Part shown: positions 1-26,061 of the stretch, one piece after another | Numbering within the stretch: position 1 is the stretch's first letter | Layout: the number at the start of each line of letters is the position of its first letter | Origin: a virus | Direction: 5' to 3' (one strand) | Virus record (IMG/VR): IMGVR_UViG_3300046532_000070 | Location: 1-26,061 of that record | Length of the DNA: 26,061 nucleotides | Position numbers and translations under genes: made by a program | The notes under the pieces: model-generated | Databases searched by the model: none | Told to the model about the DNA's origin: nothing | The model's input: only the letters and a program-made list of their open reading frames with translations

Positions 1-977
1 AAGTATGTAGTATAGTTTTCCATGTAGTCAATTACTTTTGCAACAACCATGTCTTTATGAGCATTGTAAGATTCTATTGACTCAGTCCACACACCTGGAT
101 ATTTAAATTCTGGTGTTGACATTTCACTGTAGCTTAGTCTATCTGGCACCATAGGCAATGCTCCAACAAGAGCACCTTCGTACCAACTAATACCAAGTGT
201 TTCTTGCAAGTTAGCACTAAACACCATTTTAGCACGACCTAGTAAATTATGATATTCATTCTTTGTAAGTTCTTGTTCTTGACAAACAATAAACTCGTAT
301 TGCGGAAGTGCTTCTTTAAGATCTCTAAAAATCTCAACTTGCTTCTCAGGAGCAACACGATGCGGAAAGAGTATAATATCTTCCTTCGGCATACCTTTAT
401 AACTGTCTAAACTGTTAGCAAGATACTCCATAGGCCAACCAACTCGTTTCATTGATCTACGATCAAGTACTCCAACATCTTTAGCAAACGCATCTGCAAA
501 CATCTCTATGTGAAACTTTGTTGCAAAGTAATTATCATTGTAACAGTTGTACATTGATAACTCTGCTTGTCTTACCCACGGCTTATCGCCAATTAGCCTA
601 CCAAGGAAGTCATGAGGATCATAACTACCAGCATGCCAAAGACCACCGATTCGGATGTCAACGCCAAGTAACTCAGCCATGTAACGAAGCTGGATAACAG
701 TTGGGTTCCACGCATCCGTATATAGGAAATAATCTCCATCTTTAATTTCTCCATTAGCAAACAGTCTACTAATCTCCAACATTTGTTGCGACTTGTAGTT
801 GTTAGTGCCTGCAAAGTTTAAAAATGCCCCAGGCGTTGTAGCCTGAGGCACCTCTCCTCCACTAATGACAGTAACATTGGCACCAGTTGCACGTTGCATT
901 TGCTTTGGAAGATACTCTTTCCACTGCTTTGTATAACGTGTATCTACTGCTTCAATGTCTACTATATATGCTGTCAT
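1..977 (-). CDS. GT4-like glycosyltransferase, C-terminus cut by window edge
   Basis: A 325-codon open frame begins at the ATG at 977 and runs off the left edge, so the end of the protein is missing. The second half has the look of a GT-B glycosyltransferase: ILFPHRVAPEKQ near residues 202-213 starts the donor-binding Rossmann domain, and E259 and E267 (in ETLGISWYE) form the EX7E motif of family GT4 retaining enzymes. The N-terminal half (YIVDIEAVDTRY, then YFLYTDAW) is less typical. The start overlaps the stop of the next upstream gene as TAATG, which suggests coupled translation. It lies at the end of the DpdA-like modification cluster, so a role in glycosylating phage DNA or a surface sugar is possible, but the acceptor cannot be read from sequence. 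Confidence 0.75.
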   Translation of the reverse strand, partial: MTAYIVDIEAVDTRYTKQWKEYLPKQMQRATGANVTVISGGEVPQATTPGAFLNFAGTNNYKSQQMLEISRLFANGEIKDGDYFLYTDAWNPTVIQLRYMAELLGVDIRIGGLWHAGSYDPHDFLGRLIGDKPWVRQAELSMYNCYNDNYFATKFHIEMFADAFAKDVGVLDRRSMKRVGWPMEYLANSLDSYKGMPKEDIILFPHRVAPEKQVEIFRDLKEALPQYEFIVCQEQELTKNEYHNLLGRAKMVFSANLQETLGISWYEGALVGALPMVPDRLSYSEMSTPEFKYPGVWTESIESYNAHKDMVVAKVIDYMENYTTY

Positions 978-1195
978 TAGTTACTCTTCCGTCCTCGGGT
1001 AAACGTCTTACCCTTTTTATTATTTTTACGATCCTTCAACTTGGAAGGGTCTTGATAGAACTGCCACGTACGACTGTTCTTGTTATATAAATCTTTTTCA
1101 TCAAACTTAAAACCGTAGTTACGACAAAAAACACGATACTTGTCCAGATCCTCAAAAATATTAACGATCTCGGGTTTTGACTCCCAGTACGACAT
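977..1195 (-). CDS. Small conserved-looking phage protein, function unknown
   Basis: A 72-residue basic protein with a strong ribosome site (AGAGGAG seven bases before the ATG at 1195). It begins MSYWESKPEIV and ends in a Lys/Arg-rich tail (KDRKNNKKGKTFTRGRK), which would suit nucleic-acid binding, though no known domain was recognised. Its TAA stop shares one base with the glycosyltransferase start, so the two are probably translated together. It is about 12 bases downstream of the T-fold gene and most likely in the same transcript. Confidence 0.6.
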   Translation of the reverse strand: MSYWESKPEIVNIFEDLDKYRVFCRNYGFKFDEKDLYNKNSRTWQFYQDPSKLKDRKNNKKGKTFTRGRKSN

Positions 1196-1206
1196 TGCTT
1201 ACTCCT

Positions 1207-1587
1207 CTAGCTTTTCGCATACTCAATGTGGGCACCGTTCTCTCCATCTTCGGAGACATCGATGTGGACTTCACGTCCAGGGTATTTGGCATTAATTTGT
1301 GTGTACAAATCATCAGCCATCATTTCACAACTTTTGTAATCTACATTTAATTCGCCTTCATAAAGTTTTACAAGCCATCGTTTAAACTGAATAAATTCGA
1401 TATCTCTGTCGTTGTGTGTTACAGTGATAGCGACCTTAAAATGAAATATGTGTCTATGGGGATATCCCAAAAAACTAACATCATATTCATCACCTGTTGC
1501 AAGACTAGGATCCTCTAGTGCCGCAGGATATTTATGGATACCTTCTTTTGTAAAGTTTACCCAAATCATTCTCTTTGCATTGTTCAT
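1207..1587 (-). CDS. QueD/6-pyruvoyl-tetrahydropterin synthase-like T-fold protein
   Basis: The frame is open from an ATG at 1671, but a near-perfect sigma70 -10 box touches that ATG, so transcripts would start inside it. The ATG at 1587 (MNNAKRMIWVNF) has AAGG upstream and is preferred, giving 126 residues. The pattern resembles the QueD/PTPS tunnelling fold. A first His lies in EGIHKYPAA, an H-x-H in GYPHRHIFHFKV matches the HGH zinc motif, DRDIEFIQFKRWL matches the strand-helix VxDFxxLK segment, SCEMMADDLY matches TAENLA, and a late Glu is in VSEDGENG. QueD makes 6-carboxytetrahydropterin, a step towards preQ0, which fits the nearby DpdA-like gene. Proteins of this type are, as I recall, common in marine T4-like phages without a proven function, so catalysis is not assured. 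Confidence 0.55.
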   Translation of the reverse strand: MNNAKRMIWVNFTKEGIHKYPAALEDPSLATGDEYDVSFLGYPHRHIFHFKVAITVTHNDRDIEFIQFKRWLVKLYEGELNVDYKSCEMMADDLYTQINAKYPGREVHIDVSEDGENGAHIEYAKS

Positions 1588-1671
1588 AAGCGTTACCTTG
1601 CTTTCTTCTTTTAATCGTCGAGCCATATAATTATGATGTGACTCTCTTTGGTTAGTTGTACTTGTACTCAT

Positions 1672-1700
1672 ATTATAACATCTTTCTTACTCACTGTCAA
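1672..1700 (-). promoter_or_regulatory. Sigma70-type promoter for the T-fold gene
   Basis: On the minus strand TTGACA (1695-1700) and TATAAT (1672-1677) are separated by 17 bases, a perfect match to the bacterial housekeeping consensus. The -35 lies in the end of the upstream gene. The -10 directly abuts the ATG at 1671, so the transcript should start near 1665, inside the long form of the ORF. Confidence 0.85.
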
Positions 1701-2196
1701 CCGGATTATCGTCACCGTAAGCTCTCCAATCCGTAAACTTATCTCTTTGTAGCAGTGGATGTATATTGTGTACCCATACACCCGGATTAGAATGATCAAA
1801 GTCTGCATCATCAATCTTAATACAAGCATTGTAGTTAAGTTGATTTACGTATGGCAGTTTAACACTAATCATACTAATAAAGTTATGATCCTCATTATAC
1901 CCACTTTCAAGTATCCATTCATGATACTTTGCATCATAGTCTAATGTAACCAAAAATTTCTTATTAAGTAGTCCTTGTACAAGATCGTCCCAACTTTCTT
2001 TAGGAACAAAACTGTGGTTAGCACCTAAGTAGATGTGTTCAACTGAGTGTTCTTTTGCTTTTGCAAGAACATCTTCTAATGGCTGACATCCTGTTACAAA
2101 TAATGTATGCTCACCTTCAGCAGGTGTTTTTTCTACTTCATAACCTGTAAAGTATATAACATCATCTTTTACGCCGTCTGTATAATCTCTTTTCAT
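1687..2196 (-). CDS. Conserved-looking phage protein of unknown function in the modification cluster
   Basis: A 169-residue acidic protein starting at the ATG at 2196. I do not recognise a domain with confidence. The sequence alternates strands and helices (TLFVTGCQPLEDVLAKAKE, then VEHIYLGANHSF, then KFLVTLDYDA), like part of an alpha/beta or TIM-barrel protein. It lies between the 2OG oxygenase and the QueD-like gene. A radical-SAM QueE role was considered because of VTGCQPLE, but the CxxxCxxC iron-sulphur motif is absent. It has its own sigma70 promoter just upstream, inside the end of the oxygenase gene. Confidence 0.65.
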   Translation of the reverse strand: MKRDYTDGVKDDVIYFTGYEVEKTPAEGEHTLFVTGCQPLEDVLAKAKEHSVEHIYLGANHSFVPKESWDDLVQGLLNKKFLVTLDYDAKYHEWILESGYNEDHNFISMISVKLPYVNQLNYNACIKIDDADFDHSNPGVWVHNIHPLLQRDKFTDWRAYGDDNPVDSE

Positions 2197-2202
2197 ATTA
2201 CT

Positions 2203-2231
2203 ATAATAGCACTAAAGTGACTTGTCGTCAA
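2203..2231 (-). promoter_or_regulatory. Sigma70-type promoter upstream of the 1687-2196 gene
   Basis: TTGACG (2226-2231), a 17-base spacer and TATTAT (2203-2208) on the minus strand. The -35 is within the last codons of the 2OG oxygenase gene. The -10 ends 6 bases before the ATG at 2196, so the leader would be very short or absent. Confidence 0.75.
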
Positions 2232-2811
2232 GTGCTTTTCCTCCTAAATTGCCATTAAATGCGATTGATATACGTGTTTGGTTGCTCAAATTCTCTGTAA
2301 CACAATGATTGATCCAACCCGGAAACGATACTAAGTCTCCAGCACTTGGCATTACTGTATATCGTGTTCCATTAAACGGTGTAGGGTTTGTAACTAATTT
2401 ATAAGGTAATGCATAGTCCATTAATCCGTGTGGACTAATTAGAACAAGGTTTCCTGAATCTTTTGGTGCTTGAACATAATATACTGCTGACATAATATGT
2501 CCGGGGTGCATATGTACTTCGTGTGTATTAGATCTAGATGTATTATTAACGTTTATCCAGGCTTGTGTTACGTCAATAGTACAGTTGTCAGCAATACCTA
2601 ATAGGTTAGCTTGTTTGTTAAACATGTTCTGTACTTGTAACAACAGGGGTTGTAGTATAACGTTGTTAAGATCAAGATGATCACTTTGCCAGTTCTTCAT
2701 ATCAGAATCTGGCATATAGAGGCCATTGCAGAAAGCAGTTAACGTGACATTGTCAACTTTGTCCGCATGTTCATACAAGAATGGCGTTGCAAAAAGCGAC
2801 TCTGTATGCAT
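2212..2811 (-). CDS. 2OG-Fe(II) oxygenase-like protein (TIGR02466-type)
   Basis: This 199-residue protein has the double-stranded beta-helix signature of putative phage 2-oxoglutarate/iron oxygenases. HEVHMHPGHIMSAVYYV (from residue 97) carries the first metal His residues, GDLVSFPGWINH supplies the distal His at 169, and R180 in TRISIAFN is the likely 2OG-binding Arg. The proximal motif is H-x-H rather than the classic H-x-D, as I recall for the TIGR02466 type. A good ribosome site (AAGGAG) precedes the ATG. It is directly downstream of the DpdA-like gene, so hydroxylation of a modified base or nucleotide is a reasonable guess; protein hydroxylation is equally possible. Confidence 0.8.
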   Translation of the reverse strand: MHTESLFATPFLYEHADKVDNVTLTAFCNGLYMPDSDMKNWQSDHLDLNNVILQPLLLQVQNMFNKQANLLGIADNCTIDVTQAWINVNNTSRSNTHEVHMHPGHIMSAVYYVQAPKDSGNLVLISPHGLMDYALPYKLVTNPTPFNGTRYTVMPSAGDLVSFPGWINHCVTENLSNQTRISIAFNGNLGGKALDDKSL

Positions 2812-2821
2812 AGCTGTCTCC

Positions 2822-4351
2822 TTATAAAGTTTCTTCTAAAGCGTCTAGTTTATCTTCAGACATCTCTGGCTCTTCGTCAATTACATCAGAGTCACCAATG
2901 TCAAATAAGTTACCAAAGTGTGTACTTGCATTTACAGTTTTCTTACCTGTTGCACCACGTGTACCGATAATGGTCATAAACATCTTTGAATGATCTTCTA
3001 TGATTTGTTCGGCTTTTTCTCTACTGTCAGTTGCGAATATTGCGTCCACAACATCTCTAAAAAATACCCTGTCAAAACGCTCTTCGACAAGCATCTTTGG
3101 TACAACTCCATTGTCGTATTGTCTATTTGCTTCTTGTACTGCATTAATGTGACTCCATACATTATGACCCATTTGGATCGCATAGGAAAAACTATCCCAA
3201 CTAGTCTTGCCTTCTTTACCAATCTTATTTAAGTCACCTGGACCATATATGCAAACGTCTTTGGTTTTTAGTTCAGTAGTAAGCGGGCTGTCTTTAAAGC
3301 TCTTATGCTTACCAGCACTAACAAATGAAGTACTCCACGGTGTTGTATCTTGTGAAAGTCCTTTGTCATCTAAGCTAGGAACCATTCGATACACCCACTT
3401 TGATCTATCACCTGTTTCTAATTCACAATACACTTGTCCGTTTGCTGTTGCTAAAAATGGAGAAGCACAGTCAAATGTAATCATAAAGTTTTTGTTGTGA
3501 TACTTACGAACTGCTCTTTGTACATCAGTTAGTAGTGTAGCCCATTCTAGTTTACTTGTACCTAGAAAGTGCATTACATCATGTAAGCCTTCTTCAAGTA
3601 ATCCATCAAACCGTAATGCAATAAGTCTTTTCAAAACTAGATGAATATCACACATGTTCTGCCCACCCATTGACCAACCATTAAAATGATTGTCTGGATA
3701 CACAGCTGGGTCACAATAGTCTTTCATTTGATGATACCAATCTTCTGCATCAGCATGATTCTCTCCTTGTAACACATTAAGGAACTTACATGCTCCTGAA
3801 CGATGTTTCATAAAGTAATCATTATTAATACGTGTAGCATCAACTGCTTCTTGATATGAACTAACACCTGTAGCTTTAACTCCTGCTGGGCTACGTGCTA
3901 CCCAAGCTGGAATATCAAGTATCATACCATAGTCCATGTATGCGTCCATCCATGCAAGAACTTGTGTACGTTTCTTCATTGCCTTAGGACAGTTAGGATC
4001 TTTCCAGTCACCTTCCCACACACCCTTACCAATTTGGAAACCACCTGAGTCACCAAGCATCCAACTAGTAGTACGATCTCTTTTTCGTACCATATCTTCT
4101 TTAGGTGCGTCTTTATTAATATCAAGTTCAGCATGACCTGCGGAGTATAAACTCCAATGATATTGAAACTGACCATCTTTACGATTTAACCAGTTAAGAC
4201 TTTCTACACCGTTTTTAAAGTTTGACGGAACACGCTTGTAGTCTACGTATTCGCCTCGTTGTTGTTTACCTACAAATGTAGCATAGAAGCCACTAAGTGC
4301 TGGTAAAAACGTTGCAAAGTCTTTCTGTTCTGCGGTTAAATCGATGTTCAT
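2822..4351 (-). CDS. dpdA: TGT-like base-exchange enzyme, DpdA type
   Basis: A 509-residue protein with the hallmarks of the tRNA-guanine transglycosylase fold. DSGGFQ (101-106) is the substrate-binding signature with the general acid/base Asp, LNVLQGE (191-197) and WSMGGQ (226-231) match the NxLQG and GG loops, and FDCASP (293-298) carries the likely nucleophile D294. Near the C-terminal part, MGHNVWSHINAVQEANR resembles the HNL helix of TGT, but the canonical Cys3 zinc motif is not seen. Phage members of this family (DpdA) insert 7-deazaguanine bases into DNA, and phage rather than cellular context favours DNA over tRNA as substrate. The stop is 10 bases before the oxygenase start. Residues after about 430 are lineage-specific. 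Confidence 0.75.
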   Translation of the reverse strand: MNIDLTAEQKDFATFLPALSGFYATFVGKQQRGEYVDYKRVPSNFKNGVESLNWLNRKDGQFQYHWSLYSAGHAELDINKDAPKEDMVRKRDRTTSWMLGDSGGFQIGKGVWEGDWKDPNCPKAMKKRTQVLAWMDAYMDYGMILDIPAWVARSPAGVKATGVSSYQEAVDATRINNDYFMKHRSGACKFLNVLQGENHADAEDWYHQMKDYCDPAVYPDNHFNGWSMGGQNMCDIHLVLKRLIALRFDGLLEEGLHDVMHFLGTSKLEWATLLTDVQRAVRKYHNKNFMITFDCASPFLATANGQVYCELETGDRSKWVYRMVPSLDDKGLSQDTTPWSTSFVSAGKHKSFKDSPLTTELKTKDVCIYGPGDLNKIGKEGKTSWDSFSYAIQMGHNVWSHINAVQEANRQYDNGVVPKMLVEERFDRVFFRDVVDAIFATDSREKAEQIIEDHSKMFMTIIGTRGATGKKTVNASTHFGNLFDIGDSDVIDEEPEMSEDKLDALEETL

Positions 4352-4360
4352 GTATATGTC

Positions 4361-5092
4361 CTATTTTGTTTGTGCTGGTAGAATATAATCGTATTGACCC
4401 ATTCCACTATCAACACTCAATGCCATAGCACCTTGATCGCTGATCTTCATAGTTACTTTACCATCAAGATTTAAGATAGCTTGTACTTGTGCTACAGGCC
4501 AACTCCACGCATGTTTTAGTTCACTACCAACATCATGTTGGAATACAAATGAACCAGCATGTTGCGAAGCATCACCAAATGCAAATACTAAGTTACCGTC
4601 TTGTGTCTTAACTGTAAATGTAGTTTCTTCCGAATGTGCCGCACTCTGCAACTTCATTCTAGTAATACTAGCCATACTTGGATCAATAGTTACGTCCCAA
4701 GATGCACCTTTAAACTTTACAGTTTTAAGTTTCTCGTCGATAATTGCTTTGTTCATAAAGCGATAATCGTTTTCAAAGTCACCACTTGCATTTTCAAAGT
4801 GGATGTGTGTAGGAATAGTTTCACCATTACGTTCTGCTAGTTCAACACTAATCTTTGCTTCTTTCTGATATTCAGGATTCTTTAAGTGTAATGCTAACTT
4901 ATCTAAGTTAGGCATACCAAAGGTTCCTTTAAATTCATTTACTGATGCTTTGGTTGTAGCAGTAAGAATAACACTTCTGTCTTCAGCCATTGATTCGATT
5001 GTAGTTGCCGCATCTTCGCCAGTGACTTTAACAAGGGTTAAGAACCCTAACGAATGTGTATGTGCAACAACGTCTTGTAAGATATCTTTCAT
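4361..5092 (-). CDS. 45: Sliding clamp, DNA polymerase processivity factor (gp45-like)
   Basis: The protein (243 residues from the ATG at 5092) resembles T4-type gp45 clamps in length, in its acidic beta-rich pattern and in its C-terminal DYILPAQTK. gp45 forms a trimeric ring that tethers the polymerase; in T4 it also couples replication to late transcription, which fits the NATAAATA late promoters seen here. The frame is open back to 5152, but a sigma70 promoter lies at 5124-5152, so the longer start would be upstream of the transcript. ATGGAGAAATG provides GGAG ten bases before the chosen ATG. The TAG stop lies in the ribosome site of the DpdA-like gene downstream. Confidence 0.7.
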   Translation of the reverse strand: MKDILQDVVAHTHSLGFLTLVKVTGEDAATTIESMAEDRSVILTATTKASVNEFKGTFGMPNLDKLALHLKNPEYQKEAKISVELAERNGETIPTHIHFENASGDFENDYRFMNKAIIDEKLKTVKFKGASWDVTIDPSMASITRMKLQSAAHSEETTFTVKTQDGNLVFAFGDASQHAGSFVFQHDVGSELKHAWSWPVAQVQAILNLDGKVTMKISDQGAMALSVDSGMGQYDYILPAQTK

Positions 5093-5114
5093 TTTAACAT
5101 TTCTCCATTGATTG

Positions 5115-5885
5115 TTATATACTATTATATTTAGGTTCTTCTGAAAAGTCAAGCTCTTTCTTGTCTTTTAAGAATTTCATTAGCTCAATTACAGGGCTCC
5201 AACCTAAATCCTTTAATACTGATATGTCAGCAACATTATCAGTCCGTTCATGTGGGGTATCCATTTTAACTTTGGGTGATACTCCAAATTCTTTAGTAAT
5301 ACTTTTGAGTGAGTTTGATTGACCAGTTCCGATGTCAATGATACCCTTTACATCTTCGTTTTTAATTAATGTAAGTATTGCACTTACAATATCGTCTACA
5401 TGAATAAAGTCTCTTTTATGATTTGTTACGTGTGGGATGTCGTTTCGTATTAATCGAGGTATAAACATGTTCGGCCTAAGTTTGCTATTGTTACTGTATA
5501 TAGTCGTAAAACGCATGCCTAGACTTAATTGTGGTGCAATTCTTTCCATTGTATGTTTGGTTAATGCATAAGGATTTCTGTGAGGTTCTTTTGCAGTACT
5601 TGAACTAGCATACAAAATTCTAGTATTCTTAAAATGAGTAAACAATCTTTTAGATGCTAACACATTATTTTGAAAATACATTTCTGGTTCTTCAATACTC
5701 TTTAGTATTCCACTTTCACCTGCAAGATGAATTACTAGATCAACATCATAATCCAAAGAACAGTCTAGCAAGTTATTACCATCTTTTAAGTCAATACCAA
5801 TAACTCTGTGTTCACCTGATTTAGTTAATGCAGGATATAGTGATGTACCAACTAACCCTTTATGTCCTGTTAGTAATATCTTCAT
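5115..5885 (-). CDS. NAD-dependent epimerase/dehydratase (extended SDR)
   Basis: A 256-residue nucleotide-sugar epimerase or dehydratase. GHKGLVG (7-13) is the GxxGxxG NAD-binding loop, SSS at 94-96 and Y106-K110 (YALTK) are the catalytic Ser and YxxxK pair, and RDFIHVDDIVSAI is the usual substrate-loop segment of extended SDRs. It is somewhat shorter than many family members (about 300). Its ATG overlaps the exonuclease stop as ATGA. Members act on UDP-, GDP- or dTDP-sugars; the specific sugar cannot be told. Together with the glycosyltransferase at the left edge it hints that the phage makes or edits a sugar for DNA or for the cell surface. Confidence 0.85.
   Translation of the reverse strand: MKILLTGHKGLVGTSLYPALTKSGEHRVIGIDLKDGNNLLDCSLDYDVDLVIHLAGESGILKSIEEPEMYFQNNVLASKRLFTHFKNTRILYASSSTAKEPHRNPYALTKHTMERIAPQLSLGMRFTTIYSNNSKLRPNMFIPRLIRNDIPHVTNHKRDFIHVDDIVSAILTLIKNEDVKGIIDIGTGQSNSLKSITKEFGVSPKVKMDTPHERTDNVADISVLKDLGWSPVIELMKFLKDKKELDFSEEPKYNSI
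5124..5152 (-). promoter_or_regulatory. Sigma70-type promoter for the sliding clamp
   Basis: TTGACT (5147-5152), a 17-base spacer and TATAAT (5124-5129) on the minus strand, inside the last codons of the epimerase gene. It fixes the clamp start at 5092, because the alternative start at 5152 lies upstream of the transcript. Confidence 0.8.
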
Positions 5886-6427
5886 CGCGATTTTACTCCA
5901 AAATGTTTATAGGTTGATTGTACACACTTAGCTTGATAGTAACAGTCAGCTAATGCGTTGTGTAGTTCTTCTTGTATTGCTTTACGTGGATCACTTGGCA
6001 TCATAGCAAACAATGTTCTACTGTCTCTAATCTGCCAAAAGTTCCATGGACACGGCTTACCAACGCCTTTGTATAAGTTTTGTAAAATAGCATAATCAAA
6101 CAATGGACCTTGACACCAAAGTTGATCTACTCCTACACAAAATTTATTAATTGCTTTTGTAAGTTGCTCCATGTTTACACGATCTTCGTGTTCACCAAAT
6201 GCTTCATCTCGTATTTCCGGCTTTTGTTTACCCCACCATTCAAGTGTATTCTCATCAATAGTACGATGATACTTTTCACTTTGTTCTTCGATGTCGCAAC
6301 GTAGATACAATCCTGAGTGTGGATCTTCATCTGTATACGGATCGAATTTAATAGCACCAAGTGTTATTATAACACTATCTGGCTCAACGCCAAGTGTTTC
6401 TAAATCTATCATTCCGTGTACAGCCAT
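5882..6427 (-). CDS. DnaQ-like 3'-5' exonuclease (DEDDh type)
   Basis: A 181-residue nuclease with the four acidic residues and His of the DEDDh fold: D8 and E10 in MIDLET, D111 in GPLFDYAILQNL, H156 and D161 in HNALADCYYQA. It resembles the Rv2179c/DexA-like group of stand-alone phage exonucleases more than a polymerase proofreading domain, since the polymerase next door carries its own. GGAGAA precedes the ATG and overlaps the polymerase stop. Its TGA overlaps the epimerase start (ATGA). It could act in DNA metabolism or on RNA; sequence alone does not decide. Confidence 0.8.
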   Translation of the reverse strand: MAVHGMIDLETLGVEPDSVIITLGAIKFDPYTDEDPHSGLYLRCDIEEQSEKYHRTIDENTLEWWGKQKPEIRDEAFGEHEDRVNMEQLTKAINKFCVGVDQLWCQGPLFDYAILQNLYKGVGKPCPWNFWQIRDSRTLFAMMPSDPRKAIQEELHNALADCYYQAKCVQSTYKHFGVKSR

Positions 6428-6429
6428 TA

Positions 6430-9099
6430 TTATTCTCCGAAGTCAAACAACGTATTAAATGTATTGTTTTGCAATGTACTTGCAAGATCGTAATTCAACA
6501 CACCAATTAAGTTGTCTAGTTTGTTATCAATAATAGTAGACTCCATTGTGTCACCATCGAACGGTAAGTCTTTAAACCATTGTGGTATATGCATTTCATC
6601 TACAGGGTATGCAACACTTGTGTATCCTAATGGATTACCTTTTAGTTTACAAACAATAACCTTCATACCATCAACAATCTCTTGTGAGTACTTGTCACCA
6701 TTCATACGTTTAAGTGTATTCCAATTGATACTTGCTCTTACGTGTCCAGGCATTGTTGCTTTGCCCATCTTCGCTTCTTTACGTTGATACTCACCAATCT
6801 TGTTTGCACGTTTAGGCGAACCTTTTTCGTAACCAGGTCTAAGTTTAAATGCAGTCCTAAACTCTGTAATAGCATCAAGTATGTCTTGCTGAACATTATC
6901 TGTAAGCACCATAAGTAATAGCTTACTTAAAAACTCTTGCATAAACACAGGTGTATCACTACGTTTAAGATCAAGACCCATTGCTTTTACTTTACCTTGT
7001 TTGCCGTCTTTGTCCATACGTTCTCCTTCGAGATCATATATAAGTGCCGCATAACGTTTCTTAGTAATAAACAATCCGCTCTCAGCAACAATCTCACGAC
7101 CAGCCGCAATAACGTCCGACCTACTCTTTGGACAATGGAATGCATCTGCCATAAACTTTGGAAACGTAGTATTAGCCGCTTCACAAACTTGATCGTAAAG
7201 TTTAATAACACTATCTTTAGTCCAAGGAATACTACCTGCTTCGATATCTTTTTGTAAGATAGGCCAAGCACTAAAGTACACAGAGTCAGTATCTCCGTAA
7301 ATAACACTATCACCAGTGTGATCATATGTGCCTGTAATAGTCTTGTTAACTTCTGCACTCATGTGTTTTGCAATAGCTCTGCCTGTTAGTGTAGTACTTT
7401 GACCAATACGTGGATCAAAGAATCTACAACCTGGATTAAGAATCGCACCATACAAACTGTTCAAGTTAATCTTTTTAACTAGCTGTCGTTTATCCCAGAA
7501 TTCAATTTCAACTTTGTTACCAGCATCAAGAGCTTTGCCTTTCATTTTTTGTAATTCTTTACGTTCACTATACCAACGTTTAAGTAGTCCAGGAATAACT
7601 CCGTCGAACTCGTTAGTTATGATAGTACCGTTAGCAGTTAGCATCCAAGGCTTGTGTGAATCAAATATTAACTTGTGCATTTCAGCACCACTCATTATAA
7701 CTGTTTCACCAGTTTCAAAGTCTACATTAAGACTAATGTCTTTACGCTTTTCCATAACTGCTTCATATTCTATTGTAGCAAATCGGCCTTCCCATGCACC
7801 AGCAAATGATTTCTTTTGAAGTGTCATTGCATCTTCTACCATTGCGTTAGTTAAATCAGGACGTAGTTGTCCTATAACTGTTGCCGGATCCATGTTCAAC
7901 GCACGAATAACTGATGGATATAGTGAGTTCAAATCCATTGAACCAATCCACTTGTGTAAACCTTTTTTAGGAAATGCTACATACGCACCTGCCGCAGGCT
8001 CACTACCTGGCTCACGTTTAATTCTATTAGGAACTTGTAAGCCTCTATGATGTGCTTCGTTAATAATTGCTTGTTCTGTAACTGCAACTGCACCCATTGT
8101 AGTTTGTAGCAACACCGTGTTACTATGTGCAAGTTCGTTACTAAGATCAATAAACTTTAGTTTTTGGTCTAGCTTGTCTAGTAATGCAGTATCTTGTCTG
8201 TTGTACTCAATGAATGTTCGGAAGTCATTGTTGTAAAGTTGATCAAGTGTACCTTCGTAAACTGTCTTGTTCTCACCAATTTCTAGTTCACCAATAGCGT
8301 CAAGTCTATATGTGTGTCGTTCTTCATAGGTGTATTTACGATACAATTCTAAACTATCTAAATGCACTCTGCCTATTAGGTCATAAGTAACGGCTTGTTT
8401 TCCATACTTTTCGTATTCACGTTTCTTAGGAAGTTGTTTCCATAAACAAAAACGTCTTGTATCATCTTTGCTTAGTACACGAGCAACACGATTCACAGTA
8501 TAAGGAATATCATATCCTTCACTGTTCCAACCTGTTAGTATATCACTATCTTGTATAATGTCAAGAAATGCTTCTAGCATATCAGACTCTTTTTCATACA
8601 AGTAAGTATTAGGAAATTCTTCGCACTCTTTTTCTGCGTCTGCCATGCTTAACCCCTTAGGAGGTATTGCAAATGTAACTAGAGTATCTAACCATTGTAG
8701 GTGTACACTAATAGCAGTAATGGGCATAAACGGATCACTAGGATCAGCAAACCCACGTTCTGGATCAAAGTCAGTCTCAATATCAAAGAACGCAACATTT
8801 AGTTTAGGTGACTCTACGTTTAAATAGTTTTCACTTAGACATTGAAAGATTGGGTTGATATCGCTTTCGAGTAATTCTTTGTTTGCATTGATTGCAAGTT
8901 CCTTACGGAACTGTTTTGTATTTTTACAAATAATTCTACTTAGGGGATCGCTGTAGATACTTTTGTACTTGCCCTTAGGATCTTTGTAATAGAAGGTGTA
9001 CTTAATTGGGTATTCTGTGTAAGATCGTTTGCCGTCTTTACGTTCCACAACTCTGATAACGTCTTGGTCGCGATCAAATTGTGCGTCTACATAACTCAT
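6430..9099 (-). CDS. 43: Family B DNA polymerase with proofreading domain (T4 gp43-like)
   Basis: An 889-residue replicative polymerase, close to T4 gp43 (898). The exonuclease motifs are FFDIETD (D106, E108), WNSEGYDIPY (D187) and YNRQDTALL (D293). The polymerase motifs are A, DLNSLYPS (379-386); B, KKINLNSLYG (about 532-541); and C, YGDTDS (591-596) with catalytic D593 and D595. All catalytic residues are present, so the enzyme should be active. The C-terminus (TLFDFGE) fits a clamp-binding tail. A strong ribosome site (AAGGAG, 9107-9112) precedes the ATG, and a 5-base-pair hairpin lies just upstream of it. The upstream promoter at 10030-10058 probably drives it through the three small genes between. 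Confidence 0.97.
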   Translation of the reverse strand: MSYVDAQFDRDQDVIRVVERKDGKRSYTEYPIKYTFYYKDPKGKYKSIYSDPLSRIICKNTKQFRKELAINANKELLESDINPIFQCLSENYLNVESPKLNVAFFDIETDFDPERGFADPSDPFMPITAISVHLQWLDTLVTFAIPPKGLSMADAEKECEEFPNTYLYEKESDMLEAFLDIIQDSDILTGWNSEGYDIPYTVNRVARVLSKDDTRRFCLWKQLPKKREYEKYGKQAVTYDLIGRVHLDSLELYRKYTYEERHTYRLDAIGELEIGENKTVYEGTLDQLYNNDFRTFIEYNRQDTALLDKLDQKLKFIDLSNELAHSNTVLLQTTMGAVAVTEQAIINEAHHRGLQVPNRIKREPGSEPAAGAYVAFPKKGLHKWIGSMDLNSLYPSVIRALNMDPATVIGQLRPDLTNAMVEDAMTLQKKSFAGAWEGRFATIEYEAVMEKRKDISLNVDFETGETVIMSGAEMHKLIFDSHKPWMLTANGTIITNEFDGVIPGLLKRWYSERKELQKMKGKALDAGNKVEIEFWDKRQLVKKINLNSLYGAILNPGCRFFDPRIGQSTTLTGRAIAKHMSAEVNKTITGTYDHTGDSVIYGDTDSVYFSAWPILQKDIEAGSIPWTKDSVIKLYDQVCEAANTTFPKFMADAFHCPKSRSDVIAAGREIVAESGLFITKKRYAALIYDLEGERMDKDGKQGKVKAMGLDLKRSDTPVFMQEFLSKLLLMVLTDNVQQDILDAITEFRTAFKLRPGYEKGSPKRANKIGEYQRKEAKMGKATMPGHVRASINWNTLKRMNGDKYSQEIVDGMKVIVCKLKGNPLGYTSVAYPVDEMHIPQWFKDLPFDGDTMESTIIDNKLDNLIGVLNYDLASTLQNNTFNTLFDFGE

Positions 9100-9106
9100 A
9101 TATATT

Positions 9107-9133
9107 CTCCTTGCATGTCATTTGAGGCTGACA
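9107..9133 (-). promoter_or_regulatory. Putative gp43 autogenous translational operator
   Basis: In the polymerase mRNA leader the sequence TGTCA-GCCTCAAA-TGACA (9116-9133) forms a 5-base-pair stem with an 8-base loop, ending three bases before the ribosome site AAGGAG (9107-9112). T4 gp43 is known to repress its own translation by binding a hairpin with a short stem and an 8-base loop beside its Shine-Dalgarno. The geometry matches; the loop sequence differs. Confidence 0.45.
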
Positions 9134-9150
9134 AATACCAATAGTGTCGC

Positions 9151-9465
9151 TTATGGCCGACGATTACCTTCTTCTTTAAAATATTCTTTTGCCTCTCGTG
9201 CCTTATCGTCAATCCAAATGTCATAATGCGGCTTTCTAAAACTTAATGTTGTGTACAATACACCCCATTCTGCAAACTGGTCTTTAGTAAGCTCACTCCA
9301 ATCTTTGCCTGTTGTACCGCCTCTAGCAGTCCAATAATGTATCTCATTGCCTTCATTATACAACCTATTAAAATGCTGTATACGTTGTACGTCAGGTTCA
9401 CTTAATACATACTCACTGTTACTATTATAACAGATTGTTCCGTCTATGTCAACCATATATTTCAT
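9151..9465 (-). CDS. Small HAD-superfamily phosphatase-like protein
   Basis: From the ATG at 9465 (MKYMVDIDGTICYN) the protein is 104 residues. DxDGT at D6 and D8 is HAD motif I, WTARGG is motif II with Thr, and IWIDDKA is the acidic motif IV. There is no cap domain. The frame is open to 9513, but the 9465 ATG overlaps the upstream stop as ATGA and places the Asp motif at the very N-terminus, as is usual. Phage HAD proteins of this size act as nucleotidases, polynucleotide 3'-phosphatases or sugar phosphatases; the substrate is not clear here. About 50 non-coding bases separate it from the polymerase start. Confidence 0.75.
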   Translation of the reverse strand: MKYMVDIDGTICYNSNSEYVLSEPDVQRIQHFNRLYNEGNEIHYWTARGGTTGKDWSELTKDQFAEWGVLYTTLSFRKPHYDIWIDDKAREAKEYFKEEGNRRP

Positions 9466-9740
9466 AATATAAACAACTGTACTAATGCCCATGCGTTCAT
9501 TGCTGAGAACCAACTACATAGGATAATTACAAATGCCGCTTGCCTAATAACTGCACTAACAATACCCAAAACACTTCCAATTAAGTATAGTGGTACAAAT
9601 ATTGTTGTTGCAGGATCTAATATAGTAAAGCTCAAAATTGCACTCGCAGTGATTAAGAACAACGCCTCAACCATTTCGCAGTAGAATGCAACAGGACTTA
9701 GTTTGTAGCTATTTTTAAAGAATTTGATTACGTTATTCAA
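9462..9740 (-). CDS. Small multi-span membrane protein, function unknown
   Basis: A 92-residue protein with about three hydrophobic segments (VEALFLITASAILSF, TIFVPLYLIGSVLGIVSAV and FVIILCSWFSAM). The start is a TTG at 9740, supported by AAGGA nine bases upstream and by the two-base gap after the previous stop; an internal ATG (residue 23) would lose the first part. It is in the early operon between the DsbA-like gene and the HAD gene, so it may alter the host membrane early in infection, but no family was recognised. Confidence 0.65.
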   Translation of the reverse strand: MNNVIKFFKNSYKLSPVAFYCEMVEALFLITASAILSFTILDPATTIFVPLYLIGSVLGIVSAVIRQAAFVIILCSWFSAMNAWALVQLFIL

Positions 9741-9742
9741 AC

Positions 9743-10003
9743 CTATTTGTCCTTGCCGACTGTTGCGACAAGAGTCTCTAAATCATCAAATTCATCAGCA
9801 ACTTTATGCCAATCACCTTTGAATGCTACTTTAATTGCTTTGTTAATAAGACTTGGTTTCATGTCAAGTTCTTCTGCTACTGCTTTAACAGTATCTTTAA
9901 GACCTGCACTTAAATCGTCAATCTCTTGCATAACGTTAGCACCTTCATTAACCAAACGCTCTAGTTTAGCTTTTTCTTCAACACCGTATGTTCTATCACT
10001 CAC
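9743..10003 (-). CDS. DsbA-like small DNA-binding transcription regulator
   Basis: An 86-residue mostly helical protein starting at a GTG (10003) with a strong AAGGAGAA site. LKDTVKAVAEELDMKPSLINKAIKVAFKGDW reads as a helix-turn-helix-like region. Length and pattern fit T4 DsbA (89 residues), a double-stranded DNA-binding protein that modulates late transcription, and similar genes are often annotated so in marine T4-like phages. The assignment rests on recall of the pattern, not an alignment. It is the first gene after a consensus sigma70 promoter, hence made early, ahead of the late promoters it may act on. Confidence 0.5.
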   Translation of the reverse strand: MSDRTYGVEEKAKLERLVNEGANVMQEIDDLSAGLKDTVKAVAEELDMKPSLINKAIKVAFKGDWHKVADEFDDLETLVATVGKDK

Positions 10004-10029
10004 TTGTATTCTCCTTAATTGTTATATAC

Positions 10030-10058
10030 ATTATACACGAACTAAAACTGTTTGTCAA
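10030..10058 (-). promoter_or_regulatory. Consensus sigma70 promoter of the polymerase operon
   Basis: TTGACA (10053-10058), a 17-base spacer and TATAAT (10030-10035) on the minus strand: a perfect housekeeping promoter in the gap between the second oxygenase gene and the DsbA-like gene. The transcript would begin near 10023 with a roughly 20-base leader that holds AAGGAGAA. It probably serves the genes from 10003 down to the polymerase and beyond. Confidence 0.9.
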
Positions 10059-10062
10059 CAAC

Positions 10063-10599
10063 TTATTCGGCCTGTGGTCGCTCAATAGTTAAATTGCCCG
10101 CTACGACTATTCTTTCTCGATCGTTCTTTTGTTCTGGTACGCTATGTGTTACCCACCCTGGAAATACAACCATAAGTCCTGAATTTAGATATATTGCATT
10201 GCCGCTTGTTGGAAACACTAAAGGACTATCTTCAGGTGTTGCATCTACATAATATGTAAAACTCCAAATTGCAGGGTGATGTGCATGGGCATTACAACTG
10301 TCGCCCTTTCTATATAATGCACCCCAGCAATCAGTAACGACATACTTTCCTAAATTTGGTAAGTCAAGACCAGCTTTGACAACGTCAATTGCAAAATTAA
10401 TTATCTTTTCAAAATCGGGATCTTTAAACATTGTCCATTTAGTCATGTCAGCTTGAACGTTTGTTTTTCTATATTGAAGGTCACCCTGGGCTCGAATCTT
10501 CTCTGCGAGTATCGGGTTAATTGTTTCAGCTTCGGGATACACCATTGTAAATACATCGGCTGTTTCGCTGAAGGTTAAGTTTTGCACGTTTGGTATCAT
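10063..10599 (-). CDS. 2OG-Fe(II) oxygenase-like protein, second copy
   Basis: A 178-residue putative iron/2-oxoglutarate dioxygenase. AHAHHPAIWSFTYYVD (104-119) provides the proximal His residues (H105, H107, H108), GLMVVFPGWVTHSVP the distal H152, and RERIVVAGN (161-169) the 2OG-binding Arg. It shares the overall plan of the oxygenase at 2212-2811 but is clearly diverged in sequence, so it is not a recent duplicate. No ribosome site precedes the ATG at 10599. Instead a perfect TATAAATA late promoter lies 5 bases upstream, which predicts a leaderless late mRNA. It is transcribed as a late gene while the other oxygenase is in an early cluster, suggesting different substrates. Confidence 0.8.
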   Translation of the reverse strand: MIPNVQNLTFSETADVFTMVYPEAETINPILAEKIRAQGDLQYRKTNVQADMTKWTMFKDPDFEKIINFAIDVVKAGLDLPNLGKYVVTDCWGALYRKGDSCNAHAHHPAIWSFTYYVDATPEDSPLVFPTSGNAIYLNSGLMVVFPGWVTHSVPEQKNDRERIVVAGNLTIERPQAE

Positions 10600-10604
10600 G
10601 CAAA

Positions 10605-10612
10605 TATTTATA
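10605..10612 (-). promoter_or_regulatory. T4-type late promoter TATAAATA
   Basis: An exact copy of the T4 late consensus on the minus strand, preceded by a run of seven C (G on the plus strand, 10615-10621). It is 5 bases from the ATG at 10599. With the usual late start spacing the mRNA would begin at or beside that ATG. Confidence 0.8.
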
Positions 10613-10642
10613 TAGGGGGGGTTTAAATAGTCTTAGAGCTGG

Positions 10643-10906
10643 TTAAGCAGTCCAAGGACGACCTGTTACAAGTCCGCCTGAGTTAGCATTATTGTCTAAT
10701 GTATTGTCTGTTTTATATCTTGTGGGTAGTTGTGTAGCATCAAGTGTATTTCTTGCTCTGTAAGAAACAGCATCTGTATCTGTTGATCCACTAATAGTAC
10801 CATTTGCGGCAACTGTTTTGCCTTCACGCTTTGCAAGTGCCTTAGCAAGTTTAGTATCTTGTCTTAGCTTTTTGTTTGCTAGTGTTGATATTCCGTTAGC
10901 GGCCAT
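10643..10906 (-). CDS. Putative virion-associated protein of marine T4-like phages
   Basis: An 87-residue basic protein (MAANGISTLANKKLRQ at the start; YRARNTLDATQLPTRY and GGLVTGRPWTA later). I recall this pattern from small conserved proteins in structural regions of marine myoviruses; the function is unknown. It lacks the [L/I]xE leader of its neighbours. The start overlaps the upstream stop (TAATG), so it is translated with the 10906-11775 gene. The 43 bases between its stop and the oxygenase start hold the TATAAATA promoter. Confidence 0.7.
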   Translation of the reverse strand: MAANGISTLANKKLRQDTKLAKALAKREGKTVAANGTISGSTDTDAVSYRARNTLDATQLPTRYKTDNTLDNNANSGGLVTGRPWTA

Positions 10907-11775
10907 TACTTTGGCTCAGGTTCAGCTTGTTGCTGTCCAGCTTCAGCTTGTTTCATAAGTGCTTTGAACTTACCAAACAGTTGAGGATTTGACATCATGC
11001 TCTGTATAGCAGTTGCATATGGTGCAATAGCTTTAATAATATTTGGAGGTAATGTTTCGCCTGAGGATATTTTATCTAATCCTTTTGCAACTTGAGCACC
11101 ACTTGCCTTACCACCAATAACACCTTTAAGTGCAGTTGCTTTCTGTGCAACCTGTTGTGCTAGTTTTGGATCAGGTGCTACGTCTGGTGCACCGGGTGCT
11201 TCAGGAACGCATTTGTTTACACGCTTACCTTTGTTCTTACCTGTACCTTTTTGTGTACCGGCTTTTTTATAACCATCCCAGCACTTGTCTGGTCCAGCTA
11301 CTTCTTTTACAAATTTGTTTTTAGCTTTTTTAAATTGTTTAAATCCTGTTTCAGGATCTAATTTAACTGCACCGTCGGACCAATCTGTTCCAGTCCACGT
11401 CCAAGTTGCAGTTCCATCGTTATAAGCACTACCTGGTTTTAGGTCGCTTACTTTCTTTGGTTCTGGTGCATTAGGTTTTGGTGCGGTAGCTTTATCTTTG
11501 GGCTTATCGTCTTTTTTAGAAGTGTCACCTTTGTTAATCCAATCATCAGTTTCTTTATCGTCAATACCGCCTTTTGGATCTATAGGCTTTTTATTACCAT
11601 GTGCGCCACCATACTTAGTTGACGCTTTAGTTGCAATAGCATCTAAGCCTCTAGCAACTCTAGTATTCTGTACATAGTTGTCAATCTTGCCAAGTGATGC
11701 TTTAGTGTTTAACCAACCACCGGGTGGAGCTTCGTTGATGTTATCGAACTCATTTGATAAATCAGTTAACTTCAT
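10906..11775 (-). CDS. Putative prohead/internal protein with CTS-like leader
   Basis: A 289-residue protein of low complexity in the middle (Lys-, Pro- and Asp-rich, 85-115) and helical at the end (Gln/Ala-rich). The start reads MKLTDLSNEFDNINE-APPGG: residues 13-15 (INE before Ala) fit the cleavage rule of the T4 prohead protease gp21. A Cys pair brackets a basic loop in the centre (CWDGYKKAGTQKGTGK, then NKCVPE), a motif that I recall as recurring in unrelated marine phage virion proteins. No enzyme domain was recognised. The protein is linked to both neighbours by TAATG overlaps. Confidence 0.65.
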   Translation of the reverse strand: MKLTDLSNEFDNINEAPPGGWLNTKASLGKIDNYVQNTRVARGLDAIATKASTKYGGAHGNKKPIDPKGGIDDKETDDWINKGDTSKKDDKPKDKATAPKPNAPEPKKVSDLKPGSAYNDGTATWTWTGTDWSDGAVKLDPETGFKQFKKAKNKFVKEVAGPDKCWDGYKKAGTQKGTGKNKGKRVNKCVPEAPGAPDVAPDPKLAQQVAQKATALKGVIGGKASGAQVAKGLDKISSGETLPPNIIKAIAPYATAIQSMMSNPQLFGKFKALMKQAEAGQQQAEPEPK

Positions 11776-11966
11776 TACTTGTCAAGCCAAATCTTTGAAA
11801 GTTTATCACCCATTGCTCTAATCTTTTCTGCTTCAGATGCGTTGCCATTCTGAGTAACATTTGTTTGTACTGCTGTTACTACAGGTGGTGGACCTTTTAC
11901 AACTGGTGCTGTATTTTGTGCATTAACTCTATTAAAGACTGCGTCTGTGTCGACTGGTTTAAACAT
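11775..11966 (-). CDS. Small late protein, function unknown
   Basis: A 63-residue protein (MFKPVDTDAVFNRVN at the start; SEAEKIRAMGDKLSKIWLDK helical at the end), with a Pro/Val/Thr-rich centre. A good ribosome site (AGGAG in TTAGGAGAATAATATG) precedes the ATG and overlaps the end of the upstream gene. The next gene starts on its stop (TAATG). No family was recognised, and it has no CTS-like leader. Confidence 0.6.
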   Translation of the reverse strand: MFKPVDTDAVFNRVNAQNTAPVVKGPPPVVTAVQTNVTQNGNASEAEKIRAMGDKLSKIWLDK

Positions 11967-11967
11967 A

Positions 11968-12528
11968 TTATTCTCCTAATGATGCTGATAATTTATTCAT
12001 CAATGATGTTTTATAATCTGTTGATTCATTTTTCATTGCGGCAAATTTATCTGCTTGTTTTTTTCTAGCGGCTTTATCTTCAGCATCCATCTTTGCGACA
12101 TTCTTATTTCTAAGAGCATCTAACTCTTTGCCTTTAAGTTGATCTTTTGTAGGTGCTAAATCTTCTGCAACCGCATTACAGTTACAATGTTTACAAGTTG
12201 GAGCACATTTACAATCTTCTGCTTTAACGTCTGCACCACAACACTTGTCTGAACAATGTGTGTCTTTTGATTCTGCAACTTCGTCAAACTTAACTTGATA
12301 GTCCATGTGATGATAAACACTACCTAAGTAGTCTGCTGATTTAGTAATTTTTGATTGTACCCAACCCTCTAAGCCTTCTTGCTCAGATACGTTTTTTAGC
12401 ATTTCGTGTAGTTTGATACTGTACTTTGCAATCTTGTATAGTTCAGCACGAGCCATTTGTACTTCATGGTCAGATTCAGCTCTGTAAGCCATATCTGCTA
12501 AACCTTCTTTTAATTGTTTCTTATTCAT
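11968..12528 (-). CDS. Late protein with CTS-like leader and a Cys-rich insertion
   Basis: Three possible starts lie close together (GTG 12537, ATG 12534, ATG 12528). The ATG at 12528 has AAGG eight bases upstream and is preferred, giving 186 residues. The protein then begins MNKKQLKE-GLAD, an LxE site before Gly as in T4 capsid-targeting peptides. A helical part (GWVQSKITKSADYLGSVYHHMDYQVKF) is of a type I recall from marine phage structural regions. It is followed by eight Cys in 27 residues (CSDKCCG, DCKC, CKHCNC), likely a metal-binding module. The C-terminus is Lys/Ala-rich. A late promoter lies 24 bases upstream of the chosen start. Confidence 0.7.
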   Translation of the reverse strand: MNKKQLKEGLADMAYRAESDHEVQMARAELYKIAKYSIKLHEMLKNVSEQEGLEGWVQSKITKSADYLGSVYHHMDYQVKFDEVAESKDTHCSDKCCGADVKAEDCKCAPTCKHCNCNAVAEDLAPTKDQLKGKELDALRNKNVAKMDAEDKAARKKQADKFAAMKNESTDYKTSLMNKLSASLGE

Positions 12529-12551
12529 ATTCATCACCTTTTGCTTACTAC

Positions 12552-12559
12552 TATTTATC
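12552..12559 (-). promoter_or_regulatory. Late promoter GATAAATA
   Basis: One-base variant of TATAAATA on the minus strand, overlapping the TAA stop of the 12555-12785 gene and followed by a 20-odd-base leader with AAAAGG before the ATG at 12528. Confidence 0.65.
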
Positions 12560-12785
12560 GTTTAGCTATCTTGGCCCCAAAGAAACTGTCTGATGCATCT
12601 AGTGCATTAACTACAGTTCCGTCTTTGTTCTTTTTAGCTTTCTTCTTAGGAACACCATTCTTGTCACGTGGAATTTGACCCTGTGCATGTACTGGATTAG
12701 CTACAGTTGCAATAGCACCTGCACTTGTACCGCCTGCTGTGGCAGTTTCACCAAGATCCTTTTGAAATAGTTCACGTATTAACAT
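12555..12785 (-). CDS. Small late protein with CTS-like leader
   Basis: A 76-residue protein that begins MLIRELFQKDLGE-TATAGGTSAG, with LGE before Thr as a possible prohead-protease site. The middle is Lys-rich (PKKKAKKNKD) and the end reads NALDASDSFFGAKIAKR. I recall the TATAGGTSAG and final FGxKxxKR patterns from small conserved proteins of marine T4-like phages, function unknown. The start resembles that of the nucleotidyltransferase (MFLRELFE). No close ribosome site is seen; GATAAATA lies 5 bases before the ATG. Confidence 0.7.
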   Translation of the reverse strand: MLIRELFQKDLGETATAGGTSAGAIATVANPVHAQGQIPRDKNGVPKKKAKKNKDGTVVNALDASDSFFGAKIAKR

Positions 12786-12790
12786 ACTGT

Positions 12791-12798
12791 TATTTATC
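12791..12798 (-). promoter_or_regulatory. Late promoter GATAAATA, leaderless spacing
   Basis: Minus-strand GATAAATA with 5 bases (ACAGT) before the ATG at 12785. The TAA in its centre is the stop codon of the upstream HAD gene (12794-12796). The expected transcript start falls on the ATG. Confidence 0.7.
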
Positions 12799-13552
12799 CT
12801 TCTTTAGGGGGCTTAGTAAAATAATCTTTCAATAGTCCAGCAGTACGTTCAAACTTGTGATCTTTATGTTTGAAACCTACGCCACCTTTTGATTCCCAAT
12901 TTCTAATATTAGACCCAAAGTCGTCAATTAGTATGTTAGGTGTACCGTCTGCTTGTTTTGCCCACTTATACTTGTCAGCGGAAACAATAACTTCTTTAGG
13001 CGGAAAAAACGCTAAGTTCTTTTTAACCCATTCACGCTTGTGTGGTTCTGCTCTAGGATCGTTTGCTAGTGGCGCACTTAGTATTGTATACTCGCCTTTA
13101 AGATCCTTAATAATGTTTAGTAAGTTTTGTGCATTTGCTGTTAACGGTAAGTTTAACCAAAAGTCATCTTTGTCTCTAATCTTTTGTAATGCATCTTCAA
13201 TATCTGTAATTTGTCGCCAATCTTTTCCTACAAGTTTCTTCCACGCTGGAAAGAAGTCTGCAAGTACACCGTCCATGTCTACATAGATTTCACTAACAGC
13301 TGATAGTTCTTTAGTTTGTAATTCTTTTATCTGCGACTCGGTCATCCCTAAATTATATAAAGTATTTGCTTTTGTATTCTTACTTGCTTTCTTATGCATA
13401 GTATACTTGGGTTTACCGGCTTTGTCAACCGAAAAACCAAGTTTCTTTGCTTCAATACTAGTTTGGTTAGGACCTACATCGGGAGTAGTGTTAACACCAG
13501 GTACAATAAGACCGACGCCTTCTGATAGCTTAGATATCTCATGCCACCTCAT
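12794..13552 (-). CDS. HAD 5'(3')-nucleotidase-like enzyme with CTS-like leader
   Basis: A 252-residue protein in two parts. Residues 1-85 have no known domain and begin MRWHEISKLSE-GVGL, with LSE before Gly fitting gp21-type cleavage. Residues 88-250 are a HAD phosphatase: YVDMDGVLADFF (D92, D94) is motif I, YTILSAP motif II (Ser), and LIDDFGSNIRNWESKGG motif IV. The C1-cap pattern resembles 5'(3')-deoxyribonucleotidases. Its place among late virion genes and its leader suggest that it is packaged in the capsid and delivered to the new host, perhaps to act on nucleotides. The ATG overlaps nothing upstream; its 5' end is overlapped by the stop of 13549-13779 (ATGA). Confidence 0.75.
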   Translation of the reverse strand: MRWHEISKLSEGVGLIVPGVNTTPDVGPNQTSIEAKKLGFSVDKAGKPKYTMHKKASKNTKANTLYNLGMTESQIKELQTKELSAVSEIYVDMDGVLADFFPAWKKLVGKDWRQITDIEDALQKIRDKDDFWLNLPLTANAQNLLNIIKDLKGEYTILSAPLANDPRAEPHKREWVKKNLAFFPPKEVIVSADKYKWAKQADGTPNILIDDFGSNIRNWESKGGVGFKHKDHKFERTAGLLKDYFTKPPKEG

Positions 13553-13779
13553 TTCTTTTTACGTCCTCTAAAGCCTTGTGGCATATTTTGGTTAGTCATG
13601 TAAGGTCTATTAAACCAAAGTTTAAACCAATCTTGATCACCAGGTTTTAAACCTAATTTTTTTTCTTTTTGTTTTAGAGCTGTTGCAGTGATACTAGGGT
13701 TTTCGTCAATCTTATATTCGGAGTAACCTTTATATTCGTTTACGCCTGCAAGTTGAATTATACGTTCTAGTTCATCCAT
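13549..13779 (-). CDS. Small basic late protein, function unknown
   Basis: A 76-residue protein starting MDELERIIQLAGVNE and ending in a very basic tail (GFRGRKKK). VNE at 13-15 and IDE at 25-27 could be protease sites but are weaker matches than in the neighbours. KPGDQDWFKLWFNRPYM suggests a small folded core. It is coupled to both neighbours: TAATG with the nucleotidyltransferase upstream and ATGA with the HAD gene downstream. Confidence 0.65.
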   Translation of the reverse strand: MDELERIIQLAGVNEYKGYSEYKIDENPSITATALKQKEKKLGLKPGDQDWFKLWFNRPYMTNQNMPQGFRGRKKK

Positions 13780-15395
13780 TACTTTGCTTTGGCCTTACCA
13801 GCTTTCATATTAGCCATCCAATGTGCCATACGTTGCTTTTCGCCACTGCTACCTTTTGCAGTTTTTCTTAAACTACTTACACTTGCTTTAGTATCAACTC
13901 CACTACGCTTGGCTAATCCTTTACGTCCGGGCTTCTTGCCGTCTGCAAAGTTTTCATCGTAGTGTGCATCTTTGTTTCCACCTGCGTCTTGTGTCTTATA
14001 GCCCATCTTCTTTAGAGCTACTTTAATAATTTCATCTTCTTCAGGACTAAACGGAACAATCATTACATCTGGCTCAGATGGATTAACATCGTCTGGGTCC
14101 ATAGTATCTGTGTTTGCAAGGTGTGTACCTAGCTTAATAAAATCATACGCTGTGTCTGACTTTGCTAACGTACTACTTTTAGGATTAGGAATTAGATCAC
14201 CTTCATTTTTCATAGAGGCAACATTACTAATCATTTTATAGATATCGCCGCCTGCTTTTTTAAATGCTTGTGAAACTTCTTTCTCTGTAAACTTTAAATA
14301 ATCAACCATGTACATTGCAAGGCCAGCTTCACCATCGCCTTTGTACATATCAATTAAGTCTTGTTCTAAATTACTACTACTTTCGTTAGCATGTATTGCG
14401 GCTTGTTGTTTCTTACGCATAGGATGTCCTTTACCGTGGATACCTTTCTTACGTCCGTCACCTTCTTTCATAGCAGAAATAAGCATGTCTTCTAATTTGT
14501 TTAACTCGTCTCTATCAACTTCAAATTGTGTTAATACTTTTTCTAATTCTTTTTCGTCTTTTGTTTTAATTAACTCGTTATACAGTTTCGTTCCACCGTA
14601 TAGTGCTACTGCAATACCAACAGCTGGTAATCCGTATCTGCCTAGTGCTTGTGTAACAGGGTGATCTAAGAATCTGTTAGCCCATTTTACTGCATCTCTT
14701 ACCCAAGGATAAACTTTCCAAGTAGCAGTTAAGAACCCTATGGCCCATTTATTGTTCCAAAAGAACTTACCAATTTTACCAACAGCCATTACGCCTCTAA
14801 GAGCAGGTACTGCCCATTCGTCTAAACTTTCATCTTCTGTAGCAATGCCCATACCTTTTCTAACTTGGTCGTACATTGAAAGAGCAAACATTGGACTAGC
14901 AACACCTTTCTTGAAACTATTGTAGTCACCTTCTTGTGCCGCGGCTCTCATTTTACTTGCACTCATGCCTTCAGCACCTTCTGCATCGGGATCACGTTCG
15001 CCTGCACTTACAATATTAATACTGTTAAACTTATAATCTTTGCCGTTGTAGTCATTTAATAGTTTAGTAAATGAATCAACTCTATCACTACCTGCTACAT
15101 ACACAATGTCTGTGTAACCTTTAGCTTCTAAATTCTGCATTGCTTGGATAATAGTTTTTACTTTAGGATCACCAATTTCAACTCCAGGGAAACTCTTCGA
15201 TGCGAAGTACATCTTCTCTGGAAAAGGTAGTGGATCTGTTTTAGGTTTTTGTGTTTGGCTTAAAAATAGAAAAGGATCACCTTGTTGTGACTTTACTACG
15301 TCAGCTAATTTAGCGTGTCCAATAGTGGGAGGGTTCATTCTACCAAATGCAAACACCGCAGTTTTGGGTGCTTCAAATAACTCTCTTAGAAACAT
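13779..15395 (-). CDS. Nucleotidyltransferase fused to a putative virion domain, CTS-like leader
   Basis: A 538-residue protein. It starts MFLRELFE-APKT (LFE before Ala, a gp21-type site). Residues about 12-190 are a cytidylyltransferase/NMN-adenylyltransferase fold: FGRMNPPTIGH (17-27) is the HxGH-type site with Thr in the first place, YVAGSDRVDSF is the middle motif, and MSASKMR the ISSTxxR motif. Residues about 205-290 contain two hydrophobic stretches (WAIGFLTATWKVYPWV and YGLPAVGIAVALYGG). The rest is charged and ends Lys-rich (WMANMKAGKAKAK). Phage proteins of this head type are annotated as cytidyltransferases in cyanophages. The enzyme could act in NAD or CDP chemistry; the tail suggests a packaged or ejected protein. 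Confidence 0.8.
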   Translation of the reverse strand: MFLRELFEAPKTAVFAFGRMNPPTIGHAKLADVVKSQQGDPFLFLSQTQKPKTDPLPFPEKMYFASKSFPGVEIGDPKVKTIIQAMQNLEAKGYTDIVYVAGSDRVDSFTKLLNDYNGKDYKFNSINIVSAGERDPDAEGAEGMSASKMRAAAQEGDYNSFKKGVASPMFALSMYDQVRKGMGIATEDESLDEWAVPALRGVMAVGKIGKFFWNNKWAIGFLTATWKVYPWVRDAVKWANRFLDHPVTQALGRYGLPAVGIAVALYGGTKLYNELIKTKDEKELEKVLTQFEVDRDELNKLEDMLISAMKEGDGRKKGIHGKGHPMRKKQQAAIHANESSSNLEQDLIDMYKGDGEAGLAMYMVDYLKFTEKEVSQAFKKAGGDIYKMISNVASMKNEGDLIPNPKSSTLAKSDTAYDFIKLGTHLANTDTMDPDDVNPSEPDVMIVPFSPEEDEIIKVALKKMGYKTQDAGGNKDAHYDENFADGKKPGRKGLAKRSGVDTKASVSSLRKTAKGSSGEKQRMAHWMANMKAGKAKAK

Positions 15396-15733
15396 TAATA
15401 CTCTCCGTCTCTAAGTGCGGTCATTTCCTCGCTAAAGATTATTTCAGCTAATGATTTAGCATCTTCTTTCGTTAATAGTTCTGATGGGCGTTTGTTAATA
15501 CCAAACTGTTTACAGTAATGTTCAGCACCTGCTGTAATCATATCTGTTAAGTCAGTTGGCATAGGACTTTTGCCACCTTGTAATTTAGATTGCATATTAC
15601 ACATTGTTGGATAATACTTTTTACGATAGAACATTGGATCGTTCTTCATAAACACTTGCATGTCACTAACGACATCAAATCCTAAATCATTTTCTTTTTC
15701 TACTTCAAAATCCGTAAACTCGTTAATTCTCAT
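15395..15733 (-). CDS. Conserved-looking late protein, probable virion role
   Basis: From the ATG at 15733 (MRINEFTDFEVE) the protein is 112 residues. The frame is open to 15790, but that start lies deep in the upstream gene, while 15733 follows its TAA by one base and has GGAAGTGG upstream. DVVSDMQVFMKNDPMFYRKKYYP is a distinctive segment of a type I recall from marine T4-like phages, with no assigned function. It is acidic and helical at the end. Its stop overlaps the nucleotidyltransferase start (TAATG). Confidence 0.7.
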   Translation of the reverse strand: MRINEFTDFEVEKENDLGFDVVSDMQVFMKNDPMFYRKKYYPTMCNMQSKLQGGKSPMPTDLTDMITAGAEHYCKQFGINKRPSELLTKEDAKSLAEIIFSEEMTALRDGEY

Positions 15734-15734
15734 A

Positions 15735-16328
15735 TTACCACTTCCTACATGACCAGTAACGTGCCTTTGTACGTGGTCCTGGATTGTCACAGTTATGTCT
15801 TGCTCTAAAGCTCTTACGTCTTTTTGGATTATTCTTTTTGATACTCATAGCTTTACCTTTAACACTACTTCCGCCGTGTCCAAAGTTAACTTTTTTAGTA
15901 TTACCTGTCTTAGGATCTTTTACATATACTTTAAATTTCTTGACATCACCTTGCATAGGCTTGCCTAGTTTAACTTTACGTCCTTGATACTCTGCTTCGT
16001 CTATTGGATCATCATCTTCGTTCCAATGCATAACACCATACTGTTCAAAGAACTCGTCATCATCGTCATATGTTTCTTCTTCAAGCTCTTCGCCAACACC
16101 TGCACTAATTTCAATATCAAAGTCATCGTAACCTTGTTCGAACATATAGTTTGCTAGTTTGTTAGCATACTCAGTTGATTCGTCTTCTGAAAGTTGTCTT
16201 GGTAAAGCAATTTCCCATGCTGTTCCACCTTGCTCAGTTTCGTAAAGGTTTTGGTCAGGAAAAATACTTTCGTCTAACAACTTAGTTGTTTCCTGTTTTT
16301 CCATTACTATTCTTACAAAATGTTCCAT
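15735..16328 (-). CDS. DUF5872-like protein with acidic linker
   Basis: A 197-residue protein with a strong ribosome site (AGGAG). The first 75 residues look folded (MEHFVRIVMEKQE onward, GYDDFDIEISAG), the centre is very acidic (EEETYDDDDEFFEQ), and the last 85 form a basic domain: GRKVKLGKPMQGDVKKFKVYV, SIKKNNPKRRKSFRARHNC and ARYWSCRKW. I recall this C-terminal domain (DUF5872) as frequent in marine phages; its Cys/His residues and basic charge would suit zinc or nucleic-acid binding. LDE at 18-20 could be a protease site. The acidic/basic layout is like scaffold or core proteins. Confidence 0.75.
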   Translation of the reverse strand: MEHFVRIVMEKQETTKLLDESIFPDQNLYETEQGGTAWEIALPRQLSEDESTEYANKLANYMFEQGYDDFDIEISAGVGEELEEETYDDDDEFFEQYGVMHWNEDDDPIDEAEYQGRKVKLGKPMQGDVKKFKVYVKDPKTGNTKKVNFGHGGSSVKGKAMSIKKNNPKRRKSFRARHNCDNPGPRTKARYWSCRKW

Positions 16329-16336
16329 CTTATCTC

Positions 16337-16675
16337 CTAATGATTTAACAGTACACTAGTTACTGTTCCTGATGTATAACTTACCACAGTTCTAACCCAA
16401 ACAAAGTTTCCTGTAAAGTTTTTAAAATACCCACCATCGGATCCTGTTACGCTAGTACCATCAACATCGAACCAGTCGCTGTCAGTTGGTGTTACGGCAA
16501 GGGTTCCTTGCATCTTTATAGTTCCGTTGAAAGCTATTAGGTTATATTGTACAGTATGGAAACCATCTGCACGACCGTAGTAGCCATCGCCTTTAAATGG
16601 TTCACCTGTAACAGCTTGTGTAGTACTATCTGCTGGGTGAACGTTCTGTGTTAATATTGTTATACTATTGGACAT
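16337..16675 (-). CDS. Beta-rich virion surface/tail protein, putative
   Basis: A 112-residue Thr/Ser/Gly-rich protein with beta-strand character throughout (GTIKMQGTLAVTPTDSDWFDVDG, then NFTGNFVWVRTVVSYTSGTVTSVLLNH). I recall this pattern from small structural proteins of marine myoviruses, perhaps decoration or tail-associated. There is no ribosome site before the ATG at 16675. A GATAAATA late promoter lies 5 bases upstream, so a leaderless mRNA is likely. Confidence 0.7.
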   Translation of the reverse strand: MSNSITILTQNVHPADSTTQAVTGEPFKGDGYYGRADGFHTVQYNLIAFNGTIKMQGTLAVTPTDSDWFDVDGTSVTGSDGGYFKNFTGNFVWVRTVVSYTSGTVTSVLLNH

Positions 16676-16679
16676 ATAG

Positions 16680-17330
16680 TTATTTATCTAGTTCTGTACT
16701 CGATACGATTTTATCGATACGCATGAAGTCTCGCTTTAAAAACAATCTTATTAGTGTTATAGTAGCATGATCTTTAACGTACATGTACTTTCCTTTTAGA
16801 TTATACCCACCTTTAATGTCACTTAATACAACGCCACCTATCTTAATTTTGTCTTTATGTTTTAAACAAAATCCAGCTAAGTTAGGATCTGCTGATCCGT
16901 TAAGTGTAACCTTATAAGCAAACTTAATAGTGTCGTTAATAATAACACCCTTAGGAAGATCAGCATTATCTCTGGGCATGTGTATAGAACACACAGCATT
17001 TAATTTACTGTTTAGTTGCTTAACCCATTCAAAGTTATTAGTGTATATACCTAAGTGCCACGTTTCGCAACGTAGCTTATAGTCTTCTTCTTGATTAGTA
17101 AATTCATGTAATAGAGTCTGTAAGTCTTTTAGTTCTTCTTGACTTACTCGTACATCTCTCATTCCTATACGAAGGAACCCATTACCAGTTGCTTGGTCTA
17201 ATGCACTATCGATTGACTTTCGTGCAAAGGACATGTTCTTATTTCTAAAAACATGCCCTAGTGCGTTTGACAAGTCTACTTTATATTTGTATTTGTCAAA
17301 GAATAGTTTAGTTGAGTCAATCTTGATCAA
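16680..17330 (-). CDS. Unknown protein co-translated with the ClpA-like gene
   Basis: A 216-residue basic protein. The only start that gives the full open frame is a TTG at 17330, which lies inside the last codons of the clpA-like gene (14-base overlap), so translational coupling is likely; the next ATG (17234) would drop 32 residues. The sequence has a helical N-terminal third and a beta-rich end (IKFAYKVTLNG, GGYNLKGKYMYVKDHATITLIRLF). No domain was recognised. Its position as the last gene of the dnaJ-def-clpA transcript suggests a substrate, adaptor or partner of that machinery, which is inference. Confidence 0.65.
   Translation of the reverse strand: MIKIDSTKLFFDKYKYKVDLSNALGHVFRNKNMSFARKSIDSALDQATGNGFLRIGMRDVRVSQEELKDLQTLLHEFTNQEEDYKLRCETWHLGIYTNNFEWVKQLNSKLNAVCSIHMPRDNADLPKGVIINDTIKFAYKVTLNGSADPNLAGFCLKHKDKIKIGGVVLSDIKGGYNLKGKYMYVKDHATITLIRLFLKRDFMRIDKIVSSTELDK
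16681..16688 (-). promoter_or_regulatory. Late promoter GATAAATA, leaderless spacing
   Basis: Minus-strand GATAAATA overlapping the stop of the 16680-17330 gene, with 5 bases (ACTAT) before the ATG at 16675. It marks the switch from the early-promoted dnaJ operon to the late virion genes. Confidence 0.75.
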
Positions 17331-19575
17331 CGGTTTCTGGCTCCTTAACCTTAGACTTAACTGATGTTAAATCAAATGCACCATCTTTAACATCGATATG
17401 TAATGTACCGCCGTTTTTCAATTCACCAAACAACAATACTTTAGATAGCGGAGTCTTAATATCGTTATCAATAACACGTTGTAACGGTCTTGCACCCATT
17501 TTACTATCAAAGCCTTTGTCAATAAGGAAGTCAATAGCTTCATCGGAAATAGTAGTTTCAACATCTTTGTCAGTTAGCATAACTTTAAGATCAACTAAGA
17601 ACTTACCTACAATTTTAATCATTGTATTTTTATCTAACTTACCAAATGTCATAATACCATCAAGTCTGTTACGGAACTCTGGAGCAAAGAATTTTTTAAG
17701 TTCACTATCATCGTGTTCTTTTTCCATCTCACCAAAGCCAACTGTATTAGTTTCAGCTTCCGCGGAACCTAAGTTAGTTGTAAGAATCATTACAATGTTT
17801 CTACAATCAGCAGTCTTGCCGTTTGAACCTGTAACAAATCCGTTATCCATAATCTGTAATAATAGTTGACTAACATCTGGATGTGACTTCTCAATTTCAT
17901 CAAGCAGTAGTACACAGTTAGGATTTTCTTGTACTTTAGTAATAAGTAATCCTGAATTTTCTTCAAAGCCAACGTAGCCTGGAGGTGAACCAATAAGTTT
18001 AGCAACACTATGCTTCTCTTGATATTCACTCATATCAAATCTAATTAGTTTTACACCTAGTTGACTAGCTAATTGTTTTGCAGTTTCAGTCTTACCAACA
18101 CCAGTTGGACCCATAAACACAAATGAACCAATTGGTTTATTATCTGCTTTAAGTCCTGCTTGAGCAACATGAATCTTATCTACAATACTATCAATTGATT
18201 CGTCTTGTCCGTAGATCTCTGCTTTCATATTATGATTTAAGTTAGCAAGGTTACTTGTTTCAGTTTCCATAATCTGCTCAGGTGGCAAGTTAATCATCTT
18301 AGCAAGTTCAAATTGAATCTCTCTCATGCCAACTACTTTAGACGTATCTTCTTTAAGTTTAAATCTTGAACATGCAACGTCTAGTAAGTCAATAGCTTTA
18401 TCTGGTAGCTTCTTATCTGTTTGAAATTTGATACTAAGTTTAATAGCAGTATCAATAGCCGCCTCAGTAATTTCTACTTTATGAAATTCTTCGTAATACT
18501 TTTTAATACCAGTAAGAATATCTTTAGTAACATCTTTACTAGGCTCGTCAACACTTACACGAGCAAATCTACGCATTAATGCACGATCCTTTTCAAAGAA
18601 CTTACGATACTCTTCCCATGTAGTTGAAGCAACTACTTTAATATTACCTTTAGTAAGAATAGGCTTTAACATGTTTGCTAGATCATTTGACTGTCCAGCA
18701 CCGCCAGCACCAGCACCACTTATCATGTGTGCTTCGTCAATGAACATAATAGTCTTGCCTTTCTTTTTAAGTCCAGCAATAACTAATTTAAAGCGTTCTT
18801 CAAAGTCTCCACGGTACTTACTACCAGCTAACATACTACCAATGTCTAGGTTATACACTGAATACTCTTTTAAGAATTCAGGCACTTTACCATTTACAAT
18901 ATTGTATGCAAGTCCTTCTGCAATAGCAGTTTTACCTACACCCGGCTCACCAACTAGCAGTACGTTGTTCTTCTGTCGACGACCAAGTGCTAGTGCAATG
19001 CTTTCGAGTTCTTCTGAACGTCCAATTACAGGATCAATCTTACCTGTCTCAGCGTCAATATTAAGGTTTGTAGTAAATGAACGCAATGCTCTAGTAGCCA
19101 TGCCTTGCATTTCTTCATCTTCATAACTTGCTTCAAGCTCGTTGTTTAGATAGTCTGCAAACTTTTCTTTTTCAATTCCAGTTTCACTAATAAAGTACAA
19201 TGCCCAACTTTTCTTTTCGTTGAACATACTCAAGAACACATCAGTAACTTCAATGTTATTGCGTCCGCTGAATAACACTTGAGTAAATGCTCTGTTTAAT
19301 ACACGCTCTACTGCTTGTGTTTTCTTAGGCTTGTACTTCTTAGGTACTTCAACCATTAACAAATCAGTGCATTTAGTTTTTAGATAATTTTCAACATTCT
19401 TTTTCATAAACTCAGGATCAGCTGTTCCGTACCCTGATACTATATTCGAAAAGTCTTCCTCGCATAGCATTGCAAATAGCAAATGCTCTAAGGTAAGATA
19501 CTCATGGCTGAGTTGCTTAGTAACTTCTGTTGCTTTATCGAATATCTTCTGTAAGTTTTCGCTAGGTTCAACCAT
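17317..19575 (-). CDS. clpA: ClpA/ClpC-type AAA+ unfoldase
   Basis: A 752-residue Hsp100 ATPase, close to E. coli ClpA (758). A Clp N-domain (about 1-145) is followed by AAA+ module 1 with Walker A GEPGVGKT (209-216) and Walker B IMFIDEA (276-282), then module 2 with GPTGVGKT (489-496) and VLLLDE (555-560). It ends with the D2 small domain (GARPLQRVI). The ClpB/ClpC middle coiled-coil is absent. VGF at 612-614 sits where ClpA has IGL and ClpC has VGF, the loop that docks on ClpP, so it may couple to host ClpP. The ATG overlaps the deformylase stop (TAATG). All ATPase residues are intact. Confidence 0.93.
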   Translation of the reverse strand: MVEPSENLQKIFDKATEVTKQLSHEYLTLEHLLFAMLCEEDFSNIVSGYGTADPEFMKKNVENYLKTKCTDLLMVEVPKKYKPKKTQAVERVLNRAFTQVLFSGRNNIEVTDVFLSMFNEKKSWALYFISETGIEKEKFADYLNNELEASYEDEEMQGMATRALRSFTTNLNIDAETGKIDPVIGRSEELESIALALGRRQKNNVLLVGEPGVGKTAIAEGLAYNIVNGKVPEFLKEYSVYNLDIGSMLAGSKYRGDFEERFKLVIAGLKKKGKTIMFIDEAHMISGAGAGGAGQSNDLANMLKPILTKGNIKVVASTTWEEYRKFFEKDRALMRRFARVSVDEPSKDVTKDILTGIKKYYEEFHKVEITEAAIDTAIKLSIKFQTDKKLPDKAIDLLDVACSRFKLKEDTSKVVGMREIQFELAKMINLPPEQIMETETSNLANLNHNMKAEIYGQDESIDSIVDKIHVAQAGLKADNKPIGSFVFMGPTGVGKTETAKQLASQLGVKLIRFDMSEYQEKHSVAKLIGSPPGYVGFEENSGLLITKVQENPNCVLLLDEIEKSHPDVSQLLLQIMDNGFVTGSNGKTADCRNIVMILTTNLGSAEAETNTVGFGEMEKEHDDSELKKFFAPEFRNRLDGIMTFGKLDKNTMIKIVGKFLVDLKVMLTDKDVETTISDEAIDFLIDKGFDSKMGARPLQRVIDNDIKTPLSKVLLFGELKNGGTLHIDVKDGAFDLTSVKSKVKEPETVDQD

Positions 19576-20102
19576 TATGTTATATATGCTCCAAATCGTT
19601 TTAATAATTTTATTTGCTTTTTCTTAGCAATGTCGAGTTTAAGTTTACTTACCCGGTCTGTAAAGTTAATACCGTATAAGTGATCGTATTCATGTCCTGC
19701 AATTCTTGCATTCCATCCTACTAGTTCTATTGTACACTCTTTGTTAGTAGAGTCAAGATACTCTATTACCATTCCTGTTGGTCTTTTTACTTTAAAGAAC
19801 AGTAAAGGAAAACTTAAACACCCTTCTTCGCCAAGTACTGTGTCTTGACTAACTGCTGTAATCTTAGGATTAATTATAGCAAATGGTTTGTTGTCTTCGT
19901 GTCCTTTCAACTCGTCTGGTTTCATAACAAAAATCTGTGCATCAAGACCTACTTGGTTAGCAGATAGTCCAACACCCTTCTCTTCTTCCATAAGTCTAAT
20001 CATTTCAGCTTCAATTTCAACAGCGTTGTACTTGTCAAAGTCAAACGGTGCTACTTCTTTTGCTAAAAATGGATCAGGATATCTAACTAGTTTTAGTTTC
20101 AT
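19575..20102 (-). CDS. def: Peptide deformylase
   Basis: A 175-residue enzyme of bacterial length with all three deformylase motifs: GVGLSANQVG (43-52), EGCLSFP (93-99) with the metal-binding C95, and HEYDHLYG (137-144) with H137, E138 and H141. It should remove the formyl group from new proteins. Unlike many phage deformylases, which are shortened, the C-terminus here is complete (KKQIKLLKRFGAYIT). Its start lies 20 bases inside the dnaJ end, and its stop overlaps the clpA start. Marine phages are known to carry deformylases; the pairing with chaperone genes is less usual. Confidence 0.95.
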   Translation of the reverse strand: MKLKLVRYPDPFLAKEVAPFDFDKYNAVEIEAEMIRLMEEEKGVGLSANQVGLDAQIFVMKPDELKGHEDNKPFAIINPKITAVSQDTVLGEEGCLSFPLLFFKVKRPTGMVIEYLDSTNKECTIELVGWNARIAGHEYDHLYGINFTDRVSKLKLDIAKKKQIKLLKRFGAYIT

Positions 20103-20928
20103 CTTGTATTTCTCTTAACTTTTCTCTGGTTAATTCGTTATCAATTTTTGGGGTAACCCCTTGTACCTTAATGTATAAGTTTCCTGTTTTTCCTAACCGT
20201 TTGTTAGGCAATCCTTGTCCGCCAATACTAAAAGTTGTGCCTGGGTTAGATCCAGCTGGTACATTAACACTTAGAGTACGTCCGTGGATTGTTTTGACCT
20301 GTATATTTGTGCCTAAGATAAAATCAAATAGATTTAACTTTCTCTCTATATATAAATTTATGCCATCTACGTCATAGTCGGGGTGTCTTCTGACTCGTAT
20401 AACGACATGTAAATCCCCTCTTGGAGCATTTTGGACAATGTCGCCACCCATACCATGATATCTAATTCTATCTTCTGACTGTATACCCGGAGGTAAAGTA
20501 ATGTTTACAGTTTCTTCTCGACCACTTGGCAATCTATAAGTTGCTATAACATCTTTACCAGAAACAATGTCCTCTAAACTAATATCAGCGGCAATGGTTA
20601 TATCTTGGTTACGCATTTGTCGTTGTCTTTGTTGTTGTCCAAACATAGACCCAAATATATCTTCAAATTGAGCACCGCCAAACTGTTGTGAGAAATGACT
20701 TTGTTGTTGTGACTGAGCCTGTTGAGGATCAGCAGTTCCAAACTGGTCATACATTTGTTTTTTTTGCGGATCTTTTAGTGCTGAGTACGCTTCGTTAACT
20801 TTTTTAAACTGAGTGTCGTCTCCACCAGTTCTATCAGGATGATGTTGCATACTTTGCTTCTTGTATGCTTTCTTGATCTCTGCTGTCGAAGCGTTGCGAG
20901 AAACGCCTAATATTTGATAATAATCCAT
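20083..20928 (-). CDS. dnaJ: DnaJ/CbpA-type co-chaperone
   Basis: A 281-residue J-domain protein. Residues 1-65 are the J domain (YYQILGVSRNASTAEIKKAY) with the HPD motif at 30-32. A Gln-rich linker (about 75-107) replaces the Gly/Phe segment, and the C-terminal substrate-binding domains follow (ADISLEDIVSGKDV, NITLPPGIQSEDRIR, GDLHVVIRVRRHPDYDVDG). There is no CxxCxGxG zinc finger, so it is a type II protein like CbpA. It should recruit host DnaK. It is the first gene after a consensus sigma70 promoter and overlaps def by 20 bases. Confidence 0.95.
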   Translation of the reverse strand: MDYYQILGVSRNASTAEIKKAYKKQSMQHHPDRTGGDDTQFKKVNEAYSALKDPQKKQMYDQFGTADPQQAQSQQQSHFSQQFGGAQFEDIFGSMFGQQQRQRQMRNQDITIAADISLEDIVSGKDVIATYRLPSGREETVNITLPPGIQSEDRIRYHGMGGDIVQNAPRGDLHVVIRVRRHPDYDVDGINLYIERKLNLFDFILGTNIQVKTIHGRTLSVNVPAGSNPGTTFSIGGQGLPNKRLGKTGNLYIKVQGVTPKIDNELTREKLREIQDETKTS

Positions 20929-20934
20929 ATTACT

Positions 20935-20963
20935 ATTATACGCTTATATTAGGCGTTTGTCAA
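20935..20963 (-). promoter_or_regulatory. Consensus sigma70 promoter of the dnaJ-def-clpA operon
   Basis: TTGACA (20958-20963), a 17-base spacer and TATAAT (20935-20940) on the minus strand, 6 bases before the ATG at 20928. The leader would be nearly absent. The -35 lies next to the stop of the secreted-protein gene. The spacer contains GGCGTTT/AAACGCC matching a copy within dnaJ codons (20901-20907), probably by chance. Confidence 0.85.
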
Positions 20964-20966
20964 GCA

Positions 20967-21164
20967 TTATTTTTTCATTTTGAAGTAGATGAATTCTTCG
21001 CCAGTCTCTTCATTTTTAATTGTAATAGCCGGCGCTCCATCTGGAACTTGCTTACCGACATAATGCCAAGTCATTCCGTCTTTTGAGTCTTGATCAACTG
21101 CGTTAAAGAACTCTGCATTAGTACCGACAAACAAACCTGCCATTAGTATAATTCCAAAAACCAT
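20967..21164 (-). CDS. Small secreted (periplasmic) protein
   Basis: The ATG at 21164 is preferred over the in-frame GTG at 21170 because AGGAG lies five bases before it. The protein is 65 residues. MVFGIILMAGLFVGTNA is a typical signal peptide with an AxA-like end, leaving a mature part of about 48 residues (EFFNAVDQDSKDGMTWHYVG, then EEFIYFKMKK). No family was recognised. It has its own strong sigma70 promoter, so it is probably made early and exported, perhaps to change the host envelope (for example superinfection exclusion). Its stop is just before the dnaJ promoter. Confidence 0.6.
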   Translation of the reverse strand: MVFGIILMAGLFVGTNAEFFNAVDQDSKDGMTWHYVGKQVPDGAPAITIKNEETGEEFIYFKMKK

Positions 21165-21205
21165 TTTCACTCCTATTATATTTTGATGTCTTATTGTGTC
21201 GACGT

Positions 21206-21234
21206 ATTATACAACACAAATAGTTGAAAGTCAA
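21206..21234 (-). promoter_or_regulatory. Sigma70-type promoter for the secreted protein
   Basis: TTGACT (21229-21234), a 17-base spacer and TATAAT (21206-21211) on the minus strand. It occupies the roughly 70-base gap between the holin-like gene and the secreted-protein gene and leaves a leader of about 35 bases with AGGAG. Confidence 0.85.
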
Positions 21235-21237
21235 GTA

Positions 21238-21612
21238 TTATTTTTTACTAGACCCTGTGTATAGTCCGAACCAAGCCGCTCCAGCGCCTACAACAACACT
21301 AACTAATCCTGATTGTTCCATAGTTGCTTCTGCGCCTAATGCCATGTACCAATGTACTACTTGATATAGTAACACAATGTAAACTGTAATAAACACACGA
21401 GGAAAAATTCTCCAGCTATCTACAGCTTTTGCCATATGTATAAGTTTAACATAAGGATTTGGTCCTAGATCTTTTACAGTTGTATCAACTTCTAAGTCTA
21501 GTTTAACTTTGCGTGTTGTACTCTCTTGAGTTGCAACAACTACTGCATCATGTTTTGGTTCAACTGCTGGCCCAATGGGCTTATCTAAGTCTTCAAGTTT
21601 CTTTCTTGGCAT
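21238..21612 (-). CDS. Holin-like membrane protein, putative
   Basis: A 124-residue protein with a soluble N-terminal half (rich in Lys and Val, residues 1-60) and two hydrophobic segments: VFITVYIVLLYQVVHWYMAL (about 74-93) and GLVSVVVGAGAAWFGLYTG (about 102-120). The final SVVVGAGAAWFGLYTGS is like a C-terminal segment I recall from marine phage proteins annotated as holins. The position near the endolysin and spanins agrees. It overlaps the MscS-like gene by 20 bases. An alternative is a virion membrane protein. Confidence 0.5.
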   Translation of the reverse strand: MPRKKLEDLDKPIGPAVEPKHDAVVVATQESTTRKVKLDLEVDTTVKDLGPNPYVKLIHMAKAVDSWRIFPRVFITVYIVLLYQVVHWYMALGAEATMEQSGLVSVVVGAGAAWFGLYTGSSKK

Positions 21613-22039
21613 TTTTCATTTCCTCTATATTCTCTTTGTTAGCTTTAATTGCATCAGTCTGTGCCTGATCAATCATATCTTGTATGCGTCTACCTTTCTC
21701 AGCATCGGTATCTAAGTGCAAATTTTTATTAATAACTTTTTCTAACTTGTGAAACTTAATACGGTCGTTCGGAATGTATCTCCAAGTATATCCTTTAGCA
21801 GTATATACTCCAAACACACTTTCACGTAACCCTACTTTAACTATAATAGCATCTTCATCGTCTAATATAATAGCATCACCTTCATTAAACGCAGGATTCA
21901 TTTTAAACTTTAATCCTTGCATTAAATTTGTAGCAAAGTCTTTAAACCAAAAGGCCGCACTAATCGAAATTAGTATAGCGATCCACGGAGCCAGTACATC
22001 ACCGAGTTCCATTCCAAATTGGTCAAATATATTCATCAT
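21593..22039 (-). CDS. MscS-domain-like membrane protein
   Basis: A 148-residue protein with one N-terminal hydrophobic segment (VLAPWIAILISISAAFWF) that runs into a segment like the pore helix and beta domain of small-conductance mechanosensitive channels: FKDFATNLMQGL, then NPAFNEGDAIILDDEDAIIVKVGLRESVF, then YTWRYIPNDRI, matching the usual FK..NL..G, PF..GD.I, V..IGLR and .IPN order. A charged helical tail follows. It is much shorter than MscS (286) and lacks its first two membrane helices. The start is ATGATG at 22039/22036, behind a late promoter. It may permeabilise or stabilise the inner membrane at lysis. Confidence 0.65.
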   Translation of the reverse strand: MMNIFDQFGMELGDVLAPWIAILISISAAFWFKDFATNLMQGLKFKMNPAFNEGDAIILDDEDAIIVKVGLRESVFGVYTAKGYTWRYIPNDRIKFHKLEKVINKNLHLDTDAEKGRRIQDMIDQAQTDAIKANKENIEEMKNAKKET

Positions 22040-22042
22040 TAG

Positions 22043-22050
22043 TATTTATC
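22043..22050 (-). promoter_or_regulatory. Late promoter GATAAATA before the MscS-like gene
   Basis: Minus-strand GATAAATA 3 bases before the first and 6 bases before the second of two adjacent ATG codons. It lies just beyond the terminator of the upstream operon, so it restarts transcription for the MscS-like and holin-like genes. Confidence 0.75.
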
Positions 22051-22060
22051 AGTCATAAGA

Positions 22061-22092
22061 AAAGGTTGTCCAAAATAAATCGAACAACCTTT
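22061..22092 (-). terminator. Rho-independent terminator after the lysis operon
   Basis: On the minus strand AAAGGTTGT and ACAACCTTT form a perfect 9-base-pair stem around a 14-base loop, followed by TTCTT. It lies 6 bases after the stop of the S74-like ORF and before the late promoter of the next gene. The stem has only 3-4 GC pairs and the T run is short, so it may be leaky. Confidence 0.7.
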
Positions 22093-22098
22093 GCTTAA

Positions 22099-22278
22099 TT
22101 AGTTTATGCTTGGTAGCTTACTATAGTCTACATCAGCGTATTGTGTTTCAAGTAATTCTTGAGCCATTACACCGTGTTGTATTGCATTATCCCATACATA
22201 GTTGTATGTATAAGTGTTTAAGCCGTTAACTTTAGCTACAAACTGAACGTTTTCTTTCAAACGTACATCACTTGTCAT
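22099..22278 (-). CDS. Stand-alone S74 (endosialidase chaperone)-like miniprotein
   Basis: A 59-residue ORF. The ATG at 22278 overlaps the upstream TGA (ATGA), and the TAA stop is followed by a terminator. SDVRLKENV (residues 3-11), GLNTYTYNYVW (19-29) and HGVMAQELLETQY (35-47) match the conserved parts of the intramolecular chaperone of phage tail fibres (peptidase S74), usually the last 100 or more residues of a long fibre protein. Here it stands alone and is short, ending in VDYSKLPSIN. It could be a remnant of a fibre gene or a separate trimerisation helper. Confidence 0.75.
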   Translation of the reverse strand: MTSDVRLKENVQFVAKVNGLNTYTYNYVWDNAIQHGVMAQELLETQYADVDYSKLPSIN

Positions 22279-22559
22279 CGATTCTTCCTCTCTAGTTTAT
22301 TAATACGCTGTTCTAGCTCATCAATCTTTCGAGCAATATTTGGATTTACTTTCTTCCATGCATTAGGATCTTGGTTAAACCAAGTCCAGCCAAACCGATC
22401 TCTAACCGTATCTAAAAAACTGTCCCACTTTCCATACACCCATAATGATATGCGTGTGTCCTTCATATATGCAATAAACAATGCTCCAAAGATAGAACCT
22501 GCAATAGCTGTATACAACCATAGCATGTCGTTGGTCATTTCTCTTAGTATATCAAGCAT
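22275..22559 (-). CDS. Membrane-anchored coiled-coil protein
   Basis: A 94-residue protein with one membrane helix (LWLYTAIAGSIFGALFIAYM, about 13-32), a Trp-rich middle (WVYGKWDSF, GWTWFNQDPNAW) and a C-terminal coiled coil (NIARKIDELEQRINKLERKNR). AAGGAG lies a few bases before the ATG. No family was recognised with certainty; similar small proteins occur in marine T4-like phages, as I recall. Position between the lipoprotein and the S74-like ORF suggests a lysis or virion-assembly role. Confidence 0.65.
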   Translation of the reverse strand: MLDILREMTNDMLWLYTAIAGSIFGALFIAYMKDTRISLWVYGKWDSFLDTVRDRFGWTWFNQDPNAWKKVNPNIARKIDELEQRINKLERKNR

Positions 22560-22584
22560 AGTTTCTCCTTAAATTATATATGTG

Positions 22585-22592
22585 TATTTATT
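22585..22592 (-). promoter_or_regulatory. Late promoter AATAAATA
   Basis: Minus-strand AATAAATA in the 60-base gap before the gene that starts at 22559, with a normal leader of about 20 bases that contains AAGGAG. Confidence 0.6.
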
Positions 22593-22619
22593 CGAACTCA
22601 TATTCTTCTGAAGTCCACA

Positions 22620-22805
22620 TTAGAATGAACAAGTTACCTGACCACCTGGATTCACGGCACCTTTAATACGTTCTGTAGTTGTAGGGGGATTATCGCTGGA
22701 TTTAGGAGGGTTTTTAAACTCTATATCGACTGTAGCACCCAAGTCGCATCGTTGAGCAGTACATGCCGTCATAAGAAGTAATAGTAATACTACACAGTAA
22801 CGCAT
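22620..22805 (-). CDS. Small lipoprotein in the lysis region
   Basis: A 61-residue protein with a lipoprotein signal: MRYCVVLLLLLMTAC, with LMTAC as lipobox and C15 as the likely lipidated residue. The mature part is about 47 residues, Pro/Thr-rich with two more Cys (QRCD and VTCSF). Its start overlaps the stop of the membrane protein upstream (TAATG). Size and charge would suit an outer-membrane spanin, but a better candidate lies at 22993-23379. It could be a second spanin subunit or an exclusion lipoprotein. Confidence 0.65.
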   Translation of the reverse strand: MRYCVVLLLLLMTACTAQRCDLGATVDIEFKNPPKSSDNPPTTTERIKGAVNPGGQVTCSF

Positions 22806-22993
22806 TACTTCTGTCTAACTGAATCTATAAAACTATATACTCTACCAAATTGTTTATCAATACTGAATAAATCTTGTTGAATCATAGTTACTAGAAGTTG
22901 TAGCTCTATCAATGTTACTAAAGTCCATGTAGCCAATCCCATTAAGATTGTACCTAACAAGCCTATTAACATTGTATTAGTTTTTCTGGTCAT
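22805..22993 (-). CDS. Small single-span membrane protein
   Basis: A 62-residue protein with one long hydrophobic stretch (MLIGLLGTILMGLATWTLVTLIELQLLVTMI) and a charged C-terminal helix (FSIDKQFGRVYSFIDSVRQK). It overlaps both neighbours by one base (TAATG on each side). No family was recognised. The place between two lipoproteins suggests a lysis accessory, such as a small inner-membrane spanin or holin regulator, which is inference. Confidence 0.6.
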   Translation of the reverse strand: MTRKTNTMLIGLLGTILMGLATWTLVTLIELQLLVTMIQQDLFSIDKQFGRVYSFIDSVRQK

Positions 22994-23379
22994 TATTTCT
23001 TTTTAGGGGTTTCGATCGTTTCGTAGTATTCTTTATATGACTTAATAATTTCGTCTTGTTGTAGCATGTATGCACGTATCTGTGCAAAGTTTTTACTTAG
23101 AGCTTCGTAACCGTCATCTGTTAATCCAAACAACACAGGATCTACTCCACCTGCTTTAAGTTTAGCAAACACTTCGTCTGCATTATCAGATGTAATAATA
23201 GTCCATTTAATTTCTTCTAGCTTTGGAGTTAACGGTAGAGGCAACGCAAGAGGTTCTCTAGGAACTTCTGTTTTAAAGATCTCTAGATGCTTAACAGAAC
23301 TACATCCACTAATAAGGAATGTACTTAGGATTAGCAATACTAGGACACTCTGAGTTGATTTCAGACTTTTTAGTAGCAT
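22993..23379 (-). CDS. Outer-membrane lipoprotein, putative o-spanin
   Basis: A 128-residue lipoprotein. The signal runs to LISGC (C26), followed by a Pro-rich mature start (EVPREPLALPLPLTPKLEE) and a helical end (LSKNFAQIRAYMLQQDEIIKSYKEYYE). Its first 71 bases overlap the end of the coiled-coil membrane gene at 23309-23794 in another frame, the usual arrangement of spanin pairs (Rz/Rz1). It should sit in the outer membrane and link to the i-spanin. It is longer than most o-spanins. Confidence 0.7.
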   Translation of the reverse strand: MLLKSLKSTQSVLVLLILSTFLISGCSSVKHLEIFKTEVPREPLALPLPLTPKLEEIKWTIITSDNADEVFAKLKAGGVDPVLFGLTDDGYEALSKNFAQIRAYMLQQDEIIKSYKEYYETIETPKKK

Positions 23380-23794
23380 TTTTCTCTTTCTCCGTTAATG
23401 GTGACCCCATAGCAATTTCTACACATCTCATTGCTTTTGTAGTCGCACCGTTAATAACTCGTTCAACTGATTTAGGACGTTCATCTGCAAGTTTGCCTAT
23501 GTCACGTACTTGACCTTGACCGTTGATTTTATTAAAGCGTTTATCTAACGCTGTAAATTCAGCTTGTAATGATTTGTTTTGTGCATCTAAGTTAGCTGTA
23601 ATTTTTCTTTGTGATTCAAAGTCAGCTTTTGCTTGGGCAATCACTTGTTTTTGACTTTCAACACTTTGTTCTAACTTCAAATTGTTTGCTTCTGATGTTG
23701 CGAGATCTGACTTTAAAGTTTTAACGTATACAAATCCGCCGCCAGCACCGGCTAACATTATTACTATCATTGCAATCTTGATTGAACTAAACAT
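23309..23794 (-). CDS. Inner-membrane coiled-coil protein, putative i-spanin (Rz-like)
   Basis: A 161-residue protein. An N-terminal membrane anchor (IKIAMIVIMLAGAGGGFVYV) leads into a long coiled coil (about 26-90: LATSEANNLKLEQSVESQ, ASQ-rich repeats) and a Cys-containing end (MRCVEIAMG, NSECPS). This is the layout of an inner-membrane spanin, and the lipoprotein gene overlaps its end. An AGGG site precedes the ATG. It lies directly after the endolysin, as expected for a lysis cassette. Confidence 0.75.
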   Translation of the reverse strand: MFSSIKIAMIVIMLAGAGGGFVYVKTLKSDLATSEANNLKLEQSVESQKQVIAQAKADFESQRKITANLDAQNKSLQAEFTALDKRFNKINGQGQVRDIGKLADERPKSVERVINGATTKAMRCVEIAMGSPLTEKEKNATKKSEINSECPSIANPKYIPY

Positions 23795-23799
23795 AGTGT

Positions 23800-24648
23800 T
23801 TACCCTAGTAACTTTTTTATTGTATTTGGTCCTACTATTCCGTCAGCAGTTAAGCCGTTAGCGCCTTGCCATTCTTTAACAATACGTGCAGTACCTGGAC
23901 CAAAGATGCCATCAGCAGGTGAAATATCAAGTTTCTCTTGTACTTCTGCTACTAGTGGACCACGTGATCCTACTCGAATAGTTTGATTATAATCAACTGT
24001 TGGTTCTTCATAGTCGCCACCTAATACATCTAAAGCATGTATGTAATGTTTCTTACGATCTTCTAAACCAATTGTACCACCGTTGATACGTTTTGTTGCT
24101 CCGACAATGTCTTGACCGTCACAATATTTGTTTAAGCCGTTTGTATCCCAGAACCAACAAGCTGAGTCTAGTGCGCCTTTCTTTGTGCGTACATAATCAG
24201 TTGCTTCTTCAGGAGACATTTCAACTGCTTTACTAAATTCTGTATAGTTGTAACGCCCAGTTAGCTGTAGTATGCCACCACCTCTAAATCTCCAACCATC
24301 ACCACTAGCAGTATCGCCGTTGTCCATGCGTGAAGCGTAAATAACGTTTGCAATTTTTTCTGGTTGTCTGTGATATGGTTGTGGGTCTCTTCCTGCTCGT
24401 ACAAAGTACTTGCCGAATATTTTATTTAATGCACTTGCACTATAATTTAAGTTTTCGCTTAGTGTTCTAAAGCCACCACTTTCGTGTCCACACTGAGCAA
24501 CAAACATAGCAACTCTTTCAATGGAATTTACTTCCCATAACGGAAGTATTTCAAGCATTGCTTCATACCAATCCTTCCAATCATCTCTATGAATAAGCTC
24601 TTCAGCCATCCACGGTTCAAAGTCGAATTTAAAATGTTCTTTGGCCAT
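23800..24648 (-). CDS. Endolysin: GH19 lysozyme/chitinase-like plus peptidoglycan-binding domain
   Basis: A 282-residue enzyme without a signal peptide. Residues about 35-205 form a glycoside hydrolase family 19 domain: AQCGHESGGF (51-60) holds the catalytic E56, LSENLNYSA the second acid E65, and GDGWRFRGGGILQLTGRYNY (116-135) is the family core motif. Residues about 222-282 are a PG_binding_1 domain (GSRGPLVAEVQEKL, DGIFGPGTARIVKEWQ, DGIVGPNTIKKLL). It degrades host peptidoglycan at lysis; without a signal it needs a holin for release. The binding domain is at the C-terminus, as in several Gram-negative phages. Confidence 0.93.
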   Translation of the reverse strand: MAKEHFKFDFEPWMAEELIHRDDWKDWYEAMLEILPLWEVNSIERVAMFVAQCGHESGGFRTLSENLNYSASALNKIFGKYFVRAGRDPQPYHRQPEKIANVIYASRMDNGDTASGDGWRFRGGGILQLTGRYNYTEFSKAVEMSPEEATDYVRTKKGALDSACWFWDTNGLNKYCDGQDIVGATKRINGGTIGLEDRKKHYIHALDVLGGDYEEPTVDYNQTIRVGSRGPLVAEVQEKLDISPADGIFGPGTARIVKEWQGANGLTADGIVGPNTIKKLLG

Positions 24649-24660
24649 TCTCTAGGTTTC

Positions 24661-25371
24661 CTATTTTTTAAGGACTACTGTATAACCATTATTTTCAATT
24701 AATAGTTTATCTCCATACTTGCCTATATTGTAGTCTCCAATATATTTAGTAAGGAAAATTACTTCTGGAAAAGAATTGACATCATATTTCTCAGTAATCG
24801 TCTTATTAATCTCTGTAGTCTCACCAAAATCTAACACGTTGTATGTAAGTGCTTCTGTCCATATTTTGGTAAATTTAATTCTGTTTTCAACTAGGTCAAT
24901 ACTATCAATGTAACTCTTATTAAAGAAGTTCTTATAGTTGTCCATGTTACTTTCGTTAACTTTAATCTCGTAGTCAGCTTTGTCTAACGGAATAGTTTCA
25001 CCTAGTGCTTCCATTCCTGCATCTTGACTCTTAAAACTTTTATAATAACGGAATTTAAATTTATCAATACTAGCTAGTTTGCCTACACCGTCTAGCATCT
25101 CAATAATCTGAGTTGGAACATCTTTCATACGTTCAATTTCAACAAATACTTTATATGTACCGTCTGTTTGTTCGCCTGATGTAACATCAGCATCTAATAC
25201 AAAAGGATAACCCTTCTCAAAGAAATTCATTAAGTCTTTTGCTGGTGCTTGTGACATGCAACTAAAACTGCATACTACAATATCCTTGTCATCACCCATT
25301 TTACTTTTGAAACTATCAATTTCAAAGATAGGTAATATTAAATCGTTAAGGTCGCCTGCTTGTAATCCCAT
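24661..25371 (-). CDS. Conserved-looking virion protein, function unknown
   Basis: A 236-residue acidic protein with mixed alpha/beta character. MGLQAGDLNDLILPIFEID at the start is a pattern I recall from marine T4-like phages. Internal segments TYKVFVEIERMKDVPTQIIEML and KFKFRYYKSFKSQDAGMEAL suggest a virion component, perhaps of baseplate or tail. No domain was recognised. Its ATG overlaps the stop of the upstream gene (TAATG), and it precedes the endolysin by 12 bases. Confidence 0.65.
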   Translation of the reverse strand: MGLQAGDLNDLILPIFEIDSFKSKMGDDKDIVVCSFSCMSQAPAKDLMNFFEKGYPFVLDADVTSGEQTDGTYKVFVEIERMKDVPTQIIEMLDGVGKLASIDKFKFRYYKSFKSQDAGMEALGETIPLDKADYEIKVNESNMDNYKNFFNKSYIDSIDLVENRIKFTKIWTEALTYNVLDFGETTEINKTITEKYDVNSFPEVIFLTKYIGDYNIGKYGDKLLIENNGYTVVLKK

Positions 25372-25892
25372 TATACTGCTCCGCCTTCAACTGCGGCAGT
25401 TTCGCCTTCTTGTGCTATATCATCAATTGCTGGCTGTGTTGTTGCTACTGCTGGTTCTTTAACATAATCTAACTGTTCAGCATAACCACTATAGATATTT
25501 AATATAAGTTCTTTAGGCATTTTGATAGTAACTACCCAAACAGGTTCTCTATCTAGCTTGCCTTTTTTAGTACCAGGTCTAACATCATCTGGTTCTTTAA
25601 TCTTTCTAGGTTTTAATACCGCAGTTTTTTCGTATGACACATAACAGTCATAGTCTAGCAATCTCTTGCCACCTGCAGGGTCTGGCATTTTATCCTTAGG
25701 CCACATAAACGAAGCACTTACCCAGTGCCTAGTAATCATTGGTCCTTCGACTAATTCACCATCTTCCCAATTAGCATAAACGTAGAGGTCTAGTTCGTCT
25801 AATACTCTTTCGAAATCTTTCAATACACTCAAAGCGGTATCGCTTTCGTATATACTTTCGATGTTACTAATAATGTCTAATACGTCACGCAT
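25371..25892 (-). CDS. Conserved-looking virion-type protein, function unknown
   Basis: A 173-residue protein with a helical start (ILERVL-like: SVLKDFERVLDELDLYVY), a central beta-rich part (PMITRHWVSASFMWPKDKMP, GGKRLLDYDCYVSYEK, EPVWVVTIKMPKELILNIY) and a flexible Ala/Glu-rich tail. I recall the RHWVS..FMWP and GGKRLLDYDC patterns from marine T4-like phages, without a proven role. It is the first minus-strand gene after the divergent region and has a late promoter and a 23-base leader with AGGTGA. Confidence 0.65.
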   Translation of the reverse strand: MRDVLDIISNIESIYESDTALSVLKDFERVLDELDLYVYANWEDGELVEGPMITRHWVSASFMWPKDKMPDPAGGKRLLDYDCYVSYEKTAVLKPRKIKEPDDVRPGTKKGKLDREPVWVVTIKMPKELILNIYSGYAEQLDYVKEPAVATTQPAIDDIAQEGETAAVEGGAV

Positions 25893-25920
25893 GTTGTTTT
25901 CTCACCTATTCTTATACACT

Positions 25921-25928
25921 TATTTATC
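25921..25928 (-). promoter_or_regulatory. Late promoter GATAAATA for the lysis/virion operon
   Basis: Minus-strand GATAAATA, about 29 bases before the ATG at 25892. It has a normal leader, unlike the three late promoters that sit 5 bases from an ATG. Confidence 0.7.
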
Positions 25929-25978
25929 CGACTGCGATCTATAAGTGTGCAGTTTTGTCTTGTCTACTCGATGGTAAA

Positions 25979-26019
25979 TATTTATGTAGGACAGTTAAAT
26001 GTGAATCTACAGTGACTGT
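25979..26019. promoter_or_regulatory. Divergent intergenic region with a late-type element and a palindrome
   Basis: This part of the 157-base gap between divergent genes holds CATAAATA on the minus strand (25979-25986), inside the near-palindrome TAAATATTTA, and a perfect odd palindrome ACAGTGACTGT (26009-26019). A half copy, GACAGT, lies at 25990-25995. No good plus-strand promoter is clear; the best sigma70-like pair (TTGTCT at 25955, TATTTA at 25979) is weak. Confidence 0.4.
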
Positions 26020-26049
26020 CTTTATATTAACTCATGAAGGAGGAACTTA

Positions 26050-26061
26050 ATGGGTGCTAAA
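26050..26061 (+). CDS. Start of a plus-strand gene, cut by window edge
   Basis: Only four codons (MGAK) are in the window. A very strong ribosome site, AAGGAGGAA (26037-26045), lies at ideal distance from the ATG, so this is a genuine start and the only plus-strand gene here. The product cannot be inferred. Confidence 0.65.

Follow-up and report, generated by a model that had tools for sequence, protein, structure and literature searches.

Introduction

Phages known to use 7-deazaguanine proceed either via preQ0 (QueC) or through plain derivatives of the base. In 2023 Cui et al. reportedly described DpdL of Cellulophaga phage phiST, a 7-carboxy-7-deazaguanine (CDG) decarboxylase. DpdA1 of Enterobacteria phage 9g, a protein of 317 aa, belongs to a Gat-QueC pathway. 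DpdA2 of Vibrio phage nt-1 (YP_008125322), which has relatives in KVP40, Xanthomonas phage X1, ACP17 and BUCT-ZZ01, comes from a phage that uses QueC and has 7-deazaguanine in its DNA (PMC6884629). Iyer et al. 2021 (PMC7824862) predicted a deazaguanine system in the jumbo phage PA5oct; their passage on its synthesis and incorporation mentions neither a glycosyltransferase nor an exchange of QueC for DpdL.

Here we analyse a marine virus fragment of 26,061 nucleotides (IMG/VR record IMGVR_UViG_3300046532_000070), referred to below as the window, which carries most of a 7-deazaguanine gene set (Table 1).

Organization of the operon

The window covers the upstream genes of a probable phage operon for guanine replacement, the rest of which lies beyond the window end. 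Further to the left the operon can be followed in a contig with 97.8% identity to the window, where it encodes a cupin, a phosphoribosyltransferase (PRT), a HIT protein, FolE and QueE, so that the gene order reads TGT-2OG-w169-DpdL-w72-GT-cupin-PRT-HIT-FolE-QueE. A first-pass annotation of the window had proposed a search for FolE, QueE and QueC in this direction; the former two are indeed present, but QueC was not found in this contig. The operon is common in marine viruses, with at least 599 candidate stretches.

Table 1. Genes of the operon and of its surroundings in the window
Feature	Position	Strand	Remarks
GT4-type glycosyltransferase (GT), 325 aa, truncated at the end of the window	3..977	-	conserved Arg-Lys and E-x7-E; relatives of ~350 aa
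Small conserved basic protein (w72), 72 aa, no assigned function	977..1195	-	between the DpdL-like gene and the glycosyltransferase
T-fold QueD paralogue, DpdL-like, 154 aa	1207..1671	-	His46, His72 and His74 invariant; Cys and Asp-His of QueD absent
Conserved protein (w169), 169 aa, no assigned function	1687..2196	-	between the transglycosylase and the DpdL-like gene
2OG-Fe(II) oxygenase	2212..2811	-	PF13759, E 7e-22; inserted into the operon as an accessory gene
TGT-fold base-exchange enzyme, DpdA-like, 509 aa	2822..4351	-	motifs, model and structure matches; expected catalytic pair Asp101/Asp294
Sliding-clamp-like protein	4361..5092	-	homologous to 'DNA polymerase III sliding clamp beta' of Phosso; first gene upstream of the transglycosylase
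Family B DNA polymerase	6430..9099	-	replication genes adjoin the operon

The sliding-clamp-like gene is found at all 74 close and all 75 distant loci. The 169-aa protein is encoded at 69 of 69 close and 53 of 61 distant loci, and its homologue adjoins DpdA2 in Acidovorax phage ACP17; the corresponding figures for the 72-aa basic protein are 47/48 and 23/41. Downstream sequence of at least 4.5 kb is available for 95 relatives, among which DpdL and the glycosyltransferase are each present in 94, the phosphoribosyltransferase in 80 and FolE in 78. The oxygenase, which the first-pass annotation had placed in the cluster, is genuine, but it is accessory rather than a core component of the operon, since it occurs in 8 of 60 close and none of 52 distant relatives with enough sequence.

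A DpdA-like transglycosylase

The signatures on which the first-pass annotation had relied for the 509-residue protein, DSGGFQ (101-106), NVLQG (192-196) and FDC (293-295), all lie within its open reading frame. In 61 dereplicated relatives D101, S102, G103, G104, Q106, D146, G196, H261 and D294 are invariant, position 105 is F or Y, and Q195 is replaced by S in ten. The pair D101 and D294 is kept in all 61 viral relatives, as well as in 49/49 and 48/49 of the bacterial ones, respectively. Searches of PDB sequences with single proteins or profiles gave no useful match, so that predicted folds were needed. The model of the protein (pLDDT 89.4, pTM 0.89) displays a TGT-fold barrel. With Foldseek TGTs rank first (E 1e-6), and VIA gave Z scores of 18-19 (maximum 19.1) over ~300 residues, the best 50 PDB matches all being TGTs; the structure prediction thus bears out the earlier assignment to this family.

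Barrel fold and Asp pair place the modelled enzyme in the TGT superfamily, apart from canonical tRNA TGTs. As had been suspected, the Cys3His zinc motif was not found in the 61 relatives, in which C367 is the only cysteine conserved after D294, together with H396 and H401. The window transglycosylase has no Pfam match to PF01702, and neither Pfam nor PHROG assigned it to the canonical TGTs. FolE and QueE, the genomic context of phage DpdA, are encoded in the operon of the 97.8% identical relative and of most other relatives. By analogy the enzyme is best described as DpdA-like and would exchange guanine in DNA.

The closest characterised viral structure is DpdA2 of nt-1 (R9TGF0; E 1.5e-10 in the structure search). 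The two proteins share the TGT fold, the DSGG(L/F)Q motif and the Asp residues of the 'xDxP' and '(S/T)(F/Y)D' motifs, and both adjoin genes for 7-deazaguanine synthesis; in X1, ACP17 and BUCT-ZZ01 the DpdA2 gene also adjoins homologues of DpdL and the glycosyltransferase. However, there is no BLAST similarity between them, the only link being at the profile level (probability 64-80%, P ~1e-5 to 7e-5), and DpdL was not found in nt-1, unlike in the window family. DpdA1 of 9g resembles the window enzyme in its proposed reaction and general fold class but profile comparison does not link it to the window family (hhalign probability 0.4%), from which it also differs in length and pathway. Judging from the sequences, the window enzyme is not detectably DpdA1 and appears only distantly related to DpdA2; its family may already bear the name DpdA3 or DpdA4. 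Full-length homologues of the window TGT, glycosyltransferase and DpdL, plus QueE, are encoded by PA5oct. The PA5oct protein scan in IMG/VR, carried out with highly specific patterns, returned no matches. The first-pass reading, a DpdA and 7-deazaguanine in DNA, is supported in part: a DpdA-like enzyme does adjoin a protein of the QueD fold among genes for 7-deazaguanine synthesis, but neither membership of DpdA1 nor a close kinship to DpdA2 is apparent, and preQ0 or archaeosine is not the base to be expected.

A QueD paralogue in place of QueC

The neighbouring QueD-like product had been placed at 1207-1587. The frame is correct, but that product (126 aa) starts at an internal in-frame ATG of the full open reading frame. 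Kinship of the DpdL family with phage QueD is weak at the profile level, where it gave only a weak match (12-52% probability), and was therefore settled by structure. The model (pLDDT 94) has a T-fold, retrieves E. coli QueD first with Foldseek (E 1.4e-4) and matches PTPS/QueD structures with Z ~11. Catalysis by QueD depends on a Cys preceding the HxH motif and on an Asp-His pair. The window protein has in common with QueD (6-carboxy-tetrahydropterin synthase, 4ntk) the T-fold and the three metal-type histidines, whereas these catalytic residues are confined to QueD: DpdL-like sequences display an invariant Leu68 and a deleted loop where phage QueDs retain Cys28 and Asp71-His72. The protein is thus a paralogue of QueD and not QueD itself, which upholds the predicted fold and histidine pattern but not the enzyme. 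In ACP17, phiST and BUCT-ZZ01 the paralogue coexists with a separate true QueD.

The window protein is 34% identical to a gene product of phiST that adjoins FolE, QueD and QueE and that we take to be the published DpdL. In phiST, by contrast with the window, the TGT-like protein is far shorter, at 259 aa, and no glycosyltransferase homologue lies nearby. The one relative among the 95 that lacks both the QueD paralogue and the glycosyltransferase encodes QueC instead; TGT relatives with QueC but neither DpdL nor the glycosyltransferase are L084 and Vibrio phage 2.275.O. Conversely, full-length QueC was found in none of 11 cultured phages with DpdL, ten of which encode QueD. We attribute the QueC matches in G007, D479 (W12) and X1 (W09), which are partial or fall short of the cut-off, to other PP-loop ATPases. 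Among 15 large uncultured contigs, all of them fragments, only 5 showed a canonical QueD. Since the paralogue accompanies the TGT, and QueC is absent from DpdL-bearing relatives and phages, we regard it as a candidate CDG-processing enzyme of the DpdL type, which by analogy with phiST may decarboxylate CDG.

A glycosyltransferase dedicated to the transglycosylase

The glycosyltransferase gene at 3-977, missing from the first-pass annotation, is a partner as constant as the QueD-like gene. Its product is of the GT4 type (GT-B), with similarity to Glycos_transf_1 (PF00534 matches in 25 of 52 members, the best at 8e-12), donor-binding Arg and Lys residues (R202 and K207, both in 52/52) and an E-x7-E motif (E254 in 47/52, E262 in 52/52). 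A search of 50,697 phage records yielded 19 matches, the best 15 of which (E <=4e-22) are all in phages with DpdL. Weak matches in PhiXhv phages lie amid sugar genes and were left out.

In seven bacterial genomes the single homologue of the glycosyltransferase adjoins a TGT homologue, and of 294 Rhodobacteraceae genomes only two carry the glycosyltransferase, in both cases beside a TGT. The glycosyltransferase is therefore a dedicated partner of the transglycosylase. A common host enzyme for polysaccharide synthesis is ruled out by this rarity and position. The bacterial TGT-glycosyltransferase pairs reside in islands without DpdL, FolE and QueE and adjoin a transporter of the Vut_1/YhhQ type (queuosine-precursor uptake). 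PADLOC gave no convincing match to a known defence system.

Proposed pathway and alternatives

We consider it fairly probable that guanine in the DNA of these viruses gives way to a CDG-derived 7-deazaguanine, which probably then becomes glycosylated. FolE, QueD (of the phage or its host) and QueE would convert GTP to CDG, from which the QueD paralogue, in place of QueC, would produce the base to be inserted, most likely 7-deazaguanine via decarboxylation. After replication the TGT-fold enzyme would swap guanine in the DNA for the base made from CDG, with Asp101 and Asp294 acting as in other TGTs; the guanine thus released would probably be salvaged by the phosphoribosyltransferase of the operon, and the GT4-type glycosyltransferase would then most likely attach a sugar to the inserted base. 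The near-constant presence of the glycosyltransferase in the gene set suggests such a sugar-decorated base. If DpdL removes the 7-carboxyl group, there is no obvious acceptor at C7, which would call for C-glycosylation or a different site; moreover, because the bacterial pairs occur without DpdL, FolE and QueE, the sugar acceptor cannot follow one simple scheme everywhere.

The same pathway might instead end with plain 7-deazaguanine or CDG, the glycosyltransferase merely co-travelling and acting, for example, on a protein or on a different base in the DNA. Its homologue is absent near DpdL in phiST, RHph_I1_18, Ahp1, D479, Bakedbeans and MA9V-3, so DpdL can function in its absence, and as a decarboxylase it would leave no 7-substituent. 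Yet the glycosyltransferase pairs with the transglycosylase even in the bacterial islands and equals DpdL in constancy among the phages, which makes such an outcome rather unlikely. Hydroxymethylcytosine has little support as the acceptor: PF00303 (the thymidylate synthase/dCMP-hydroxymethylase family) is found in 2 of the 15 large contigs, leaving 13 without a gene to supply it.

The TGT fold proper acts on tRNA, and animal tRNA is known to carry glycosylated queuosine, so that transglycosylase and glycosyltransferase could be thought to make a queuosine-like or glycosylated queuosine-like tRNA. We judge this improbable, given the missing zinc motif of tRNA TGTs, the adjacent clamp and DNA polymerase genes, the presence among the structural neighbours of DpdA2 from nt-1, whose DNA contains 7-deazaguanine, and a phage pathway that ends at CDG, QueA and QueG being unreported in such viruses (PMC6884629). 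A standard preQ0 or archaeosine system with QueC from the host would fit the presence of FolE and QueE and the fact that hosts often carry QueC, but QueC occurs in relatives without DpdL and the glycosyltransferase and is absent where both occur. As neither the close relative nor the DpdL-bearing cultured phages have QueC, preQ0 or archaeosine is not the expected base, and we give this system very little credence.

Modification of the DNA by glycosylated 7-deazaguanine, the reading that we prefer for the window, can be extended only tentatively, and with somewhat more doubt than belief, to a general scheme. In abundant marine myoviruses, jumbo phages of the PA5oct/Paride type and proteobacterial mobile islands, a distinct DpdA-like subfamily would insert the base into DNA and a dedicated GT4 enzyme would glycosylate it, yielding a sugar-bearing 7-deazaguanine that is the purine counterpart of glucosylated hydroxymethylcytosine. 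Such a base could make the virus less visible to the defences of bacteria. If true, the coupling to a glycosyltransferase would extend the known phage DNA modifications to glycosylated purines and provide a new pair of base-exchange enzyme and DNA glycosyltransferase, homologues of which occur in the culturable phages PA5oct, Paride, Phosso, ACP17 and X1. It would also bear on how these phages avoid restriction, and would explain a very common but unannotated operon of marine viruses.

Gene content of the window

The 26-kb window derives from a large T4-like virus, and its family B polymerase has its nearest relatives in jumbo phages, foremost Sinorhizobium phage Phosso (51% identity). Moving away from the polymerase, the minus strand encodes a 3'-5' exonuclease, an epimerase, a sliding-clamp-like protein, a 509-aa protein, a 2OG oxygenase, proteins of 169, 154 and 72 aa, and a last protein that is truncated where the window stops. 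By PHROG match, the window also encodes a further 2OG-Fe(II) oxygenase and a cytidyltransferase-like protein, along with an endolysin and an ATP-dependent protease.

Coordinates of features in the window and in the viral, phage and bacterial stretches (L numbers) used for comparison
Feature	Source	Coordinates	Strand
Glycosyltransferase, truncated by window end	window	3-977	minus
154-aa QueD-like protein	window	1207-1671	minus
169-aa protein	window	1687-2196	minus
509-aa protein	window	2822-4351	minus
Sliding-clamp-like protein	window	4361-5092	minus
Family B polymerase	window	6430-9099	
Second 2OG-Fe(II) oxygenase	window	10063-10599	
Cytidyltransferase-like protein	window	13779-15395	
ATP-dependent protease	window	17317-19575	
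Endolysin	window	23800-24648	
Phosphoribosyltransferase (PF00156) and HIT-domain protein, downstream operon	viral relatives	L001:11902-12441, L007:15960-16349	
Fused protein with DpdL-like domain	Vibrio phage Bakedbeans	L174:8221-9369	
Fused protein with DpdL-like domain	Chryseobacterium phage MA9V-3	L176:8431-9309	
Small TGT-like proteins	phages	L173:9489-10358, L175:9692-10546, L174:16099-17022, L164:11071-12339, L166:9804-10583	
Glycosyltransferase adjoining DpdA2	Synechococcus phage BUCT-ZZ01	L167:6376-7719	
Proteobacterial TGT loci	L190-L240	e.g. L230:6249-12861, L199:7422-10985, L192:4221-12043	

A distinct subfamily of DpdA-like enzymes

Searches with Pfam and PHROG models returned no match for the 509-aa protein. 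Its predicted fold (pLDDT 89, from an alignment of 61 dereplicated viral relatives) bears out the first-pass annotation of a DpdA-like enzyme: the top 50 solved-structure matches were exclusively TGTs (Z 17.8–19.1 over ~300 residues; Foldseek E 1e-6), and D101, S102, D146 and D294, which include the expected catalytic pair D101 and D294, are invariant among the 61 relatives. The suspected lack of the TGT zinc motif was confirmed in the same alignment. C367, H396 and H401 are conserved beyond the nucleophile and might make a different metal site. At Q195, a base-contact position in TGTs, 10 of the 61 relatives have Ser, as does PA5oct.

Among viral predicted structures, DpdA2 of nt-1 (YP_008125322; 464 aa, adjoining QueC) ranked high (R9TGF0, E 1.5e-10); a mycobacteriophage TGT scored lower (2.8e-4), as did a phiST protein (3.3e-3). 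Since profile comparison shows only a distant relationship to nt-1 DpdA2 and none to DpdA1 of 9g, the family is its own DpdA-like subfamily within the TGT superfamily, unless the DpdA3/4 label of the literature already covers it.

A proposed CDG branch in which a DpdL-like protein replaces QueC

The 154-aa protein was modelled as a T-fold (beta-beta-alpha-alpha-beta-beta), for which Foldseek ranked E. coli QueD first, and its invariant His 46, 72 and 74 align with the zinc ligands. The QueD-like assignment thus holds for the fold, but the protein is a QueD paralogue: an invariant Leu occupies the Cys position and the Asp-His loop is absent, whereas phage QueDs have both. A separate QueD accompanies it in ACP17, phiST, BUCT-ZZ01 and RHph_I1_18. 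We take the phiST homologue to be DpdL, for which decarboxylation of 7-carboxy-7-deazaguanine (CDG) is predicted. The DpdL-like domain also occurs as the C-terminal part of larger fused proteins in two phages.

The suggested search for FolE, QueE and QueC to the left could be made on a 90-kb contig ~98% identical to the window across nearly its entire length. There, the genes run from clamp through TGT, 169-aa, DpdL-like, 72-aa, glycosyltransferase, cupin, phosphoribosyltransferase and HIT protein to FolE and QueE, with the oxygenase placed after TGT; FolE and QueE are thus present, but neither QueC nor canonical QueD was found within this contig. The gene set is maintained across 159 IMG/VR relatives. 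Among the 95 loci with at least 4.5 kb downstream, the DpdL-like gene and the glycosyltransferase are each present in 94, the 169-aa gene in 88 and the phosphoribosyltransferase in 80; FolE was counted in 78, a figure limited by contig ends. The HIT-domain protein is likewise conserved downstream. The 169-aa family, nearly always located between the transglycosylase and DpdL-like genes and also adjoining DpdA2 in ACP17, is a candidate missing pathway member.

The sole exception among the 95 loci (viral contig L084) carries QueC in its own contig. In Vibrio phage 2.275.O the genes after the TGT homologue encode a QueF-like protein, a transporter, QueC and FolE, and DpdL and the glycosyltransferase are missing. 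Complete genomes of cultured DpdL phages contained no full-length QueC match (0 of 11), while QueD was present in 10 of the 11; both phages compared that do not carry DpdL have strong QueC (n=2). From these comparisons, QueC and DpdL substitute for each other, and this points to an inserted base derived from CDG, not from preQ0.

A glycosyltransferase partner of the transglycosylase

The truncated protein at the window end, overlooked in the first-pass annotation, comes from a family in which 25 of 52 members resemble Glycos_transf_1 (best 8e-12) and the donor and E-x7-E residues are intact. It matched only 19 of 50,697 phage records; all of the best 15 of these 19 carry DpdL, 11 of them forming one PA5oct-like group. 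It accompanies transglycosylases of two different families, that of the window and that of DpdA2 (X1, ACP17, BUCT-ZZ01); it was not found near the small TGT-like proteins of 260–300 aa in phiST, Ahp1, D479, Bakedbeans, RHph_I1_18 and MA9V-3. These small proteins make up a third family with TGT-like motifs (mostly ~260–300 aa) that is found alongside DpdL where phages lack the glycosyltransferase; it may correspond to the published DpdA3.

Bacterial chromosomes contain ~50 homologues of the window TGT. In seven genomes the sole glycosyltransferase homologue (41–52% identical to that of the window) directly adjoins the TGT homologue; DpdL, FolE and QueE were not found near the pair in these seven. 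The family occurs in 2 of 294 Rhodobacteraceae genomes, TGT-adjacent in both. Phage records, bacterial chromosomes and Rhodobacteraceae thus all identify the glycosyltransferase as a partner of the transglycosylase. A literature search of limited scope found no paper linking a glycosyltransferase to 7-deazaguanine DNA. The bacterial pairs are adjoined by a Vut_1/YhhQ-like transporter, YhhQ being of a type that imports queuosine precursors (PMC6884629).

In ~50 proteobacterial chromosomes the neighbourhood of the TGT-like homologue includes tyrosine recombinases and a conserved protein of ~570 aa. These loci, to which PADLOC gave no match, probably represent an undescribed mobile island with a predicted base-exchange enzyme. 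Roseobacter islands (L229, L230, L232, L233) encode another glycosyltransferase within a few kb of the pair, with 32% identity to the enzyme adjoining DpdA2 in BUCT-ZZ01; its presence hints at two-sugar decoration.

Proposed pathway

FolE, QueD and QueE would produce CDG, from which the DpdL-like enzyme would make the base for insertion; the TGT enzyme would then exchange guanine in DNA for that base via Asp101 and Asp294. The freed guanine may be recycled by the operon phosphoribosyltransferase, which matches PF00156 and is related to a BUCT-ZZ01 protein annotated as xanthine-guanine PRTase, and the glycosyltransferase probably adds a sugar to the inserted base. Support for this pathway consists of gene content, folds, motifs and linkage. 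Its weak point is the sugar acceptor: if decarboxylation leaves C7 without a group, the sugar would be attached to C7 itself or elsewhere, or DpdL would perform another reaction on CDG.

The original finding is real and broadly right; the follow-up adds to it a distinct DpdA-like subfamily, a proposed QueC-less CDG branch and a dedicated glycosyltransferase.

Follow-up and report, generated by a model that had tools for sequence, protein, structure and literature searches.

Why do several proteins in one short gene block of this viral DNA begin with the same kind of short peptide? The first-pass annotation of the window (the whole 26,061-nucleotide stretch analysed here) had listed five such leaders. 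Translation of the window found all five real and encoded on the minus strand exactly as written, together with a sixth and a further candidate (the slash marks the predicted cut).

13779..15395, minus strand: predicted nucleotidyltransferase gene, leader MFLRELFE/A
15372..15395, minus strand: its leader, 8 codons, ending LFE; 20 of 21 distinct leaders in homologues retain the junction
13549..13779, minus strand: 76-aa basic protein with the sixth leader, MDELERIIQLAGVNE/Y, overlooked in the first-pass annotation
12794..13552, minus strand: predicted HAD-family 5'-deoxyribonucleotidase (NT5C) gene, leader MRWHEISKLSE/G
13520..13552, minus strand: its leader, 11 codons; all 18 homologue leaders, 8–28 residues long, have Glu at the junction
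12555..12785, minus strand: 76-aa basic protein, leader MLIRELFQKDLGE/TATAGGTSAGAIAT, cut before T; copies the capsid protein's post-cleavage arm
12747..12785, minus strand: its leader, 13 codons
11968..12528, minus strand: Cys-rich protein, leader MNKKQLKE/G
10906..11775, minus strand: 289-aa basic protein, leader MKLTDLSNEFDNINE/APPGGWLNTK
15735..16328, minus strand: 197-aa protein, candidate leader MEHFVRIVMEKQETTKLLDE/S ending LLDE/S; C-terminal module behind IDE/AEYQGRKV
15395..15733, minus strand: 113-aa protein beginning MRINEFTDFE, a leader-like start without an [LI]xE site

By computed charge, the mature (post-leader) proteins are mostly basic. Inspection of the window proteins found no leader on genes 11775-11966 and 10643-10906. 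The Cys-rich gene has its ATG at 12528, and the longest open reading frame opens at a GTG three codons upstream.

Very probably, the products of the block are internal head proteins of a large, marine, T4-like phage, targeted to the capsid and processed by gp21. Each protein would be a late product whose short N-terminal capsid targeting sequence attaches it to the prohead scaffold core; a gp21-type prohead protease would then cut after [L/I/V/M]-x-E, freeing the mature, mostly basic protein in the head, around the DNA. The cargo would comprise a PPAT/NMNAT-like nucleotidyltransferase, a 5'-deoxyribonucleotidase, the Cys-rich protein and the small protein that copies the capsid arm, and extra gp21-type sites before small basic C-terminal modules would free separate peptides. 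On the analogy of T4 Alt and the IP proteins, the cargo may travel into the next host along with the genome. Packaging of the block proteins into the head is well supported, and injection into the next host is plausible on that analogy; cleavage by gp21, the internal cuts and injection are steps that we infer.

The leaders of homologues carry much of this argument. Across 75 distinct homologue leaders, length (8–28 residues) and sequence vary and the junction is constant, the pattern that a disposable propeptide would predict. P1 is Glu in 72 of the 75, a figure that is partly by construction because the list was compiled by hand with junctions set at Glu; the bias at P3 is unaffected, with Leu or Ile in 84% of leaders versus 8% at P2 and 5% at P4. 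The [LI]xE motif sits at the junction in 61 of 75 leaders, against a permuted mean of 3.7 (maximum 11), and in 13 of 19 dissimilar leaders, against 0.66 (maximum 5). Gene starts on the contigs came from a simple in-house caller, and a few are possibly wrong. Relatives of the HAD protein begin MRWHEISE/G, MKLRQLYE/G, MKWHKITE/A and MRFSEIRE/D, with MKYSAFKAETLNLHLVQE/Q in HTVC008M; Cys-rich homologues begin MREKDLKE/D, MKNNEITE/G, MNKKEVME/G and MRAKHFKKKINE/D; relatives of 10906-11775 begin MKVEDLVE/APPGGWLNTK and MKITDLME/APPGGWLNTK; and the 12555-12785 homologue in G017 begins MKIREIFE/TATAG. In the 13549-13779 leader, P3 is Val in the window and Ile in relatives (MDIKTLQRLAGINE/F). Counting against the pattern, some homologues of that protein end in GIGQ or GIKD instead, and the start of the HTVC008M nucleotidyltransferase, MKTLKELLRKKVGRK, lacks a Glu. 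The question raised by the first-pass annotation, whether homologues keep the leader, thus has a divided answer: sequence and length are not conserved, and the predicted cleavage junction is. A residue-by-residue conservation analysis of 1225 pairwise best-hit orthologues was dropped, as related pairs swamp the signal and K and N rise too.

A second line of evidence comes from the capsid itself. Behind its leader, the 12555-12785 product repeats what the major capsid protein carries after its own predicted gp21 site: 14 of 21 residues are identical to gp23 across that site, which aligns with T4 FLTE/A. Where related phages share the block, their contigs encode T4-type gp21 (PF03420) and gp23 (PF07068), both confirmed with Pfam, so that the leader motif does occur alongside a gp21 homologue, a check that the first-pass annotation had proposed. 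We found gp21 in both large relatives carrying the block and in eight reference phages, with invariant His and Ser in the protease; the 26-kb window fragment itself has no gp21 by family search and no head genes. Two promoter-like sites lie within the block.

12791..12797, minus strand: late-promoter-like ATAAATA, 5 nt upstream of the 12555-12785 ATG
12552..12558, minus strand: late-promoter-like ATAAATA before the Cys-rich gene 11968-12528

ATAAATA stands at the same distance before the 12555-12785 orthologues in G004 and G017, and 33 of 292 genes in G004 have a late promoter against 1.1 expected. These T4-type promoters support the earlier description of the block as late genes, with late expression predicted from the promoters.

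Two members of the block are predicted enzymes. The 13779-15395 product matches PHROG 3041 (E 4e-54) and carries GRMNPPTIGH and SASKMR; 14 homologues all keep M1 and E8 as well as active-site G26/H27. Profile searches reached no curated family cut-off, and PDB sequence profiles gave weak matches only, so a fold comparison was needed. The model (pLDDT 86) has a Rossmann-like fold with a T/H-x-G-H motif, and Foldseek matched it to PPAT 5ts2 (E 1.5e-5) and NadM 2qjo (E 3.4e-5); on this model it is a predicted PPAT/NMNAT-type nucleotidyltransferase. The 12794-13552 product matches PF06941 (NT5C; E 3e-7, 30.9 bits versus a cut-off of 24.8) and is a predicted NT5C 5'-deoxyribonucleotidase. The roles of both enzymes in the phage are presumptive.

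Published proteomics places homologues of one block member, the nucleotidyltransferase, in virions. Published mass spectrometry found it in particles of S-SM1, S-SZBM1, S-CREM2 and S-SCSM1, where the homologues start MKKFSAFLNE/A, MRFRQFIIE/A, MKNFSSFLTE/A and MKSFLQFLKE/A, respectively; each of these four N-termini is a T4-like capsid targeting sequence. In S-PM2 the enzyme is fused and has no leader, and it was not detected. The S-SCSM1 authors allow carry-over as a source, and the text on CBB virion proteomics mentions no cytidylyltransferase. From detection in cyanophage virions neither leader removal nor a location inside the head follows. Together, the conserved junctions, gp21 in related contigs and the virion detection of leader-bearing homologues support the capsid-targeting reading of the first-pass annotation.

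Could the block be a coincidence, given that hydrophobic-x-Glu triplets are common near N-termini? The annotation had judged five leaders in a short block notable against a background of one protein in eight. That rate is about right: shuffling gave 3.9 of 37 window proteins with Glu at residues 7–16, and the rate in two big relatives is 15% (Glu at residues 7–17). As a count, [L/I]xE lies near the N-terminus in 5 of 10 block genes versus 5 of 28 in the rest of the window, an excess that is modest alone (Fisher p=0.06; the binomial p=0.009 was computed after the block was chosen). Motif counting within one window is weak evidence, and this, with a genome-wide excess of just z=0.9 in G004, is what favours coincidence. 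Genome-wide counting near N-termini was rejected as a test for its insensitivity, T4 itself giving only z=1.4; G017 and C48C1 reach z=5. Against coincidence stand the block's rank as the densest ten-gene motif cluster in G017 (p=0.01), the P3 bias, the identity to the capsid protein's site and the virion detection of homologues, and junctions conserved among leaders that differ in length already contradict it. We consider it highly improbable.

A different possibility accepts the targeting and doubts the cut: the leaders would bind the scaffold core and direct proteins to the head, mostly uncut, with the Glu as part of a binding helix. In T4, leaders that have Asp at position 10 do target yet escape processing (PMC9026906); 15395-15733, whose relatives start MLLREMFSPIG and MLLNELFSSIG, has a leader-like start without a site, as does the product of the core gene that lies between portal and protease (MILRELFYF). 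However, the Glu stays beside the mature domain though leader length varies, one block protein copies the site of the capsid protein itself, and the same site precedes internal modules, so we regard mostly uncut leaders as unlikely. Just as improbable as coincidence is that the leaders are protein–protein or membrane-association helices for another compartment, such as the tail or a replication complex, with an accidental likeness to T4. Short amphipathic helices are generic, and the model places the leader outside the fold, as a helix of low confidence (residues 3–7, block pLDDT 59), but one leader type on unrelated proteins, late promoters, gp21-bearing phages and homologues detected in virions speak against it.

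Targeted and processed head proteins, the reading we prefer, have precedents. The sorting system is already known from T4; what is new is the conserved marine locus, its enzymes, the shuffled modules and the capsid-arm copy. T4 IPI–IPIII share a 10-residue leader ending [L/I]-x-E, a small basic mature protein, late expression and gp21 in the same phage group, and the block leaders resemble the T4 IP leader MKTYQEFIAE/A, as read in the T4 sequence. Here, by contrast, the locus is conserved in marine and jumbo T4-like phages, leaders run from 8 to 28 residues, and the mature proteins, two enzymes included, are unrelated to T4 IPs. T4 Alt is likewise a head-packaged enzyme processed by gp21 (PMC9026906), but it is an ADP-ribosyltransferase, whereas the block enzymes are a predicted PPAT/NMNAT-like nucleotidyltransferase and 5'-deoxyribonucleotidase. 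phiKZ and SPN3US are also large phages in which gp21-like proteases cleave proteins of the head interior behind a short Glu-ending motif, although those proteases are different and diverged and the cargo of ejection proteins is unrelated. Closest are the NMNAT-like/cytidylyltransferase virion proteins of the four cyanophages, a homologous enzyme at a homologous locus; the excerpted papers report or propose virion carriage and describe no leader, targeting sequence or protease site. NMNAT-like enzymes recur in cyanophage virions and are classed in annotations as auxiliary metabolic genes; their entry would be accounted for by a capsid targeting sequence, which would also mark their gene neighbours as packaged. 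The leader and junction rule would allow packaged proteins, of which almost none are known in marine T4-like phages, to be predicted from sequence alone, and leader swaps would offer a simple handle on the action of packaged enzymes during the first minutes of infection.

The same kind of site recurs inside two proteins, before mobile basic modules.

13779..13952, minus strand: C-terminal basic module NFADGKKPGRKG... (57 aa) of the predicted nucleotidyltransferase, behind predicted internal site YDE/N
15735..15995, minus strand: YQGRK/YWSC module (86 aa, net charge about +22), PHROG 7595

Glu directly precedes all 59 of 59 copies of the NFADGKKPGRKG module, in 25 dissimilar upstream contexts; the NFADG module matched nothing in the reference phage collection or in Pfam. 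Two mobile modules behind one kind of site suggest internal gp21 cuts. We give about even chances to a modular 'head cargo' system in which NFADGKKPGRKG..., AEYQGRKV...YWSC and the capsid-arm copy are shuffled between proteins with the adjoining gp21 site, the prohead protease serving as a polyprotein processor and setting free enzymes and DNA- or capsid-binding peptides in the head. If true, the role of gp21 would widen from capsid maturation to the processing of shuffled cargo modules. In phages without gp21, the YQGRK module is a separate gene, and these standalone copies start MAKYQGR, about where cleavage would expose the module.

All five leaders proposed in the first-pass annotation, each ending in [L/I]-x-E, are encoded, but as a bare count they are weak evidence: 5 of 10 block genes carry one compared with 5 of the 28 other window genes (p = 0.06), nor do the internal proteins of T4 itself stand out by this measure. 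Two block genes have no leader. Because a bare motif count proves little, we tested instead the prediction that tells a propeptide from a coincidence, namely that the junction is kept in homologues though the leader changes. The block proteins discussed below are:

13779-15395, minus strand: nucleotidyltransferase
12794-13552, minus strand: HAD protein
12555-12785, minus strand: 76-aa protein
10906-11775, minus strand: 289-aa protein

Alignment of homologues bore out the proposed leaders, which differ between relatives while the cleavage junction (↓, predicted cut) is kept. The HAD protein begins MRWHEISKLSE↓GVG in the window, and its relatives begin MRWHEISE↓GVG, MKLRQLYE↓GVG, MKLRQLFE↓NGG, MKWHKITE↓AVG, MRFSEIRE↓DG or MKISEITE↓GVG, with some carrying leaders of 27-28 residues that end in MAE, IQE, VQE or IEE. 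The same holds for the 289-aa protein (MKLTDLSNEFDNINE↓APPGGWLNTK in the window, MKVEDLVE↓APPGGWLNTK in a relative) and the 76-aa protein (MLIRELFQKDLGE↓TATAG and MKIREIFE↓TATAG). Among 75 distinct leaders, Glu occupies P1, the residue before the cut, in 72, a figure that is partly by construction because junctions were set by eye at Glu; Leu/Ile at P3, which is not affected, reaches 84% against a background of 14% (P2, 8%; P4, 5%). The motif falls at the junction in 61 of the 75, versus a mean of 3.7 (maximum 11) with leader residues shuffled, and this is still far above permutations with Glu held fixed (mean 19.5, maximum 33). Nineteen mutually dissimilar leaders gave 13 matches (shuffled mean 0.66, maximum 5). 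Met1, Glu8 and the active-site Gly and His are invariant across 14 nucleotidyltransferases. One clear exception to the leader pattern is the HTVC008M enzyme, which starts MKTLKELLRKK.

The 26-kb record represents part of a virus contig, and the window genes lie on the minus strand. They encode a T4-type DNA polymerase (best match 51% identical, Sinorhizobium jumbo phage Phosso), a ClpA-like ATPase, DnaJ, peptide deformylase, endolysin and several virion-type proteins; amid these annotated genes, a 509-aa protein (2822-4351, minus) had no matches in a PHROG search. Further contigs sharing the block were found in IMG/VR, two of them large: G004 (267,783 bases) and the more distant G017 (186,312 bases). 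The gp21 prohead protease is present in both (PF03420), adjoining the major capsid protein gp23 (PF07068, E = 5e-98). One His and one Ser are invariant in the gp21 alignment, as would be expected of a serine protease, and from these related contigs we infer that the window's own phage probably encodes gp21.

The gp23 sites of G004 (...ENTRKWLNE↓TATAGSTSAGNVAT) and G017 (...ENTRKYLAE↓SATAGATSAGNVAT) align with T4 gp23 FLTE↓AEIGG, the known T4 cut at Glu65. Across the junction QKDLGE↓TATAGGTSAGAIAT, the 76-aa protein is identical to gp23 at 14 of 21 residues (BLAST E = 0.001 among 509 proteins), so the capsid protein's own processing region is repeated in one leader-bearing protein.

The nucleotidyltransferase C terminus (NFADGKKPGRKG..., 57 residues, charge +13) is a module also found on unrelated proteins of relatives. 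Glu precedes it in all 59 copies having a preceding residue, and in 25 dissimilar upstream contexts L/I/V/M stands at P3 in 72% (P2, 20%; P4, 8%). In some phages this module comes directly after a leader (MRASEFITE↓NFADG, MRIAEIMSE↓NFADG). In almost every lineage with gp21, Flavobacterium phage Immuto among them (LDE↓GEYRGKDV), a second module, AEYQGRKV...YWSCRKW (charge +22), lies behind [L/I/V/M]-x-E, although most of these contexts are homologous to each other and thus not independent observations. In Kolga, CRP-901 and HTVC026P, three phages without gp21, this second module has a gene of its own, whose product starts MAKYQGR, MATYKGK or MAKYKGR. In Roseobacter phage CRP-6, which likewise lacks gp21, a Peptidase_S78_2 (XkdF-type) protease carries the YQGRK/YWSC module as a fusion (L184:635-1324), a second link of this module to head maturation. 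On these sequence contexts, the simplest reading would be that gp21 frees both basic modules. A third recurrent motif, AGPDKCWDGYKKAGTQKGTGKNKGKRVNKCVPE, occurs within 10906-11775 (minus) and on different proteins of relatives (several loci); EV stands in front of it in place of a cut site.

The nucleotidyltransferase domain gave a good model (pLDDT 86) that matches phosphopantetheine and NMN adenylyltransferases, and family profiles did not decide between the two; the leader is modelled as a short, low-confidence helix outside the enzyme fold. The HAD protein, the second block enzyme, is a predicted NT5C-type deoxyribonucleotidase.

Homologues of the nucleotidyltransferase are reported in purified virions of the cyanophages S-SM1 (PMC3037559), S-SZBM1 (PMC9146016), S-CREM2 (PMC10665884) and S-SCSM1 (PMC9602691), as are products of neighbouring genes in the last three. 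The enzymes begin MKKFSAFLNE↓A, MRFRQFIIE↓A, MKNFSSFLTE↓A and MKSFLQFLKE↓A, respectively, and closely resemble T4's MKTYQEFIAE↓A. The S-PM2 enzyme, which lacks a leader and is joined to a portion of the neighbouring protein, was not detected in the virion, as given in PMC3037559; that leader presence tracks virion detection is suggestive only, because the studies differ in sensitivity. The passages covered mention neither leader nor protease site on the enzyme, and literature searches for capsid targeting gave no paper on it in cyanophages. Public annotation can hide the leader: the annotated start of the phage C48C1 cytidyltransferase (L111:6055) removes it, and the upstream frame reads (V)IKNFSQYLLEE↓EREVYFTFGRMNPP.

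Leader-like starts without a cut site also occur, at 15395-15733 (minus; MRINEFTDFE, relatives MLLREMFSPIG) and between portal and protease in G004 (101825-102070; MILRELFYFDKE). A T4 leader that has Asp in place of the residue before the cut still targets but escapes processing (PMC9026906). By this analogy, proteins with siteless starts may be targeted but uncut.

The T4 late promoter core is ATAAATA, which lies within 45 bases upstream of 33 of the 292 G004 genes (1.1 expected), 20 of the 217 G017 genes (0.8 expected) and 5 of the 41 window genes (0.3 expected), two of the last being block genes. Its distance to the start codon falls into two classes (G004, G017; window 12786-12797 and 16676-16687, minus). 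One, at exactly 5 bases and without a ribosome-binding site (6 G004 genes and 5 G017 genes), looks like leaderless late mRNAs; no gene in either contig has ATAAATA at 0-4 or 6-7 bases. The other mostly lies at least 14 bases from the start, usually with a GGAG/AGGA-like site.

Follow-up and report, generated by a model that had tools for sequence, protein, structure and literature searches.

A conserved dnaJ–clpA module with a predicted promoter of its own before clpA in phages related to Atu_ph07 and Phosso

Chaperone and unfoldase genes are recognised in several large phages, and a review of jumbo phages suggests assembly or host-targeting roles for ClpA and DnaJ (PMC7824862). In Agrobacterium phage Atu_ph07, the position of ClpA beside DnaJ is evident from the published gene numbers (PMC6102473). 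The report on Sinorhizobium phage AP-J-162 lists a deformylase as gp154 and DnaJ as gp155 (PMC11242549), neighbouring gene numbers as in the locus described here. RaK2 and Vibrio phage 2.275.O also carry clpA; however, neither dnaJ nor def lies beside it in these phages. Of the marine viral and cyanophage deformylases, a class to which those of Vp16 and S-SSM7 belong, several have been demonstrated to be active; the ribosome-binding C-terminal region is said to be missing from viral deformylases (PMC5591237). A literature search of incomplete coverage found no paper on a linked module or on a promoter inside def, and none that names a phage operon with all three of deformylase, DnaJ and ClpA. 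As a type, this set of chaperone genes is familiar; how its members are linked and controlled appears not to have been described before.

The window, by which we mean the whole 26,061-base virus record analysed here, carries on its minus strand the genes dnaJ, def and clpA and a fourth gene for a protein that we call X (Table 1). The four open reading frames overlap as an earlier sequence-only reading had claimed, by 20 nt (dnaJ/def), 1 nt (def/clpA, TAATG) and 14 nt (clpA/X). Three of the identities are confirmed by Pfam, with DnaJ and DnaJ_C matched in the dnaJ product, Pep_deformylase in the def product, and the ClpA AAA domains (AAA, AAA_2, AAA_lid_9 and ClpB_D2-small) in the clpA product. 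The same reading placed the start of X inside clpA, which the 14-nt overlap bears out; the start codon is to be corrected to what is most likely a TTG. On sequence, the phage of the window is grouped with jumbo-type myoviruses related to Sinorhizobium phage Phosso and to Atu_ph07, with whose DNA polymerases its own shares 51% and 46% identity, respectively. No Rfam family and no tRNA was found in the window.

Table 1. Positions of the module, its predicted control elements and flanking genes in the window
Feature	Position	Strand	Description
Lysis genes	22993..24648	−	Upstream of module; endolysin 23800–24648; Rz-like spanins 23309–23794 and 22993–23379
Sigma70-type promoter	20935..20963	−	TTGACA-17-TATAAT, exact match; −10 ends 6 nt before dnaJ ATG
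dnaJ	20083..20928	−	Class B (CbpA-type) J-domain protein, 281 aa; HPD motif; zinc finger absent
def	19575..20102	−	Full-length peptide deformylase (175 aa) with all three motifs of the active site; C-terminal helix basic
Promoter-like element for clpA–X	19729..19756	−	TTGACT-16-TACAAT inside def; 2 mismatches
clpA	17317..19575	−	ClpA-type Hsp100 unfoldase, 752 aa; N-domain and two AAA modules; VGF ClpP-docking tripeptide
Shine–Dalgarno-like site for X	17341..17346	−	AAGGAG, inside clpA, 10 nt before TTG start
X	16680..17330	−	Conserved unknown, 216 aa; TTG start inside clpA; basic; two ferredoxin-like domains predicted
o112	16337..16675	−	Short protein, usual next gene after X; weak match to virion protein family

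Phosso (PV764938) has the same dnaJ–def–clpA order and orientation as the window, with spanin-like genes upstream, a promoter-like site in def and an o112 homologue about 2 kb downstream. It differs in that X is absent from this place and that genes for thymidylate synthase and DHFR come next; its ClpA is approximately 42% identical to that of the window. In Atu_ph07, dnaJ adjoins clpA (gp293 and gp292), the o112 homologue lies just beyond and spanin-like genes again stand upstream; unlike the window, it has no def between dnaJ and clpA, and its X-like gp014 is far away. The o112 homologue thus recurs, 0.5–2.1 kb after clpA, in both phages. The claim that the operon is embedded in late genes agrees with these surroundings: the lysis genes and relatives of virion structural proteins lie upstream of the module, and a relative of a virion protein, o112, lies downstream. 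The module sits inside a larger syntenic block, and adjacency alone is not proof of joint function. Beyond the module, the N-termini of several neighbouring proteins (13779–15395, 12555–12785 and 12794–13552), with the sequences MFLRELFE, MLIRELFQ and MRWHEISK, look similar by eye and perhaps represent a common targeting or capsid-cleavage signal.

Gene order was compared across 80 IMG/VR loci retrieved by clpA, of which the 69 with full flanks were counted, and across loci retrieved by X, dnaJ and def to avoid selection on clpA; loci within the family are not independent, and the counts and p-values given here overstate the number of events. The complete order dnaJ–def–clpA–X occurs in 48/69 of the clpA-selected loci; def alone is absent between dnaJ and clpA in 17, and X alone is absent in four (L027, L028, L030 and L031). 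When loci were retrieved by X, clpA was directly upstream in all 69 new loci, and when they were retrieved by dnaJ, clpA came next in 76/78, the other two contigs ending inside clpA. With def as the query, clpA was next in 58/77 loci and was not nearby in 17–18. In one relative a 229-aa gene sits between clpA and X (L068:12240–12929). The pair dnaJ–clpA is the core of the module, X is tightly linked but lost in one lineage, and def is optional. Within the family, the genes of the pairs dnaJ–clpA and clpA–X stay together rather than lying in separate places. The proposed four-step pathway, leading from deformylation to degradation, is weakened by these counts, and def, being missing from some loci and found elsewhere without nearby clpA, is therefore treated as a passenger.

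The dnaJ product had been read as a J-domain co-chaperone, and its J-domain and C-terminal domain sustain this assignment. The Cys-rich zinc-finger region that lies between these domains in DnaJ has no Pfam match in the protein, which is therefore, as judged from its domains, a class B (CbpA-like) J-protein. Identity as a class A DnaJ was rejected on this missing match together with a TIGR02349 score under the cut-off. The H30-P31-D32 motif is invariant across 27 relatives. The deformylase is full length, as first read: the motifs GxGLSANQ, EGCLS and HExDH are present in the window and, allowing for S/A variation in GxGLSANQ, are kept in 21 relatives, and the protein passes TIGR00079 (118.4 versus a cut-off of 103.95). 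Its catalytic motifs are intact, like those of the Vp16 and S-SSM7 enzymes (PMC5591237). A Lys-rich C-terminal helix is retained across the group, unlike what is usually said of viral deformylases; in the window it falls in the region 19575–19700.

The clpA product aligns over nearly its full length with Escherichia coli ClpA; the alignment takes in the N-domain, the two AAA modules, the ClpP loop and the D2-small domain. It differs from that protein in being phage-encoded and in carrying VGF instead of IGL. Its two AAA modules and C-terminal ClpB_D2-small domain are those of a class I Hsp100. The NCBIfam ClpA equivalog is the best-matching family but its cut-off is not reached (872.7 versus 993.15 bits), and the protein is therefore named ClpA-type rather than an orthologous ClpA. 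A ClpP-docking tripeptide, I/V/L-G-F, is present in 63/63 distinct ClpA sequences amid residues that vary, which makes degradation through ClpP the likeliest predicted activity. ClpP itself was found in 6/19 and 5/9 long records, including Phosso, Atu_ph07 and a 268-kb close relative (L106), and was not found in many other long records, which are possibly incomplete. Hsp70 was found in 1/26 records, a count that may likewise reflect incomplete records. One relative (L109, G025) encodes a divergent member of the ClpP family along with ClpS and Hsp70, all within about 9 kb of one another, at approximately 78.7–87.3 kb.

Taken together, we favor the reading, with a probability of roughly 0.62, that the locus is a conserved host-takeover or assembly module of jumbo-type myoviruses, in which clpA–X would have its own promoter, the J-protein would work with host DnaK and ClpA would work with ClpP. 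The main alternative is that the J-protein and ClpA serve as folding or remodelling chaperones for late virion proteins, without proteolysis, and that this is why they lie among lysis and virion genes. The presence of such genes on both sides of the module, the many long records in which ClpP was not found, and the assembly role proposed for ClpA and DnaJ in the jumbo-phage review (PMC7824862) are all consistent with this explanation. We nevertheless consider it rather unlikely, since the docking tripeptide is kept in every distinct ClpA and the predicted separate promoter before clpA, described below, points to expression independent of the late genes.

Turning to X, the protein has no match in Pfam, PHROG or NCBIfam; a profile of X found nothing credible among PDB sequences, and a tblastn search against annotated phages returned a single weak partial match, which we disregarded. 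AlphaFold predicts two alpha/beta domains, with a pLDDT of 79.7 for the whole protein and 89.6 for the C-terminal domain alone, and X is probably composed of two ferredoxin-like domains, the resemblance in this model being weak. Neither X nor its C-terminal domain gave a confident match to solved structures (Foldseek E >0.001; best VIA Z 5.4 and 4.9). The comparison showed only a common ferredoxin-like arrangement, and matches to Csy4-type and EF-G-type folds were not above background. A structural match points to an X-like protein in Atu_ph07, gp014, for which a weak sequence match gives a position of about 9.4 kb, well away from clpA. The protein is strongly basic, with a mean pI of 9.2. Among 80 distinct clpA/X junctions, the start of X lies inside clpA in nearly all; TTG is the commonest start codon and occurs at the identical 14-nt overlap in 39, and a Shine–Dalgarno-like motif accompanies 42.

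Such an arrangement invites the suggestion that X is an adaptor or regulator of ClpA that feeds clients to ClpAP, with its expression coupled to that of clpA; the sequence-only reading had proposed an adaptor or target. The direct succession of clpA and X in the loci retrieved by X, and the mostly TTG start inside clpA, are in keeping with this idea. However, X is not recognised as a ClpS by sequence: it has no match to the ClpS profile, though this profile detects genuine ClpS, encoded away from the module, in 6/26 related records. Several of these phages thus encode ClpS elsewhere; moreover, clpA persists without X in one lineage, another gene can separate the two (L068), the X-like protein of Atu_ph07 is distant from clpA, and X is basic. 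The predicted fold matched no known adaptor, a result that rules out no adaptor. On balance, we consider an adaptor role unlikely.

Upstream of dnaJ, the exact sigma70-type site is one of four exact TTGACA-17-TATAAT matches in the window, where 0.06 would be expected; one of the four falls inside a coding frame (9424–9452). Another (10030–10058) precedes a relative of PHROG transcription regulators (9743–10003), and a further one (1672–1700) lies at the annotated start of 1207–1671, the true start of which may be further in. The 6-nt spacing between the −10 hexamer and the dnaJ ATG is identical in all nine distinct contexts, comprising the window's subclade and relatives. As no Shine–Dalgarno sequence is present in this interval, the dnaJ mRNA is predicted to be probably leaderless; in contrast, leaders that contain AGGAG-like sites follow many of the other consensus promoters of these contigs. 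This promoter had been taken as the single consensus early promoter of the operon. The site before dnaJ is indeed exact, but it is not common to all relatives, being confined to the subclade of the window and to a small number of further relatives; most have instead a conserved site before clpA. A late-promoter case was dropped, the T4-type late promoter TATAAATA having one match in the window against 2.8 expected.

The more widespread element lies before clpA. In the 200 nt upstream of clpA, 56/89 distinct loci have a site that departs from the consensus at no more than one position, compared with 3.3% of random same-strand intervals and 0.7% of those taken from the opposite strand; the remaining 33 loci, which include the window's subclade, are without such a site in this interval. 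Where def is present, the site is inside def, 133–177 nt before clpA; where def is absent, it is mostly in the non-coding dnaJ/clpA gap, 27–45 nt before clpA. The def-internal element is perfect or has one mismatch in many relatives, versus two mismatches in the window copy. Its −35 hexamer spans Leu and Asp codons of def that are fixed as CTT and GAC in 54/54 distinct genes each, against backgrounds of 15.5% and 30% (nominal p of 2e-44 and 1e-28, values overstated by relatedness); at other conserved Leu columns of def, the top codon accounts for 31–89%. The def gene of Phosso contains TTGACA-16-TATACT, placed over other codons, and the dnaJ–clpA gap of Atu_ph07 contains TTGACA-16-TATTTT, with two mismatches. 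The element follows the sigma70-type consensus (TTGACA/TATAAT, spacing 16–18), is enriched over chance and is conserved; we thus assign it as a putative second sigma70-like promoter for clpA–X. Given the weak def copy and the perfect dnaJ promoter in the window, the strong promoter thus appears, on this comparison, to have moved to dnaJ in the window's subclade. That the CTT GAC conservation reflects some other constraint, such as RNA structure, codon context or the protein itself, is very unlikely, for although a few other def columns are also near-fixed in codon (Phe TTT, Glu GAA and Cys TGT), the CTT GAC pair is accompanied by a −10-like hexamer at a spacer of 16, the identical motif occurs in the non-coding gap where def is absent, and the Phosso motif is at another position of def.

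Returning to the favored host-takeover or assembly module, its core, by gene order, would be dnaJ–clpA, with def and X as lineage-dependent additions. Host RNA polymerase carrying a housekeeping-type sigma factor would read clpA–X from the def-internal or gap promoter, and in the window's subclade the whole set would also be read from the strong promoter next to the start of dnaJ; the module would thus be expressed apart from the surrounding lysis and virion transcription. The J-protein may recruit host DnaK, because the phages checked, with one exception, are without an Hsp70 of their own. ClpA hexamers would unfold selected proteins and, as the conserved docking tripeptide suggests, pass them to ClpP of host or phage origin. 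X would be made from its TTG start at a low level coupled to clpA and may perhaps act on a nucleic acid or on a ClpA client rather than as a ClpS-type adaptor. It is doubtful, though conceivable, that the ClpA–X unit, in some genomes together with a ClpP and a ClpS encoded by the phage, uses the promoter hidden in def to switch targeted host-protein degradation independently of the late operon, with X as a new ClpA partner or client.

Phage DnaJ, ClpA and deformylase have so far been reported singly, and their roles have been guessed. A deeply conserved dnaJ–clpA pair, a predicted promoter proper to clpA–X and a ClpA that appears competent for ClpP would allow testable statements about what phage chaperones do, and the module can be studied in the laboratory in the rhizobial phages already in culture. 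The promoter-like element inside def would, in addition, be an unusually clean case of regulatory sequence kept within a viral coding gene.
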